A stretch of 64,000 bases of DNA. It comes from Chloroflexus aggregans DSM 9485. GTDB taxonomy: Bacteria; Chloroflexota; Chloroflexia; Chloroflexales; Chloroflexaceae. The position numbers were made by a program, and so were the translations under genes. Within the stretch, counting starts at the first letter, position 1, and each line of letters opens with the position of its first letter. The stretch spans positions 2,369,353 to 2,433,352 of the forward strand of contig NC_011831.1 in assembly GCF_000021945.1 (NCBI RefSeq), given 5' to 3'. Positions 1 through 64,000 of this stretch are shown piece by piece. The notes under the pieces were generated by a model. The model searched no databases, was not told the DNA's origin, and saw only the letters and a list, made by a program, of their open reading frames with translations.

Positions 1-651
1 GCGAATGTCGGCGATAGTCGGGCCTATCTCGTGCGCGAAGGTCAGATCAGGCAATTGACTCTCGATCATTCCCTGATCGGCGATCAGGTGGCTGCCGGTT
101 TACTTACCGCCGAACAGGCTCGTCAATCAACGATCCGGAACATCATCACCCGCGCTATCGGTCATCTTGCCCACGTTGAGGTTGATCTGTTCCGCGAGCC
201 GCTCTTGCCCGGCGATACGATAGTGCTTTCAACCGATGGCATGCACGGGTTACTTTCCGACGATGAGATTGCAGCGATCGCCAGCATGCATCCGATAGAG
301 GTAGCGGCACAGCGGTTGGTCGATGAGGCGAATGCGCGCGGTGGCCCCGATAACATTACCGTGGTAGTCGCCCACGTTGATGGTCTCGACCCGACGATAA
401 GTAGTCAGACCACGACCGGTGAACCGGTGGTGAAACCGGCGACGAATACCCCGCCGTCTGTTAAACCGCTCTCGTGGGTTGGCATAACCATCGCGATCAT
501 CATGCTGATCGGTCTCGTTGGGTTGGGGATCACCGTTATTGTTACCGACCAACGTAACCCACCACCATTGCTCAGTTCACCGACCGCCGTGATCTCGCCC
601 ACGCCGCCTGTGACAATGACGGTGACGCCATCACCGGTGGTAACACCGTGA
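1..651 (+). CDS. PP2C-family Ser/Thr protein phosphatase, C-terminal part (cut by window start)
   Basis: The reading frame is open from base 1, so the gene starts upstream of the window. The visible part opens with ANVGDSRAYLV, the core PP2C motif, followed by DHS, the LSTDGMHGLL metal-binding aspartate motif and GGPDNITVVV near the end of the catalytic domain. It then has a Pro/Thr linker, one transmembrane helix (about residues 150-170 of the visible part) and a short Pro/Thr-rich extracytoplasmic tail. Phosphatases of this type (PrpC/Stp1) reverse Hanks-type kinase phosphorylation; the membrane anchor after the catalytic domain is less usual. mutL follows 53 bp downstream on the same strand. 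Confidence 0.88.
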   Translation, partial: ANVGDSRAYLVREGQIRQLTLDHSLIGDQVAAGLLTAEQARQSTIRNIITRAIGHLAHVEVDLFREPLLPGDTIVLSTDGMHGLLSDDEIAAIASMHPIEVAAQRLVDEANARGGPDNITVVVAHVDGLDPTISSQTTTGEPVVKPATNTPPSVKPLSWVGITIAIIMLIGLVGLGITVIVTDQRNPPPLLSSPTAVISPTPPVTMTVTPSPVVTP

Positions 652-704
652 TATACTGTTGTTGAACATTTGTTTGACAAACGTGGCCGATTGGGTGGAA
701 GGCT

Positions 705-2543
705 ATGCCGATCCGTCTGCTCGATGAAACGATTGCTGCCCAGATTGCTGCCGGCGAAGTGGTCGAACGTCCGGCTTCCGTTGCCAAGGAGCTGGTCGAG
801 AATGCACTCGATGCCGGTGCGCGCCGGATTGTGGTCGAGGTGCGGGGTGGTGGGCTGCGTGAAATTCGTGTGCAAGATGATGGCTGTGGTATTTCTGCCG
901 AGGAGGTTGAGTTGGCATTTGCTCGTCATGCGACGAGTAAGTTGCACTCTGCCGACGATTTGTGGGCCATTCGCACGCTTGGTTTTCGTGGTGAGGCGTT
1001 GCCGAGCATTGCGAGCGTTGCCCAGGTGATCTGTGTGACCCGCGTCGCCGATGCCGAGTTGGGGGTTGAACTGCGGATCGCCGGTGGTGAGGTGCAGTCA
1101 CGTTTGCCGTGTGGTTGCCCTGCCGGCACGACGATTACGGTGCGCAATCTGTTCTACAATACGCCGGTGCGGCGCGAGTATCTCCGTTCGGAAGCTACCG
1201 AAACCGGTGCCATCAGTGCAATCGTTCAGCAGTACGCTCTTGCCTACCCAGAAGTGAGTTTTAGCCTCGTGATCGATGGGCGGTTGGCATTTCAAACGAC
1301 CGGTGATGGCGATTTGCGCGCGGTGGTAGTTGAGCTGTACGGTCTTGCGGTCGGGCGAGCCTTGTTGCCGGTGCAGGCCGAAGTCGGTGATGGTGAATTG
1401 TGGGTGGCAGTGAACGGTCTGATCTCGCCGCCCGACCTGACCCGTAGTTCGCGAAGTTATCTCTCGTTCTTTGCTAATCGGCGCGCATTGCAACCGCGCG
1501 GGGCCTTGGCGGCTGTGGTAGAGAATGCGTACCATACGATGCTGATGAAGGGTCGTTTCCCCATCGCGATTATCGATCTGCGCGTGCATCCTGCTGCCAT
1601 CGATGTGAATGTTCATCCAACCAAGAGCGAAGTCAAGTTTCGCTATCCGGCCCATGTCCATAGTGTGTTGGGGCAGGCAATTCGCGATGCGCTGATCAAG
1701 GGGAGCGATATTCCGGTGTGGGAAGCTCCCGATCCGGCGACAGCTCAGCGTCGATTTGAGCTGCGTCGTCTTGGTCAGGAACAGGCAAGCTCACCGGCAA
1801 CCTGGGGAGTAGGTGCTCAAGCATGGGATCGGGAACGCGCGCACTGGGATGTCGGTACACCGGTTTCGCGATCTGAGCCGTCGTTGCTGGTGTCACCGGT
1901 TGCAGTACCCACGTCGAATACTGCTGTACCTACACCAGATGCTTCATTTGCAACCTCATCATCGGCCTTACCACCGTTGCGCGTGGTGGGGCAAGTTGGG
2001 TTGACGTATATCGTGGCGGAAGCACCAGAGGGGATGTATCTGATCGATCAGCACGCTGCCCACGAGCGAATTACCTATGAGAAGTTGATGAATCAGTACG
2101 CTCAACGTGCAGTTGAGTCGCAGCAGTTGCTGATTCCGCAAGCGGTTGAGTTAAGCCCGGAAGCGAGCACACTTTTGGTAGGTAATGCCGAGAAGTTGGC
2201 CGAATGGGGGTTTGCGCTGGAGCCTTGGGGAACCGGAGTGTTGGTGCGGGCGATACCGGCTACTCTGCCACCCGACGAGCTAACACAGGCGTTGCACGAG
2301 GTAGCCGAGCGGCTGGCCGGGCGCGGTGGGAGTAGTCCGCTCGAGTGGCGTGAAGCGATGTTGATTACGTTGGCCTGCCACACTTCGGTGCGCGCCGGCC
2401 AACCGCTCTCGCACGACGAGATGCGTCATCTGCTCCGCCAACTTGAACAGTGTGTAAGCCCGCGCACGTGTCCGCATGGTCGCCCGACTATGATCCTGAT
2501 GACACCGGCTCAGCTCGAACGGCAGTTTGGTCGGCGCGTGTAA
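705..2543 (+). CDS. mutL: DNA mismatch repair protein MutL
   Basis: A full-length MutL of 612 residues. The N-terminal GHKL ATPase has AAGEVVERPASV, LVENALDAGA, DDGCGI and GFRGEALPSI; the linker (about 340-420) is Ser/Pro/Thr-rich; the C-terminal dimerisation domain follows. The DQHAAHERITYE motif beginning at Asp448 fits the DQHA(X)2E(X)4E endonuclease signature and CPHGRP is present near the C terminus. This should therefore be an endonuclease-proficient MutL, as in bacteria without MutH, rather than an E. coli-type protein. MutL couples MutS mismatch recognition to strand incision. The start gives the standard MPIRLLDETIAAQIAAGEV N terminus. A repeat array follows the stop codon directly. 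Confidence 0.97.
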   Translation: MPIRLLDETIAAQIAAGEVVERPASVAKELVENALDAGARRIVVEVRGGGLREIRVQDDGCGISAEEVELAFARHATSKLHSADDLWAIRTLGFRGEALPSIASVAQVICVTRVADAELGVELRIAGGEVQSRLPCGCPAGTTITVRNLFYNTPVRREYLRSEATETGAISAIVQQYALAYPEVSFSLVIDGRLAFQTTGDGDLRAVVVELYGLAVGRALLPVQAEVGDGELWVAVNGLISPPDLTRSSRSYLSFFANRRALQPRGALAAVVENAYHTMLMKGRFPIAIIDLRVHPAAIDVNVHPTKSEVKFRYPAHVHSVLGQAIRDALIKGSDIPVWEAPDPATAQRRFELRRLGQEQASSPATWGVGAQAWDRERAHWDVGTPVSRSEPSLLVSPVAVPTSNTAVPTPDASFATSSSALPPLRVVGQVGLTYIVAEAPEGMYLIDQHAAHERITYEKLMNQYAQRAVESQQLLIPQAVELSPEASTLLVGNAEKLAEWGFALEPWGTGVLVRAIPATLPPDELTQALHEVAERLAGRGGSSPLEWREAMLITLACHTSVRAGQPLSHDEMRHLLRQLEQCVSPRTCPHGRPTMILMTPAQLERQFGRRV

Positions 2544-2549
2544 ACGCGC

Positions 2550-3145
2550 TGACGCAAAGGACGGTAACGCAAAGACGCAAAGGACGGTAACGCACAGAAC
2601 GCCACCCGTAGGGGCACGGCACGCCGTGCCCCCCCACGCCAAGACCGTAACGCAAAGGACGGTAACGCAAAGACGCAAAGGACGGTAACGCACAGAACGC
2701 CACCCGTAGGGGCACGGCGATGCCGTGCCCCCCCACGCCAAGACCGTAACGCAAAGACGTTAACGCAAAGGCGCAAAGGACGGTAACGCACAGAACGCCA
2801 CCCGTAGGGGCACGGCGATGCCGTGCCCCCCCACGCCAAGACCGTAACGCAAAGGACGGTAACGCAAAGACGCAAAGGCGCAAAGGACGGTAACGCACAG
2901 AACGCCACCCGTAGGGGCACGGCGATGCCGTGCCCCCCCACGCCAAGACCGTAACGCAAAGGACGGTAACGCAAAGACGCAAAGGCGCAAAGGACGGTAA
3001 CGCACAGAACGCCACCCGTAGGGGCACGGCACGCCGTGCCCCCCCACGCCAAGACCGTAACGCAAAGGACGGTAACGCAAAGGACGCAAAGGACGGTAAC
3101 GCACAGAATGCCACCCGTAGGGGCACGGCGATGCCGTGCCCCCAC
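2550..3145. repeat. Six-unit tandem array of ~98-107 bp hairpin repeats
   Basis: The segment CGCACAGAACGCCACCCGTA recurs at about 2591, 2689, 2787, 2894, 3001 and 3100 (period 98, 98, 107, 107, 99). Each unit contains GGGGCACGGC-gat-GCCGTGCCCC or a variant with a shorter centre, a near-perfect 10-bp inverted repeat, followed by one or more copies of a CGCAAAGACGCAAAGG-type motif. Length differences come from gain or loss of the CGCAAAG pieces. Long frames across it are repeat artefacts, not genes. It fills the convergent gap between mutL and the C45 gene, so the hairpins could also end transcription from both sides. Confidence 0.9.
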
Positions 3146-3205
3146 GTAGGGCACAGGCCGCGAAGGCTACCACCTCCTCAATTTGCACGCCGGCCACGCT
3201 CCTCG

Positions 3206-4372
3206 TTATAATTGCACCGGCACAAACGTTGCTAAGCAAGGGACATTCGCCGCTACGTGCATGGTTGCCGCTTGAACATCGATGATCACGCCGCACACAC
3301 TCTCGTTACGATCAACTGCGGCGATCCGCGGATCAGGGTGACGACAGATACAGCGTGGCGCACCTTCGTGATCACGCAAAATGTTCTGCAACACCACAAG
3401 ATCGATCTGACCGGCGGCGACTTGCAGCAGATCCCACGCCCGACCGTACCGTTCCCGACTCGTTGAGGTGGGTTCCAACGCACATTCACCGGCAGCCGCG
3501 TTCGCGTCAAGGCAGTGGTTGGCGTGGGCTAGGAGACCTTCGCGGGCCGGTAACTCGGCGACTCCGCCGGGCGTAATTTCTAGCGCCAGCAATTCACCGG
3601 CGGCACCGGCCAGGGTAATGCACGACGAACCACCGGCCGGGAGGAGTTCGGCCAACCGACGAGCGGCAGCTACACTTGTACTCTGCAACATCAGCCGTAA
3701 TAAGACATGGACCGGCATTCCTCGGTGTTGACCATCCGCTCGCGAGCGTAGTAAGTTTAAGCCGACTGCTACCCCGGACCCGTTTAGCCCGATTTTGGCG
3801 ACCATCCCTGCCTCGGTCAGGGTCAAGATCGGTGGATGCCCGGGAGTCTCGATGCGGAGCAGGACACACGCCGCCCGTTGATCACCTTGCCAATCCCACG
3901 TCTGCGCCAGCCAAACTCTTCCGTTGGCCGTCGCCGGTGGAGCAGCCGCAGCAGTGGTGCATTCACCGTCTTCGCCCGCCATCCCATAATCGTTCAGTGG
4001 TAATTCAGCGTGGAAGGGGACGCCCGCTGCGCGGTTCCGGGCCAGTACAACGGCAGCTTCCGGATGATGCACGCCCACGCCTACACCGGCCAGCAACTCG
4101 GTACGGACATTGAGCGCAATAATTTCGGCGGGGGTGTAGCCGGCACCCTCAGCAATGCCGTACATCTCGTTCAGTAAGTCGGGAGCGATCTCGGCAAGGA
4201 GTGGCTCGTATGCAAGCGCCTCACGCTGTACCGCGGCCCAATCAAGACCGCGCCGATAGGCAAAGAGACGGGCATAACTGGCAATGCTGTGCCGCACCTG
4301 TCTGGCGGTGGCGGCACCATACTGACGACCTCGTTCAAACGGCTCGCCGGCAACGGTGATCACGGGAAACAT
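3206..4372 (-). CDS. C45-family peptidase / acyl-CoA:6-APA acyltransferase-like Ntn hydrolase
   Basis: The 388-residue product resembles the C45 (isopenicillin N acyltransferase-like) family. It begins with the typical GEPFERGRQYG stretch and has LNVRTEL near residue 90. The GECTT motif at residues 136-140 fits autocatalytic cleavage before Cys138, which becomes the N-terminal nucleophile, followed by WLAQTWDWQ. Family members are self-processing Ntn hydrolases acting on amide bonds; the substrate cannot be told here. No signal peptide is visible. The gene stands alone, converging on mutL across the hairpin repeat array. Confidence 0.83.
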   Translation of the reverse strand: MFPVITVAGEPFERGRQYGAATARQVRHSIASYARLFAYRRGLDWAAVQREALAYEPLLAEIAPDLLNEMYGIAEGAGYTPAEIIALNVRTELLAGVGVGVHHPEAAVVLARNRAAGVPFHAELPLNDYGMAGEDGECTTAAAAPPATANGRVWLAQTWDWQGDQRAACVLLRIETPGHPPILTLTEAGMVAKIGLNGSGVAVGLNLLRSRADGQHRGMPVHVLLRLMLQSTSVAAARRLAELLPAGGSSCITLAGAAGELLALEITPGGVAELPAREGLLAHANHCLDANAAAGECALEPTSTSRERYGRAWDLLQVAAGQIDLVVLQNILRDHEGAPRCICRHPDPRIAAVDRNESVCGVIIDVQAATMHVAANVPCLATFVPVQL

Positions 4373-4486
4373 TAGTCACTTCCCTCTCTTCAACAAGAAT
4401 ATGGATGACCATATGCAACAATATCATCGAGTAACCGGTCTGCCAACCATTTTGTGCCGGTGGGTGCGCTCTTTTTGGCAACACCT

Positions 4487-5653
4487 TCACGCACACGGTG
4501 CTACTGCACGCAATTGCGCGACAAGATCGGGCAACAGTTCGAGCAAGGTCTCGATCTGTTCGGCGGTGGTATGACGACCTAGCGAAAATCGGATCGAGCC
4601 ATTCGCTTCTTCGGGCGAAAGTCCCATCGCCAACAGGACGTGCGAGGGTTCCAGTGAACCAGATGTACAGGCGCTGCCTGAGCTGGCGCAGATGCCGCGC
4701 TGGTCGAGTAAGAGCAAGAGACTCTCGGTTTCAATACACGCAAAGCCGAGATTGACGATACTCGGCAATCGACAGGTTCGGTCGCCGTTGAGCCACGAGT
4801 GCGGAATACGCTGCAATACGCCACCGATCAGTCGCTCACTGAGTGTACGTAACTGATGGACATACTGTGCTCGCTCACGCTCGGCAATCGTTAACGCCGT
4901 TGCTAATCCGACAATGCCGGCAATGTTCTCTGTCCCGGCTCGCCGTCGGCGTTCTTGAGCACCACCGTTGATCTGCGGCACCAGTGGTGTGCCACGGCGC
5001 ATGTAGAGTACTCCCACTCCCTGTGGACCGTAGAACTTATGGGCTGTCAGACTGAGTAAATCAACACCAAGCGCTTGCACATCCAGCGGCAATTGGCCGG
5101 GGGCCTGCACCGCATCGGTGTGGAATAACACCCCATGCTCGTGACAGATGGCGGCCAGTTCGGCAATCGGCTGGATCACTCCCGTCTCGTTATTAGCGTA
5201 CATCACCGATACTAATGCCGTTTCGTGACGGATAGCAGCGCTTAGATCGGCAGGGTTGACCCGGCCACTCCGGTCGACGGGGAGAAGGGTCGCACGAAAC
5301 CCTTCATACTCCACAAGGTAATCGATCGCGTGCAAGACAGCGTGATGTTCAACGGCACTACTGATCACGTGCGTCTTCCCGTGCGCACGTAGTGCCATAG
5401 CGACACCCTTGATCGCCAGATTAATGCTCTCGCTGCCGCCACCCGTAAAGACAATCTCCTTCGGTTGGCAGCCCAAGACGAACGCTACTTGTTCACGGGC
5501 ATCGTCGAGCGCTTGCAATGCCGCTCGCCCTACTTGATGGATACTCGAGGCATTTCCACTCATCCCGCTCAAAAACGGCATCATTGCCTCGAGCACGCAC
5601 GGGTCGAGCGGTGTCGTTGCGGCATAGTCGAAATACAGGAGGTGCTCAGGCAT
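4487..5653 (-). CDS. Cysteine desulfurase (NifS/IscS class V aminotransferase)
   Basis: The product starts MPEHLLYFDYAATTPLDP, the classic N terminus of IscS/NifS proteins. A longer frame to 5683 adds ten atypical residues and would overlap the upstream stop, so the ATG at 5653 is chosen. PLP-binding lysine motif is SLTAHKFYGPQGVG; the persulfide-forming loop is ICASSGSACTSGSLEPSHVL; HTDAVQAPGQ is also conserved. It removes sulfur from cysteine for Fe-S cluster, tRNA or cofactor sulfuration. It lies 10 bp after the Csx15-like gene and is probably co-transcribed. The isc/suf/nif branch cannot be decided; no scaffold gene is nearby. Confidence 0.93.
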   Translation of the reverse strand: MPEHLLYFDYAATTPLDPCVLEAMMPFLSGMSGNASSIHQVGRAALQALDDAREQVAFVLGCQPKEIVFTGGGSESINLAIKGVAMALRAHGKTHVISSAVEHHAVLHAIDYLVEYEGFRATLLPVDRSGRVNPADLSAAIRHETALVSVMYANNETGVIQPIAELAAICHEHGVLFHTDAVQAPGQLPLDVQALGVDLLSLTAHKFYGPQGVGVLYMRRGTPLVPQINGGAQERRRRAGTENIAGIVGLATALTIAERERAQYVHQLRTLSERLIGGVLQRIPHSWLNGDRTCRLPSIVNLGFACIETESLLLLLDQRGICASSGSACTSGSLEPSHVLLAMGLSPEEANGSIRFSLGRHTTAEQIETLLELLPDLVAQLRAVAPCA

Positions 5654-5663
5654 ACACGACTCT

Positions 5664-6050
5664 CTACCGTGTGCGACGGGCACGAGCTTCGTCGCGTAAG
5701 ACTTGCAGGTTTAATATTTCGGCTACTTCAAAACGGGGTGGTAATGCCCCTGCAATCGGTCGTAGGCGTAACACGGGCGGAAAGTACCCCATACGACCAT
5801 GAAGTTCTGCCAACAGGGCGGCTGCACTAAAATTCAAAGACGGCAGATTGATCAAAATTTCTTCACTTTGCCACTGCTGCGGCGTCAATCCGGCAGCGTC
5901 GGCAAGAGCGATGATTTGTGGTTCGAGTGGTTGCTGCTGATCGATTTGACTGTTGATGTCGATTAGTTGAGCGATAGATTGACCGGTTAACGCAACTATT
6001 TGCTCTTGCTGAGCAGTTGTAATCGGATGCGCGTAATTTAAGACGATCAT
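5664..6050 (-). CDS. csx15: Csx15-like protein (CRISPR-associated family), orphan
   Basis: About 128 residues from the ATG at 6050 (a TTG two codons earlier is possible). The sequence [18 protein letters not shown], then [35 protein letters not shown] and [19 protein letters not shown] follows the pattern I recall for Csx15, a small soluble protein reported beside some type III CRISPR loci. The function of Csx15 is unknown to me, and I assign it from memory of the family rather than a search. No CRISPR array or cas gene is visible in the window. It sits directly upstream of a cysteine desulfurase on the same strand. Confidence 0.6.
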
Positions 6051-6141
6051 CTCCAAAAACCTTTCACTATGAAACTCTATTTTAACCTGACCTGACCAGA
6101 TGAGCGCCGGGATATACTAACTGCCGGCGCTGCATTTACCC

Positions 6142-7089
6142 CTAGTTCCAAAGCTCATTTGTAAACAGAGCAAGGTATGTATCTGGTGCTAACGGGATGC
6201 GCTGTCCATTCCGATCCACAATCAGACCTTGTTGGTCGAGCCACGTCACAAAGGCTTGCCACCGCTGGCCGTCCATCACCCCCCACCGACCATCAGCGGT
6301 CAGCAGAGCGGGGGCGAGTTCATACAAACTTTCGGTCACAAAATCGCGATCCTGCAAGCTCGGGTGCTTAGCCTCCGTGATAAGTGCTGCCACGGCTTCA
6401 TCGGGATGATGAACGGCGAAGCGGTAGCCCTCGGCAGTGGCATTCAATAATGCGCGCAGGGCATCTGGATGCGTGCGGAGTGCATCCGGGTGGGCCAACA
6501 ATATCGGCGTGTAGCCGTAAGGAATGCCGTAGTCGTCGAGGTGGAAGGCGTTGAGAGCGATCCCGGCTCGACGGGCTTGCACCCCTTCCCACGGCATAAA
6601 GACCCATGTTGCATCGGCAACGCTGGTGAGCAATGTTTCCCAGATGCCGAGTTTGGGTGGAAAGATCTCATCGAATTCGCCCTTCCCTCCGTCGTTGCGG
6701 ATCATCTGCGCTACGATTGCGCGCTCAAATCGTGCGTTGTACGAAGCGTAGCGACGACCATCAAGTTTGGCCGGTCGATCAATGCCGCTGTTGGCTAATG
6801 TCACAATCGCACTTGTGTCGCGTTGTGCTAGCGCTGCAATGGCAACCAACGATGGTTTGGTGGGGTGAAGATGGTAACTCAAAGCACTCTCCGAGGGAGC
6901 AATTGCCAATAACGCTCTTCCTGCTACCACCTTCGCAGCCGGTGTCGTCTGATAATTGTCCTCTTCCGGGGACAGCATGATCGGTTCGATTCCGGCGTCA
7001 CGGTACCATCCCTTGGCAATAGCTACGTAGAACCCAATATGATTTGTGTTGGGTGTCCAATCGAGGGCTAAGGTAATAGGTGTTGACAT
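6142..7089 (-). CDS. ABC-transporter substrate-binding protein, THI5/NMT1-like
   Basis: The ATG at 7089 is preceded at six bases by AGGAGG, which outweighs the TTG two codons upstream. The N terminus ITLALDWTPNTNHIGFYVA and the C-terminal YLALFTNELW match the NMT1/THI5-like periplasmic binding fold used for pyrimidine or nitrate/sulfonate-like ligands. There is no signal peptide or lipobox, so it is either cytoplasmic or a THI5-like enzyme-type protein; the Cys-rich motif of yeast Thi5 is absent. No ABC ATPase or permease accompanies it; two small membrane-protein genes precede it. Confidence 0.75.
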   Translation of the reverse strand: MSTPITLALDWTPNTNHIGFYVAIAKGWYRDAGIEPIMLSPEEDNYQTTPAAKVVAGRALLAIAPSESALSYHLHPTKPSLVAIAALAQRDTSAIVTLANSGIDRPAKLDGRRYASYNARFERAIVAQMIRNDGGKGEFDEIFPPKLGIWETLLTSVADATWVFMPWEGVQARRAGIALNAFHLDDYGIPYGYTPILLAHPDALRTHPDALRALLNATAEGYRFAVHHPDEAVAALITEAKHPSLQDRDFVTESLYELAPALLTADGRWGVMDGQRWQAFVTWLDQQGLIVDRNGQRIPLAPDTYLALFTNELWN

Positions 7090-7103
7090 ACGCAACCTCC
7101 TTT

Positions 7104-7490
7104 TCAGGTTGATTGTTCGGTTATCACTGTCTTACCAACACCTGTGAGACGTGCAATCAGCCAGCCAAGTGTGAAGACCGGAATAGGCTGGGTGAAGGGG
7201 ATGAACGCCTCAATCGCGGCTTTGTTGCGCAACCCACGTAACCCTAGTCGGTCAAGGATGAGCCAACTGACCGGCATTGCCAGGATATCCAAACCAAAAT
7301 CGAGCAGATCGAGCACGATCGGTAATGCGATTGGGATGTAGTGCATTGTTGTGAAGAAACCGGCATCTGGCGGTACCTGCAAGCTGCGCAAGCGCTGCCA
7401 TATCAACCAGAGCACGATCCCTGCCAGGATCAGGCCGCTCAGCATAGCAATGAGCAGCCACCCCACAATTGTCATTAACCGGTCACTCAT
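7104..7490 (-). CDS. Small integral membrane protein of unknown function
   Basis: The 128-residue product has an N-terminal transmembrane helix (about 8-30), two further hydrophobic stretches around 50-85 and one near 98-115. I do not recognise a family. Its start overlaps the end of the YggT-like gene by four bases (ATGA), indicating translational coupling, and the binding-protein gene follows 14 bp later. It may form one transcription unit with both. Confidence 0.7.
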   Translation of the reverse strand: MSDRLMTIVGWLLIAMLSGLILAGIVLWLIWQRLRSLQVPPDAGFFTTMHYIPIALPIVLDLLDFGLDILAMPVSWLILDRLGLRGLRNKAAIEAFIPFTQPIPVFTLGWLIARLTGVGKTVITEQST

Positions 7491-7783
7491 CCTGATTTCC
7501 TTGGCCCTAGCCCAACCCAGAGCAGCGCTGTAACACTTACGATGAGGAGCAAGGTGGTAAGAGTACTAAACTCTAACACGGCTCCAAAGCGCGGTTGCGA
7601 GCGGTCGATGATGGTCAATGGCGTTACGAGCGGCTCTGTTAGTCCGTAGAGCCACGCGACGATCGGACTAGCGGGGCGCGCAGCTAACAGCTTCAGCACC
7701 AATCGCACGATCAGTAGCCCGCAGAGTGTACCACCAAGGATGGCGATTATCTCGCGCCACTGAGCTGTCGAGCCGAACTTCAT
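7487..7783 (-). CDS. YggT-family membrane protein
   Basis: A 98-residue protein with a hydrophobic helix at 11-32, the YGLTEPLVTPL motif around residues 45-56 and a second helix at 72-92. The 'WxxxLTEPxLxPxR' type motif is characteristic of YggT proteins, which are implicated in cell-envelope or division processes. It heads a small minus-strand operon with a membrane protein and the THI5-like protein. Upstream, TTATTGTAC occurs twice as a direct repeat (7813-7821 and 7829-7837), a possible operator. Confidence 0.68.
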   Translation of the reverse strand: MKFGSTAQWREIIAILGGTLCGLLIVRLVLKLLAARPASPIVAWLYGLTEPLVTPLTIIDRSQPRFGAVLEFSTLTTLLLIVSVTALLWVGLGPRKSG

Positions 7784-8030
7784 GCTTACGCTCCTTGTGG
7801 AACTGTTGGCCGTTATTGTACGTCTCTTTTATTGTACAAGAACACAAGCGATAGTTGCGATTGGTTATGCAATCGCGCCTGTGTCGCAATCCTGCGTTGA
7901 GCATTTTCAGCGAAATATGACCGAAGACCTATGGTATTTGTCATTGTCTTTTGTTACACTATAAGCTACCCTTACTTATCAGCGTCAGGTCACGGGGTCA
8001 ACGAAACGGGCACGATCGAAGGCAACCGGT

Positions 8031-8474
8031 ATGATTAAGCCAATCGTATCAGCTAGAACAGAGCACCCTATGCCGATGACCGGAATGTTCCGGTTGCGTC
8101 GATTCGGCCTGTTTACACTCATGATCGGGATCGAGCTATGCTTGTTGGTGAGTGCAGTTGGTTGGTTGCTCAGTGCAACTCCGTCGCGTACACCATTGTC
8201 GGCAAACCCCGATTTGACGCCCCTCGTCGATGAGATCCGAGGTCGAATGAGTGGGGAAATCGTCGATCCGCTGATTGAGGTGAAACCGGGGATTACTATT
8301 CGGGTCAGCAATATCCGTGGTTTTCGGTATGCTGGCTCGATCTACTACTACTACATCGAAGGTGCGCCCAACTACGATCCGCTCTCCCGCGGCATCATCC
8401 GGCCCGATCAAGTTGAAATTGTCCTGCGTGAGACGAGTGGTGCGCAGACGATTGTCCTCTATCGGGTGTATTAA
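8031..8474 (+). CDS. Hypothetical single-pass membrane protein
   Basis: A 147-residue product with one transmembrane helix near residues 24-47 after an Arg-rich stretch, so an N-in/C-out topology is likely. The C-terminal domain (about 60-147) contains a Tyr cluster GSIYYYYIEG and a predicted beta-rich region. A second ATG at 8070 is equally plausible as start; neither has a strong ribosome-binding site. No family was recognised. Its end overlaps the convergent 8471-8737 frame by four bases. Confidence 0.6.
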   Translation: MIKPIVSARTEHPMPMTGMFRLRRFGLFTLMIGIELCLLVSAVGWLLSATPSRTPLSANPDLTPLVDEIRGRMSGEIVDPLIEVKPGITIRVSNIRGFRYAGSIYYYYIEGAPNYDPLSRGIIRPDQVEIVLRETSGAQTIVLYRVY

Positions 8475-8737
8475 AACCGACGCCGGCCTTCATCCCAATC
8501 ACCCCAATCACGCTCTTCAGCGGCGCGAATAGCACGTCGCCTGAGCACCCGTCGTGCAATCGGTATTACCTCTTGCAAGACGGCCCACAGTTGCTCTTCA
8601 AGCTGAGGCTGCGTTGCCAACGCTGCTTCAATGGCTACCGCATCGATGCCACGGGCGTGTAAAGCAGCCGCAATCGTTTTTGCCCGCTCGCGATCACTGC
8701 TAGCCAATGCCGCGATCAATTCCTCTTCGAGCGTCAT
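8471..8737 (-). CDS. Hypothetical 88-residue protein
   Basis: An acidic, helix-rich small protein with MTLEEELIAALASSDRERA at the N terminus and a basic Arg-rich patch (ARRVLRRRAIRAA) before an acidic end. The ATG is preceded by GGAGGTACCG, a good ribosome-binding site. It starts 20 bp after the stop of map on the same strand and is probably co-transcribed with it. Function not recognised. Confidence 0.62.
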   Translation of the reverse strand: MTLEEELIAALASSDRERAKTIAAALHARGIDAVAIEAALATQPQLEEQLWAVLQEVIPIARRVLRRRAIRAAEERDWGDWDEGRRRF

Positions 8738-8756
8738 CGGTACCTCCCATCGCGTG

Positions 8757-9533
8757 TTAGGCGGTTAAAATGATCGGTCCTTCATCGGTAATGGCGAGCG
8801 TATGCTCAAACTGGGCCGACCGCTTGCCATCAGCCGTCCGTACCGTCCAACCGTCACGGTCGACTTTGGTTGCCGCCGTACCGACATTAATCATCGGCTC
8901 AATAGTAAAGACCATCCCGGCCACGATTTTACGGGTCTGGCGAGGGTCGTCGTAGTGCAAAATGGTTGGCTCCTCGTGCAGATCACGACCCAAGCCGTGA
9001 CCGGTATATTCGCGCACCACAGCAAAACCGTTGGCTTCAGCATAGCGTTGAATAGCTGCGCCGATCGCCCGCAATGGATTACCGACACGCGCCTGCTCAA
9101 TTCCCAGCTCAAGGCAACGACGGGTGACATCGAGGAGGCGTTGTGTCTCTTCATCAACCTCACCCACGGCGAAGGTTTCGCAAGCGTCGCCGATCCAACC
9201 GTTGAGGCGCAAGCCGATATCGATTCCAACAATATCACCTTGCCGTAGCCGGTCGCGCTTGCTCGGAATACCGTGGCAGATCACATCGTTAATTGAAGCG
9301 CAGATGGTACCGGGGAACGGAGGCACGTAGTTACGGCGACCCGCCGGTACATACCCTTTATAAACTGGTTCGGCGCCGTGTGAACGGATAAACTCCTCAG
9401 CAATCGCGTCCAGTTCAGCCGTGGTTACGCCCGGACGGATATGTTCGCGCAGCACGTTGAACGTCTGCCGCACCAGTTGACCGGCGGTACGTAACAATTC
9501 AATCTGTGCAGGAGATTTCAGAATAATCGGCAT
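8757..9533 (-). CDS. map: Methionine aminopeptidase, type I
   Basis: A 258-residue type I MetAP. Metal ligands fall in recognised motifs: DIGLRLNGWIGDACETF (two Asp), GHGLGRDLHEEP (His), FTIEPMI (Glu) and AQFEHTLAITDEG (Glu). PGTICASINDVICHGIP is the conserved substrate-binding region. It removes the initiator methionine from nascent proteins. The length fits an enzyme without N-terminal extension. In many bacteria map sits with secY-adk; here it stands alone with a small hypothetical gene downstream. Confidence 0.96.
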   Translation of the reverse strand: MPIILKSPAQIELLRTAGQLVRQTFNVLREHIRPGVTTAELDAIAEEFIRSHGAEPVYKGYVPAGRRNYVPPFPGTICASINDVICHGIPSKRDRLRQGDIVGIDIGLRLNGWIGDACETFAVGEVDEETQRLLDVTRRCLELGIEQARVGNPLRAIGAAIQRYAEANGFAVVREYTGHGLGRDLHEEPTILHYDDPRQTRKIVAGMVFTIEPMINVGTAATKVDRDGWTVRTADGKRSAQFEHTLAITDEGPIILTA

Positions 9534-9682
9534 GATACCCTCACTTCAAACAGTTTTGTCGGTGATGAACGTTTTGGTGCCACTGAGACAAACAGTTCGA
9601 TCACGTCATGGTGTTAGCGAGACCGCACGACCGATAGCCTTACGGTGCGGGATGGATGACACACGATCCCCTCACCCATCCC

Positions 9683-10606
9683 CTACGCCTCATCCGCCGA
9701 TGCCTCTGGCGCCGGTGGGCGTGGCAGCAAGCCGGCCCGTTCCACGACCCGCGGGATGGCGCGTGTCCAGTCTACCGACATCAGATGCACACCGGCCACA
9801 CCTTCGATACTGAGCAGCTCGGTGACTAACTCGGCAGCCAGCGCAATGCCTTCGGCTTCACTATCGGTGGCGCGCTGCATCCGCTCAACAATCACATCAG
9901 GCATAAGGGTACCAGGTAAATGATCGCGTAGATAGATCGCCGATTGTGGCCGACGCAAAATCATCACACCGGCCAGAATGTAAGCCTGTTGGTGCAAACC
10001 GGCAGCACGCACATCTGCCATCCATTGCCGGAAACGGTTGACATCGAAGATCAACTGGGTCTGCACAAACTCAGCGCCAGCCTCGATCTTTTTTTCCAGC
10101 CGTGCTGCTCGTTCGACGTTTGGGTTTGCGACACTACCGATAAAAAAACGCGGTGCCTCTTTCAATGGCGTACCCGATTGGAACGTGCCCTGATCGCGGA
10201 GGGTGCGCAGCATCCGGATCAGTTGGAACGAGTTAAGATCGAGCACATTTTTTGCTTCGGGATGATCACCAATGCGCGGATGGTCGCCGGTCATTGCCAA
10301 AAGATTGCGCACACCGAGCGCCGATGCACTGAGCGCATCGGCTTGGAGGGCGATCCGATTACGGTGCTGGCACGTCATTTGCATAATCGGCTCAATGCCG
10401 AGTTGGTGCAAAATGACGCTACCGCCAAGCGATGACATGCGAGCGATCCCGCGCTGATTATCGGTCAGGTTCACCGCATCGACGTAGGTGCGAAGGTTTT
10501 GCGCCAGGGTTTCTAGATGAGCGCGTGCCGCCCCCTTTGGCGGTGCAATCTCACCGGTAACAACCGTTTGTCCGGCGGCGAGTCGGCGTTGCAGGGTCGA
10601 GTGCAT
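9683..10606 (-). CDS. metF: Methylenetetrahydrofolate reductase
   Basis: A 307-residue MTHFR. Motifs include GEIAPPKGA near the N terminus (catalytic Glu region), VNLTDNQRG, the LLAMTGDHP FAD-binding loop and AEFVQTQLIFD. It reduces methylene-THF to methyl-THF for homocysteine remethylation. It starts two bases after the stop of the PLP trans-sulfuration gene and so belongs to the same S-box controlled transcript. C-terminal residues RPPAPEASADEA are a short acidic tail. Confidence 0.93.
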   Translation of the reverse strand: MHSTLQRRLAAGQTVVTGEIAPPKGAARAHLETLAQNLRTYVDAVNLTDNQRGIARMSSLGGSVILHQLGIEPIMQMTCQHRNRIALQADALSASALGVRNLLAMTGDHPRIGDHPEAKNVLDLNSFQLIRMLRTLRDQGTFQSGTPLKEAPRFFIGSVANPNVERAARLEKKIEAGAEFVQTQLIFDVNRFRQWMADVRAAGLHQQAYILAGVMILRRPQSAIYLRDHLPGTLMPDVIVERMQRATDSEAEGIALAAELVTELLSIEGVAGVHLMSVDWTRAIPRVVERAGLLPRPPAPEASADEA

Positions 10607-10608
10607 AA

Positions 10609-11805
10609 CTATTCGTCGGCAAGAGCCTGTTGCAGATCGGCGATCAGATCATCAGCATCTTCAATCCCGCATGAGAGTCGGATCAAGTTATCGCGGATGC
10701 CAACCGCCAGGCGTTCTTCACTGCTTAGTTCATAGTAACTCATGAGCGCCGGTTGTTCAACCAGGCTTTCGACACCGCCGAAGCTAGGGGCAATATACGG
10801 TAGCCGGAGCTTGTCGACAACGGCCATCGCGCTGGTCAGATCGCCTGCAACCTCGAACGACACCACGCCGCCGAAGCCGCGCATCTGGGCACGGGCAATT
10901 GTGTGATCGGGGTGATCGGGCAGGCCAGGGTAATGTACCCGCGTTACCCGTGGGTGGTGGGCGAGAAACTCGGCGACGGCTTGCCCATTCTGATTGTGGC
11001 GCTCCATCCGCAAGGCAAAGGTCTTGAGGCCACGACCGAGCAGATAGGCCGCGTGCGGATCACAGATTCCACCAAGGATTCCCTGCGTTTCCCGGAGTGC
11101 TTTGATGATCGGCGGACGGCCAATAATGACTCCGGCCAAAAGATCATTGTGTCCGGCTAAATATTTGCTACAACTGTGTACCACCAGATCGATCCCGTAT
11201 TCAAGCGGACGCATGTTGTAGGGGGTGGCAAATGTAGCATCGATCACCGTTTTGATCCGGTGCTCGCGCGCTATCTTCGCCACTGTGGTCAGATCGATCA
11301 CGCGCAGGTACGGATTCGTCGGCGCTTCGGTAACGATCAAGCGCGTGCGCCCCGGTTCGATTGCCGCTGCTATGGCTGCCGGGTCAGCAGCGGCGACCAC
11401 ACTATGACGCACCCCGAGCCGGGCCAGCATGGTGCTGACAAATTGACGGGTACGGCGGTAGCCGTCGTCGGATAGGATCACGTGGCTACCGGTGGGAAGC
11501 ATCGCAAGCATTACTGTAGTCAGCGCATTCATCCCGGAGGCGCAGAGGAGTGCCTCGGCGGGGGCATGCGGTGACTCCAGCGCGGCGAGACGGGCTTCAA
11601 CGGCGCGCACGGTTGGATTTCCGTACCGACCATACTCTTCGCGCTCTAGTTCGCCCGCCTGAAAGGCGATGAGTTCAGCGCTGTCACGGAATGTGTACGT
11701 AGCGCTATGGACGACAGGGGGTGTAATCGCATCAAATGCGCGCCGGCGTGGTTCGCCTGCGTGGACGGCGGCCGTACCAAGGCCGGGAGATTGGTTCGTG
11801 GGCAT
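10609..11805 (-). CDS. PLP-dependent Cys/Met metabolism enzyme (MetB/MetC/sulfhydrylase type)
   Basis: A 398-residue trans-sulfuration enzyme. The N terminus GTAAVHAGEP, TYTFRDSAELI, the ASGMNALTTVML pocket, TEAPTNPYLRV and the PLP lysine motif HSCSKYLAGHNDLLAG are all present, as is the C-terminal SFGGVESLVEQPA. Members act as cystathionine gamma-synthase, beta/gamma-lyase or O-acyl-homoserine sulfhydrylase; sequence alone does not separate them. A SAM riboswitch lies directly upstream and metF directly downstream, so a biosynthetic role in methionine supply is likely. Confidence 0.9.
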   Translation of the reverse strand: MPTNQSPGLGTAAVHAGEPRRRAFDAITPPVVHSATYTFRDSAELIAFQAGELEREEYGRYGNPTVRAVEARLAALESPHAPAEALLCASGMNALTTVMLAMLPTGSHVILSDDGYRRTRQFVSTMLARLGVRHSVVAAADPAAIAAAIEPGRTRLIVTEAPTNPYLRVIDLTTVAKIAREHRIKTVIDATFATPYNMRPLEYGIDLVVHSCSKYLAGHNDLLAGVIIGRPPIIKALRETQGILGGICDPHAAYLLGRGLKTFALRMERHNQNGQAVAEFLAHHPRVTRVHYPGLPDHPDHTIARAQMRGFGGVVSFEVAGDLTSAMAVVDKLRLPYIAPSFGGVESLVEQPALMSYYELSSEERLAVGIRDNLIRLSCGIEDADDLIADLQQALADE

Positions 11806-11833
11806 AAAAAACCTCTCATCAAGGCGATGAGAG
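11806..11833 (-). terminator. Riboswitch expression platform: terminator overlapping the ribosome-binding site
   Basis: On the minus strand CTCTCATC (11833-11826), loop GCCTT and GATGAGAG (11820-11813) form a perfect 8-bp stem followed by GTTTTTT and then the ATG at 11805. The 3' arm also contains AGAGG six bases from the start codon, so the same hairpin would hide the ribosome-binding site. The 5' arm can instead pair with GATGAGAG of the riboswitch P1 3' strand (11885-11878), giving an antiterminator. Confidence 0.85.
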
Positions 11834-11879
11834 TGCTATTGACGTACTCTTGCTATCGGCAAGATGACGCCGCTCTCCT

Positions 11880-11983
11880 CTCATCTGCCAGCCTTATGCT
11901 GCCGGAGTTGCCACCCGTCAGGGATGTATGCCGTCGGGTTGGCGCGGTTTCATCGGGCCGGTCCCTCCACCGCTCTGGATGAG
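11880..11983 (-). promoter_or_regulatory. SAM-I (S-box) riboswitch aptamer
   Basis: Read on the minus strand, CTCATCCAGAGCGGTGGAG, then GGACCGGCCCGATGAAACC and later GGTGGCAACTCC reproduce the conserved S-box core. The ends CTCATC (11983-11978) and GATGAG (11885-11880) form P1. S-boxes bind S-adenosylmethionine; stabilised P1 releases the downstream terminator and switches the genes off. Position ahead of the trans-sulfuration enzyme and metF fits. Confidence 0.93.
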
Positions 11984-12159
11984 TGCAGCGTTCTGCAATT
12001 ACCGGTGAGTATAACAAGGGATAAGGAGATTGTCAATGCAAGAAGAAGCCTTTGTGGTATGACGACCCATGGCGATGTATATCTTACTGAAGCCGCCAGC
12101 GCCACAGATCGATTCCAAAGTTACGGTGGTAAGGGTATAGATTGACTATGCCCTCACCA

Positions 12160-12708
12160 TCACACTCGTAAGAAGGCCGACATGATCACCACATCATGCA
12201 ACTCACCGTTGCGGTCGATCGCGTGACGGGCCAATTGGCCTTCGACTGCAAAACCGAGACGCGAGAAGATGGCTTGACCGGCTTTCAACGCGGCGAGCAT
12301 CGCTACTGTCACCTTCTGCGCACCGAGATCGCGAGCTGTATCAACAATAGCCTGGGCCATATAGGTGCCAAGCCCGCTCCGTCGCCAACCCGGCTTCACG
12401 ATTAACCGCAGCTCGGCCACGTGGTTCGACCAACCCGGTACACGCCGCGCCGACGTGTAGGCGACAATCGAGCCGTCATCAGCGACTGCGACAATCTGTC
12501 GCCAATTCTCAGCATATGAGGCGTTGACGAGCCGGGCAATAATTTCCGGGTTAGTAAAGTCTTCTTCAAGATACAACAGATCATCTTTTGGTAAACTCAG
12601 ACCAAAATCGGCCAACGCTGTTCGATCATTTTCTACCAGTGGCCGAATGGTTACTTGTCGGCCATCTTTCAATGCTACATTGCTAATCGCATCGCTGCGT
12701 AGGGCCAT
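12160..12708 (-). CDS. GNAT-family N-acetyltransferase
   Basis: The ATG at 12708 has AGGAGG seven bases upstream, so the 22 extra residues of the longer frame are rejected. The 182-residue product carries the GNAT core: VAELRLIVKPGWRRSGLGTY (motif A, acetyl-CoA binding RxxGLG), then ALKAGQAIFSRLGFAVEG (motif B). The substrate is unknown; the wording of the fold resembles ribosomal-protein or small-molecule acetyltransferases. It stands alone, separated by about 450 bp from the S-box operon leader. Confidence 0.85.
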   Translation of the reverse strand: MALRSDAISNVALKDGRQVTIRPLVENDRTALADFGLSLPKDDLLYLEEDFTNPEIIARLVNASYAENWRQIVAVADDGSIVAYTSARRVPGWSNHVAELRLIVKPGWRRSGLGTYMAQAIVDTARDLGAQKVTVAMLAALKAGQAIFSRLGFAVEGQLARHAIDRNGELHDVVIMSAFLRV

Positions 12709-12846
12709 GCCCAGCCTCCTGCGGTGTGCTGATGAGGGATCCGACGTTCCGTTTAAGTATGTGAAATATACCACATGAAGTTACACCTCGGTTACGTTTC
12801 CGAAGCCCAACTTGATTGAACATGAAGGTGTTTCTTTACGATAAGA

Positions 12847-12930
12847 TTGTGATTGAAGCTGGTATAATGATAACCGTTCCGTGAAAGAGGCAGCAACCGG
12901 CGGAGTCGCCGACGACCTGTCGTAAGGAGG
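12847..12930 (+). promoter_or_regulatory. Promoter -10 and strong ribosome-binding site of the thiolase gene
   Basis: TATAAT at 12863-12868 lies 65 bp before the thiolase start in an AT-rich stretch; no convincing -35 element stands at 17 bp. AAGGAGG (about 12924-12930) precedes the ATG at 12933. The region is also 5' to the divergent GNAT gene. Confidence 0.5.
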
Positions 12931-12932
12931 TT

Positions 12933-14123
12933 GTGATGAGCGAAAAGCGTGAAGTCGTCGTACTGAGCGGCGTGCGCACGGCTATTGGCACGTTTGGTGG
13001 CAGTCTCAAAGATACCCCCCCAACCGAACTTGCTGCACTGGTAACGCGCGAGGCAGTAGCTCGCGCCGGTGTTCAACCGGACGAAATCGGCCACGTGGTT
13101 TTTGGTCACGTGATCAATACCGAACCACACGATATGTACATGGCTCGCTATGCAGCAGTGCGTGGCGGTTTACCCGTTGAGACGCCGGCACTCACCCTCA
13201 ACCGATTATGCGGGAGTGGTTTGCAGGCGATTGTCTCAGCCGCTCAGTATATTCTGCAGGGTGATATTGATGCAGCAGTGGCCGGTGGTGCCGAATGTAT
13301 GAGCCGTGGTCCTTACAGCGTGCCGGCGATGCGTTTTGGTGCTCGTATGAACGACACCAAAGTCGTGGATATGATGGTCGGTGCGCTGACCGATCCGTTC
13401 GACGATTGCCATATGGGAGTGACGGCTGAGAATGTCGCGGCAAAGTGGGGCATTAGCCGCGAAGATCAAGACCAACTCGCCTACGAAAGCCATATGCGTG
13501 CGGCGCGTGCTATTGACGAAGGACGCTTCGCTGGCCAAATCGTGCCGGTTGAGATCAAGACCAAAGGTGGAACTGCCCAGTTTATGGTCGATGAGGGCGT
13601 GCGTCGTGATACCACCATTGAGAAGCTGGCCAAGCTACGCCCTGTCTTCCTCAAGGATGGGACGGTTACCGCCGGGAATGCCTCGAGTATCAACGATGCT
13701 GCGGCTGCCGTTGTCTTGATGGATCGGGCGACGGCTGAGCGTCGTGGCTACAAACCATTGGCACGCCTGGTCGGTTATAGCAACGCTGCTGTTGAGCCGA
13801 AGTATATGGGGATTGGACCGGTGCCGGCAGTGCGCCGTCTGCTCGAGCGCACCGGTCTACGGATTACCGATATCGATCTCTTTGAAGTGAATGAAGCGTT
13901 TGCCGCCCAAGCGTTGGCTGTGATCCGCGATCTGGGTCTGCCCATGGATCGCACCAATCCGAATGGCAGCGGTATTTCGCTTGGTCACCCGATCGGCGCT
14001 ACCGGTTGCATCCTGACCGTCAAGGCAATTCACGAGCTACACCGCACCGGTGGCCGTTATGCGCTGGTGACGATGTGTATCGGTGGCGGACAAGGTATCG
14101 CTGCGATTTTTGAGCGGATGTAG
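12933..14123 (+). CDS. Acetyl-CoA acetyltransferase (thiolase)
   Basis: A 396-residue thiolase. The nucleophilic cysteine lies in NRLCGSGLQAI (about residue 93), the C-terminal active-site motifs are NPNGSGISLGHPIGATG (His) and CIGGGQG (second Cys), and ECMSRGPY is present. It starts with VVLSGVRTAIGTFGGSL, typical of biosynthetic AtoB/PhaA enzymes that condense two acetyl-CoA. The next gene is an acetoacetyl-CoA reductase-like SDR and a phasin-like gene follows, so a role in 3-hydroxybutyryl-CoA / polyhydroxyalkanoate formation is inferred. No polyester synthase (phaC) is in the window. Confidence 0.93.
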   Translation: MMSEKREVVVLSGVRTAIGTFGGSLKDTPPTELAALVTREAVARAGVQPDEIGHVVFGHVINTEPHDMYMARYAAVRGGLPVETPALTLNRLCGSGLQAIVSAAQYILQGDIDAAVAGGAECMSRGPYSVPAMRFGARMNDTKVVDMMVGALTDPFDDCHMGVTAENVAAKWGISREDQDQLAYESHMRAARAIDEGRFAGQIVPVEIKTKGGTAQFMVDEGVRRDTTIEKLAKLRPVFLKDGTVTAGNASSINDAAAAVVLMDRATAERRGYKPLARLVGYSNAAVEPKYMGIGPVPAVRRLLERTGLRITDIDLFEVNEAFAAQALAVIRDLGLPMDRTNPNGSGISLGHPIGATGCILTVKAIHELHRTGGRYALVTMCIGGGQGIAAIFERM

Positions 14124-14219
14124 GTGTGCTACAATTGTTGGGTATCGAGCGGGTAATCCCGGGCATGAGGTTGCCTGCTCAAAGAACACAAATGAAATTT
14201 GGTGGTGGTGGAGGCAGGA

Positions 14220-14963
14220 ATGGGTAAGTTAACCGACCGGGTGGCGATCGTCACCGGTGCTTCGCGTGGGATCGGGCGGGCTATTGCATTGGCGTTGGCA
14301 GCCGAAGGCGCAAAAGTGGCCGTCAATTACAATAGTAGTGCAGCCGCAGCGCAAGAGGTGGTGGATACTATTATTGCTCAGGGCGGTGAGGCGATGCCGA
14401 TCCGTGCGAATGTTAGTCAAGCTGATGAAGCACGGTCAATGGTGCAGCAGGTGATTGAACGATGGAGAAGGGTCGACATTCTGGTGAATAATGCCGGTAT
14501 CACCCGTGATCGCACACTCCGTAAGCTTACCGATGAGGATTGGAGTACGGTCATCCAGAACAACCTCAACAGCGTCTATTACTGTACAACCGCCGTGATG
14601 CCGTACATGATCGAACAGAAGTACGGGCGAATTATCAACATTAGCTCGTTTGTGGGGCAAGCCGGCAACTTTGGCCAAGCCAACTACGCTGCTTCAAAAG
14701 GTGGAATTATCGCTTTTACCAAAACGGCAGCGCTTGAGTTGGCCAAATATAATGTCACCGTCAACGCGCTTGCGCCCGGTTTTACCATCACCGATATGCT
14801 GGCCAAAGTGCCTGAGCAGATACAAGAACAGATCAGGGCCCGTATCCCAATGGGTCGCTTCGGTTTACCCGAAGAGATCGCAAAGGCTGTCGTCTTTCTT
14901 GCTGCTGACGGCGATTACATCACCGGCCAACAGATCAACGTGAACGGTGGCGTGTATATGTAA
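14220..14963 (+). CDS. Acetoacetyl-CoA / 3-oxoacyl reductase (SDR, PhaB/FabG type)
   Basis: A 247-residue classical short-chain dehydrogenase from the ATG at 14220, which has GGAGGC upstream. TGASRGIG binds NADP(H), NNAG and the catalytic Ser (INISS), YAASK (Tyr/Lys) are intact, and GxxxTDM follows. Lengths and motifs suit both FabG and PhaB; the thiolase 96 bp upstream and a phasin-like gene downstream favour acetoacetyl-CoA reduction. It carries NITRDRTLRKLTDEDW-like spacing typical of PhaB (GITRDRTLRKL). Confidence 0.9.
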   Translation: MGKLTDRVAIVTGASRGIGRAIALALAAEGAKVAVNYNSSAAAAQEVVDTIIAQGGEAMPIRANVSQADEARSMVQQVIERWRRVDILVNNAGITRDRTLRKLTDEDWSTVIQNNLNSVYYCTTAVMPYMIEQKYGRIINISSFVGQAGNFGQANYAASKGGIIAFTKTAALELAKYNVTVNALAPGFTITDMLAKVPEQIQEQIRARIPMGRFGLPEEIAKAVVFLAADGDYITGQQINVNGGVYM

Positions 14964-14975
14964 CTGTTCTCTCGG

Positions 14976-15281
14976 CTACGGTTTGCGCATCCGTTCGATA
15001 ATCGATTGGATATCGCCGACGTATCCTTGCCATGCCTGCAACATCTCTTGACTCAGGCGTTGCTGTGTGCGGATTGCGTCGGCCACGGCTTGTTCAGTCG
15101 AATGGCGTAAACTACGGCTGTAGTCCCAATTTTTCAGCACCAAGTCGAACGCCATATCGGTGCTGGCAGCGAATAACTCGTTCCAAACCCGCAACGATTG
15201 AAACATCGGATCGGTCAGATCGGGTATAGCTGGCCGTTGAGTATTCGTGGATTGGCGGTCGTGTTCTTCGTTGTTCGGCAT
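14976..15281 (-). CDS. Small helical phasin-like protein
   Basis: From the ATG at 15281 the product is about 101 residues, almost entirely amphipathic helix after a polar N terminus: LRVWNELFAASTDMAFDLVL, then STEQAVADAIRTQQRLSQEM and AWQGYVGDIQSIIERM. This look, with the convergent PhaA/PhaB-like pair 12 bp away, suggests a granule-associated phasin or PhaE-like helper. No defined motif proves it. A perfect 9-bp inverted repeat lies just upstream, shared with the divergent regulator gene. Confidence 0.55.
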   Translation of the reverse strand: MPNNEEHDRQSTNTQRPAIPDLTDPMFQSLRVWNELFAASTDMAFDLVLKNWDYSRSLRHSTEQAVADAIRTQQRLSQEMLQAWQGYVGDIQSIIERMRKP

Positions 15282-15317
15282 TGTATCTAGCCCTATGTAC
15301 AATAAAATCACGTTGAC

Positions 15318-15346
15318 ACTACGTTGAGTAATTGTTGCAACGTAGT
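15318..15346. promoter_or_regulatory. Perfect inverted repeat in a divergent promoter region
   Basis: ACTACGTTG (15318-15326) and CAACGTAGT (15338-15346) form a perfect 9-bp inverted repeat with an 11-bp spacer, and further ACGTTG/CGTTG half-sites flank it. It lies between the phasin-like gene and the BTAD regulator and could be an operator for either. Confidence 0.5.
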
Positions 15347-15379
15347 ACGTTGCTCGCGAAACTGATCCCTACTATCCTC

Positions 15380-18300
15380 ATGGTATCACAAGCGGTTACA
15401 GGTGAGTATAACGAACATCTGTTGCGGCCTCGTCTATTGCCACCCCCACCACCGTTGCACCGCATCCGTCGGGTGCGGGTTGAGCAGCGGCTGGCGGTGG
15501 CTGTCGATGTCCCATTGACTATTGTAGTAGCACCTCCCGGTAGTGGCAAGACGGTTGCCTTAGCCGCTCTCGCGACCCATGGTGGCTGGCCGGCTGCATG
15601 GTGTCGTGCCGATACCAACGATGATCCATCGCGCCTGCTCGCCCACCTTGCTGCGGCTCTGAGTCGGGTAACATCCCTCGACCCCAATCGTCTCCCACGA
15701 ACGATTGATGGTTTGATTAACGCGCTAACCGGCGAGCTTGATGATGAAACGTTGTTGATTATCGATGATGCGCATCTGATCGATGAGCAGCCAGAACTAC
15801 GTGCCCTTATTGAACGGTTTATCGTGGCTCAGCCTCCAAGATTGCATCTGGTTCTCGCCGGACGGCGCGAACCCAATTCGCCACTTATCGCGACGGCTCG
15901 TTTGCGTGGTGAAGCGTTGCTGATCGAAGCCGCCGATTTGCTTTTTACATCCGATGAAGCAGCTCAGCTTTGGCAGCAGGCCGGCAAAACGCTGCCGGTT
16001 GATTTCGATGAGTTAATGACATTCAGCGCCGGATGGCCACTCGCCCTACGGATTGCACTCGATGCGACCGATTGGCGGAGTGCGCTTGGGCTGCGTGAAC
16101 AGAAGGGTAAGCCGGCCCTTGACGATTATCTGGAACGGGAAGTGTTCGCGCTGCTGCCCGAGCCGTTACAACGTTGCCTGCAACGCAGCGCAGGTCTGCG
16201 CTGGATCACCCCCGATCTGTGTGCGGCCCTCGATCCAACCTTCAACGCATCTGAACTCATTGCCGAATTACGTCGTCGCCGCCTCTTTGTCGAACCGTTT
16301 GGTGAGCATGGTGTCCGGTTTCAGCCGCTGATCGCGGCGTGGCTGTCCCGTCGAGCGGCTGCCGATCCCGAATGGGTGCATCTGCACCGCCAGGCTGCGG
16401 CATACTTTCAGCAGCACGGTGATCACGAAAGTGCGTTGTACCATCAGATTGCTGCCGGTGATCCTGCCGCAGTGACCACCTTCCTCCCACTGGCCCGCAC
16501 GCTGCTGGCCGAGCGTCGGGCCGAAGCTGTGCTCGATTGGATGCGACGGTTAGCGTTGACCGGCGATGAAACCCCGGAATTGATCGAGCTTCAAGCCGCT
16601 GCACTTCACCAGCTCAATCGGCTTGAAGCTGCCTTGGCTACCTACCGCCGGGCCGAGCGGGCTTTTGCCGCGAGCGGTGATCGACTTGGTCAGTCGCGTT
16701 GTCTACGTGGGCAGGCTGCAATCTACCTTGATACCGTTCAACCGGCTCCGGCCACCGATTTGTTACGCCGGGCTTTGAAGTTGTTGCCACGTCAGTGTGG
16801 TGCGGAACGGATCGAGTTGTTGCTGATGCAGGCCGAGAATTGGGCTAATCGCGGGCGAGCCGATATCGGGTTGCGACTTGAGCAGACGGCGCGTCAGTTG
16901 GCGAAAGCCCACGGGCTGTCCGCGCAGTACGATCCGCAGGCTGAAGTGCTCCGGCCACGCTTGCTGTTGCGGGCCGGACGTCTGCGGGAAGCACGGCAGT
17001 TGCTCGAAGAACGGCTTTGGTCCGAACAGTCATGTACGCGAGCAACAGGCCATCGTGAACCGCTTTTACTGCTGGCGCTGATCAACGCAATGCTTGGCGT
17101 GGGGCCACAAGCGCTAGCGTTTGCCCATCGAATGTTGATCGAAGCGCAACAGAGCGGCAATTTGGTTACGGAAGCCCTGGCCGAGTTGCGGCTTGGTCAT
17201 GCCTATCAGCTTATCGCTCGTGGTGATGATCAAGCGGCGCTCCAACACTATAGCCGTGGTTTGCGTCTGTTGCAGCAGGTGACAGTGCCGCGAACTCGTG
17301 CCGAGGGGTATCTGGGCCTGACGCTCCTTCATGGTCATGCCGGCGATTTGGCCCGTGCCGAGGCCGATGCTCGCGAGGGTCTGTTGCTGGCCGCTTCTGC
17401 CGGCGATGAGTGGGTCGCTGCCCTGATGTTGCTCGCCCTCGGCAGTGTTACCCTTGTAGCCGATGATCCGCGCGGTTACGAGTGGCTCGATCAGGCCGAA
17501 CAGCGATTTCAAGCCGGTCGTGATACCTTTGGCTTGTTTCTGGTGCATCTCTGGCGAGCATTGGCAGCCTTGCGCGTCGGTCGGACTGCTGCGGTCGATC
17601 CGTTGGTCGATCAGGTCATGCACGAAGCGGTGGAGTATGGCTACGAGCATGTCTTGATCGGACCGAGTCTGTTTGGGCCGCGCGATATTGCGGCGTTGGT
17701 GCCTTTGCTTCTACGCGCCCGCACGATGCCGGCCCACCGCGATACTGCTATTCGGCTGCTGCGGCAGGGTTTTCCCTCGATCGCCACCGATGACACCGTT
17801 GATGATTACCATCCCGGCTTTACACTACGGGTGCAAATGTTGGGAGCATTCCGGGTTTGGCGAGGTAATCAAGAGATTCAAGCTCGTGAGTGGCAGCGTG
17901 AAAAGGCGCGTCAGCTTTTCCAGTTGCTGCTGACGATGCGTGGTAATTGGGTACAACGCGAGCAGATCTGCGCATGGCTGTGGCCTGATGCCGATCTCGA
18001 AGCTGCCGAACGCCAGTTTAAGGTAACTTTGAACACGCTTAACGCAGCGCTTGAGCCACACCGTCCGCCGCGCGTACCCCCGTTCTTTATCCGTCGGCAG
18101 GGGTTGGCGTATAGCTTTGCCCCTTCCTTCGGCGTATGGATCGATGTTGACGAATTTGAACTGCGTGCCAGTAGTGCATTGACGGCAACCGACCCCGATT
18201 TTGCGCGCCGCAGCGCCCAAGCTGCGCTCCAACTCTACCGCGGTGATTATCTCGCCGAATCGCTGTATGATCCGTGGACAACCGAAGAGCGTGAGCGTTT

Positions 18301-18586
18301 GTTGGCCCGTTATCTGGCAACGGCTGTTGCCTATGCCGAACGACTGAGTGCCGAAGGAAAGCACAACGAGGCGATCCAGATCGCCGAACAGGTGTTGCGT
18401 CGCGATCGCTGTTACGAGGAAGCCTACCAATTGCTGATGCGTGCCCATGCCCGCGCCGGCAGCCGTTCGCAGGCGATGCGCGCCTATACACGTTGTGTCC
18501 AGGCGTTACGTGAGGAATTAGGGATTGAGCCGTTGGCTGAAACGGAAGCGCTCTACCTGCGTATCCGCTTGAATGAGCCGATTTGA
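15380..18586 (+). CDS. Large ATPase transcriptional activator with BTAD domain (MalT/AfsR-like)
   Basis: About 1068 residues from ATG 15380 (a TTG at 15332 adds 16 residues; neither has a clear ribosome-binding site). Order: P-loop VVAPPGSGKTVAL near residue 50, Walker B TLLIIDDAHLID, STAND-type ATPase, a long TPR-like helical region (about 350-780), an OmpR-like winged helix (VQMLGAFRVWRGNQEIQARE) and a C-terminal BTAD domain. Such proteins sense a ligand, oligomerise with ATP and activate transcription. The target is unknown; the divergent phasin-like gene is one candidate. Unlike MalT the DNA-binding part is OmpR/BTAD rather than LuxR. Confidence 0.88.
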   Translation: MVSQAVTGEYNEHLLRPRLLPPPPPLHRIRRVRVEQRLAVAVDVPLTIVVAPPGSGKTVALAALATHGGWPAAWCRADTNDDPSRLLAHLAAALSRVTSLDPNRLPRTIDGLINALTGELDDETLLIIDDAHLIDEQPELRALIERFIVAQPPRLHLVLAGRREPNSPLIATARLRGEALLIEAADLLFTSDEAAQLWQQAGKTLPVDFDELMTFSAGWPLALRIALDATDWRSALGLREQKGKPALDDYLEREVFALLPEPLQRCLQRSAGLRWITPDLCAALDPTFNASELIAELRRRRLFVEPFGEHGVRFQPLIAAWLSRRAAADPEWVHLHRQAAAYFQQHGDHESALYHQIAAGDPAAVTTFLPLARTLLAERRAEAVLDWMRRLALTGDETPELIELQAAALHQLNRLEAALATYRRAERAFAASGDRLGQSRCLRGQAAIYLDTVQPAPATDLLRRALKLLPRQCGAERIELLLMQAENWANRGRADIGLRLEQTARQLAKAHGLSAQYDPQAEVLRPRLLLRAGRLREARQLLEERLWSEQSCTRATGHREPLLLLALINAMLGVGPQALAFAHRMLIEAQQSGNLVTEALAELRLGHAYQLIARGDDQAALQHYSRGLRLLQQVTVPRTRAEGYLGLTLLHGHAGDLARAEADAREGLLLAASAGDEWVAALMLLALGSVTLVADDPRGYEWLDQAEQRFQAGRDTFGLFLVHLWRALAALRVGRTAAVDPLVDQVMHEAVEYGYEHVLIGPSLFGPRDIAALVPLLLRARTMPAHRDTAIRLLRQGFPSIATDDTVDDYHPGFTLRVQMLGAFRVWRGNQEIQAREWQREKARQLFQLLLTMRGNWVQREQICAWLWPDADLEAAERQFKVTLNTLNAALEPHRPPRVPPFFIRRQGLAYSFAPSFGVWIDVDEFELRASSALTATDPDFARRSAQAALQLYRGDYLAESLYDPWTTEERERLLARYLATAVAYAERLSAEGKHNEAIQIAEQVLRRDRCYEEAYQLLMRAHARAGSRSQAMRAYTRCVQALREELGIEPLAETEALYLRIRLNEPI

Positions 18587-18759
18587 CTTTTATTGTGAAA
18601 ATTTGTACGATGAGCATGACGCACGCTCGGCGTTCGTCTGCTGAGCATTGTGTGTCGATAACACGGCTACATTGCTCAGCTTAGCATGCGAATGCTGCGA
18701 GCGTCGCCGGTACATCGAGTGCTTATGGTACACCTTTTTTGTACTAGACGGAGTAACTT

Positions 18760-19158
18760 ATGGATCCCATCTTTGCCGCCGTTCGTCAAATCCACGCAAT
18801 TTTTGGGCGCGAGGTTTTGTCAGTTTTGATCGTGGTAGCGGCGATCTATCTCGCTTTTACCTACAGACCTGCGGCACCGCGTAGCCCGGTGGCGCGAATT
18901 TTTCCGGTCTTGGTTGATATTCAGGCGACGTTAGGATTGATCTACTGGTTGGTCGGTATCTTTAGCGGGATTACGTATTTTCTGGCGTTTCCTTTCATTC
19001 TCCATCCGTTGTTAGGTTTAGCAACGGCTGTGGTTGGGCATATCTTTTTCGGGCCGCGTAATCCCTTTGCTAACCTTGGACGGTGGTCAGCACCGGCGGC
19101 TCTGGGGATTATGTTAGTATTAGTGTTGAGTAATGTGATGATTGCAACAATGGCCTAA
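18760..19158 (+). CDS. Hypothetical four-helix membrane protein
   Basis: A 132-residue hydrophobic protein with about four transmembrane segments (roughly 18-36, 50-70, 73-95, 108-130). The helix order and PLLGLATAVVGHIFF resemble small cytochrome-b561-like or DUF-type membrane proteins, but there is no clear haem ligand pattern and I do not assign a function. GGAGTAACTT stands before the ATG. It is convergent with pxpC, five bases apart. Confidence 0.7.
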   Translation: MDPIFAAVRQIHAIFGREVLSVLIVVAAIYLAFTYRPAAPRSPVARIFPVLVDIQATLGLIYWLVGIFSGITYFLAFPFILHPLLGLATAVVGHIFFGPRNPFANLGRWSAPAALGIMLVLVLSNVMIATMA

Positions 19159-19163
19159 TGCGC

Positions 19164-20150
19164 TCACCGTATTGCGCCCGCTTGGGCCAGCAACCATCCG
19201 TTCTCATCATCTTCAGGCCCGGCAGTCAGCCATACCGACTGCTGGGCTAATGATTCTTTGGCAGTAGCCAGATCGCTTGCGACAAATGTGAGCCGGTCGC
19301 CGGGTAAGAGTTGTGCGGCTAGCGGGAGATCGGCACCGATGACGACGGCAATCACCGGATAGCCGCCGGTCGTTTGGGCATCGGCCATTAACAGGATCGG
19401 TCGGCCATCGGGTGGTAACTGGATCGCGCCCGGTACGATTCCGAATGAGGTTAGCGAGTGGGTAAACGAAGGTAGGATGGCACCGGTCAGTCGGTAGCCT
19501 TGCCGGCTGGCCGCCTGGTCGATCTGCCATGTCGCGGATAGTAGCCCGGTCCACGCCATCGGTAATTGATCCGCATGAGGACCGGGAATGACGCGCAAGC
19601 GTGGTTGAGGGCCGTAGGGTGGACGCCGGTCCACCGGCCACCAACGCATTCCATCAACTGCCATCGCCGGTCGAGCTTGAACGGCGATCCGATCACCGGC
19701 TCGTAATGCTCGTCCCTGATAACCACCAAAGCCACCGGCCAAACAGGTACCCGCACCACCGATCGCCCACTCGACGACCGGTTCACCGGCGACCGCCAGA
19801 TACGCACGGCCGCCCCAGCCGCCACGTCGTCCGCCAAAGGTGATGGTACTGCCGGCCGGAGCGACGGCGCTATGCCACGGGACAAGCGGTGTATCGTTGA
19901 GCCGCGCTTGCAAATCGGCGCCGGCCAGACCGATGGTGATAGTTGTGCTGCAACGGATCTGGGTTCCACCAGCAGTGATCTCGAACGCCGGTACGTAAGG
20001 CTGATTACCGGCTAAGCGGTTAGCTACAGCTAACGCAAACCGATCCATCGCTCCTCCTACCGGCACCCCATAGCGTCGCGCGGTCGTTCGTCCACCGTCT
20101 TGGATTGTCAATAGCGACCCGGCCGCGATGATGTCGAGAAACGTAGCCAC
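19164..20150 (-). CDS. pxpC: 5-oxoprolinase subunit PxpC (biotin-dependent carboxylase-like)
   Basis: A 328-residue KipA/PxpC protein starting with GTG. SLLTIQDGGRTTARRYGVPVGGAMD is the family hallmark near the N terminus (given here as its key G-GR--R-GVP-GGAMD residues), with GAGTCLAGGFGGYQGRAL and the C-terminal ILLMADAQTTGGYPVIAVV. With PxpA and PxpB it opens 5-oxoproline (pyroglutamate) to glutamate using ATP. Normally pxpB and pxpC abut or overlap; here a 1-kb repeat array separates them. Confidence 0.92.
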   Translation of the reverse strand: MATFLDIIAAGSLLTIQDGGRTTARRYGVPVGGAMDRFALAVANRLAGNQPYVPAFEITAGGTQIRCSTTITIGLAGADLQARLNDTPLVPWHSAVAPAGSTITFGGRRGGWGGRAYLAVAGEPVVEWAIGGAGTCLAGGFGGYQGRALRAGDRIAVQARPAMAVDGMRWWPVDRRPPYGPQPRLRVIPGPHADQLPMAWTGLLSATWQIDQAASRQGYRLTGAILPSFTHSLTSFGIVPGAIQLPPDGRPILLMADAQTTGGYPVIAVVIGADLPLAAQLLPGDRLTFVASDLATAKESLAQQSVWLTAGPEDDENGWLLAQAGAIR

Positions 20151-20170
20151 GTGCGTGTTCGATTCGGATC

Positions 20171-21217
20171 AATAGGACACGGATTCACACGGCTTGGGAC
20201 GGATATGCACGGATCAGAAAAAACCGTGTGTATCCGTTCTCCTGCCCCCATCATCAAACCTCTGCATCCTTCGCGTCCTTCGCGTCTTTGCGTTCAAACC
20301 TCTTTGCGTCCTCTGCCCCCTTCGCGTTGCGTTGACCACTCTCTGCGTCTTTGCCCCCCTTTGCGCCTCTACGTTCACACAATAGGACACGGATTCACAC
20401 GGCTTGGGACGGATATGCACGGATCAGAAAAAACCGTGTGTATCCGTTCTCCTGCCCCCATCATCAAACCTCTGCATCCTTCGCGTCCTTCGCGTCTTTG
20501 CGTTCAACCCTCTTTGCGTCCTCTGCCCCATTCGCGTCTTTGCGTTGACCGCTCTCTGCGTCTTTGCCCCCCTTTGCGCCTCTACGTTCACACAATAGGA
20601 CACGGATTCACACGGCTTGGGACGGATATGCACGGATCAGAAAAAACCGTGTGTATCCGTTCTCCTGCCCCCATCATCAAACCTCTGCATCCTTCGCGTC
20701 CTTCGCGTCTTTGCGTTCAACCCTCTTTGCGTCCTCTGCCCCCTTCGCGTCTTTGCGTTGACCGCTCTCTGCGTCTTTGCCCCCTTTGCGCCTCTACGTT
20801 CACACAATAGGACACGGATTCACACGGCTTGGGACGGATATGCACGGATCAGAAAAAACCGTGTGTATCCGTTCTCCTGCCCCCATCATCAAACCTCTGC
20901 ATCCTTCGCGTCCTTCGCGTCTTTGCGTTCAAACCTCTTTGCGTCCTCTGCCCCCTTCGCGTTGCGTTGACCACTCTCTGCGTCTTTGCCCCCCTTTGCG
21001 CCTCTACGTTCACACAATAGGACACGGATTCACACGGCTTGGGACGGATATGCACGGATCAGAAAAAACCGTATGTATCCGTTCTCCTGCCCCCATCATC
21101 AAACCTCTGCATCCTTCGCGCCTTTGCGTTCAAACCTCTTTGCGTCCTCTGCGTTCTTCGCGTCTTTGCGTTGATCACTCTCTGCGTCTTTACCCCCTTT
21201 GCGCCTCTACGTTCACA
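20171..21217. repeat. Five-unit tandem array of ~212-bp repeats between pxpB and pxpC
   Basis: AATAGGACACGGATTCACAC recurs at 20171, 20381, 20594, 20806 and 21016 (period 210-213). Each unit holds ACGGATATGCACGG ... CCGTGTGTATCCGT, a 14-base inverted repeat with two mismatches around a loop with AAAAAA, then several TTTGCGTC/TTGCGTTC-type words and a C-rich stretch. Units are nearly identical; the fifth has lost a short piece. Frames across it are repeat artefacts. The last bases form the 3' end of pxpB. Confidence 0.93.
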
Positions 21218-21846
21218 AACCGCACCCGATCACCGGGTTGCAGGAGACACGGTGGATTGGCAGTTGGATCGAACAAACGCACGTCGGTGCGTCCGATCAA
21301 ATGCCAACCACCGGGCAAGACAGCAGGGTAGATACCGGTCATACCGGCCGCGATTGCCACCGAACCGGCCGGCACCGCGACACGGGGCGTTGTCCGCCGT
21401 GGTAGATGCAGTACCGGTGGGAGCCAGCCCAAATACGGGTATCCCGGCGCAAAACCGATCATTAGCACCCGCTGCTCGGTTGCCGTATGAATTGCGATCA
21501 CCTCAGCAGGTGACAACCCCACCTGTTCAGCAACACTGTCAAGATCAGGCCCGGCGTCACCGCCATAATGTACCGGAATCGTTACCTCACGCCCGGCCGG
21601 CACCGCATGCGATTGTGAGTGGGCGATCAGACGCTGAACATGAGCAATTACTTCGGTGTAGTCAGTTGCTAACGGGTCGAAGCACACCAACAACGTATCA
21701 ATCGCCGGCACCAGATCGATCAGCCCCACCGGCGGATGGTGCTCTAACGCAGTCATCAACGCGAGCGGCGCACCTGCGGTAGCTTCATCAACTGACCACT
21801 GTACCAGTAACGCCGCCTCACCCATTGGGACAATACGTACCGTCAT
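21190..21846 (-). CDS. pxpB: 5-oxoprolinase subunit PxpB (KipI-like)
   Basis: A 218-residue PxpB. The family motifs MGEAALLVQWS at the N terminus, YGGDAGPDLDSVA, MIGFAPGYPYLGWLP and IGRTDVRLFDP are present. Its ATG overlaps the pxpA stop by one base (TAATG). The final residues NVEAQRG and the TAA stop are read from the tandem repeat unit, meaning the native C terminus has been replaced by repeat sequence; since only the last few residues change, function is probably kept. Confidence 0.92.
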   Translation of the reverse strand: MTVRIVPMGEAALLVQWSVDEATAGAPLALMTALEHHPPVGLIDLVPAIDTLLVCFDPLATDYTEVIAHVQRLIAHSQSHAVPAGREVTIPVHYGGDAGPDLDSVAEQVGLSPAEVIAIHTATEQRVLMIGFAPGYPYLGWLPPVLHLPRRTTPRVAVPAGSVAIAAGMTGIYPAVLPGGWHLIGRTDVRLFDPTANPPCLLQPGDRVRFVNVEAQRG

Positions 21847-22604
21847 TATCGTGGTGTTCGCACTGTAATCCCTGCCGCCTCTAGACCGTGGCGCAGTGCT
21901 GCTGCGCGGGCAGCAGCTCCTGGCGTGTCACCGTGCACGCAGATCGTGTCGGCTTGTAATGGTACCGGTGTCCCGTCTATCGCGATCACGACACCATCGC
22001 GCACGATACTGAGTGTCTGTTTCAGACATGCTGTCGGGTCAATAATCAACGCATCGGGATACCGTCGGTCGCGCAGTCGACCATCGGCTTCATAGGCGCG
22101 GTCGGCGAAGGCTTCGGCCAGTACCGGCAATCCCATCTCGCGTCCGGCATCGATCAACGCCGAATCGGCCAAGCCAACCAGGGCTAGCTCATGACTAAAC
22201 GCGGCGACTGCGCGTGCAACGGCTGTGGCCACCACATGATCGCGAGCAGCCACGTTGTACAGCGCACCGTGCGGCTTCACGTGGCGGAGTTCAACCCCTT
22301 CGGCGCGTGCAATAGCGGCCAACGCCCCGATCTGCGCCAACACCCATGCTTCAATCTCAGCCGGTGACATCGGCAACACGCGCCGGCCAAACCCGTGCAG
22401 GTCGGGGTAGCTTGGATGCGCTCCTACCGCCACCCCCAGCTCACGGCAGCGGCGTACTGTATGCCGCATCACGATTGGGTCACCGGCATGCCCACCGCAA
22501 GCGATATTGGCCGAACTGACGAAGGGTAATATACCTTCGTCATCACCGATCTGAAACGCACCATAGCTTTCGCCGCAATCACAATTGAGATCGATTGAGA
22601 GCAT
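21846..22604 (-). CDS. pxpA: 5-oxoprolinase subunit PxpA (LamB/YcsF family)
   Basis: A 252-residue LamB/YcsF protein. It begins [14 protein letters not shown] with the conserved Asp/Asn/Asp-Cys-Glu site, then [24 protein letters not shown] and [10 protein letters not shown]. It forms the 5-oxoprolinase with PxpB and PxpC. The MFS transporter gene ends 64 bp upstream on the same strand and may supply or share the transcript. Confidence 0.94.
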
Positions 22605-22668
22605 CGTACCCCTGCCCGTCGGCTATCGTCGCAATTACTTGCACATGTGCCTTGCCTTGCTCACATTG

Positions 22669-23829
22669 TTATTGCGCTGACATACCGGCCAGTTGTGCCG
22701 ACCGCGTCATTCCGCGATAGGCCACGGCCAACATCACCACCATAAGGATAGCATCAACCACAACTAACAGCGACCCCATCGCCGGTCCAAACCAGCCGAT
22801 GAAAAAGCCAAATAAGGCCGGCAGAAACAGACCACCGCCGGTACCAATCGTCAGCGCGACACTCAGCGCAACTCCGCTCCGTCCAGCCGCATGCGTAATC
22901 ATCAGCATCGTGGTGGGAAAAATCGGCCCACATGCTAGACCCATCAGTGCCACTGCCGTTAATGCTAGCCCAAATTGGGTAGTACCGATGACTAACAATG
23001 CTCCACTCAGCCCTAGACCAACCAAACACAACAACAGCAACTTCAGCGGCCCCAAGCGATCACCCCAGAAGGTAGCGGCCAACCGTCCACCGGTCAACAT
23101 CCCCCAAAAGAGGCTCGTACCTAATGCTGCTTGGGGTGCGGCCAGCCCGGCCCCTCGTTCGAGGATCAGCGCAATCCAGCCACCGATCCCGATCTCGGTA
23201 CCGATATACGTAAACATGATCAGACCGAACATCACTGCGGCCAGCCAGCGTGGCGCCCCGGACATCTGCGCTGTTGGCGCTTGGGTAGGTTCACCGAGTC
23301 GCAGGGCCGGCGCCACCAACACCAACATCACGATCGCGGCCAGCCAGATCGCCGCTTGCGGTTGGCCGAATAGTCCAATCATTGCGGCTACCAACAACGG
23401 GCCACCGATTGAGCCAACGCTGAAAAAAAGGTTGAGTGCATTGAGCGCTCCGGCGGCACCTTGATACAGACGTGCAATAAGCAGATTCCCCCCCGCCAAC
23501 ATTCCGCCATACCCAAACCCTCCGATCAAGGTACCGGCCAATAAACCGAGGAGCGTTGGGCTAAACCCTGCCCACAATATGCCACCACCCATTAGAGCAG
23601 CACCACCGGCGATCACGGTACGCATACCCCAGCGCCCAATTGCAGCGCCCACACCTACCGACGCCAGGACTGCACCGAGTGAGAAAGCAGTAAAGACGGC
23701 CCCTAGTTCGGTAACATCACGATTCACCTGTACGGCCAAACCGGGTAAGCTCGGCCCGATTGCCGACAGAATCCAGCCGACACCAAAATAGAGCAAACCG
23801 ACAATGATTAACGCCCACGTTCGCTTCAC
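22669..23829 (-). CDS. MFS transporter
   Basis: A 386-residue protein with about 12 transmembrane segments and a GRWGMRTV motif in the loop between helices 2 and 3, where MFS proteins carry motif A. GTG start overlaps the stop of the upstream glycosyltransferase by four bases (GTGA). The substrate is not evident; proximity to pxpABC allows an oxoproline or amino-acid role, while its coupling to a glycosyltransferase does not help. The overall sequence resembles FucP/fsr-like sugar or drug transporters. Confidence 0.85.
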   Translation of the reverse strand: MKRTWALIIVGLLYFGVGWILSAIGPSLPGLAVQVNRDVTELGAVFTAFSLGAVLASVGVGAAIGRWGMRTVIAGGAALMGGGILWAGFSPTLLGLLAGTLIGGFGYGGMLAGGNLLIARLYQGAAGALNALNLFFSVGSIGGPLLVAAMIGLFGQPQAAIWLAAIVMLVLVAPALRLGEPTQAPTAQMSGAPRWLAAVMFGLIMFTYIGTEIGIGGWIALILERGAGLAAPQAALGTSLFWGMLTGGRLAATFWGDRLGPLKLLLLCLVGLGLSGALLVIGTTQFGLALTAVALMGLACGPIFPTTMLMITHAAGRSGVALSVALTIGTGGGLFLPALFGFFIGWFGPAMGSLLVVVDAILMVVMLAVAYRGMTRSAQLAGMSAQ

Positions 23830-25106
23830 GATACCCGCACCAATCGCCGCGCCGACCAGATCGCCGCGTTCGCTGCCGTCAGCTCATCGTAGAGCGCGGC
23901 AATGCGCCGGGCAATCGCCGGCCAGCCATACTCAGCCGCACGCTGTACTGCTCCCGAACGCAGCCGTGCGGCCAATGCTGCGTCGGTCAGAATGCGCTCG
24001 ATCTGGTCAGCGAGCGCCGCATCATCATCCGGCGGAACCAACAAACCGCTGCGCCGATCTTCAATCGTCAGCGCCAACCCGCCCACATTTGACGCCACTA
24101 CCGCCGCCCCGCACGCCAACGCTTCCAGCGCTGCCAGGCCAAACGACTCATAATGAGAAGGCGCAGCGACTACATCAGCCGCCGTGTAATACAGTGGCAA
24201 CCGATCTTGGGGTTGTGCGCCGGCAAAGATGACGTGTGCTGGCAGACCAAGCTCGTGACGTAACGCATCGAGTCGGCGTTGCTCGCTATTCCAACGGTCC
24301 GGTTGAGTCTCATCTTCACCGCCGACTAACACTACCTGCAATCGCTCTTTCCAGTCTGGATGTTGGGCTAGCAACCGCGCTGCAGCCCGGATCAGCGCAT
24401 CCATCCCCTTCAGCGGCTCCATCCGCCCCACGCATACCAGCATTATCGCATCAGGTGCAATCCCGAGCGCTGCCCGCGCCTGCATACGGTCGCCCGGTTG
24501 AAATCGGCGTAAATCAACCCCACATGGTATCACCCTAATGCGGTTCGCATCAGCGCCATAGTGCCACACCATCTGCGCCCGGTCAAGCGGTGTAGCAGCG
24601 ACAACGACATCGACTTCTCGCAGTAAACGTCGTTCAATCGCAATGCGGCGCTTAGTCTCCACCTCTTCCTCCGAGCGAGCGACACTATTCTTCATCGCTC
24701 CCAAGGTGTGAAACATCTGCACGACCGGTGCGCGCCACACACGACGTAGGCGCAACGCTGCTTCACCCGACAGCCAATAGTGACTATGGATGAGATCATA
24801 ACTCACATCTTCACTATCGGCAAAACAGCGTACCCGGCTAACAAACTCCGGCAAGTAGGTCAGGAGCAAATTTTTATCGTAGGGTGCAGCCGGACCGGCG
24901 TGCAAACTGATCAAGCGGACACCACGTCCTAGTGGAAGCACCGTTGGTGTTGTTCGATCTTGGCGACGGGTAAAAATATCAACCCCTATCCCGCGCTGTC
25001 CCAACTCGCGGGCCAACTCGCGGACATACACGTTCATTCCACCGGCTTCTTTCCCGCCAAGACGGGCCAACGGACTGCTATGCACACTCAGCATCGCAAT
25101 GCGCAT
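23826..25106 (-). CDS. GT4 glycosyltransferase (MshA / sucrose-phosphate-synthase-like)
   Basis: Starts at ATG 25106 with GAGGAATCC upstream; the longer frame to 25217 lies in a repeat-like leader. The 426-residue product begins MRIAMLSVHSSPLARLGGKE and has GGMNVYVRELAREL, typical for GT4 enzymes with donor-side GT-B fold; VCVGRMEPLKGMD and PSHYESFGLAALEALACGAA (the E(x)7E region) are intact. It transfers a sugar from an NDP-sugar to an unknown acceptor. The first 56 codons and the leader were copied to 44214-44381. Confidence 0.9.
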   Translation of the reverse strand: MRIAMLSVHSSPLARLGGKEAGGMNVYVRELARELGQRGIGVDIFTRRQDRTTPTVLPLGRGVRLISLHAGPAAPYDKNLLLTYLPEFVSRVRCFADSEDVSYDLIHSHYWLSGEAALRLRRVWRAPVVQMFHTLGAMKNSVARSEEEVETKRRIAIERRLLREVDVVVAATPLDRAQMVWHYGADANRIRVIPCGVDLRRFQPGDRMQARAALGIAPDAIMLVCVGRMEPLKGMDALIRAAARLLAQHPDWKERLQVVLVGGEDETQPDRWNSEQRRLDALRHELGLPAHVIFAGAQPQDRLPLYYTAADVVAAPSHYESFGLAALEALACGAAVVASNVGGLALTIEDRRSGLLVPPDDDAALADQIERILTDAALAARLRSGAVQRAAEYGWPAIARRIAALYDELTAANAAIWSARRLVRVS

Positions 25107-26135
25107 GGATTCCTCGCAACGAATGAAAAGCGAGCGTGCCGGAATGTTCCTGCACCGCCCGCCCCTCCGCGGAATGACGACAGACCCATCACCTGCCTTC
25201 CCTGAGCGTTGTATCACAACTTAGCTGATTGCACAAGGATTGCCGGTGAGATGTTCAAGATAGATGGTAAATCGGTTTCCGTTCTATTGCAAGCTGGCGT
25301 ATCCGTGCCCCATTAATCTGAAGCGAATACCGGCTTCCGCAGCTTGCTGCCCAAACTGTGCCACACTGTGACCAGTTGATTACACCCCCAACCGGTACTT
25401 CAACAGGGCAAGGATGGCATAAAACCCTTGAATGGGCTTCATCTTCTTGCCCTCTTCGTAGGTGCGACCCAAATAGCTCACCGGCACTTCATAGATCCGA
25501 TAGCCACGGCGCAACAACTTGGCGGCAATTTCCGGCTCAATGCGAAAATCGTTGCTCTCAAGCCGTAAATCCCGCAAAATGTCGGTACGCACCACTTTAT
25601 AGCAGGTCTCCATGTCAGAGATCCAGCAGTTATAAAGAAAATTAGTTAAGAACGTCAGAAACTTATTCCCAACTGCGTTCCAAAAATACATCCCGGTATG
25701 GCGGCCAAGAAATCGGCTGCCGAACACGACATCAACGCGCCGATTGGCAATTGGCTTCACCAGCTCGTAATAGTCTTGCGGATCGTACTCTAAATCGGCG
25801 TCTTGAATAATCGTGATCTCGCCGCGGGCATGGGCCAAGCCGCTGCGCACCGCCGCCCCTTTGCCACGGTTTTGCGGATGGCGAATGATAGTGAGGTGCG
25901 GTCGGGTACGTGCCAGTTCGGCGAGTATCGCCGGCGTTTCATCGGTGGAATGGTCATCCACAATGATGATCTCTTTGTCGAGATCAACAGCTTCAACTTG
26001 AGCCAGAATGGTTGGCAGCGTTGCGGCTTCGTTGTAGCAAGGGATGATTACTGAGATAAGTGGTCGGTTCATAGGACAGTTCCACTGTAGTGCGCAGCTA
26101 GGCACTCTTTACCGTTGGCGGCAAGTCTGTACATA
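24939..26135. repeat. Segmental duplication, copy 1 (partner 44214-45410)
   Basis: This segment covers the N-terminal end of the GT4 gene, its leader and the complete GT2 gene and reappears at offset +19273 to +19275. The stretch around 25860-26072 is almost identical in the two copies, while 25620-25800 differs at many positions. Copy 1 has full-length flanking genes and is taken as the original. Confidence 0.85.
25380..26072 (-). CDS. GT2 glycosyltransferase (dolichyl-phosphate-mannose-synthase-like), copy 1
   Basis: The ATG at 26072 gives 230 residues beginning [20 protein letters not shown], the GT2 GT-A start. [23 protein letters not shown] and the DXD-type [14 protein letters not shown] bind the nucleotide sugar and metal. 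No membrane helix, so it resembles soluble DPM1/ArnC-like enzymes lacking the membrane tail. It differs from the copy at 44653-45345 at only a handful of residues (for example VVFGSRF against VVVGSRF). It stands directly upstream of the GT4 gene. Confidence 0.92.
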
Positions 26136-26164
26136 GGCTAAATTATATGCTCAATCGAGAATCA

Positions 26165-26290
26165 GTGAGGATTAGACGAGCATGTTGTTCGAGTATAAGC
26201 AGTCAAGGTAACCAAAACTTTCACATACGTTCACATTTGCAGCATGTTGAAGCCGCTCAATTATAGCAAATTCCCTAAGCGATGCAAGGG
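26165..26290 (-). pseudogene. Eroded fragment of a UDP-GlcNAc 2-epimerase gene
   Basis: On the minus strand codons for I-E-R-L-Q-H-A-A-N-V-N-V-C-E-S then GYLD can be read, followed by an in-frame stop. The same string with small changes (RLQYAANVNVCESSSYIDM) lies inside the broken epimerase at 52.3-52.4 kb, and GYLDM is the intact epimerase's motif (40.2 kb). The fragment is about 40 codons long and is a relic, not an expressed gene. Confidence 0.65.
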
Positions 26291-26600
26291 TAAAGAAAAA
26301 GTTCTTGACCGATCATAAAGACTATTTGGTTTAGCTTCGGAGGCTTTTTCGAGCGCAACGACGGCATCGGCAAGTATACCTCTTTGTTGACAGACTATTG
26401 CTAGATATTTCTATGGTGCTGAGTTGTTAGGTAACAACGTCGCTGATAGTTTCAAATTGGTGGTGATGTAATTCAGTTGATGTGGACTAATGGCTTTTCT
26501 CTTTAGATATTCTGCACTGTGTTGAAGAAGAATAAAACCATACAGAGGTTCATTGCCAACATACCTATGAAAATACATTTTGTCGTCATACCGGTTTGTA
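26291..26600 (-). pseudogene. Remnant of a helical-repeat (TPR-like) protein gene
   Basis: An open minus-strand frame of about 100 codons, broken by one TAG, reads YVGNEPLYGFILLQHSAEYL and later KYLAIVCQQRGILADAVVA and LEKASEAKPNSLYD, which has the length and A-A-L-x-x-A-x-x-x-x-P pattern of a TPR unit. There is no start codon or ribosome-binding site. It is interpreted as the tail of a decayed TPR protein. The rest of the gap to 26730 shows nothing recognisable. Confidence 0.45.
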
Positions 26601-26730
26601 CAAAGCCCTACCTGTCTCTCATCGCAGAGTGCTGCGTTTACCGACCTTGACGTGATAACCCAGAATTAGCATTGGTGGCAGGGGATACCCAATTTCTCGT
26701 CGGGTTGTGCTCCCACTGCCAGCACTGGTC

Positions 26731-28734
26731 TTACGAACGCTTCTGATCATCCCAAACTTGTAACCATACTGCAAAACTGATCAATCGCCACAGTTGGCGT
26801 GTGTCGCCCCCATCGGTACACCATTGACGAACAGCGCGACGGACGGCCGGCAGATCGAGATACTCGCCACAGGGAGCGCCGTCAGCGAACAGATCGGGGC
26901 GTGCTGCCAGCAGGTCGCGTTGCCAGGCGACTTCCGGCGTCTCGAACCCAACCTTGTCGCTGCGCCAGGCAATGGCGTCAGGCAGCAATCCATCCATTGC
27001 CTGACGGTGCAGCCATTTCGTCCATCCGTCACGGATCCGTAGATGCGGAGCATGCTGAAAAACGAACTCGACCAACCGGTGATCGAGAAACGGAACGCGC
27101 GACTCGATGCTGAACGCCATCGAATTACGGTCTTCGTAGCGCAGCAGGTGCGGCAAGCTGCTCTCCATAATGGCATCGCGCAGGTGGCGATCGAGTGACG
27201 TCTGTTCGCACCACGATGGACTATTCGCTGGTGCCGCCCGGCGGTACGCAGCCGCAAAGTCGGCGCGTATCACGGGAGACGATGCACGCAGCATCTGCCG
27301 TCCGGCATACGCCAGTGCGATGGCGGGTGCAGGCAGGGTAAAGATCAGCGCATTCCGTACAAGTGGCAGTACAGATTGACCACTGCGCGCGTTGATCAGC
27401 ACTAGCTCCCTAGCAAGCGTCGCGCCGCGCACCTGACGCAACAGGTCGCTCAGATAGCGGTCATATGGTCGGTACCCGGCCAGCAACTCATCAGCGCCCT
27501 GCCCGTCGAGCAGCACCGTTACACCACGTTCGCGTGCCAGCCCCATGACACACCATTGCGCAAAAATGCTGGTCGACTGGAACGGCTCATCTTGGTACCA
27601 TGCCAGTCGCTCAAGATCGGCATTCAGGCGCTCGACCGTTGGGAACACAAAGTGACCATCCGCGGCGGTGGCGCGCAGCACCCGTTCGATTTGTCGCCGT
27701 TCGTTGTAGCGCCCGTCGCTCTCGTACACTGCGCTGAACGTCTTCTGACGCTCACCGATCTGCGCTGCCGAGAGACCATCCTGCCGCATGAGATGATTGA
27801 CTACACAAACAATCGACGATGAGTCGATTCCGCCACTCAGACAGGTGCCGACAGCGACATCCGAGCGTAGTTCGAGTCGCACAGAGTCGATGAACAGATC
27901 GCGGTATGCAGCAATGATGTCGTTCGTTGCAGGTGGTTGATTATGATTGTCCGGCAGCACTACGTTGTAGTAGCGTTGCGGCGTAATGGCGGAATCCGCC
28001 TCGATGTGCAGGCAGTGACCCGGCGGCAGCGCGCGCACGCCGACGAAGAAGGTCGCGCCACGCTGCGGGCTTGGCAAGCGCCCATCCGCGAGAAATTGAT
28101 AGACCACAAGCGGGTCTGGATCGAACGGCAGCGCGTGGGGACCGACCAGCGCTTTAATTTCCGAGGCGAAGGCGACGGTTTGCCCAGTTACAGCGTAGTA
28201 GAGCGGCTTGATGCCGAAACGATCACGTGCCAGAAACAATGTGCGCCGCTCGCGGTCCCAGATCGCAAATGCCCACATGCCGTTCAGTCGTCCCAGACAC
28301 GCCGCGCCCCATTGCGCATATGCCGCAAGAATGACCTCAGTATCGCTCCCACTGCGGAAGCGGTGCCCGAGGTACTGCAATTCCTCGCGCAGTTCGATGT
28401 AGTTGTAGATCTCACCGTTGAACACAATCCAGAAACGTTCGTCGGCGCTCGCCATCGGTTGATGCCCGGCAGGCGACAGGTCGAGGATTGCCAAGCGCCG
28501 AAAACCGAACGCCAGGCTGTTTCCTTCGCCATGCGCCTGAGCGAGCAGCGGCAACGCCAGCCGCCGGTCGGTTTCTTCACCAGCATAGGGTACGCATGTC
28601 CTCTGCAAAGGGTTCGCCAGCAGATACCCCTCATCGTCCGGTCCGCGATGGCGCAGGCGGCTCGTTGCCGTTTGCAGCGCCGTCAGATCGACCGGGCGCC
28701 CGTTGCGATGCCAGATGCCGTAGATGCCGCACAT
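26731..28734 (-). CDS. asnB: Asparagine synthase (glutamine-hydrolysing), AsnB type
   Basis: A 667-residue intact AsnB. Cys2 of MCGIYGIWHR is the glutaminase nucleophile; RLAILDLSPAGHQPM and FNGEIYNY belong to the class II amidotransferase; the synthetase domain has the SGGIDSSSI PP-loop and DGQGADELLAGY. Homologues in O-antigen loci (WbpS/WbpG-type) amidate sugar carboxylates rather than making asparagine; the gene's place in a uronic-acid module makes this plausible but unproven. DNA is visibly more GC-rich than the flanking genes. A paralogue at 53104-55104 is broken by a stop codon. Confidence 0.92.
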   Translation of the reverse strand: MCGIYGIWHRNGRPVDLTALQTATSRLRHRGPDDEGYLLANPLQRTCVPYAGEETDRRLALPLLAQAHGEGNSLAFGFRRLAILDLSPAGHQPMASADERFWIVFNGEIYNYIELREELQYLGHRFRSGSDTEVILAAYAQWGAACLGRLNGMWAFAIWDRERRTLFLARDRFGIKPLYYAVTGQTVAFASEIKALVGPHALPFDPDPLVVYQFLADGRLPSPQRGATFFVGVRALPPGHCLHIEADSAITPQRYYNVVLPDNHNQPPATNDIIAAYRDLFIDSVRLELRSDVAVGTCLSGGIDSSSIVCVVNHLMRQDGLSAAQIGERQKTFSAVYESDGRYNERRQIERVLRATAADGHFVFPTVERLNADLERLAWYQDEPFQSTSIFAQWCVMGLARERGVTVLLDGQGADELLAGYRPYDRYLSDLLRQVRGATLARELVLINARSGQSVLPLVRNALIFTLPAPAIALAYAGRQMLRASSPVIRADFAAAYRRAAPANSPSWCEQTSLDRHLRDAIMESSLPHLLRYEDRNSMAFSIESRVPFLDHRLVEFVFQHAPHLRIRDGWTKWLHRQAMDGLLPDAIAWRSDKVGFETPEVAWQRDLLAARPDLFADGAPCGEYLDLPAVRRAVRQWCTDGGDTRQLWRLISFAVWLQVWDDQKRS

Positions 28735-28744
28735 GTCTTTTCCT

Positions 28745-28882
28745 GTGAGAACTGAGAACTGAGAATTGAGAATCGGAAGGCGAACGTCGGGAGTTAGGGG
28801 TCAGAGAACCTTCTCACCTTCAACGTTCAACGACCGTTCTACCTTCCACCCCTCTTACCTCTTACCTCTTGCCTCTTGCCTC
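28745..28882. repeat. Low-complexity heptamer-like intergenic DNA
   Basis: Stretches such as GAGAACTGAGAACTGAGAAT and CTTACCTCTTACCTCTTGCC are imperfect 7-8 bp reiterations. Similar DNA occurs at 34665-34790, 38870-39065 and 40990-41080, only within the GC-rich cluster A. Confidence 0.75.
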
Positions 28883-28884
28883 AT

Positions 28885-30089
28885 TCAACCCCCATCCGAC
28901 GCGCGTCGGAGCAGACGGTCGCACAATGCCACAACCTTCGTCATTTCGGTGGATGCATTCATTCGAGCGGCGACGGCGCGCGCTGCGCAGCGCATGGTCT
29001 GAATCTCTTCCGCGCTGAGTCGATTGAGGGTTGCCGCGACCGCTGCTGGATCGAACGACGGCGCGACCACACCGCACCGCCACTCACGGACGAATGCCGC
29101 CATACCGGGGGACGGACCGACACAGACCGCCAGACCGGCGTGGATGAAATCAAACAGTTTGTTGGGCAGCGCGATGCTGCTGTTATAGTTCGTTGGTTGG
29201 AGCAAATAGATTCCCATATCGAACGATGCAATCTTTGGCATAATCTGATCAGGCGCGACCGGGTCGAGAAACGTGACCCGCCCCGGCGCAACCCGGTCGG
29301 CGTAGATCCGTAAATGCCGGATATACCCCTCATCGCCGACGAGCATGAACGAGAGATGGTAGCGCCGATCACAGAGCCGGATAGTATCGATCATCAACTC
29401 TAGCGCGCGCGGATGGCGCTGCCATGGTGGATCAGGCGCACCGTATGCGGATCGACCGTGTGATCCTCAACGGCAACATACTCCGGCGCATTCAACACGA
29501 CCGTAGGCAGGAACCCGAACTCCTCGCCGTACCGTTGTGCAATCTCTGGCGCGACGGTCAGCGTTGCAGCGGCGTGAACCGCATAGTGATGCAGAAAGTA
29601 GACGGTCATCGGCGCGGCGAATAACCGCCATTTCCACTGTTCTTCCCATTCGAGCGGCGCATACTCGTGCAGGTCGAGGATCATTGGCGCATTCCAGCGC
29701 GCCGCCAGTCGCCATCCCAGCGGCAGCGCCGACCAATCGTTTGCAAAGACCAGGTCCGCGCGGATCTGCCGCAACTGCTCGAATGCCCGGCGATAAAGAC
29801 GTTGCAGCCAGTACCAGAGTTCATAGCAGACGGACGGCTGCCATACCTTACCTGCTATCAGCAGCGCCTTGAGGTATTGCATTTCATACCAGCGCGGTGG
29901 ATCAACGGAAAACCAGCGCACGCTGTCGGCGTTCTGCCAGCGCTGCGGTGGCGCGCCATACCCCAGCACAACCAGATCGTAGTGTGGCGCCAGGTAGTGG
30001 ATTTGCCGCAGCACCCGCGCATCGCGGGCGATGGGGGAGAAGGAGATAATGCAGATGGTTGGGCGAGATGTTTGCATTCTACTCATCAT
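28885..30089 (-). pseudogene. Glycosyltransferase (GT4 type), broken by one frameshift
   Basis: Two frames make one GT-B protein. The first part (from ATG 30089, overlapping the previous stop as ATGATGA) reads ICIISFSPIARDARVLRQI, then LVFANDWSALPLG and LDLHEYAPLEWE. The frame ends in VRLIHHGSAIRAR-stop at 29400. The second part continues in another frame with LELMIDTIRLCDRRYHL, DSYLLQPT-like region and NKLFDFIHAGLAVCVGPSPG. The shift falls in a GCGCGCGC run at 29401-29410, a slippage-prone site, so a sequencing artefact, phase variation or a true mutation are all possible. Confidence 0.8.
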
Positions 30090-31243
30090 GATTTTGACCA
30101 TATTTCGTTGTAGATTGTCTCAATGTTTCGTAAAAACGCTTCTTCGCCAAAACGTTGACAAACGCTTTCTCGAATAAGAGATGGATCGTACTGCACCCGG
30201 TCCTGCAAAAACTGCTTCATTGCGTCAGCAAGCGCATATGGGTCGGCAATGGGCACGAGCAAACCGCATCCATCTTCAACGACAAACTCCGGTCCGCCAC
30301 AACGCGTGGCAATGACCGGTTTTCCGCATGCCATTGCTTCACCTAGTACGACACCAAACGTTTCGTGAATGCTCGGCAGAATGAACACATCGCACCAGCG
30401 CATCCAATCACGCACCTGTGTCCGATTGAGGAGACCGACAAAACGACAGATATCTTTCAGACCGAATTGGCGAGCCAACTGTTCCAATCGTGGGCGCGCT
30501 GGCCCATCGCCGCCGATGACCAGCTCGAACGGGCAATCAATCTGTTGACGGAGTAAGGCAGCAGCTTGTAAAAGATGATCGACCCCCTTTTGTTCGGTCA
30601 AAAGAGCAACGGTTAGAAATCGCTTTTTGGATTGAGTGGGTTCGGCATCTGTTTCCGAGGGTGTAAAGAAGCGCGTTTTGATGACTTCACCCAGCACTCG
30701 CACATCGGTAGTTGGCACAAATTCAAGAATGCGCTGTCTGAGCGACGGACTAATTGCCAACACGGGAAGATGTATTATTGTCTCACGCACCAAATACCGC
30801 TGCAATCTCGTGTATAGATGAACGGTAAAAGGACTGGTATGTTCTGTCAGAATTGCCGGAACACCCCACGCTTGCGCAGCGCGTGCCGCGATCCAACCAC
30901 ACGGTAGCACAACGTGGGCGTGAATAAGATCAGGACGACCGTGGTGGTGAATATATTGTCGCAATCCCTGCCAGGCAAAATAGGCGCTGCTCAGGAGACT
31001 CAGGTGAGGCACATACGGCAGGGTTGGTGCATATACACGATAGATGGTGAGATTTCCGTCGCGCTCGATACCATGGTAAGAGTGATTGCGTAATGTAGCG
31101 CGCAATCCTGTCGTCTGTACTGCCAGAACAGTTACCTCAAAGTGTTCTGCCAGAATTTGCGCCTGTTCTTTGATGAATACGCCACCCACTGGCGACGTCG
31201 CGTTTGGATACCAGCTGGCCAAGATGAGAATCCTACGATGCAT
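30086..31243 (-). CDS. GT4 glycosyltransferase
   Basis: From ATG 31243 (GAGGAGA upstream) the protein has 385 residues. MHRRILILASWYPNATSPVG and GVFIKEQAQIL are typical for GT4 enzymes of capsule/EPS loci; HVVLPCGWIA, GGDGPARPRLEQLA, and PSIHETFGVVLGEAMACGKP (the E(x)7E donor motif) are intact. It transfers a sugar to the growing lipid-linked unit in the cytoplasm. Its 5' end overlaps the flippase stop by 11 bases. Confidence 0.92.
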   Translation of the reverse strand: MHRRILILASWYPNATSPVGGVFIKEQAQILAEHFEVTVLAVQTTGLRATLRNHSYHGIERDGNLTIYRVYAPTLPYVPHLSLLSSAYFAWQGLRQYIHHHGRPDLIHAHVVLPCGWIAARAAQAWGVPAILTEHTSPFTVHLYTRLQRYLVRETIIHLPVLAISPSLRQRILEFVPTTDVRVLGEVIKTRFFTPSETDAEPTQSKKRFLTVALLTEQKGVDHLLQAAALLRQQIDCPFELVIGGDGPARPRLEQLARQFGLKDICRFVGLLNRTQVRDWMRWCDVFILPSIHETFGVVLGEAMACGKPVIATRCGGPEFVVEDGCGLLVPIADPYALADAMKQFLQDRVQYDPSLIRESVCQRFGEEAFLRNIETIYNEIWSKS

Positions 31244-32624
31244 GCTGCTCTCCTCGAATTCGTCTTGCTGTCGCAACAATCAGGCTCAGATCATCTCTTG
31301 TTACCAGCAGCGCATGCATTGGGGATATGCTCGCTTCGCGCGCGAAGAGTGCAACCACCGCTAGGGTAGTCGCCAGATATGACATACTGCTGGCAATCGC
31401 CGCTCCGACAATCCCTAGCGATGGAATAAGAACGACATCCAGTGCTATAGTGACAACCAGACCAATCAGCGAAGCAAGGAAGTTCAGATGCGGCTTGCCA
31501 ATGCCGGCAAAGTACGATCCAATGACATTGGTGATGCTAAAGATCGTCACGCCCGGCAATAACCACATCAACGCTGGCACGCTCTCTCGAAATGCAGTGC
31601 CAAATATCAGCGGCAGCAGCATATCGCCTCCTGATGCTAATCCTCCAGACAGAAAAATGCTCAGCCACAGTGAAAGGCGCGACATGCGCGCCGTTCGTTG
31701 TGAGACGCTTACGCGATCTTCAGAGGAGGCAACATTTGGATACAATACCTGTGATGCTGCACTAGAAACCAGCCATAACAACTGGGCAATACCCACAGCC
31801 AGCGAGTATAGACCAACGCCTTTGACCCCCACAAAGTAACCGACAACGAAAATATCAAAACGATAGTTCAGAAACTGGACCATATTTGCCAGATACGATG
31901 GGACCGAGTATGTTATGACTTCGGATAAGCCGCTCTCCTGCTGGAGTGAACCGGTCAGCCACGGCCTGAGCGCCCACAGCAATAGGAACACGACCGCCAT
32001 AGCACCGCTGACCTGCGCCCATACAAGTGCTTCAGCCGTGAGTTGTTGATCTTGAAGCCAAGATGCGCATATGAGTGCAAAGATCACACTGAACGTTAAG
32101 ATTTTTCCGTACAGATCGATGATGTTGACGCGCGGGATTTCTTGCAAGCCAATCAATACATTGCGATAATGTCCCGCTAACAGGCTGCAAAGCACAAGAA
32201 GCGCAACGGCAACCACTCTCCAGCGCTCACTTCCTAGCGGCATGAGAGCTGGAGCCAGCGTCGTTTGCATCAATCCAGCCAAAGTAACCGTTGCCAGCGC
32301 TGTCTGGAGCAATGCAATGAGCGCGAGACGCACAAGTAACCCGCTGATGATTGCACGTCCGCGCGCCACTACATACACGATTCCAGACTGAAGCGACAAT
32401 CCGAAAACCATTGCCAGCAATGTTCCGGTTGCCATGATCAGATCGGCGCTTCCCTTCGCTGCCGGACCAAACCCCCGCGCGATCGCAATACTGCTCACCA
32501 TGCCGATCACGACGGAAAGAAGACTGGTGGCAAATGAATGAATGCTGCTGTACAAAAGCGATGATGGCTTGTACGACGTATCACGCAGATCTGTGACACG
32601 CATAAAACCCAGGAGATGTTTCAT
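31233..32624 (-). CDS. Polysaccharide / lipid-linked oligosaccharide flippase (Wzx, MOP superfamily)
   Basis: A 463-residue protein with about 12-14 hydrophobic segments. The N terminus has SFATSLLSVVIGMVSSIAIA followed by GFGPAAKGSADLI, the MATE/MOP start seen in RfbX/Wzx proteins. It probably carries completed undecaprenyl-linked repeat units across the membrane. Its start overlaps the upstream methyltransferase stop by four bases (ATGA), and it overlaps the downstream GT4, so the three form a tightly coupled operon. Lower GC than asnB. Confidence 0.88.
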   Translation of the reverse strand: MKHLLGFMRVTDLRDTSYKPSSLLYSSIHSFATSLLSVVIGMVSSIAIARGFGPAAKGSADLIMATGTLLAMVFGLSLQSGIVYVVARGRAIISGLLVRLALIALLQTALATVTLAGLMQTTLAPALMPLGSERWRVVAVALLVLCSLLAGHYRNVLIGLQEIPRVNIIDLYGKILTFSVIFALICASWLQDQQLTAEALVWAQVSGAMAVVFLLLWALRPWLTGSLQQESGLSEVITYSVPSYLANMVQFLNYRFDIFVVGYFVGVKGVGLYSLAVGIAQLLWLVSSAASQVLYPNVASSEDRVSVSQRTARMSRLSLWLSIFLSGGLASGGDMLLPLIFGTAFRESVPALMWLLPGVTIFSITNVIGSYFAGIGKPHLNFLASLIGLVVTIALDVVLIPSLGIVGAAIASSMSYLATTLAVVALFAREASISPMHALLVTRDDLSLIVATARRIRGEQHAS

Positions 32625-33415
32625 TTTATCCCCATAGCTGTCAGATTTCCACCAAACAGTGCGTTGTACAAGAGCGAGCGTTTGACAATGCTCAGTCTCC
32701 CGGTTGGAGCAGGGCTGTCAAACCAGACGCGGACACAGCGAAACCCTGCGCGCCAGAGTGCAACATAGAGTGACAGATAGCTCTGTTCATTGAGATGAAG
32801 TTTAGGGTAACCAGGATGGAGGGTGTCAGCAGGACGCGCGCCAATGTCGATCCCACTTCTCCAGCGCACGTACCACCGCATCAGAGGGTGGGTATGTCGG
32901 GACCATCGATTAGGAGAAGTATAAACAAGCAGTCTTCCGACGGGTTTCAGCCATTTCTTGATATTCTTGAGAATGATTGCGCTTTCATGGGGTGATACAT
33001 GTTCAATGAACTCAGACATCAGAACCTTATCAAATGTATTAGTGCGAAAAATGTCATCGGTGTCAACGGCGCATAGAAAAGATGCCTGGATTTCTCTATG
33101 GTTGTTTTGTATGATTGCCTCTAATTTTTGCCGTGCCAACACAATCGCATCGTAGGAAAAATCACACCCAACCGCGATTGCACCAAGATAACCTGCTGCA
33201 ATGACCACTTCACCGCGTCCACACCCCAGATCCAGAAAGCGTTCTCCCGGCTGAACGTTGAGGAGTTCAAGGTTGCGGCATGCACGGTTGAATAATGTCT
33301 GTGGAGTGCCGTCGAAGCAGGCAAACTGGTCATACCCATCGACTCGCTGGAGAAAATATTCTTGATGGTAGACATCACGCACGTCAGTAGAGCGTAACGG
33401 ACGGTGATAGTGCAT
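32621..33415 (-). CDS. Class I SAM-dependent methyltransferase
   Basis: A 264-residue protein with the SAM-binding motif I FLDLGCGRGEVVIAAG (about residues 60-75), the acidic GCDFSYDAI motif II, and KVLMSEFIEHV and GRLLVYTSPNRW further on. This is a UbiE/Coq5-like methyltransferase placed at the head of the flippase/glycosyltransferase operon; it likely methylates a sugar or lipid carrier intermediate. It starts MHYHRPLRSTDVRDVYHQEY. The leader between 33416 and 33680 has no gene. Confidence 0.88.
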   Translation of the reverse strand: MHYHRPLRSTDVRDVYHQEYFLQRVDGYDQFACFDGTPQTLFNRACRNLELLNVQPGERFLDLGCGRGEVVIAAGYLGAIAVGCDFSYDAIVLARQKLEAIIQNNHREIQASFLCAVDTDDIFRTNTFDKVLMSEFIEHVSPHESAIILKNIKKWLKPVGRLLVYTSPNRWSRHTHPLMRWYVRWRSGIDIGARPADTLHPGYPKLHLNEQSYLSLYVALWRAGFRCVRVWFDSPAPTGRLSIVKRSLLYNALFGGNLTAMGIK

Positions 33416-34029
33416 AAGCTTCCTCGCAATCAGTGAATTTATTACGGCAGACGCTGTCAGTGCAGCGTGGATGAGGCAGAGAGTGTATCAAAAAATCGCG
33501 TCAATTCACTTCTAAAGCTGCCATCACTTAAGGCTCGCGATGATGCATCCGTATGCACCTCAGGCGCGGATATTATCTTGGTTGTTGGTTTGCTGACACT
33601 CCGGTGCTTCGACTGGTGGACTTGCTCTCCTCTCGCCTCCTACTTCTCGCCACTTTTACCACCTGCTAAGGATCTGCTCGAAGATTGCACCGGATTATGC
33701 CCTAAAGCGCATATGCCGGGTGCAGGTGTAAACGGACTTCACCTGATAAGCCTTTAGCTTTGCACGAGTGCTCAACGTAGAGCCTATGAGCTTATCTCGC
33801 GAAGCCACAGCGACGTCCGTCATGAAATCAATACCAGCATGGATTCGTCTCATCATATCCCTGTTTTATTAGGTATGCCGGTGCCTGAAAACCTTCATTA
33901 CGCCTTCTCTCTGAACCAGTATAGTCTATCGTGTGCGTTTATGGATCACAAAATCGCGTCAATTCACTTACAAAGCCGCTATGAAGCAGACAGGCGGGGA
34001 GGTTGAAGGTTGGTTGGAAGTTGATCTGT
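33416..34029. other. Gene-free, repeat-bearing stretch
   Basis: No reliable gene. It contains ATCGCGTCAATTCACTT twice (about 33495 and 33952), with similar flanking bases, and the first copy of a ~160-bp direct repeat at 33679-33840. The two ATCGCGTC words enclose that repeat. Confidence 0.6.
33679..33840 (+). repeat. ~160-bp direct repeat, copy 1 (partner 36183-36346)
   Basis: Shared words include CCGGATTATG, CCTAAAGCGCATATGCCGGG, GTGTAAACGGACTTCACCT, GAGCCTATGAGCTTATCTCG and CGAAGCCACAGCGACGTCC. The two copies are in the same orientation, 2.5 kb apart, and flank the aminotransferase with the Uma2 and aminotransferase relics. Confidence 0.88.
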
Positions 34030-34200
34030 ATCACAAAGCATGTCGACATAGGACAACAGATTGTGTGGACGATCTTACACTCTATAATCGCTGTCAGCGC
34101 TTTCTACCGCTGCACGATGCGGATGATGCGCTGGTTGTCGATGCACCGTCACTGCAATGCTTTGGACCGTATCACGGTTTCGTTCGACAGCAGTGCGCAG
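34030..34200 (-). pseudogene. Eroded 3' fragment of a DegT-type aminotransferase gene
   Basis: Base-level similarity to the 3' part of the intact aminotransferase (about 34995-35140): shared features are CAGGA/CAGGACA, CGATCTT, the CGCGGATGA / TGCGGATGA words and CTGGTTGT. In that region the intact gene encodes [11 protein letters not shown] and [13 protein letters not shown]. Neither open frame nor start remains. The similarity was judged by eye. Confidence 0.55.
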
Positions 34201-34399
34201 TCGCCAGCGATGCGTGCATGGCGTCCGGCCGTCGGTTGCCGCTGCCGCTGGCGGGGCTGGAGTGGGCGTTCGCCAGTGATGCGCGTATGGCGCCTAGTTG
34301 CCGTGCGCATTGGTGGAACGATGACCGGTCCTGCCATGAAATGCAGGCAATGGTCCGTGCGTTCCGCTGCCCTGCCATCCTGAATGACGCAGAGCGGCA

Positions 34400-34563
34400 G
34401 ATCGACTGTCACCCTAGGATGCATTACGTTCTCCAGCGTGAGCGGAACCTGCTCGTAGTGATGCGGGTCGTCGGGGGGCGGGCGCAGCACGGCACCAGCC
34501 GTAGCGGAAGAGGTCCTCGGCGAGCGTGACCGTCGTTGGCGGGGTGATAATGGTCTGCGTCAC
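34400..34563 (-). pseudogene. Remnant of a Uma2-family (DUF820) endonuclease-like gene
   Basis: From a GTG at 34563 with GAGGAG upstream, the minus strand reads TIITPPTTVTLAEDLFRYGW; then a shift to another frame gives RPPPDDPHHYEQVPLTLENV and MHPR. The 'FRYGWR...EQVPLTLEDVLHP' pattern is the start of Uma2-like PD-(D/E)XK proteins, which are abundant in cyanobacteria and Chloroflexota. Downstream (34200-34400) shows only a small internal duplication of GATGCGTGCATGGCG-like words. Confidence 0.65.
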
Positions 34564-34664
34564 AGCGATTCTCCTCGTGACCGGTTGACCGTGCAGGGTG
34601 CGCGCGTCGGGCGACCCTGCACGTTGTTATTGTGTCATACCACACACATGTGCGATGCGAGAAG

Positions 34665-34790
34665 CGAGGTTAAGAAGGTTGAAGGTTGAGGGTGAAAAGT
34701 GCAACATTCACGTGTAACGTGTAATGCTCAACGTCTTCCCGCCTTCTATCCTCCCACGTTCAACGTTCAATCCTCCCACTTGAACTTGCG
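34665..34790. repeat. Low-complexity intergenic DNA
   Basis: Reiterated GTTGAAGGTTGAGG and CACGTTCAACGTTCAATCC words, of the same kind as 28745-28882; no gene. Confidence 0.7.
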
Positions 34791-34832
34791 GAGGCATTGC
34801 GGTACAGGGGAGAGGTTGCGGTGCAACCGTTT

Positions 34833-36074
34833 CTACCCGCATCCCTCCATCACGCCTGCAACCACCGCCTCCAGCATTTCGTCGGTCAACTCCGGGTAGA
34901 TCGGCAGCGCCAAGGTTTCGGCGGCAGCGCATTCGCTTACCGGCAGATCGCCGGGGCGATGCCCCAGGTAGGCGAAGCACTCCTGAAGGTGCAGTGGCAC
35001 AGGATAGTAGATTTCGTGACCGATCTTGCGCGCTTTGAGCGTCGCCATGACCTTTTCTCGCTGGGGAACGCGGATGACGAACTGGTTGTAGATGTGCCGG
35101 CGCTCCGGCGCCTCGACCGGCAACACGACTTTTCCTGGCGGCAGAGCGCACGCGCCGGTGCTGCGCGCGCGGCATCCGTCCGTCAGACAGTCTGGTGGGT
35201 CGGTGACCAATCCCGCCTCGCTGAAGAGGCGGCGGTAGATTGCTGCATTTCGCTGCCGCCCCGCCGTCCAGTCATCGAGGTATTTCAACTTGACCCGCAA
35301 TACAGCCGCCTGCAAAGCGTCGAGGCGGAAGTTGCCGCCGATCAGTTTGTGGTAGTACTTCGGATGGGCGCCGTGCCCCCGGAGCAACCGAACTCGCTCC
35401 GCCAGCGCAGCGTCGTTTGTGGTGACCATGCCGCCGTCGCCGAAGCCTCCCAGGTTTTTCGATGGGAAGAAACTGAAGCATCCTATGTGCCCGATTGAAC
35501 CGGCGCGCCGACCTTTGTACTCCGATCCGATCGCTTGCGCTGCGTCTTCGATGACGATCAGGTTGTGACGCTGCGCGATCTCCATGATCGGGTCCATGTC
35601 CGCCATTTGCCCGTAGAGGTGCACCGGCATGATCACCCGTGTGCGGGGTGTGATGCGCGCCTCGATTCCTGCCGGATCGATATTGAAGGTCAATGGATCG
35701 ATGTCCACAAAAACGGGAACAGCGCCAAGCCGGGCAATCGAACCGGCGGTGGCAAAGAAGGTGTAGGGCGTGGTGATAACTTCATCGCCGGGTTGGATGT
35801 CGATTGCCATGAGCGCGACGAGCAGCGCGTCGGTGCCGGAAGAGACGCCGATGCCATAGGCGCACCCGGAGTAGGCGGCGACTTCGCGTTCCAACGCTTC
35901 GACTTCGGGACCAAGAATGAACATCTGTGCGTCGGCGACACGGTCGATCGCAGCGCGGATCTCGTCGCGGATGGCAACGTATTGGGCTTTGAGATCCAGC
36001 AACGGCACAGGGGGACGCGGCTGGGAAGGTGATGACTTCGAGGCTGGAGGTGTTTGGGGTTCGTTGGTTATCAC
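34833..36074 (-). CDS. DegT/DnrJ/EryC1 sugar aminotransferase (WbpE-like), copy A
   Basis: A 413-residue intact PLP aminotransferase. [17 protein letters not shown] and [16 protein letters not shown] mark the family's N terminus; [40 protein letters not shown] and the internal aldimine lysine in [16 protein letters not shown] are present. The stretch with several Cys ([20 protein letters not shown]) between 285 and 310 is also in the copy at 55190. It probably aminates C3 of a UDP-3-keto-uronate sugar in a UDP-ManNAc3NAcA-type pathway (WbpE step). GC-rich like asnB. Confidence 0.92.
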
Positions 36075-36182
36075 TGTAACCTCTTGATGTATTTATCAGA
36101 TGTGTATGTTCGTGCCGCTTTATCTACAATGAAATTAGGAGATCACATCTTCTCACATTTTACCCGGTTTCAGACCATATAA

Positions 36183-36346
36183 CGAAGATTACACCGGATT
36201 ATGTCCTAAAGCGCATATGCCGGGTACAGGTGTAAACGGACTTCACCTATGAGCCTTTAGCTTTGCGCAAGTGCTCAACATAGAGCCTATGAGCTTATCT
36301 CGCGAAGCCACAGCGACGTCCTTCATGAAACAGATCAATACAGCAT
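36183..36346 (+). repeat. ~160-bp direct repeat, copy 2 (partner 33679-33840)
   Basis: Second copy of the repeat described at 33679; it lies just upstream (5') of the aminotransferase gene and abuts the eroded dehydrogenase fragment. Confidence 0.88.
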
Positions 36347-36429
36347 AGCGCGCCTTATTGTATCTTACACGTACACCTTTGTCAACCCGAACTTGCCGAC
36401 TGTGAGCCATATGCCGTCGCGCGGCATAC

Positions 36430-37085
36430 CCTATTGTCCAGCACACAATACACTCCAGACGCAGCGGTTCAGTGGTGTCACATGCAACTCGTTCATCGAC
36501 GTCGCGCACCGGTGCCAGCTCTCCTTCGGATACCTCAACGCGCCGATCGAGTTTCCTCTGCCATGTCATCAAAACTCACCGTCCTTTGCAAGCTAATGAC
36601 CACGAGACGCTGCTTTTTGAACGGGTGCATACAGGATGGTGACATCGGCAATGCTTGGCTGAATATAATTGCCACTTACGCCTGAAACCAGCATCAGCAT
36701 CACATCGATCAATGGCAGAACCACGGAAATGTCGTGCAGTGCGAAACTCTACAGAATATTCGCTTCGCATCGTATCTCACTCATGCTCAGGCTGCTAGAG
36801 TAAATAGTGAATGTAGTACACATCCTCTCATGCGTCATGCGCTCCTGAACACTATGTCGCTCAGACGCACTACGGCGAGATGGTATTCGCGCGTGCCAGA
36901 CCATCAGGTGCGGTATAGCTTGTGTGCCATCTGCACGCACTGCGCTCCCTACGCATACGACAACGCCAGCGGCTTTTTGATGAGCACATCACGTCCGGTC
37001 TTCAGCACCCGGCATGCCAGTTCGTAGAGCGTATTGCGCACCAGGTTTTTGCCCCAATAGCACCATCCGATGACCTCGGCCGCCG
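36430..37085 (-). pseudogene. Eroded Gfo/Idh/MocA sugar dehydrogenase gene (WbpB-like relic)
   Basis: Minus-strand codons VEVSEGELAPVRDVDERV and DTTEPLRLEC near 36450-36560 match VEVREGEPVPLRGAGERV and DTTEPLRLEC of the copy at 41.3-42.2 kb. Towards 37080, CCAGGTTTTTGCCCCAATAG corresponds to the YWGKNLVRN codons at the 5' end of such a gene. In between, pieces such as the CGAGACGCTGC and TTGAACGGGTGCA words align, but indels and stops are frequent. Confidence 0.75.
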
Positions 37086-37360
37086 GAGTTTTTCGCCGGA
37101 TCGACCTTCACCTGAATAGTTAAGAGGTTTCGTCCATGTCCTGATAGTATCGCAAACTTTGAACGGCGACTTCCTGCTCTAGTCATCCATCGGGTTCCTC
37201 ACCAATCAATCGTACTCCACAACCACTAAGCGCGTTCACATACTATGTACTGTCCATCATGCGTCGTTGCATCTATCGCTCGGTCAAACCCGCAGCATCT
37301 TGAGTTTGAGCACATCATCCACGTTGCTAGGTCGAGTCCGCACAGGCAGGCGTTGCTCTG

Positions 37361-38679
37361 TTATGCATCCTGCGACTGCTCTCCCGATAGCTCGCGTTGC
37401 CCGACGAGACGTTCCAGAAACGCCTCCAGGCGGCGCGTCTGCTCCTCGCGCGACAATCCGGCGGACGCCGACGCCGGCAGGTCTGGGATGCCGCCGCGCT
37501 CTTTGGCATCCAGCCAGCGCGTGAGTTGCCCGGCAATCTCAGCGGGATCGGCGGAGACCATCCCTGCCCGCCGCTCGCGGATCAGGTCAGCCGCCACGTT
37601 GTCGGCGGGTCCGATGCCCAGGATTGGACGGCGCGCTCCCAGATACTCGAAAAGTTTGCCAGTGTAGACGCCGCGCTCGCGCGGGTCGTTCCACAACAGC
37701 AGCAACAGCACATCGGCGGCGCGCTGCTGCGCCAGCGCCTCGCGGTGCGGAACGGCGTCGCGGACATCGAGCAGGTGTTCGACGCCATACTGCTGCGCTT
37801 CGGACCGGATTGCCACAATGCCGCTGATACTGTGGCTGTAGACTGTCACACGCACTCGCGCAGCGCGCGCCCCCAGGCGTTGCAGCGCGGCGAAGAGCGG
37901 TGCGGCGCGCCGGTTGAGATAGATCGCTCCGGTGTACACAATGGTCAACTGCGGATCGGCGCGCGTCGGTCGCATCGGTGGATAGTCGGCGGGGTCGAAC
38001 CCGTTCAACACGACCTCTGTCGGCAGGTTATAGCGCAAGCGCAGAGCGCGCGCCAGCGGCTCGGAAACGGTGACCAGCCCTGCGGCTATGCGCAGCGTCC
38101 GGCATTCGAGCCACGTTTCCAGCACGCGCCGCCACATCGAGTATGGATAGTAATGATCGTCTGTCCAGAGATCGCGCAGTTCGCCGACCCATGGCACCCC
38201 ATACTGCCGATGCAGGACGTTGGCAATCAGCAGCGACGTTGGTGGAGCGCTGCTGGCAACAATAACATCCGGGCGCCACCGCTCCAGCAGACGTTGCGCT
38301 TCGTTCCACCCGAACGGGAACCAGCCAATCGCATCGTCAGGGAACGCAACTAGCGCGCGGTAGGCATCGAGCAGGCGTGATGCAATGGTATACTGCATCT
38401 GTCCTGCGGGGGCTTTGTCGAATAGGGCCACAACGCTGGATCGATGGCGACGGAGGCGGGTGGCGAGTGTGTGAGGCATGCTGACATCGACCCAAGGAGT
38501 GGCGATGACGTGTTCGGAAGGAACCTCAAACGGCAGATCGGCGGGATACGGCAGATTCCGCGCCGTCACGACCCGCACCTCGTGCCCGAACCGGCGCAGA
38601 ACTTCACCGTCTTGCCGACGCGCAGTGACGCGATGATGTTGTAGGGTGGAAAGTAGTAAGATACAATCAGAATACGCAC
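37361..38679 (-). pseudogene. GT4 glycosyltransferase (WbpH/FnlC-neighbour type), 5' frameshift
   Basis: The long open part (from 38578) encodes NLPYPADLPFEVP, WVGELRDLWTDDHYYPYS, IVYTGAIYLNRRAAPLF and YTGKLFEYLGARRPILGIG. The true start is a GTG at 38679 with GGAGGG upstream: VRILIVSYYFPPYNIIASLR then VGKTVKF, after which one base is missing near 38606 and the frame runs into a stop. The paralogue at 50703-51995 (MKLKILIVTAFFPPLNMISS) shows what the intact N terminus looks like. Initiation inside, after residue 37, would lose the first GT-B strand. Confidence 0.78.
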
Positions 38680-38869
38680 TGTTCCCTCCAGAAACAGCGC
38701 CCGATCCGTTTCCGTTTTAACCCGTCTCGATCTGCGTTCATTTAGAGGCGCTTTGCCACAATCACATACGCTCCATATTCGTTACGTGTACAATTTGACC
38801 ATCTAATAATTCGCTTTGGTTGAGCCTATCAAAGCCAATGCTAGCACTCTACGTGAGCTACTGGTAGAG

Positions 38870-39044
38870 ATCTCAGGGGTCAGAGACGTTCAACCTTCAA
38901 CCGTACCCGCATGCACATATACGAACTGCCGTACAACAGATCGCACCAGACAGTGTACCTTTACCTTTTCTTCCGCCTTCCTTTTCCAACTTCCGTCTGT
39001 AACGCGCGCCTCACGTAAATGAGGGACATTGCAACCTGCAACCT
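38870..39044. repeat. Low-complexity intergenic DNA
   Basis: Reiterated ACGTTCAACCTTCAACC, TTGCAACCTGCAACCTTTAACC and CTTCCTTTTCCAACTTCCG words run up to and slightly into the end of the acetyltransferase gene, whose last codons (EEEELKVAG) are read from it. Confidence 0.65.
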
Positions 39045-39668
39045 TTAACCTGCTACCTTCAATTCCTCCTCCTCTCCCCAATCCTCGCACCGCATCGTTT
39101 CCGGTGCAACCAAGCGGTAGCGCCAGCCGCTCCCCGGACACACCATCAGCCCATCTGCATTCGGTTCCGGCAGACGATAACCGTGGCGACTCATCCATCC
39201 GTGGCGGCGGGCGGGAACCCCCAGCATGAGCGCGTAGTCCGGCACATCACCACGCACGACGGCGCCTGCACCAATGAAAGCGTAGCGCCCAATCGTTGCA
39301 CCGCAAATAATCGTTGCATTGGCGCCAATTGTTGCGCCACGTCTCACCAGGGTTCGCAAAAGCTCGGCACGACGATTGATTTCAGCACGCGGGTTAATCA
39401 CATTCGTGAAAACGCACGAGGGACCGCAGAAGACGAAGTCCTCTAGCTCAACACCGGTATAGAGGGAGACATTATTCTGGATCTTACAACCATTGCCAAC
39501 GATGACGTTGCTGGCGACAAGTACATTCTGCCCCAATACACAGTTTGCACCGATCCGCGCACCTGTCATCACATGGCAGAAGTGCCAGATTTTCGTGCCG
39601 GCGCCGATTTCACACGGTTCGTCGATGATAGCGGTTGGGTGAGCGTAGTATAGACGATCGATCTTCAT
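39045..39668 (-). CDS. Left-handed beta-helix N-acetyltransferase (WbpD-like), copy A
   Basis: A 207-residue hexapeptide-repeat acyltransferase: [56 protein letters not shown] then [18 protein letters not shown]. This signature is that of UDP-2-acetamido-3-amino-2,3-dideoxy-glucuronate N-acetyltransferases (WbpD/WlbB). It acetylates the 3-amino group using acetyl-CoA. The C-terminal [21 protein letters not shown] part is close to the copy at 56421. It starts ATG 39668. Confidence 0.9.
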
Positions 39669-39887
39669 TGTATTCCTTTCAGAATGTCACATCTTAAGTG
39701 GCTAACCTGCCCTTTAGGAATGTTTGCACTTGTTTTTGAACCACGGTGGTACTCGCAGAGAACATCAAACATCGTCATCGCATTGGTAAATCCACCACAG
39801 CTTTACACTCCATTCGTATACCCAAGGAGCTTATACTTCCACTGTCTGCCATGAACTACATGTGTGAGCCGCGACAGCGCAACGACC

Positions 39888-40988
39888 CTACACACCACTA
39901 TTTTCAACAGTTGCATCTTCAACCTTCGATCCTCTCTCAATCGCGGCCACGCACCGTTCGGCGGCGTGACCATCGCCGTAGAGTATTGGGCGCGGCGTTG
40001 TCGGACGTGGCCGGTGGGCAGCGGCCACGATCCGTTCAGGATCGACACCGACCAAAGTATTCCATCCGTATTCAACCGTCTCAACCCATTCCGTCTCATC
40101 ACGCAGGGTAATACAAGGTACACCGAGCCAGTACGCTTCTTTCTGGATCCCACCCGAGTCGGTCAGAACAACGCACGAGCTACGCATCAGCGCAATCATG
40201 TCCAGATAACCAACCGGTTCGATCAGATGCACGTGTGCAGGCGGCATCCATCCGAGCGCAGCGATCGCGCGGCGCGTGCGCGGATGGACCGGAAAGACGA
40301 CCGGCATGTCTAGTCGTGTGAGACCGGTCAAAATACCTTGCAAGCGAAGCGGGTCATCGGTGTTCTCGGCACGATGGACGGTCGCGAGCGCATAGCTGCC
40401 CGGATGGACGCCAAACGCCGCCAGCGCCGAGTCATCGGCGCGCTCAACAGCCAACCGCAGCGCGTCCGCCATCACATCGCCGACCAGCATAACGCCGCGG
40501 GTGATTCCTTCGCGCGCGAGGTTGTCGATAGCGGTCTGGCTTGGGCAAAGGAGCAGATCTGAGATGTGATCGGTCAAGACGCGGTTGATCTCTTCTGGCA
40601 TAGCACGGTTGAAACTGCGCAGCCCGGCTTCGACGTGGGCGACGGGGATGCGCAATTTTGCCGCCGCCAGCGCGCCTGCCAGCGTGGAGTTGGTGTCGCC
40701 ATACACCAACACCCAATCCGGATGTTCCGCCAGCAATACCTCTTCAATCTTCGCCAGCATTGCGCCGGTCTGTGCGCCATGACCGGCGGAGCCGACTGCT
40801 AGGTTGACATCGGGTGGCGGAATACCCAGTTCGTCAAAAAAGATCGCCGACATATTGGCATCGTAGTGCTGCCCGGTATGCACCAGTACCTCGCGGTGCC
40901 GCGTCCGCAACGCGCGGCTGATGGCAGCGGCCTTAATGAACTGTGGTCGTGCACCGACGATGGTGACGATGTTTAAGGGTTTGCTCAT
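39888..40988 (-). CDS. wecB: UDP-N-acetylglucosamine 2-epimerase (non-hydrolysing, WecB/WbpI type), copy A
   Basis: From ATG 40988, 366 residues: [71 protein letters not shown] with the conserved Glu/Arg, TVHRAENTDD and LTDSGGIQKEAYWLG are complete. It converts UDP-GlcNAc-type sugars at C2, and in the WbpABEDI order makes the mannose-configured UDP-ManNAc3NAcA. The upstream 35 residues of the longer frame come from low-complexity DNA and are not used. Confidence 0.95.
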   Translation of the reverse strand: MSKPLNIVTIVGARPQFIKAAAISRALRTRHREVLVHTGQHYDANMSAIFFDELGIPPPDVNLAVGSAGHGAQTGAMLAKIEEVLLAEHPDWVLVYGDTNSTLAGALAAAKLRIPVAHVEAGLRSFNRAMPEEINRVLTDHISDLLLCPSQTAIDNLAREGITRGVMLVGDVMADALRLAVERADDSALAAFGVHPGSYALATVHRAENTDDPLRLQGILTGLTRLDMPVVFPVHPRTRRAIAALGWMPPAHVHLIEPVGYLDMIALMRSSCVVLTDSGGIQKEAYWLGVPCITLRDETEWVETVEYGWNTLVGVDPERIVAAAHRPRPTTPRPILYGDGHAAERCVAAIERGSKVEDATVENSGV

Positions 40989-41127
40989 ATGTTTTGTGAG
41001 AACTGAGAACTGAGACCTAGTGGTCAGGGGTAAGGAAGACCTTCCCACCTTCCACCTTTCACCCTTCCACGTTCCACGGCGCCGCCTGCCCACGGATGCG
41101 CAGCGTGCGCCCCTGCCTGTGCCCCCT

Positions 41128-41257
41128 TATACCAATGACGATTGAAGATGCCGCATACGTGTCATGCCGAGCGCAGCGAGGAATCTGAGCGGGTCGCGCA
41201 GGACTCCTCGCGCTGCTCGGGGCGACCATGCCGGATGTTCACAGGCAATTGGTATTA
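41128..41257. mobile_element. MITE-like element with terminal and internal inverted repeats
   Basis: ATACCAAT at 41129-41136 is mirrored by ATTGGTAT at 41248-41255. Inside, CCGAGCGCAGCGAGGA and TCCTCGCGCTGCTCGG form an imperfect stem around 'atctgagcgggtcgcgcaggac'. The element has no coding capacity. Its right end supplies the TAA stop (41255-41257) of the dehydrogenase copy. Confidence 0.6.
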
Positions 41258-42194
41258 TCCTTGATCCTGCAACGTTTCCACAAGTAACGGCACCGGCTCC
41301 CCGTTCATCACCAGCGAGCGCTGCGCTGCCTGGAGTACTTGTAGTACTCGCAACCCACTTTCACCATCGGTCAACGGTGGTTCACGAGTCGCGATTGCGC
41401 GTAAAAAGGCTTCACACTCCAGACGCAACGGTTCCGTTGTGTCAAATACAACACGTTCACCAGCACCGCGAAGTGGCACCGGCTCTCCTTCGCGTACTTC
41501 AACGCGCTGATCGTAGAGCAGCAGTTCCTTGGCCACATCATCGAAACTCGCCATCTTGTGCGAGCCGATGACGACCAGACGCTGCTCTTTGAACGGATGG
41601 AGCCAGGAGACGTGAATATGGGCTCGTACACCATTGTCAAACAATAAGTGCGTCACGGTCACATCAGCGATATTCGGTTGGATATATGCACCGCCACAGG
41701 CTACCACCTCGAATGGCATACTGCCGAGCAGGCGCAGGATAATCGCAATATCGTGTGGAGCAAAGCTCCATAGAATGTTCTCTTCACGGCGAATTTTGCC
41801 GAGACTGAGACGATTTGAGTAAATATAACGTACTTTACCCAGCTCACCCTGCTCCACCAAATGACGGATGGCAAGAATTCCCGGGTGATATTCAAGCACA
41901 TGACCGACCATCAGAATACGGCTGTGCTGGTTGGCAAGACGGACCAACTCCACTCCTTGCGTGAAACTGAGCGCAAGCGGCTTTTCAACAAAAACATCCT
42001 TGCCGGCGAGCAGCGCCTGCTTCGCCAAATTGAAGTGGGTTTCAGCAGGTGTAGCAATAACTTGAGTGCAGTGGCTCGTCCCGATTCGGTGGCGTCGCAG
42101 ACAGCGTGTAATGCACCGAGTTGATAGAGGTTACGAACAAGATTTTTCCCCAGTAACCGCAGCCGATTACTGATACACGCACGGTATTGCTCAA
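41255..42194 (-). pseudogene. Gfo/Idh/MocA sugar dehydrogenase (WbpB-like), copy A, deleted
   Basis: The 3' part (from about 42045) is a good dehydrogenase: VIATPAETHFNLAKQALL, GKDVFVEKPLALS with the EKP catalytic lysine, and SFAPHDIAIILRLLG. The 5' part starts at TTG 42194 (GAGGAGG upstream): SVIGCGYWGK, then one A is missing in the A-run, then LVRNLYQLGALHAVCDATES and GRATALK. About 25 codons (the region I-A-P-N-C-R... of the intact copy) are deleted near 42050. The Rossmann fold is lost, so this copy is non-functional. Confidence 0.82.
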
Positions 42195-43608
42195 GGTCGC
42201 CTCCTCATACTATGGATAATACAATTGCTTTGCCTTTTGCCGAAACAAAGACATTCTACCATGGAAGACCCTGTCTTTCGCACTTCCACCCACACCTCTG
42301 GCCCAGGGCGGAGCGTTGCCTTGGGCATCGGGCGTACCGGGTAGCCCGGTACGGCACTAACACGGAAGCGTTGCAGGATCATTGGTAAGATGAGTTGCAT
42401 CTCCATCAGTGCGGAGCTGTTGCCAATACATTGGCGCGGGCCGGCGAGGAAGGGGACATACGCAAACTTGTGGCGGGTGGCAGTCGCAGTGGATTGGAAG
42501 CGTTCTGGGTCGAAACTTTCGGGGTTTGGCCAAAAGGCTGGATGCCGGTGCGTCACATACGGGCTAAGGGCAATAACCGAACCGGCCGGGAGTTCGTAGT
42601 CACCGAGCGTGTCAGGCCCAACCATGACCCGCGACAAAATCCACGTTGGGGGGTAGAGGCGCAAAGTTTCATCGATCACCATACGGTTGTACGGCAAATG
42701 CGGCAGATCGCTGGGCGTGGGATTGCGCCCGCCCAGAACAGCGGCGTATTCGGCTCGCAGCTTGCGCTCGGCGTCGCCGTGATGGGCCAGCAGGTGCAGA
42801 ATCCACGACAGGGTACCGGCAGTCGTTTCGTGCCCGGCGAGGAAGATGGTCATCACCTCGTCACGGATCTGTTTGGGCGACATTTGCTCACCGGTCTCAG
42901 CATCGCGGGCGGTGACCAACATCTCCAGCAGATCGTCGTAGTCACCATGACGTTGACGCCGCTCGTCGATCAAACGGTAGACGGTCCGTTCCAGCAGGTC
43001 GAGAGTACGCCGGTAAGCGAGGTTGCCCGGTGTCGGCCAACTCCGCGGCGGTTGTACGGGCCGGAATTGCTGACCGGCAGCCCAGTTAAGGGAGTCGTTG
43101 AAGGCCTTGCCGATGGCCTGGGCTTCGGCTTCACTCAGCGATGCGCTGAACATCGTGCGCACGATGATCTGCTGGGTCAGCAGCATCATCTCGGTTTGCA
43201 CCTCAAATGGCTAACCGCGGCGCGCATATTCCTCCCAGCGCGTCAGCATCCGCTCGGCTTCTTCGATCATCACGGCGGCCATCCGGGCAATGCGCTGGTG
43301 GTGGAAGGTAGGCTGCATCAACCGGCGCTGTCGGAGCCAATGCTCGCCGTTACTCGTGACCAACCCCTGCCCAAGGAGTTCGTCCATCGCTGGGTAGCGC
43401 TTGATGTAGTTCCTCCAGTTTTCTTGCGTGATCCGCTTGACCGTATCGGGGTGAACAGCGAGGTACATTGAGCGCTTACCCAACGGCAGTTTGACCAGAT
43501 CACCGTAGTGGCGGTGCAACCAAATTCGAGGGGGTCGCGCAGGAGACGATTGCCGACGCCAATGACCGGTAGGCCACGCGGGCCGGGGATGGTGGTAACA
43601 GTGTTCAT
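42191..43608 (-). pseudogene. Cytochrome P450 gene with a frameshift and an in-frame stop
   Basis: The start is ATG 43608: TTIPGPRGLPVIGVGNRLLR. The frame shifts after DPLEF near 43525; the next frame reads MHRHYGDLVKLPLGKRSMYL. An in-frame TAG at 43211-43213 follows EEYARRG where the family has Glu/Asp; beyond it the same frame continues PFEVQTEMMLLTQQIIV. The I-helix AGHETTAGTLSW, the E-x-x-R ETLRLYPP and the haem loop FLAGPRQCIGNSSALMEM are all intact. An enzyme of the CYP102/CYP4-like class oxidising lipids would be expected. Its function in a polysaccharide locus is unclear. Confidence 0.87.
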
Positions 43609-43904
43609 AGGGCTGTAGGTATGTTGTAGCTCGAAAACGACCGAGGATAGTATACCATAGTCATCAATGCTCCGCAACTCGATGATGCGGGACGGTAACA
43701 AGGTGGAATGCGAAGAGGAAAAGCAGTACCGAGGTGCAAGCTGCCGCGCCGCCAACGAGCGGTCTATTGTGCGCACCTATGGTATCTCAGGATCGTGACC
43801 GACAGCGGTATCTTGACGGATACCATGCTTTCGGCTAGGATCGAACTAATCTGATGACATACACGACGTTCACGGTGAACGTCACCCAGCGATTTGAGGC
43901 AGGC

Positions 43905-44213
43905 ATGGGCGGAGCGCTCAATTCAACGATGTTTCGCGCGTATGACATTCGTGGCATCGTCGAGGTGGATCTCGACGAAGGGATTTATGAGTTGCTTGGG
44001 CGGGCGGCGGGCACCCTGTTTCGCAACGAGGGCCGCCGGCGCATTGTTGTGGCTCGCGATGCACGGCTGAGTTCGCCCCGTTTTCAGGCGGCACTCATTG
44101 CAGGATTGCGCGCCACCGGGATGGACGTGCTCGATATTAGTATGGTGGCGACGCCGGTGATGTATGTTGCGGTCGAGGCGTTGGGCGCCGATGCCGGGGC
44201 AATTGTGTCGGCA
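43905..44213 (+). pseudogene. Phosphomannomutase / phosphoglucomutase, N-terminal fragment
   Basis: The frame starts near ATG 43905 or 43929 with MFRAYDIRGIVEVDLDEG, RRIVVARDARLSSPRFQAAL, ATPVMYVAVEAL and ADAGAIVSAH. The phosphoserine loop should follow immediately (T/S-A-S-H-N-P), but at 44214 the sequence switches to the duplicated GT4/GT2 segment. About 100 of some 460 residues remain. An imperfect promoter-like palindrome GGTATC-TTGACG-GATACC lies at 43807-43824. Confidence 0.85.
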
Positions 44214-44381
44214 CACCGTTGGTGTTGTTCGATCTTGGCGACGGATAAACATATCAACCCCTATCCCGCGCTGTCCCAACTCGCGGGCCACCTCGCGGAC
44301 ATACACGTTCATTCCACCGGCTTCTTTCCCGCCAAGCCGGGCCAACGGACTGCTATGCACACTCAGCATCGCAATGCGCAT
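44214..44381 (-). pseudogene. N-terminal GT4 fragment (56 codons) from the segmental duplication
   Basis: The minus strand reads MRIAMLSVHSSPLARLGGKE and VREVARELGQRG like the start of the intact GT4 gene at 25106, then runs at 44214 into the antisense strand of the phosphomannomutase fragment. It has no catalytic site. Confidence 0.88.
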
Positions 44382-44652
44382 GGATTCCTCGCAACGAATG
44401 AAAAGCGAGCGTGCCGGAATGTTCCTGCACCGCCCGCCCCTCCGCGGAATGACGACAGGCCCATCACCTGCCTTCCCTGAGTGTTGTATCACAATTTATC
44501 TGATTGCACAAGTATTGCCGGTGAGATGTTCAAGATAGATGGTAAACCGGTTTCCTGCAAGCTAGCGTATCCGTACCCCACCCCATTAACCTGAAGCGGA
44601 TACCGGATTCCGCAGCTTGCTGCCCAAATCGTGCCACACCGTGACCAGTTGA

Positions 44653-45345
44653 TTACACCCCCAACCGGTACTTCAACAGAGCAAGGATCGCATAAAACCC
44701 TTGAATTGGCTTCATCTTCTTGCCCTCTTCGTAAGTGCGACCCAAATAGCTCACCGGCACTTCATAGATCCGATAGCCACGGCGCAACAACTTGGCGGCA
44801 ATTTCCGGCTCAATGCGAAAATCGTTGCTCTCAAGCCGTAAATCCCGTAAAATGTCGGTGCGCACTACCTTATAGCAGGTCTCCATATCAGAAGTCCAGC
44901 AATTAAAAAGAAAATTGGTTAGAAAGGTGAGAAACTTATTGCCAAGTGCATTCCAAAAATACATTCCGGTATGGCGGCCAAGAAATCGGCTGCCGACCAC
45001 GACATCAACCCGACGGTTCGCGATCGGTTTCACCAACTCATAGTAGTCTTGCGGGTCATATTCCAGATCGGCATCTTGGATGATCGTGATCTCACCGCGG
45101 GCATGGGCCAAGCCACTGCGCACCGCCGCCCCTTTGCCACGGTTTTGCGGATGGCGAATGATAGTGAGGTGCGGTCGGGTACGTGCCAGTTCGGCGAGTA
45201 TCGCCGGCGTTTCATCGGTGGAATGGTCATCCACAATGATGATCTCTTTGTCGAGATCAACAGCTTCAACTTGAGCCAGAATGGTTGGCAGCGTTGCGGC
45301 TTCGTTGTAGCAAGGGATGATTATCGAGATAAGCGGTCGGTTCAT
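44653..45345 (-). CDS. GT2 glycosyltransferase (DPM1-like), copy 2
   Basis: A 230-residue near-duplicate of 25380-26072, complete with [33 protein letters not shown] and [13 protein letters not shown]. It is intact although its downstream GT4 partner is reduced to a stub, so it may be transcribed from its own leader. Differences cluster in the second half of the gene. Confidence 0.92.
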
Positions 45346-45435
45346 AGGACAGTTCCGACGCAGAGCAAACAGCCAATACTTACCCTTGGAGACAAGTCTG
45401 AACATCGGTTAATCAACGGATAAAAAATAGAACGG

Positions 45436-45457
45436 AAAAGCCCCTATGGGGGCTTTT
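45436..45457. terminator. Bidirectional intrinsic terminator
   Basis: AAAAGCCCC (45436-45444), loop TATG and GGGGCTTTT (45449-45457) form a perfect 9-bp stem; runs of A and T at both ends let it act in either direction. It closes the Wzz/GT-C/WbaP operon, which ends at 45499 on the minus strand. Confidence 0.85.
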
Positions 45458-45498
45458 GGTAGCCACACGAGGGGACGGATCACAACGTGCTTGAACGC

Positions 45499-46752
45499 TC
45501 AATCACCGGTCGGTTTCGGTTGGAGTACGGTTCCACGACGAGCCGTTATCAGCGCCTCTCGCGCGATGATAACGGCTGCGGTGAGTACGATACCGGCTAA
45601 ACCGCCAATAGCGGTGGAAAGTATCGTTGGTCTGAGACGCGATATGCGATAGGCTATGGGGTTATCGCTTATTGGTCGGAGCGAACTAGATGGTGCAATC
45701 GCTTTCAGATCCTTCAACCGCTGTTGTAAACTGACGAGTTGTGCATATGCTTGATCTCGCTCATTGACTAAATCTCGTTGGCGTGCGTTCAGTTGCTCTA
45801 CTCGTACCTGTACTGCAGTTAGTTGCGTAATAAGGTCTTGCAATGTTGATACATCAGTTTCTGCTCGTAATTGATCAATTCTGTTTGAAACAGATTGGTA
45901 TTCGCGTTCTAAAGACGTTATCAATCGATTAAGATCCTCAACGCTCACTTCAGCCGAAGTTACAACTGAACTATCCAGTTGTAAAATCGGTTGATTGCCA
46001 CGTGTACTTAGGTTGCGAATACGGAGTAGTAAGGCTGCCGTTGCGTCGGCTATATTATTACCTTGCTCAGTTGTCAAGCGATCACGCAGAAGACGTGCAT
46101 CGCGGAGAATGAGTTCAATCTCGTTCTGTCGTGCTAGGTACTCATTTAAACGGGCAAACGGTACCGATCGGGCACTTTCGATTAGGTCGTTCAGTCGCCT
46201 TACTTCCTGGTTGCCGACGATGAGTGCATCGGAAGCAAGAAACGACTCAAGATTCGCTTGTGCTTGTTGGTAGCGCGCCCTCGCTTCGGCGAGTTGTTGT
46301 TCTGTGATAGCAATTGCCGGTTGATCTTTGATATATAGTTCAGTTACTAACATTACGACTTGCTTTGTCCATAAAGCAGCGAGTCGTTCTGCATCAGTTT
46401 GTGTATTTGTCGTAACGATGATCTGCATATTGTTGCCATTTATCGCAACCTTGATCTGACCTGTGAGCATGCCGAGTTCATAATTGACCGGTAATGCATT
46501 CTGCTCGCGCAGCAATTCCGCTACCTGCTGTTCTATGGCAAGATCAGTGGCAAGCGCTTCTAATGCAGCCATTTGGTCTTCTGAAATTGAACCCACAATC
46601 CATAGACTTTGACGAGCTTCGTATTGTGGGCTGCTGGTTAAAAATCGAACTAACCCGCTTCCCAAGCCTACAAGTACACCCGCCAATATGATTACATACC
46701 AGCTACGTAACAACGCTAGTATGTAGGGTTTTAAATCGATCTCTTCTTCCAT
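45499..46752 (-). CDS. Wzz-type chain-length determinant / polysaccharide co-polymerase
   Basis: A 417-residue protein with MEEEIDLKPYILALLRSWYV at the N terminus, a first membrane helix (about 14-35), a large extracytoplasmic region with long coiled coils (150-340; repeated LNDLIESAR, NRIDQLRAE, VEQLNARQRD patterns), and a second membrane helix near 370-395. This Wzz architecture controls polymer length with Wzy or forms the membrane half of a tyrosine-kinase pair. The cytoplasmic kinase domain (BY-kinase) is absent. Confidence 0.86.
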   Translation of the reverse strand: MEEEIDLKPYILALLRSWYVIILAGVLVGLGSGLVRFLTSSPQYEARQSLWIVGSISEDQMAALEALATDLAIEQQVAELLREQNALPVNYELGMLTGQIKVAINGNNMQIIVTTNTQTDAERLAALWTKQVVMLVTELYIKDQPAIAITEQQLAEARARYQQAQANLESFLASDALIVGNQEVRRLNDLIESARSVPFARLNEYLARQNEIELILRDARLLRDRLTTEQGNNIADATAALLLRIRNLSTRGNQPILQLDSSVVTSAEVSVEDLNRLITSLEREYQSVSNRIDQLRAETDVSTLQDLITQLTAVQVRVEQLNARQRDLVNERDQAYAQLVSLQQRLKDLKAIAPSSSLRPISDNPIAYRISRLRPTILSTAIGGLAGIVLTAAVIIAREALITARRGTVLQPKPTGD

Positions 46753-46861
46753 AAGAACACGCTCACTTCATCTAGTACATGGTAATCCGCATAGCGATTA
46801 TATCCGAATACCGACAGTACGTCAATGTATATTATTGCTATCGCTACGGTTCTCTGGACTT

Positions 46862-48277
46862 CTACAACTGACGGACAATCGTCACTATTGCAATCATATC
46901 AAATGCGGCAAATAGTCCGATGAGTATGTAGCACGTCAGTGGCCGCCATCGCTCGGGCCAGAGATGTTGCCAACCGACCAGAAGGAGCCACATCGTCGGC
47001 AACAGTGCCCAATACAAGTAACGACCACGCGGGATGTAGGTGTTGCCGGTTTCTGGTAGCGGATGGAGACGACCGAACAACGCGAGCCATGCGATACCCA
47101 CTGCCAGCAGACAAAGCCAGATCCAACGTTGTTGATCAAGGGTGAGCGTTGTTGACCAACTGCGAATACCGCGGAACAGGCCGAGGATTGCGGCAATACT
47201 TACACCGACCACGAGCCAGTCGCCCACCGGAGGTAAAACGGCAACGTGTCCCCATGCCAACCGCATCCAAAAGTGGCTATGCGCTACCTCGAGCGTGCGC
47301 AGGTACCACGGCCACGCGCGCTCCCAGTTGAGCCACGATTCTAGCCACGGAATGATCGGTACGCGCAAATAGTCGCGTTCAAGGGTGGCGAGCCACGGTT
47401 GTACCCGCAGCTCACCGCCGGTGAATGAAAAACTGCTCAATACCGCTAACGTGATGATCGCAAGGCCGCTCAAGCCATACCACCACCACCGAATTGGACG
47501 CCGATATGCCGTCCATACCAGCACTACTACCAGTGGGCCGATTAACGGTACCGCGGTACGTTTCGTCAGAATCGCGACGAGAGTACCGAGCACAGCCAAG
47601 GTAATACCGGTTGGCTGCCAACCGTTGCGCAAGAGAAGGGCAAAGCCTAAAAAAGCGACTGCCGCGGCCCAATTCATGAGCACATCACTGTTGAATGCAC
47701 TCATCAAATCGACGAACGCCGGTGTCATAGCTACCAGTGCTGCCAGTACGATTGCCATATGTGGCTCGTCGGGAGCCATAATCCGTACCGTGCGCCAAAC
47801 GGCGAGGACGGTCAACATCATCAACCCCGCACTGACGAGTCGTCCGGCATATAGTTGCAGTTCAACCGGCAGATAGCGCAGCGGGCCGAGGATACCGGCC
47901 ATAAGTACATAATAAAGTGGTGGATGGTGACGTTGATCGGTCGGGATAGCTGGTGGCCGTGGGCTGAGCAGGTCGGGTCGCACATCCGGCGGCCAAAAAT
48001 GATGGCGATACATCGAATCGGCCACTTCACGGGCAATCGCGACATTGTCTGGTGCTGCGATCCCTCCACGAACAATGTAGGCTGCGTAGAGAAAGTGGCC
48101 CGGTTCGTCGTAGTGCTGCCACGGCGGTACGAGAAAGACGTACACGAGCGAGTGTATCAGAACGATCGGTGCGAGCCAGCGGATAATTCGCCATTCAGCA
48201 ACATATTGGGCGAACAAATGCCGCCACTGAAGGGCGAAGGCTGAAAATGCCGGCTTCATTGCCTCAATACGCGCCAT
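46862..48277 (-). CDS. GT-C fold membrane glycosyltransferase-like protein (ArnT/PMT or DUF2142 type)
   Basis: A 471-residue protein with about 11 transmembrane segments. The first extracytoplasmic loop has HYDEPGHFLYAAYIVRGG followed by HHPPLYYVLMAG, where the D-E pair after the first helix is the usual catalytic site of GT-C enzymes acting on polyprenyl-phosphate sugars outside the membrane. It overlaps the upstream initiating transferase by 14 bases. The donor and acceptor are unknown. Confidence 0.78.
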   Translation of the reverse strand: MARIEAMKPAFSAFALQWRHLFAQYVAEWRIIRWLAPIVLIHSLVYVFLVPPWQHYDEPGHFLYAAYIVRGGIAAPDNVAIAREVADSMYRHHFWPPDVRPDLLSPRPPAIPTDQRHHPPLYYVLMAGILGPLRYLPVELQLYAGRLVSAGLMMLTVLAVWRTVRIMAPDEPHMAIVLAALVAMTPAFVDLMSAFNSDVLMNWAAAVAFLGFALLLRNGWQPTGITLAVLGTLVAILTKRTAVPLIGPLVVVLVWTAYRRPIRWWWYGLSGLAIITLAVLSSFSFTGGELRVQPWLATLERDYLRVPIIPWLESWLNWERAWPWYLRTLEVAHSHFWMRLAWGHVAVLPPVGDWLVVGVSIAAILGLFRGIRSWSTTLTLDQQRWIWLCLLAVGIAWLALFGRLHPLPETGNTYIPRGRYLYWALLPTMWLLLVGWQHLWPERWRPLTCYILIGLFAAFDMIAIVTIVRQL

Positions 48278-49637
48278 GCCCTTGCCACACTACTACCAGC
48301 GTCTTGGCTAAGATGCGCAGATCAAGCCAGAACGAGTAGTTCTGAATGTAATACAGATCATCTTCGGTATGCAAGTGCATCGGTTTCTCACTCCGCCCAT
48401 TCACTTGCCACCAGCCCGTCATACCGGGTGGGACACGAAAGCGCTGCCATTGCCACGGCTCATACTCAGCAGCGATGTATGGCATTTCGGGGCGTGGCCC
48501 GACCAGGCTCATTTCCCCGCGCAGGACGTTAAACAACTGCGGTAATTCATCGAGCGAGGTACGGCGTAGCTTCCGGCCCACGCGAGTTACCCGTGGATCG
48601 TCTTTCAGCTTGTGGATCAATTTACCGGTCGTCGGATCACGTTTCGCGACCGCTTGCCAACGCTGTTCAGCGTCCACGTACATACTGCGAAATTTGAACA
48701 TCGTGAAACGACGACCATGCTCACCAATTCGCTCTTGTTTAAACAGTACCGGACCGGGTGATTCGAGCTTGATCAAGAGCGCAATCACCAGCATCAGTGG
48801 TGCGAGGAGGACAATCAGCCCAAAACTCACGACAATATCAAACAGTCGTTTCACAATGCGCTGCGAGGGAGTGAGGGCCGACTCACGAAGTGAGACGAGG
48901 GGGATCCCGCCGACGCTATCCACCGGTGTCCGGGCAAAGACCAAATCGAGCGCAGTCGGAACTGTATGGAGCATCACCGGTTCGCGCAACAGCAGGAGGG
49001 ATAACTCGGCAACGCGGTCGTACTGCGCCGGTGGCAACGCAAAAATGACTTCATCAATCCGGTGGCGCTGCACGATCGTCACAAGATCGCTCAACTCACC
49101 CAGGCGGGGCAGGGTACTCGGCGCTTCCCACTCATCAGAGGCATACCCCACGATCTGCACCCCCGTCCACGGGCGGCGACCAAACTCCTCGGCCAACCGG
49201 GCAGCCGCATTCGCCTGACCGACCACAAGTACGCGCCGCCTGCTGCGGGTTTGTCGCCGGCGAGCCAAAGTACGAAAACTCAAATGAATGACGCTCACTA
49301 TGACGAGATCGAGCATGACAAAGCGAAGGAAGCTGCCACGCTCAAAGAGATTGCCATTGATCAAGTAGAGCAAGCCGGCAAAGGAGGTTGCTGCCAGTAG
49401 TACGGCTAGCAACAGTCGGGTAAATGCTTCGAGGATAGTACGTTCAAAGACAGCCTGCTGTGGAGCCAGCACGATAAAGACGATTGACCAGATTACTACC
49501 GCTCCGGCATACAATGACCATTGGCGGAGCATCGTCGCAGGATCAACTCCTGCGATCAGCATGAGGCAGAGCAGCGTCGCGATGAGATCCCATCCAAGGA
49601 CACTCCTGATCACTCGCGAGCGCAGGCGTTCGAGCAT
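48264..49637 (-). CDS. Polyprenyl-phosphate hexose-1-P transferase (WbaP/WcaJ/CpsE type)
   Basis: A 457-residue initiating transferase: four or five N-terminal membrane helices, a CoA-binding-like domain (about 140-240, VLVVGQANAAARLAEEFGRR), another helix (RLFDIVVSFGLIVLLAPLML) and the catalytic bacterial sugar transferase domain with SPGPVLFKQERIGEHG, FKFRSM, RVTRVGRKLRRTSLDELPQL and GPRPEMP. It puts the first sugar-1-phosphate on undecaprenyl phosphate, starting each repeat unit. AAGGAG stands before the start; a strong hairpin lies in the leader. Confidence 0.94.
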   Translation of the reverse strand: MLERLRSRVIRSVLGWDLIATLLCLMLIAGVDPATMLRQWSLYAGAVVIWSIVFIVLAPQQAVFERTILEAFTRLLLAVLLAATSFAGLLYLINGNLFERGSFLRFVMLDLVIVSVIHLSFRTLARRRQTRSRRRVLVVGQANAAARLAEEFGRRPWTGVQIVGYASDEWEAPSTLPRLGELSDLVTIVQRHRIDEVIFALPPAQYDRVAELSLLLLREPVMLHTVPTALDLVFARTPVDSVGGIPLVSLRESALTPSQRIVKRLFDIVVSFGLIVLLAPLMLVIALLIKLESPGPVLFKQERIGEHGRRFTMFKFRSMYVDAEQRWQAVAKRDPTTGKLIHKLKDDPRVTRVGRKLRRTSLDELPQLFNVLRGEMSLVGPRPEMPYIAAEYEPWQWQRFRVPPGMTGWWQVNGRSEKPMHLHTEDDLYYIQNYSFWLDLRILAKTLVVVWQGHGAY

Positions 49638-49650
49638 GCTAGCTCCTTAC

Positions 49651-49689
49651 GTGAAAGCGCCTGTACCGGCGAAATAGCCGCGCTTTCAC
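49651..49689 (-). promoter_or_regulatory. Leader hairpin before the initiating transferase gene
   Basis: GTGAAAGCGC (49651-49660) and GCGCTTTCAC (49680-49689) are perfectly complementary with an internal CGGC/GCCG stem. It lies 14 bp before the start codon, next to AAGGAG, and lacks a T-tract, so translational or antitermination control is more likely than termination. Confidence 0.55.
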
Positions 49690-49779
49690 ACCATGCCAAC
49701 ACTACTACACCCATAACGTAGTGTGTGCCGCGAGATAGTATAGCATACCGGATAGTAGGATACAAGCGATACAACCGTT

Positions 49780-50530
49780 CTATTTCTGTGCTTCGACATA
49801 CAGCGATCCGGGTTTATACTGACGACCATCGGCGTCGACATCTAAGCCGTACTGTTCCCAGTTGGGGATGTTGCTCGTGTTGTAGGAAAGAATCGTAATA
49901 TGATGAAACCCCGTTCGTTCAAGTAAGACGGGTAAATTGATTCGGTCATACATCCATTGATGGGTTTCGCCTCTCCGTCGCGCATCACCCAAAACAAGCT
50001 GTTCGATAAATCGACGCAATGGTTTCTTATATTTTGTTGAAAAGGCTGCTTTCCGCACCGATTGCTCAATAATGGCAGCCACATATTCATCATGACGATA
50101 CCGTTCGTGGCTCGATTGTTCTGACAGCGAGATATGCAACAGTATAGTCGCGACAGAGCTGTTCGAAATCGGGTACAACAATGCGCTGAATGCCATGTGG
50201 ACGCAGAACGCGCCTGACTTCGTGCATAAATTTCTCGGCGATCTCACGGTCGAGATGTTCTAGCACGTGGGAATGATACACGATATCGATGGAGTTATCA
50301 GGAAATGGAATACCTTTTGCGAGATTATGTGCCCGAATGTTGGACGGCAGCGCACGAAACCGTGCATATCGCTCGGCGTCAAGCAAGAGTGGTGCCAGCA
50401 GCCGACCAAGCCGCGATTGCTTGAGCCGTGCATACATTGACCAATCAATATTGACCACGTCCGGGTGCGCACTGACTTTATCCGAGATTGAGGATTCGCA
50501 TACGTTGCTCCTGATCAGGCGGTGATAGAA
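49780..50530 (-). pseudogene. SAM-dependent methyltransferase gene with a frameshift and decayed 5' end
   Basis: The first frame reads SAHPDVVNIDWSMYARLKQS, LLDAERYARFRALPSNIR, HNLAKGIPFPDNSIDIVYHS, HVLEHLDREIAEKF and HEVRRVLRPHGIQRIVVPD, a methyltransferase-11-like core. After DYTVAYLA (about 50130) the frame must change to continue SEQSSHERYRHDEYVAAII and GETHQWMYDRINLPVLLE. The glycine-rich motif I expected before VNIDW is missing, and no good start is visible. Probably once methylated a polysaccharide precursor. Confidence 0.7.
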
Positions 50531-50702
50531 CACAGCAAAAATGTAGGAATAGTGACAGCAAGTAGTAGTTGATATTATGGCTGTCGAGCAGCGCGTGTTC
50601 CTATTCTGCAACGATACGATAAACCGCCAACTAATAATATGGTATCCACTCGCTTGGTAAAGCAAATACCATGATCATCATTTATTTGATGAAATGTTAC
50701 TT

Positions 50703-51995
50703 TCATACTCCAATTTCTCGGATGATATCTAGCATTCTCCTTGCTTGTTGTTCCCGTGAAAACTGAAGTATTTCCGGTGCGAGATTTGCGATATTTATTG
50801 ATTTGTTTCCTGTATCTCTTTTGTGTCGTTTTTCATGAAGCAGATGGATCAAATCCGATGCCAGTGCTTTTACATCCGTTTGATAGTTTCTTCCTCGTTT
50901 ACACTCTTCTACGAGTGCTCCGGCACTTGATTGAGCATCTCCACCTACAACGAGGATGGGTGGTCCGGCAACGAGATATTCAAAAACTTTACCGGTCAAT
51001 ATACCCTCCGCTTTCATATCCAAAAGTAATAATGCATCTGCATCCCGTTGCATGCGTAACGAATCAGGTCTTGCAACTAACCCTCTGAATTCAACGTATT
51101 GTTTGACATTCTCCTGTTTAATAGTGAGATCAAGAAAGGGAAAGTAATATCCAGCAACGATAACTTTCAGGGGATTATTGACCAAGATGTTCTGATCTTC
51201 AAGCTGTTTGATAGCACGGAATAATGGACGAGGATCTCGCTTTTCATAGATCGAACCTGTATACACAATACGGAAAATTCCATCTTCAGGAAATATTGGC
51301 TGAGTTGGAAGTGATAAGTAGTCGTCAGGATCAAACCCGTTATAGATAACGTGTACCGGTTTAGTTGTACTTTCTCTGAGTATACGAGCTAAGGGTGGCG
51401 ATACAGTAGTAATAATATCGCATGTTCGATGAAATGTGTTTTCAATATTTCTTTCTATTTGTCGAAGTATGGGAAGGCCATCAGCTATGGGATTATCCGT
51501 CCATAAATCACGCCAATCTACTATCCATCGTCGCACTAGACCTCGTTTCTTGAGGAAGAAACCAATAATATGAACGCTGTATGGTCCACCAGTTGTAACG
51601 ACCACATCCCATTGCACTGTTTTAAGGAAGGACACAACTTTCAGCGCCCAGAGATCGTGTATATCGGGCATCCGCGAACCATTAAATGCCCCTGCCTTCA
51701 TCCTCAATCTTTGGACGACGCTAGTATGTTTTAGTTTTTGGAATATCCCGGCATATTTTGGATTATGAACGTATTGCCGGCCAATGTCGGTAAAAAATGG
51801 AACCGGCACTTCTACAACCTGATAATTTCCCCTTGGCAAGTTAATTGTGGAGTATCGTGGTTCTTTTGGTGTAGTGAGAACGGTTACCTCACATCCTAGC
51901 TGAGACCAATATTTTGCCCACGAGTAGGTTCTCAGCGAAGAGATCATGTTTAGAGGTGGAAAAAACGCGGTTACTATGAGTATTTTTAGTTTCAT
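50703..51995 (-). CDS. GT4 glycosyltransferase, intact paralogue of 37361-38679
   Basis: A 430-residue GT-B protein starting MKLKILIVTAFFPPLNMISS. LRTYSWAKYWSQLG, WDVVVTTGGPYSVHIIG, WIVDWRDLWTDNPIAD, VIYNGFDPDDY and ILTGKVFEYLVAGPPILVVG match the broken cluster-A enzyme region by region. This WbuB/FnlC-neighbour-like subfamily often adds an amino sugar early in repeat-unit assembly. The gene is AT-rich, unlike its GC-rich relative. Confidence 0.9.
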   Translation of the reverse strand: MKLKILIVTAFFPPLNMISSLRTYSWAKYWSQLGCEVTVLTTPKEPRYSTINLPRGNYQVVEVPVPFFTDIGRQYVHNPKYAGIFQKLKHTSVVQRLRMKAGAFNGSRMPDIHDLWALKVVSFLKTVQWDVVVTTGGPYSVHIIGFFLKKRGLVRRWIVDWRDLWTDNPIADGLPILRQIERNIENTFHRTCDIITTVSPPLARILRESTTKPVHVIYNGFDPDDYLSLPTQPIFPEDGIFRIVYTGSIYEKRDPRPLFRAIKQLEDQNILVNNPLKVIVAGYYFPFLDLTIKQENVKQYVEFRGLVARPDSLRMQRDADALLLLDMKAEGILTGKVFEYLVAGPPILVVGGDAQSSAGALVEECKRGRNYQTDVKALASDLIHLLHEKRHKRDTGNKSINIANLAPEILQFSREQQARRMLDIIREIGV

Positions 51996-52090
51996 GTTTA
52001 TTTCCTTGAAAAAATCTTAGCCTATTATACGAAATAGCTATATATTGAGGTAATGTATGTTGGACACAACTTTTATCTAAAAGACAACCT

Positions 52091-53100
52091 TCAAATACAT
52101 CGATTCGTCAAAGTTTGAACGATTTTTGCTGCTGCCGTGCCATCACCAAACCAAGCAGTACGTGCTTCTGGCACCCATCGATCATCAGTGATTGCTGCTA
52201 TGATGCGGTCGGTATCTGCATCGGTCAAACGATTCCATCCTGAATCCACGGTCTCAATCCATTCTGTTTTCGGTTGTAGTGTAACAAGACACCACGAAAA
52301 AGTTTTTGGGCTCCTCCCGAATTGGTGAGGATTGAACAGGCATGTTGTTTGAGCATAAGCATGTCAATGTAACTGGAACTTTCACATACGTTCACATTTG
52401 CAGCATATTGAAGCCTTTTCAATTATACCAAATTTCCCGAGAAACGCAAGGGTATGCGGATGTACAGAGAAGATGACAGTTTCACGACATGCGATCAAGG
52501 CATCGATAATTTGTCTGGGTGTCAAGTCAGTTGGTCAAGGATACGCGATCGTTGTTGCGCTAATGAGCCAAATGTGATGATTGCGTCATACATGGTATCG
52601 CCAACCAGATACACATGGTGAATAATCCCTTCTCAGGCAAGATTGTCAACAGCCGTTTGAGTTGGACAGAACAGCAGGTCTGCGCAGTGATCGGTTAGCA
52701 CTCGATTGTGCTCTTCCGGCATAGTCCGATTGAATGAGCGTAATCCAGCTTCGATGTGAGCAACTGGGATCTGAAGTTTAGTTGCTGCAATAGCTCCGGC
52801 GAGGGTTGAGTTCGTATCACCATACACTAGAACCAGATCTGGTCGTTGGTTTAGTAAAACCTCTTCGATGCGAATCAGCATCGTGCCGGTTTGTCGACCG
52901 TGCGATCCGGAGCCAACCGCTAGATTGATATCTGGTGGACGTAGGCCGAGTTCATCAAAAAAGATTTGTGACATCTCGTAGTTGTAGTGTTGACCGGTAT
53001 GTACCAGGAACTCTGAGACCCCGACATCCGCTAGAACCTTGCTGACCGGTGCCGCTTTGATAAACTGTGGTCGCGCGCCAACGATGGTAACGATGTTCAT
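52091..53100 (-). pseudogene. UDP-GlcNAc 2-epimerase (WecB type), copy B, multiply broken
   Basis: ATG 53100: [51 protein letters not shown] intact up to TQTAVDNLA, where TGA (52633-52635) replaces the expected Arg codon. The frame goes on EGIIHHVYLVGDTMYDAI until about 52520, then most of the middle is missing. RLQYAANVNVCESSSYIDML and HACSILTNSGGAQK (52300-52420) follow, a frameshift, then TEWIETVDSGWNRLTDADT and the C-terminal codons ending at 52091. No functional protein can result. Confidence 0.88.
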
Positions 53101-53103
53101 AAA

Positions 53104-55104
53104 CTACCCTGTGGGAGTGATGCTGTCACGGTATGATATACTGGTTACCCGATGCCATACTCGTAGCCATGCTTCAAGACTGATCCAACGCCAGATTAGG
53201 CGGGTATCACCGCCGTACTCCATCCATTGAGCAATACGGTTCTGAACTACTGACAAGTCAAGGTAGGATCGACTGTATGCTGTTCGATCAAATAAATCCG
53301 ACCGCTTATCAAGCAGATGGCGCTGCCACGTCGTTTCAGGTGTCTCAAAGCCTACCTTGTCGCGACGCCATGCAATCGAACTCGGGACAATACCAGTCAT
53401 AGCTTGTCGGTGTAGCCATTTCGTCCAGCCGTCGTAGAGACGGAGATGGGGTGAATATTGCAAGACAAACTCAACTAGACGGTGGTCAAGAAATGGAACT
53501 CTCGCTTCAATACTAAAAGCCATCGAGTTGCGATCTTCATACCGAAGAAGGTTTGGTAAACTGTTCTCGACGAGTGCATTTCGTAACAGATCATCTAAAT
53601 TTGAATGATATTGGACTGGGGAGTCTTCATGTCTAGACGTAGCGATAAAATCTTTGGCTAATGCTTGCTTGGCTTTAGTTTGGCGGAATTTTTGCAGAGC
53701 GTGGTACGTGTGAGGCGAAGTGTGTGCAATAATTGACTTTATCAACTGTTTCGCAAGTGCTCGCAGTGGTTCGTTACCACGAACATACGTCAGTGTTAGC
53801 TCTCTGACAAATCGGTGCGGATGTTTTGATCTGAACACATCTGCGAGATGATACAAGTATGGACGATATCCTCCTAATAACTCATCGGCGCCTTGACCAT
53901 CCAGGATGACTTTCACGCCGTGCTCGTGGGCTAAGCTCATGACACACCATTGAGCGAAAATACTAGTGGACTGAAAAGGCTCATCTTGATGCCATACCAA
54001 TTGCTCAAGATCGTTCACAAGGCGTTCAGCGGTAGGTATCACCATGTGCCCTTCAGCTGAGACTGCTTGCAACACAGACTCGATGTATTTTCGTTCGTTA
54101 TAGCGGCCATCACTCTCGTATACTGCACTAAAGGTCTTCTGTCGAGCGCCGATCTGGGTAGCATCTAAACCGTGTTGGTGCAATAAACGATTGATCACGC
54201 AAACGATGGATGAAGAGTCGACTCCACCACTTAAGCATGAACCTACTGCTACGTCGGCATGCAATTGCCGACGAACGGAATCGATGAAGAGGTCACGGTA
54301 TACAGGTATCAGCGACGCAGACTGCTCTGGTCTTGGATCGGCGAGTGACGGGGGAAGATCGTAATAACGATGAGGGGTAATAGTAGAGTCACTGCTAATT
54401 GACAGGTAACAACCGGGAGGCAGTGACTTAACGCCCTGAAAAAACGTTTCCCCTTGCTGCGTACTTGGTAGCCTATCGTAGACTAAGAAGTGATAGATAG
54501 TCCGATGATGAGGAACAAATGGAACACCGTGTTTACCTACTAGTGCTTTAATCTCAGAGGCAAAGGCGAACGTGTCACCAGCTACTACATAATAAAGAGG
54601 CTTAATCCCAAACCGATCACGAGCAATAAACAGACGACGGCGTAGACCATCCCAGATTGCAAATCCCTACATTCCGTTCAATCGCTCAAGGCATGCCTCA
54701 CCCCATTGCACATACGTATGCAATAGAACTTCGGTGTCAGTATTGCTTTTGAAAGTATGTCCGAGTAATTGTAATTCGCTGCGTAATTCTCGATAGTTGT
54801 AAATCTCGCCGTTAAAAACGATCCAATAATAACCATCATGCGTTCCCATCGGTTGATGTCCGGATGGTGAAAGATCAAGTATGGCCAAACGACGAAAGCC
54901 AAAGGCGAGACTGTAGCTATCTAAATACAGTGTACGTAGTATCTCATCATCTGTCAGTGGTACAACTGTTGCCCGTACAGGATCGATCAGTAAGTAACCC
55001 TCATCGTCCGGCCCACGATGAATTAAGCAATGGGTAGCGATCCGGAGTTGAGTTACATCGACGGCTCGTTGATTTCGATGCCAAATCCCATAGATACCGC
55101 ACAT
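53104..55104 (-). pseudogene. Asparagine synthase (AsnB type), copy B, one in-frame TAG
   Basis: The frame is continuous for 667 codons with a single amber codon at 54667-54669 (codon 146), exactly where copy A has Trp154 (LNGMWAF becomes LNGM-stop-GF; TGG to TAG). Upstream is a complete glutaminase (MCGIYGIWHR, FNGEIYNY); downstream the synthetase half including SGGVDSSSI and DGQGADELLGGY is intact. Apart from this one base change the gene looks functional, so the loss is recent or an error. Its product would match copy A in length and role. Confidence 0.93.
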
Positions 55105-55189
55105 GGGCTTTTATCTCTAGTTACAGATCGGTTCTAAATGTTGTACCATGTATCCATACCATTTACTCGGTTTATTACTATCTATTCCC

Positions 55190-56407
55190 CTAGGATTGCA
55201 ATACTTGACCTATGACCTGTACAACTCTGTGTATCATTCTATCAGTCATTTCTGGATAAATTGGTAACGCGATAGTTTTGGATGCTGCACACTCACTAGC
55301 TGGTAAATCACCGCGTTGATACCCCAAGTAAGCAAAGCAATCTTGCAAATGTAACGGAACCGGATAGTACACTTCATGTCCGATCGCCTGTGCTTTCAGC
55401 GCTCTCATCACATCGTCCCGAAGAGTGACACGAATGACAAACTGATTGTAGATAAAACGTCGATTAGGTGCAGCAAAGGGCAGGACAATCTTGTTGGTAG
55501 GAAGAGCACATGAGCATTCTTTGCAGGTATGGCATTGATCGAGCAGGCATGATGGTTCAGTTGCCACGAGATCAGCATCGGTGAATAATTGTCGATATAG
55601 TGATGCATTGCGCTGTCGTGCTGTCGTCCACTCATCGAGGTGAGTGAGTTTCACCCGCAACACCGCAGCCTGTAACGCATCGAGCCGGAAATTACCACCA
55701 ATTTCTTTGTGATAATATTTTGGCCGTGCCCCATGGCCGCGCAAGAGTTTGATCCGGTCGGCAAGTTCGGGATCATTGGTGACGACCATACCACCATCAC
55801 CAATACCGCCGAGATTTTTAGATGGGAAGAAGCTAAAGCATCCTAGATGCCCAATCGAACCGGCACGACGTCCTTTGTATTCAGCGCCGATTGATTGGGC
55901 AGCATCCTCAATCACATATAAGCGATAGCGTTCGGCCAGCGCCATGATCGGATCCATGTCAGCAATCTGTCCGAACAGGCGTACCGGTATAATAGCTCTG
56001 GTACGCGGACTAATCGCAGCTTCGATCTGGTTTGGATCAATGTTGTACGTTTTTGGATCAATATCAACAAAAACCGGTTTTCCACCTAGCCGTGCAATCG
56101 AACCGGCAGTAGCAAAGAATGTATAGGGTGTGGTGATCACCTCATCACCCGGCTTAAGATTGATGGCCATTAAGCTAACCAAGAGAGCATCGGTACCTGA
56201 TGAGACACCAATACCATAACGACATTGTGAGTAAGTTGCCACTTCAGCTTCGAGTGCCTCCACTTCAGATCCGAGGATAAACTGTTGTTACTCAAGTACA
56301 CGTTCAATGGCCGCTTGAATTCCAGCACGTAAGCTTGCATATTGTGCCTTCAGATCGAGCAGCGGTATTGGTGAATATATGCTAAAGGTCGTCGTTTTAG
56401 TAGTCAT
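55190..56407 (-). pseudogene. DegT/EryC1 sugar aminotransferase (WbpE-like), copy B, one in-frame TAA
   Basis: ATG 56407 gives [19 protein letters not shown] and IQAAIERVLE, then codon 40 is TAA (56288-56290), followed in frame by [19 protein letters not shown]. The rest, including [18 protein letters not shown] and the PLP lysine [16 protein letters not shown], is intact to the stop at 55190. A Ser/Glu codon (TCA or similar) to TAA change explains it. Internal restart at Met of [11 protein letters not shown] would lose about 45 N-terminal residues of the PLP fold, so activity is doubtful. Confidence 0.92.
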
Positions 56408-56420
56408 AACCTTATTCCCT

Positions 56421-57032
56421 TTATATCAACGGTCGCTCTTCTGGCCAGTCAAGACAGCGGACAACACCGGGATCTATCTCGCGGTAACGCCACTTGCTCT
56501 TCGGACAGTACATAATACCATCAGCATCTGGTGGAGTCAATCGATAGCCGTGACGACTCATCCAGCCTTTCTGCACAGCCGGTACACCAACCATCAGGGC
56601 GTAGTCAGGTACGTCCGTCCGTACCACGGCACCGGCGGCAATGAAGGCATACTGCCCAATTGTTACACCACATACAATAGTTGCATTGGCTCCGATAGTT
56701 GCACCACGGCGCACAAGGGTACGCTGATACTGGTTGTGCCGTACAATTTGTGCTCGCGGATTGATTACGTTCGTAAACACGCATGATGGCCCACAGAAGA
56801 CATCATCTTCTAACGCGACGCCGGCATAAAGAGAGACGTTGTTTTGTATCTTGACATTATTACCGATGATGACACCACTTGCTATAAAGACGTTTTGACC
56901 AAGATTGCAATTATTACCGATGCGAGCATGTGGCATGATGTGGCAAAAATGCCAAATCTTAGTTCCTGATCCGATGATGCAAGGTTCATCGACATATGCA
57001 CTTGGATGAACATAGAACATGGATGCTGTCAT
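56421..57032 (-). CDS. Left-handed beta-helix N-acetyltransferase (WbpD-like), copy B
   Basis: A 203-residue hexapeptide acyltransferase, intact: [95 protein letters not shown]. The active site of WbpD proteins (His in the KIWHFCH stretch, then the trimer groove) is kept. It differs from copy A mainly at the N terminus and C-terminal tail. Start ATG 57032; the aminotransferase follows 13 bp later. Confidence 0.92.
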
Positions 57033-57051
57033 CGCTACGTTCCTTTACGGT

Positions 57052-58086
57052 CTAGTGATAATTTTCGAGAGCGGGGTCCATAGGTAAATGTACGGGTTGA
57101 CCGTTTGTTATTAACGATCGCTGAGCAGCTTGTAATACGCGTAACACCCGTAAACCACTTTGACCGTCAGTGATCGGTGGATTACGGGTCGTGATCGCAG
57201 CCAAAAAAGCTTCACATTCCAGACGTAGTGGTTCATCCTGCGGATATGGTACTTCTATACCATCGCCGTGAATCGGGATAGGTTGACCTTCTTGCCATTC
57301 CACACGTTTATCATAAAGCGTGAGACGTTTGTGTACATCGTCGAAACTGGCCATTTTACGCGAGCCGATTACAACTAATCGTTGTTCTTTAAAAGGGTGC
57401 AACCACGAGACATAGATGTGAGCGCGTACTCCGTTATCAAATAGGAGGTGAGTCACTGTTACATCAGCAATATTCGGTTGTACGTATGCCCCACCGCAAG
57501 CAATAACTTCAAACGGCATACTGCCAAGAAGGCGCAGGATAACCGCGATGTCATGTGGAGCAAAGCTCCAGAGAATGTTTTCTTCTCGCCGTACTTTACC
57601 GAGACTTAGGCGGTTAGAGTAAATATACTGCAATTTACCCAATTCACCATGCTCAATTAAGTTGTGCAGTTGCATAATACCGGGATGATATTCCAACACG
57701 TGGCCGACCATCAGAATACGGTTCATATCGACTGCAAGCCGGACTAGTTCTGCACCCTGCTCGAAAGTTAACGCGAGTGGCTTTTCTACCAATACATCTT
57801 TGCCGGCCAGTAATGCTTGCCTTGCCAACGCGAAATGTGTTTCGGCAGGGGTGGCAATCACTACTCCACGTATCTCTGGATTAGCAAGAATGGGAGTGAT
57901 ATCGGCAACGATGCGACAGTTAGGTGCAATACTGGCTGCCGTTGCCCGACCTGAATCCGTAGTATCGCATACCGAGTGAAGCGCGTTAAGGTGGTAGAAA
58001 TTACGTACAAGGTTCTTACCCCAATAACCACAGCCAAACACTGCGATCTGTTTTGTCTGGTCCAGGTTGCAGAGTTTATTACTCAT
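57052..58086 (-). CDS. Gfo/Idh/MocA sugar dehydrogenase (WbpB-like), the only intact copy
   Basis: A 344-residue oxidoreductase from ATG 58086 (AAGGA upstream). IAVFGCGYWGKNLVRNFY is the NAD-binding Rossmann start, GVVIATPAETHFALARQAL the second half of the fold, and GKDVLVEKPLALT holds the EKP lysine; SFAPHDIAVILRLLGSMPF and YVSWLHPFKEQRLVVIGS belong to the substrate domain. WbpB oxidises C3 of UDP-GlcNAcA, feeding the aminotransferase (WbpE) in the UDP-ManNAc3NAcA route. The UDP-sugar 6-dehydrogenase (WbpA) that must precede it is not in this window. Confidence 0.93.
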   Translation of the reverse strand: MSNKLCNLDQTKQIAVFGCGYWGKNLVRNFYHLNALHSVCDTTDSGRATAASIAPNCRIVADITPILANPEIRGVVIATPAETHFALARQALLAGKDVLVEKPLALTFEQGAELVRLAVDMNRILMVGHVLEYHPGIMQLHNLIEHGELGKLQYIYSNRLSLGKVRREENILWSFAPHDIAVILRLLGSMPFEVIACGGAYVQPNIADVTVTHLLFDNGVRAHIYVSWLHPFKEQRLVVIGSRKMASFDDVHKRLTLYDKRVEWQEGQPIPIHGDGIEVPYPQDEPLRLECEAFLAAITTRNPPITDGQSGLRVLRVLQAAQRSLITNGQPVHLPMDPALENYH

Positions 58087-58094
58087 CGGTGTCC

Positions 58095-58488
58095 TTATAA
58101 TCTGAAATGACGATCTGGTGAATTACTGCAAGCTCGAGCGGATCGTTGAGCAATCGTGGAAAGAAACTGACGACGGGTATGATATACGGACTGGGAATTA
58201 TGGTGGTAAAAGCAGACACAGCATAGTATAAGAATCGCAGCTACGACCAACAAGAGTCTATCATGGGTGTGGTAAAAATGCAAGCTGGTGAGGAAGAGTC
58301 ATAATGTTGGTAATGGCATCATCGATGTGATCAATCGCACGTGCCCGGCGTTTAAACATCCCTCCACCGACATAAAGAATCGTCAATCTACTATGAGTGA
58401 GAAATGTTTCTTGAAAGATTTTCATTCGCTTAAAGAAGCGTAAAATTGGTCGATAAATGCCATGGATGTTCATGATTAGACTCTCTTT
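58095..58488 (-). pseudogene. Short methyltransferase-like N-terminal fragment
   Basis: An open frame at 58261-58473 reads MNIHGIYRPILRFFKRMKIF, QETFLTHSRLTILYVGGGMF and then degrades. The combination of a short basic N terminus followed by T-I-L-x-V-G-G-G is the start of SAM methyltransferases of this kind of locus. Nothing further of the domain is found before the dehydrogenase gene, so it is a relic. Confidence 0.5.
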
Positions 58489-59289
58489 CTATCCATATCT
58501 TAGTGGTTTAGGTGCATATCCCATAGGGTCAAAGCGCTGTAATTTCGCTAATTGGGCGAATAATAGACTCACGTAGAGTGGATTGAGTAATAGATACCTT
58601 CGCCACAGCCGACGTGGTTCTTGCCATAGACGAAACGCCCATTCTAGACCAAGCCGCTGGAGTGTTGGGGGGGCTTGAGGCAGGAGGCCGGCATGGAAAT
58701 CGAAGGCTGCCCCTACAGCGATAATCGGCATCGATAACAAATCGCGGTGTTCGTAAGCCCATACCTCTTGTCGAGGACAGCCTAATCCAACGAAAGTTAT
58801 GGCAGCCCCGCTGGTTCTGATATGAGCAGCGATAGCCTGCTGTTCTTCCGCAGTCAGTCGGCGAAATTGTGAGGGCTGTGCTCCGGCAATAATAAGACGC
58901 GGAAATCGCTGCCGTAGATTGTTACAGAGCTGTTGTAGCACCTGAGGGCGACTGCCGTATAAGTAGATCGGTAGTCCCTCGAGACTTGCTCGTTCACAGA
59001 TGCGTAGCATCAGAGTCGGTCCGTAAACGCGTTCACTGAGGCCGAGGTGATAAAGGAGGTTTAGCGCCCAGCGTACCGGTTGCCCATCGGGTACAACAAT
59101 ATCGAGATGGTTGAGTCGGTAACGTTGCTCAGCGTCTAGCACGCCGGTCATTACGCCATGCACAGCAAGAGCCGATAGGGTGAGTGGTTGACAATGATGG
59201 GCAGCAGTTAATACGCGGTTAACTGCTGCATCGTAATCAATGGCATTGATAAGAACACCTAATAGATTGTATTTGCCTTTATCAACCAT
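58489..59289 (-). CDS. WecG/TagA/CpsF-family glycosyltransferase (GT26)
   Basis: About 266 residues from ATG 59289 (a TTG at 59298 is close to GAGG and cannot be excluded). [40 protein letters not shown] and [14 protein letters not shown] are the GT26 core, as are [15 protein letters not shown] and the [16 protein letters not shown] motif, ending with GAAFDFHAG and [20 protein letters not shown]. Members transfer ManNAc/ManNAcA-type sugars to undecaprenyl-PP-GlcNAc. That fits the neighbouring UDP-ManNAc3NAcA genes. Confidence 0.92.
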
Positions 59290-59340
59290 AATACGCAATT
59301 CCTCGTGACAAAAGTATGGTTGAATACGAGGATATAATAT

Positions 59341-60402
59341 TTAGCACCAGCGGTCACGATTAGCTTCAAATATCTCCTGCAAGATATCAGGGATTGTATA
59401 TTGAACACGCCACTCTGGATAATGCTCTTGAAAACGGCCCAGATTGCTGATCCACCACATATGATCGCCAATGCGATTATTATCCGAATAACGCCAGGTA
59501 AGCGGCTTACCGGTTATCGATTCGCATAGCTGAATAGCCTCTAATATTGAACAGTTACTCGCTCTTCCTCCGCCTATATTGTATACTTCAGCAATACGTG
59601 GTTTACGAAAAAAAGCGTCGAATGCCCGAATAAGGTCGGCACTGTGGATGTTGTCGCGAACTTGCTTACCTTTGTAACCAAAGACGGTGTATGGTGTGCC
59701 GGTCATGGTACAGCGCATCAGGTAAGCGAGGAAACCGTGGAGTTGAACTCCGGCATGATTAGGACCGGTAAGACAACCACCACGAAAACAGGCAGTATAC
59801 ATGCCAAAATAACGACCGTACTCTTGCACAAGAACATCGGCTGCCAGCTTTGATGCTCCGAAAAGACTGTGAAGGCTTTGATCAATCGGCATATCTTCAC
59901 TGATACCGTTCGCATAAGGATGGGAAGAATCGATTTCCCAACGCAATTCATACTCGACCAGAGGCAGTCGGTTTGGTGTATCACCGTAGACCTTGTTTGT
60001 CGACAGAAAGATAAACACTGCCGCTGGAGCATAACGACGGGTTGCTTCCAACAGATAAAGCGTACCGGTGGCATTAACCGAGAAATCAGTAATCGGTTCA
60101 CGTGCTGCCCAATCGTGACTTGGTTGGGCAGCAGTATGGATGACCAAGCGAATATGGTTACCGTAATGGGCAAAAATACGCTCAATGGCTTCACGATCGC
60201 GAATATCGACTTCGTAATGTTTGTATTGCCTAACTTCGCTCTCCAGTCGTTGTCGATTCCATTGTGTTGATGCCTCATCACCAAAGAAATAGCGGCGCAT
60301 ATCATTATCAATACCGACGATATCCATACCCTGATTGGCAAAGTATGTAACCGCTTCCGATCCGATCAAGCCGGCCGACCCGGTAATAATAGCAACACTC
60401 AT
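59341..60402 (-). CDS. NDP-sugar epimerase of the extended SDR family (CDP-paratose 2-epimerase-like)
   Basis: A 353-residue extended [22 protein letters not shown] is the NAD(P)-binding start (GxxGxxG), [31 protein letters not shown] and [20 protein letters not shown] follow. The Y-x-x-x-K motif appears as FGASK, with Phe in the usual Tyr position, while the Lys is kept. [19 protein letters not shown] and [15 protein letters not shown] resemble CDP-tyvelose/paratose 2-epimerases (RfbE). The actual sugar is uncertain, as is the catalytic consequence of the Phe. Confidence 0.82.
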
Positions 60403-61082
60403 AGTCCATCCTCATGATCTAGTATGCACCGACCGTCTCATCATAACAGTTTTTTGGTACAAGTGCAAGAGCTGTTGATAGTTTTGCTCACTAGTAAAAT
60501 ATTTTCATAGGTCATGCGAGTATTGAACCTGATCGCTGCACAAAGTTGTAGGTTGCTTAGAAGATTTTTCCGATAATAATCGATCTACAAGTAATGCAAA
60601 GTTTTCTCCATCTTTGACCACTCCTGGATCGTCAGTAAGAACATTTGGTTTTGCTACAATTGTATGCGATGGAAATCTAGATTTTTAGTAAATGAGATAA
60701 GAACTAAATATCTATCAACAACTCGCTGCTAAATGTATAACCTTACAATGTCGCGACAATACCTATCTCTAAGAAACCACTATTAGATAAAACATTGTAT
60801 TAATTACGTGATTTTTTGTTAAATAAAAAACAGATGGCTTGGTGACCATATCTTCTAAATACAACCTCGGCTTGAAAGCAATGATCTTTGTCATCAGAAC
60901 GCCAGTAATATGTATAAAATCGTATATTCTTTATCCCACAAACCTCGTGCTATTCAATCGAAACAATGAATATATTGAGTTATTGATAGATTTTACTGTA
61001 TTTATAGGCTGCATTATAACAGTAAATCAAAATAACGTCAAGTTTTGTTTATTACCAGCTTAGATGGAAGCTAAGTTAATAT
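60403..61082. other. AT-rich gap without gene
   Basis: No credible gene, no repeat and no RNA gene were found. The DNA is markedly AT-rich (many TTTTTA/AATAAA words), which marks the start of the AT-rich final segment. Promoters for the epimerase gene should lie near 60410-60480. Confidence 0.6.
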
Positions 61083-62537
61083 TTACTTCTCTGATAATGC
61101 AATCCAGTCAATTTCGAGTTCGCTGTTCTGATCGAAGCGTACAGCTATTAACATCATATGGAGACGTGCGCCATCCACAGGTATGTGCCAGTATTGCCAG
61201 TCCGAGCTAGTGTCAAGAAAATGTCTTTCGAATGGTTTATTGTCTACGTACACCTCCGCCGTGACAAGGCCGGTGCCTGCACTATGCTTGCTACGCAGTT
61301 TGATAACTAAATGTCTAGATTCGGATATGTTGATATTTAGGCCACCCAGGACTATAGCGGTATGATTCCCTAACTCTAACATTCCATTACTCGTTCTGAA
61401 GTATGCATTGCTCGTGTCAAGACCACACCAAGGGCAAATTTGAATGCCATACTCGCTAGTAAAGCTTTTAATTATGTACCAATCTGATTGTGTATCCTGA
61501 TCAATATGTTGTTCCATCTGATATTCGATGAGGGCCTTTACGCTAGAGGCAACTTCGTAGTTCTGTTCGTGCTCCAATGTTGCTAAAACGGTCGTGAAAT
61601 CCTTTGGAGATAATCTTGCTTTTTTCCAAGCAGCTAAAGCAATTGCATGGCAGTTTAGTATGGTACACGGATGACCGTTTGTAAGTTTAAGTTCAGATAA
61701 AGCGACGTTGTTATCGTTCCTTTCGACACTTAATTCTACTGTAACTTGTATCGATTGACCTGACCACTGGCTTAAATCTACGACATGATTTATCCAAACC
61801 ATCGTCTCCTGCACCGGCTTGCTCGCTATCAGCTCATTATTCACGTACACATTTACAATTATAGAGTCGCTGAGAGTTACTGTTTTAAACGTTAACCACT
61901 GATGTGATAACGGAACTTCTAAATGGAAAGTAACTTCCTTGTTGAGATAAGCCGGATAGTTTCCTAGAAGTGATGGATACCACCAATGTGACAATGATGG
62001 TATTTTTTCAGGAAGTAGCCATCTAACAGTTGAATCGTTTGTCAGTGTGGGTGCTAAGATCTGTATGGCGCTCTTCGCAGAGGAAGTGTCCAGTGTGTAG
62101 TAGGCGACGCCGAGCTCATTCCAGAGCAGTAGACTATCTGGTGATATAGCTGTAGCTGCTGAAAGTGTACTTATCGAAGATTCTATATTTCCTCCAAGCG
62201 CCTCGGCAAATGCCTTTGCGCGAAGGAACTCCGGATGCGAGAAGTCTATCTGATTAAGAATGATTAATACCTCTCCCAGCTTTTGTTTTGCTAGGAGATT
62301 TGAGAGTGGATACCAACTAGTATAATCATAGCTTCTATGCTCAATAGCAATAGCTTGTTCCATTAGCCGCATTGCGTAATAATAGTTATAGTAATTCCTT
62401 ATCTGTTTGTATAATATCACTATAGCGAGTAGAGTAGCAGATAATAGGATACTTATTAGAATAAGCTTTCGTATATCTGTAATAACTGCACGTAATATGT
62501 TTGCGAAGGATGGATTAATTTTTCGCTTTCCCAGCAC
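61083..62537 (-). CDS. Membrane-anchored protein with carbohydrate-binding-like domains, function unknown
   Basis: A 484-residue protein with an N-terminal membrane helix (about 25-47), a TPR-like helical part (60-160; AEALGGNIESSISTLSAATA, LLLWNELGVAYYTLDT) and two beta-rich regions: about 190-280 (FHLEVPLSHQWLTFKTVTLS, SQWSGQSIQVTVEL) and 370-480 (YFRTSNGMLELGNH, LNINISESRHLVIKL, YWHIPVDGARLHMMLIAV). The beta parts look like jelly-roll carbohydrate-binding modules. No enzymatic motif is seen. It lies between the epimerase and an O-antigen ligase-like gene and is AT-rich. Confidence 0.72.
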   Translation of the reverse strand: MLGKRKINPSFANILRAVITDIRKLILISILLSATLLAIVILYKQIRNYYNYYYAMRLMEQAIAIEHRSYDYTSWYPLSNLLAKQKLGEVLIILNQIDFSHPEFLRAKAFAEALGGNIESSISTLSAATAISPDSLLLWNELGVAYYTLDTSSAKSAIQILAPTLTNDSTVRWLLPEKIPSLSHWWYPSLLGNYPAYLNKEVTFHLEVPLSHQWLTFKTVTLSDSIIVNVYVNNELIASKPVQETMVWINHVVDLSQWSGQSIQVTVELSVERNDNNVALSELKLTNGHPCTILNCHAIALAAWKKARLSPKDFTTVLATLEHEQNYEVASSVKALIEYQMEQHIDQDTQSDWYIIKSFTSEYGIQICPWCGLDTSNAYFRTSNGMLELGNHTAIVLGGLNINISESRHLVIKLRSKHSAGTGLVTAEVYVDNKPFERHFLDTSSDWQYWHIPVDGARLHMMLIAVRFDQNSELEIDWIALSEK

Positions 62538-63051
62538 CGTAGTCTCCTATTTCTGTCTCTCTTCCCAATGATAAAGACTCCCTGAATCACCTGATCAAAA
62601 AGTGATACCGCAGTTCGGTCCTGCTACATAAGGCAAACCACTGGTATTATGATAATTGGTGTACCAAGTGAGATACATTCAATCGCAGAAAAGAAATGTT
62701 AGAGCCTCGTAAATATAGATGAGATAATAGTACAGAACGCTCTCTACACATATGTTACATATGTTCAAACCTTTTTCTGATAATCGTTGACCGATGTATA
62801 GAAAATAATTTTTCTCGTTCAATTGTTTTTCTCGTTCAATTGGTATGTGGTTCAGATTGGATCTCGCAGGAAAGGATTACCACGCCAATGGACCGATGGT
62901 TCGCGTAGGTCCACGATGGTAGTAAGTATGCGTATAGTCGTAGAATACGGTGCCAGACCCAAAAGACCACGCTTGATGAGCTTGTCAAGCCTTGTCCAGC
63001 TCATGCTGGTGCTACCGCTATTGGAAGCTCTAAACCGCGACCGAACGATGC
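62538..63051. other. Intergenic stretch with a GC-richer island at 62850-63050
   Basis: 62540-62840 is AT-rich and empty. From about 62850 the DNA becomes clearly GC-richer and frames such as MWFRLDLAGKDYHANGPMVR (plus strand) open without a start context. The island ends exactly at the O-antigen ligase stop. Neither strand gives a recognisable protein; it may be a foreign fragment. Confidence 0.4.
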
Positions 63052-64000
63052 TCATCCATCAGGGCTGAGAGTAGTATTATGTTCTATCGCAGCAGGTTGT
63101 GATAACTCATTCTTACTTGCTAAAGTACTCTGCTTACATTCAAAATATATTAGTTTGAGCAACACCAGTCCGGGAAACCAAGCTTGCGGTACTTCCCAGT
63201 AGACCTCGCCCAAACCTAGGAAGAAGAAGAATAAAATACCCCACGTCAATATAAGTTTTTCTGTTGGAAAAGAGTGTACTGCTCGGTTTACTTTGTTCAG
63301 TATTATCAGTAATAATAGTATTGCAACTATGACACCCAAGTAGCCCCACTCTGAAAATACTGCAATCCAAGATGAGTGAGGTGCTGCGGTCGAACTTCTA
63401 CCAAAAGCCGGATTTTCTATTTGCTTGATTTTTAGGGGAAGTAGATACTTTTTCTGTGCTTGGCTGGTTATCTCTGAAGGTTTACTTTTCCATTGACCAC
63501 CAAAATATAGACCAGTGCTTATTAGCCCGGCTCGACTTGCAAATTGACCCGGGCCGAGCCCAAATAAACTGAAAAAACTGTACTCCTTAGGTAGTTCCCG
63601 GATGATAACTTCCATAATACCCGTTCGAGGTGTGTTTTTTGATAGATATCTAGCTGATAACAAATATTGAGTATTTCGAGGTTGGGCAGACAGTAGAAGA
63701 GATGTTGCAACTGCAAATATTACTATTACAATGGTTACATTTTTACCAAATCGTATGATCATCTTTTGTGGTTTTATTTTTACTGTAGTTATGAACCAGC
63801 TTATGATCAGGGTTACTACGAATATAGCTATAATGTGAATAGTTGAAGCTAGTACGAGGCTGGACAGTCCAACGAGATATATAATATATTTTAGTAGGTT
63901 TCTTCTTTCTGTTACATCTTTCCACAAAAGAATAAGAAGTAACGAAATACCTATCGAAAACATCGGATTAGAAAAAGACAACTCAGGACTCAAGTCGGGA
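63052..64000 (-). CDS. O-antigen ligase / polymerase-like membrane protein, C-terminal part (cut by window end)
   Basis: The frame is open to the window edge (the ORF's first TTG at 63993 is not convincing), so the 5' part lies outside. The visible part has many hydrophobic segments and a large extracytoplasmic loop with IREYPKEYSFFSLFGLGPGQF-like content (ELPKEYSFFSLFGLGPGQFA), followed by SSTAAPHSSWIAVFSEWGYL, the 'H-S/N-x-x-L/W...E-x-G' motif of Wzy_C/O-antigen ligases. It would join or polymerise repeat units at the outer face. Last residues HNTTLSPDG abut the GC-rich island. Confidence 0.82.
   Translation of the reverse strand, partial: PDLSPELSFSNPMFSIGISLLLILLWKDVTERRNLLKYIIYLVGLSSLVLASTIHIIAIFVVTLIISWFITTVKIKPQKMIIRFGKNVTIVIVIFAVATSLLLSAQPRNTQYLLSARYLSKNTPRTGIMEVIIRELPKEYSFFSLFGLGPGQFASRAGLISTGLYFGGQWKSKPSEITSQAQKKYLLPLKIKQIENPAFGRSSTAAPHSSWIAVFSEWGYLGVIVAILLLLIILNKVNRAVHSFPTEKLILTWGILFFFFLGLGEVYWEVPQAWFPGLVLLKLIYFECKQSTLASKNELSQPAAIEHNTTLSPDG

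Follow-up and report, generated by a model that had tools for sequence, protein, structure and literature searches.

Csx15 ahead of a cysteine desulfurase gene throughout Chloroflexus, a probable damper of cA4 away from the type III loci

Described Csx15 proteins and the locus of Chloroflexus aggregans

As shown in 2026, Csx15 binds cA4, acting both as a sponge and as a slow cleaving enzyme for this molecule (PMC13148439). Chi and colleagues showed that its dimers form head-to-tail stacks around cA4, in an oligomerisation that is specific to cA4 (PMC13148439). The orphan PfCsx15 binds cA4 specifically and sequesters it, and slow cleavage was found for CliCsx15, which in E. coli neutralises the immunity driven by cA4 (PMC13148439). 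About a quarter of the Csx15 proteins in complete genomes are unlinked to type III loci (PMC13148439, PMC12409355), and the authors propose that the family damps stray cA4, limiting autoimmunity, as opposed to shutting off the full response (PMC13148439). In their discussion, filament-forming CARF/SAVED domains are described as often driving an effector, and the paper states that no Csx15 was seen in phage genomes (PMC13148439).

The window, meaning the whole 64 kb stretch of DNA analysed here, is part of the complete 4.68 Mb chromosome of Chloroflexus aggregans DSM 9485 and carries a csx15 gene followed by a cysteine desulfurase gene, cysD (Table 1). The first-pass annotation had described a small Csx15-like protein running directly into a cysteine desulfurase, and both points agree with what follows, the two genes lying on the same strand with a very short gap and the profile search that it had proposed giving a clear Csx15 match.

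Table 1. Positions of the csx15-cysD features within the window
Feature	Positions	Strand	Description
csx15 leader	6051..6120	-	TAAAAT, a candidate -10 element of one promoter for csx15 and cysD
csx15	5664..6050	-	Stand-alone Csx15 of 128 aa with a CARF/SAVED-like fold; predicted to bind cA4 as a sponge or slow ring nuclease; start ATG 6050, stop 5664
csx15-cysD gap	5654..5663	-	10 nt, csx15 stop to cysD start
cysD	4487..5653	-	Group I (IscS/NifS-type) cysteine desulfurase, 388 aa, CASSGSACTSGS catalytic-loop motif; start ATG 5653, end 4487

Regarding the small protein, the longest reading frame of its gene starts at TTG 6056, two codons more than the ATG version. Against NF040560, the NCBIfam model of Csx15, it scores 169.6 bits (E 3e-50), far over the cut-off of 35, and covers the model in full (positions 1-125 of 125). 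It is also matched by the PADLOC Csx15 model (1.2e-42) and by the 'csx15' chain of PDB 9teu (E 2e-17), and no Pfam model matched it. By sequence, it is a true and ordinary Csx15.

The AF2 model of this protein is confident (pLDDT 94.5) and presents the shape expected of Csx15, CARF-like with five main strands (residues 2-7, 27-33, 67-70, 95-100 and 109-115) and a C-terminal hairpin. SAVED and CARF chains head the structural list at modest Z, the best VIA-align rows being SAVED proteins with Z of 6-9, near the background level of the tool, among them the viral SAVED ring nuclease 9r8s (Z 8.0) and, in the same comparison, a SAVED-CHAT filament (Z 8.8). Foldseek against the PDB gave nothing significant, the solved Csx15 entries being absent among the matches listed. 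Because of this null result and of VIA-align values so near background, the assignment of a CARF/SAVED fold is based mainly on the sequence homology with 9teu. The residues H10, H86, R121, R125 and R128 are invariant across the 21 Csx15 proteins aligned, nearly all from Chloroflexota, and H10 and H86 correspond to H13 and H90 of Chi and colleagues in the register taken from the 9teu alignment. As judged from these alignments, the protein has kept every residue linked to the binding or cutting of cA4.

CysD matches PF00266 (Aminotran_5; 2.9e-87) and, barely over the cut-off of 304, the IscS subfamily model NF002806 (305.5 bits), and its translation contains the SSGSACTSG catalytic-loop signature as CASSGSACTSGS. 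It is the sole match below E 1e-60 in its own genome, and an orthologue is present in 19 of the 19 genomes of the order tested. The enzyme is of the same kind as the IscS/NifS group I cysteine desulfurases, having nothing unusual except the csx15 in front of its gene, and is of housekeeping type. For CysD, PADLOC reports matches to DndA and SspA models, as would be expected if it served DNA phosphorothioation defence with Csx15 as an accessory. However, the curated DndA model gives 367 bits, under its cut-off of 480, and dndC was not found in the genome; this scarcely credible identity was rejected, and the PADLOC matches are explained by the homology that group I cysteine desulfurases share in general.

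Conservation and origin of the pair

In a sample of 400 genomes from the phylum, Csx15 matches were found in 67, and about 70 loci from these genomes were compared. cysD adjoins csx15 in all seven Chloroflexus sampled and lies beside none of the other, non-Chloroflexus loci among them. A search of the genus found Csx15 in 8/8 species, the eighth, which we identify by contig position with the SKYG63 record of the genome contig set, having the csx15-cysD pair too; in the genome contig set, cysD occurs at 5 of 80 Csx15 loci, all five belonging to Chloroflexus. In 12 other genera, including genomes carrying both genes, csx15 was not found near cysD, and a conserved alternative partner of cysD was sought there and not found, its neighbours differing from genus to genus.

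In all eight species, the two genes have a conserved, operon-like arrangement, on the same strand, with a short gap (between 8 and about 20 nt in the genus-mates of the window) and beyond what synteny would give. Over about 9 kb to either side, G134 and the window have no flanking gene in common, yet the pair is intact in G134; in G118 the downstream flank has been exchanged relative to the window. The linkage is conserved within Chloroflexus only. The supposition of the first-pass annotation that the pairing might be conserved, together with the survey of neighbourhoods that it had suggested, stands for the whole genus and through rearrangement, and fails at the other Csx15 loci examined, all outside Chloroflexus. 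The novelty lies in this operon-like association with a housekeeping gene across the genus. Directly 3' of cysD, two Chloroflexus species carry on the same strand what looks like an inserted two-gene unit, an ATPase gene (AAA_15/AAA_21-DUF3696) and a gene of no assigned family encoding 171 aa (L038:6849-8752 and L041:5243-7113).

Regarding expression, TACAAT is located just 5' of csx15 in six of the seven species compared, the window having TAAAAT instead, and these motifs would be consistent with a single promoter serving csx15 and cysD; the automatic consensus promoter scan called no promoter at csx15.

Between species, csx15 has a small dN and a dS that is saturated in most pairs, for which reason its dN/dS is numerical for 3 of 21 pairs only, being about 0.04-0.05 where dS is finite; the median for cysD is 0.044. 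csx15 is under purifying selection, of a strength like that on cysD. A neutral passenger that landed once before cysD and was carried along with little function would agree with one origin in one genus and with five of the seven loci compared having a mostly conserved neighbourhood, but the purifying selection, with its low dN at saturated dS, largely refutes it. The presence of csx15 in every one of the eight species and the pair outlasting synteny in G134 also speak against this very unlikely explanation.

In a tree of 139 Csx15 proteins, built on few alignment columns, which limits its deeper forks, the cysD-paired members form one group with a single label change (SH-aLRT 96), joining the Roseiflexus-type proteins (support 96). 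The sister Csx15, at L043, is about 80% identical, and its gene overlaps a CARF-PDDEXK nuclease gene and adjoins a Cmr6-like stretch; the wider group around the Chloroflexus and Roseiflexus-type members is mostly type III-linked. In view of the sister locus and of this wider group, a move from a type III to a cysD neighbourhood would be the simplest reading, the pairing having been gained once, in the Chloroflexus ancestor.

Such a durable pair could also reflect cooperation, in which cA4-driven filaments of Csx15 bind, store or switch off CysD, coupling the alarm to the delivery of sulfur for Fe-S clusters and tRNA thiolation. The short gaps in 8/8 species and the persistence of the pair in G134 despite both flanks being rearranged would fit, as would the effectors often driven by filament-forming CARF/SAVED domains (PMC13148439) and the Csx15 domains that occur fused to another domain, Schlafen AlbA_2. 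However, the pairing is confined to one genus and one Csx15 clade, a distribution that argues against a general Csx15-CysD partnership, the cysD of 12 other genera has no adjacent csx15 even where the genome carries both, and CysD is of housekeeping type, all of which renders cooperation improbable. Csx15 as an effector, whose cA4-driven assemblies would act on the co-produced CysD and throttle or redirect sulfur delivery to Fe-S clusters and tRNA thiolation, is quite improbable, nothing found here requiring a direct effect on CysD. A functional link of Csx15 to sulfur transfer is unlikely; an association so long and close with a single enzyme could have a meaning beyond a common transcript.

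Type III CRISPR systems around the Csx15 family

No CRISPR-like array was found in the 64 kb window, nor any cas or CARF gene by tblastn with the cas/CARF proteins of Csx15 loci as queries, as the first reading of the sequence had stated. The csx15 of the window is not inside a type III locus, the nearest over-cut-off Cas10 being about 1 Mb away. Tandem repeats at 2543-3182 and 20260-21217 of the window were considered as CRISPR arrays and rejected; they are dispersed tandem repeats of ACGCAAAGG-like units, and ACGCAAAGG-like words recur at L053:1905-1997, near a type III locus.

A search for type III loci elsewhere in the genome, also proposed beforehand, found two, located about 1 Mb or more from the window on the same chromosome and having a Cas10 gene with GGDD each. 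L053 is a Csm-type locus with Cas10, Csm5 and two CARF-HEPN proteins, and L054 is III-D-like, with Cas10, Cas7, a CARF-HEPN protein, a CARF/WYL-type protein and a Csx3-AAA ring nuclease; as judged from their sequences, both loci are cyclase-competent. The Csm-type locus is closed by two tandem, related CARF-HEPN (Csx1/Csm6-like) genes (L053:14488-17428).

Across the phylum sample, an over-cut-off Cas10 occurs in 63 of the 67 genomes with Csx15 and in 54 of the 333 without it (Fisher p about 1e-35, kinship ignored), Cas10 matches under the Pfam cut-off, which probably include other cyclases, having been excluded from this main test. Type III genes are present at 90 of 152 Csx15 loci, and CARF effectors are near 26 more. 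All seven well-assembled Chloroflexus have an over-cut-off Cas10, and the eighth, the MAG G400 (82% complete), has csx15 and sub-threshold Cas10 matches only. Besides its cysD-paired copy, the Chloroflexus genome G052 has a second Csx15 (L063:9880-10257), located in a III-B (Cmr-type) locus that also contains Csx1, Csx3 and CARF genes.

The orphan position of csx15, the quarter of the family that is unlinked to type III in complete genomes (PMC13148439, PMC12409355) and weak cyclase-like matches elsewhere in the genome might suggest that the protein has turned to a non-CRISPR cyclic nucleotide, the product of another cyclase of defence or stress, its linkage to CysD being incidental. This is unlikely, however, given the Cas10 of all seven well-assembled Chloroflexus, the invariant cA4-site residues and the orphan PfCsx15, which still binds cA4 specifically (PMC13148439). 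Among the roles put forward in the first-pass annotation, nucleotide signalling was right in kind, as the Csx15 family binds cA4 (PMC13148439). A non-CRISPR job, sulfur transfer and a stand-alone defence or stress unit are not supported, given the two GGDD type III systems of the genome, the very strong co-occurrence with Cas10 across the phylum, the invariant cA4-site residues and cysD, present in every relative tested and unaccompanied by Csx15 outside the genus.

Regarding mobile elements, csx15 was found neither in the plasmid collection nor in the GenBank phage collection. The IMG/VR contigs L212, L213, L214, L215, L216 and L217, classed as viral, carry Csx15 genes (e.g., L213:5004-5381), and no cas genes are present within the flanks examined; L213 has baseplate-wedge and sigma-factor-like matches, and L215 has primase/helicase matches. 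These IMG/VR genes are candidate phage-borne cA4 quenchers.

Probable role and comparison with known systems

The best explanation, with a probability of about 0.76, is that csx15 encodes a protein acting in trans on cA4, as a sponge or a slow ring nuclease, and that the gene moved once to a position before the housekeeping cysD, where it would serve steady damping. The biochemistry of the family, the retained residues and the SAVED likeness of the AF2 model lead to the expectation of such an activity in trans. Csx15 dimers would stack head to tail around cA4 and sequester it, and cA4 would probably be cut slowly via the motif-I histidine H10 and the second histidine H86. The target would be the cA4 from the two type III systems elsewhere in the chromosome, stray or leftover molecules being damped. 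In the common ancestor of Chloroflexus, csx15 would have been placed once ahead of the IscS-like cysD, and co-transcription with it would give a low, steady and infection-independent expression, which suits the idea of Chi and colleagues of clearing stray cA4. By analogy with PfCsx15 and CliCsx15, the only members for which cA4-specific binding with oligomerisation is known (PMC13148439), binding and cleavage of cA4 may be expected of the window protein, and we infer co-transcription, constitutive expression and the lack of a physical link with CysD. Counting against this explanation, the III-D-like locus L054 has a ring nuclease of its own, Csx3, and G400 has csx15 without an over-cut-off Cas10.

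Read in this way, the locus would be a clear example of a quencher of CRISPR signalling that has left the defence locus and become fixed genus-wide before a housekeeping gene. The pairing agrees with the proposal that Csx15 limits autoimmunity by damping stray cA4, and renders that proposal testable. It also brings the caution that 'orphan' csx genes need not have lost their CRISPR role, as the partner systems can be elsewhere in the genome.

Comparing the window protein with the known systems, CliCsx15 (WP_069809204, PDB 9teu by residue register; PMC13148439) belongs to the same family and aligns with it over residues 3-128 (E 2e-17); both have the motif-I histidine, the second histidine, an aromatic residue before the last strand and the C-terminal arginines. 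CliCsx15 is located within a type III-A locus, whereas the Chloroflexus csx15 is unlinked and ahead of cysD, and the motif-I loop of the window protein, NYAHP, is one residue shorter than the NFSGHP of CliCsx15. PfCsx15 (WP_191946534; PMC13148439) is similar to the window Csx15 in being unlinked to CRISPR genes and in keeping the family-conserved residues; it is described as a sponge that cleaves cA4 little or not at all, and the available part of the paper mentions no operon partner (PMC13148439). CbCash (PDB 9ylu, 9ylv and 9ylx) has a 297 aa chain in which an added N-terminal domain precedes a C-terminal Csx15 domain (E 1.1e-16), whereas the window protein consists of nothing but the Csx15 domain. 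In a Chloroflexota genome of small size, a gene resembling CbCash, with Schlafen AlbA_2 joined to a C-terminal Csx15 domain (L109:2070-2957), adjoins a Cas10 locus. Finally, AcrIII-2/Crn5 and other SAVED proteins have a related fold (9r8s, Z 8.0; SAVED-CHAT, Z 8.8; both near background), but with about 10% identity over the structural alignment, and they are larger chains, compared to the dimer of small chains of Csx15.
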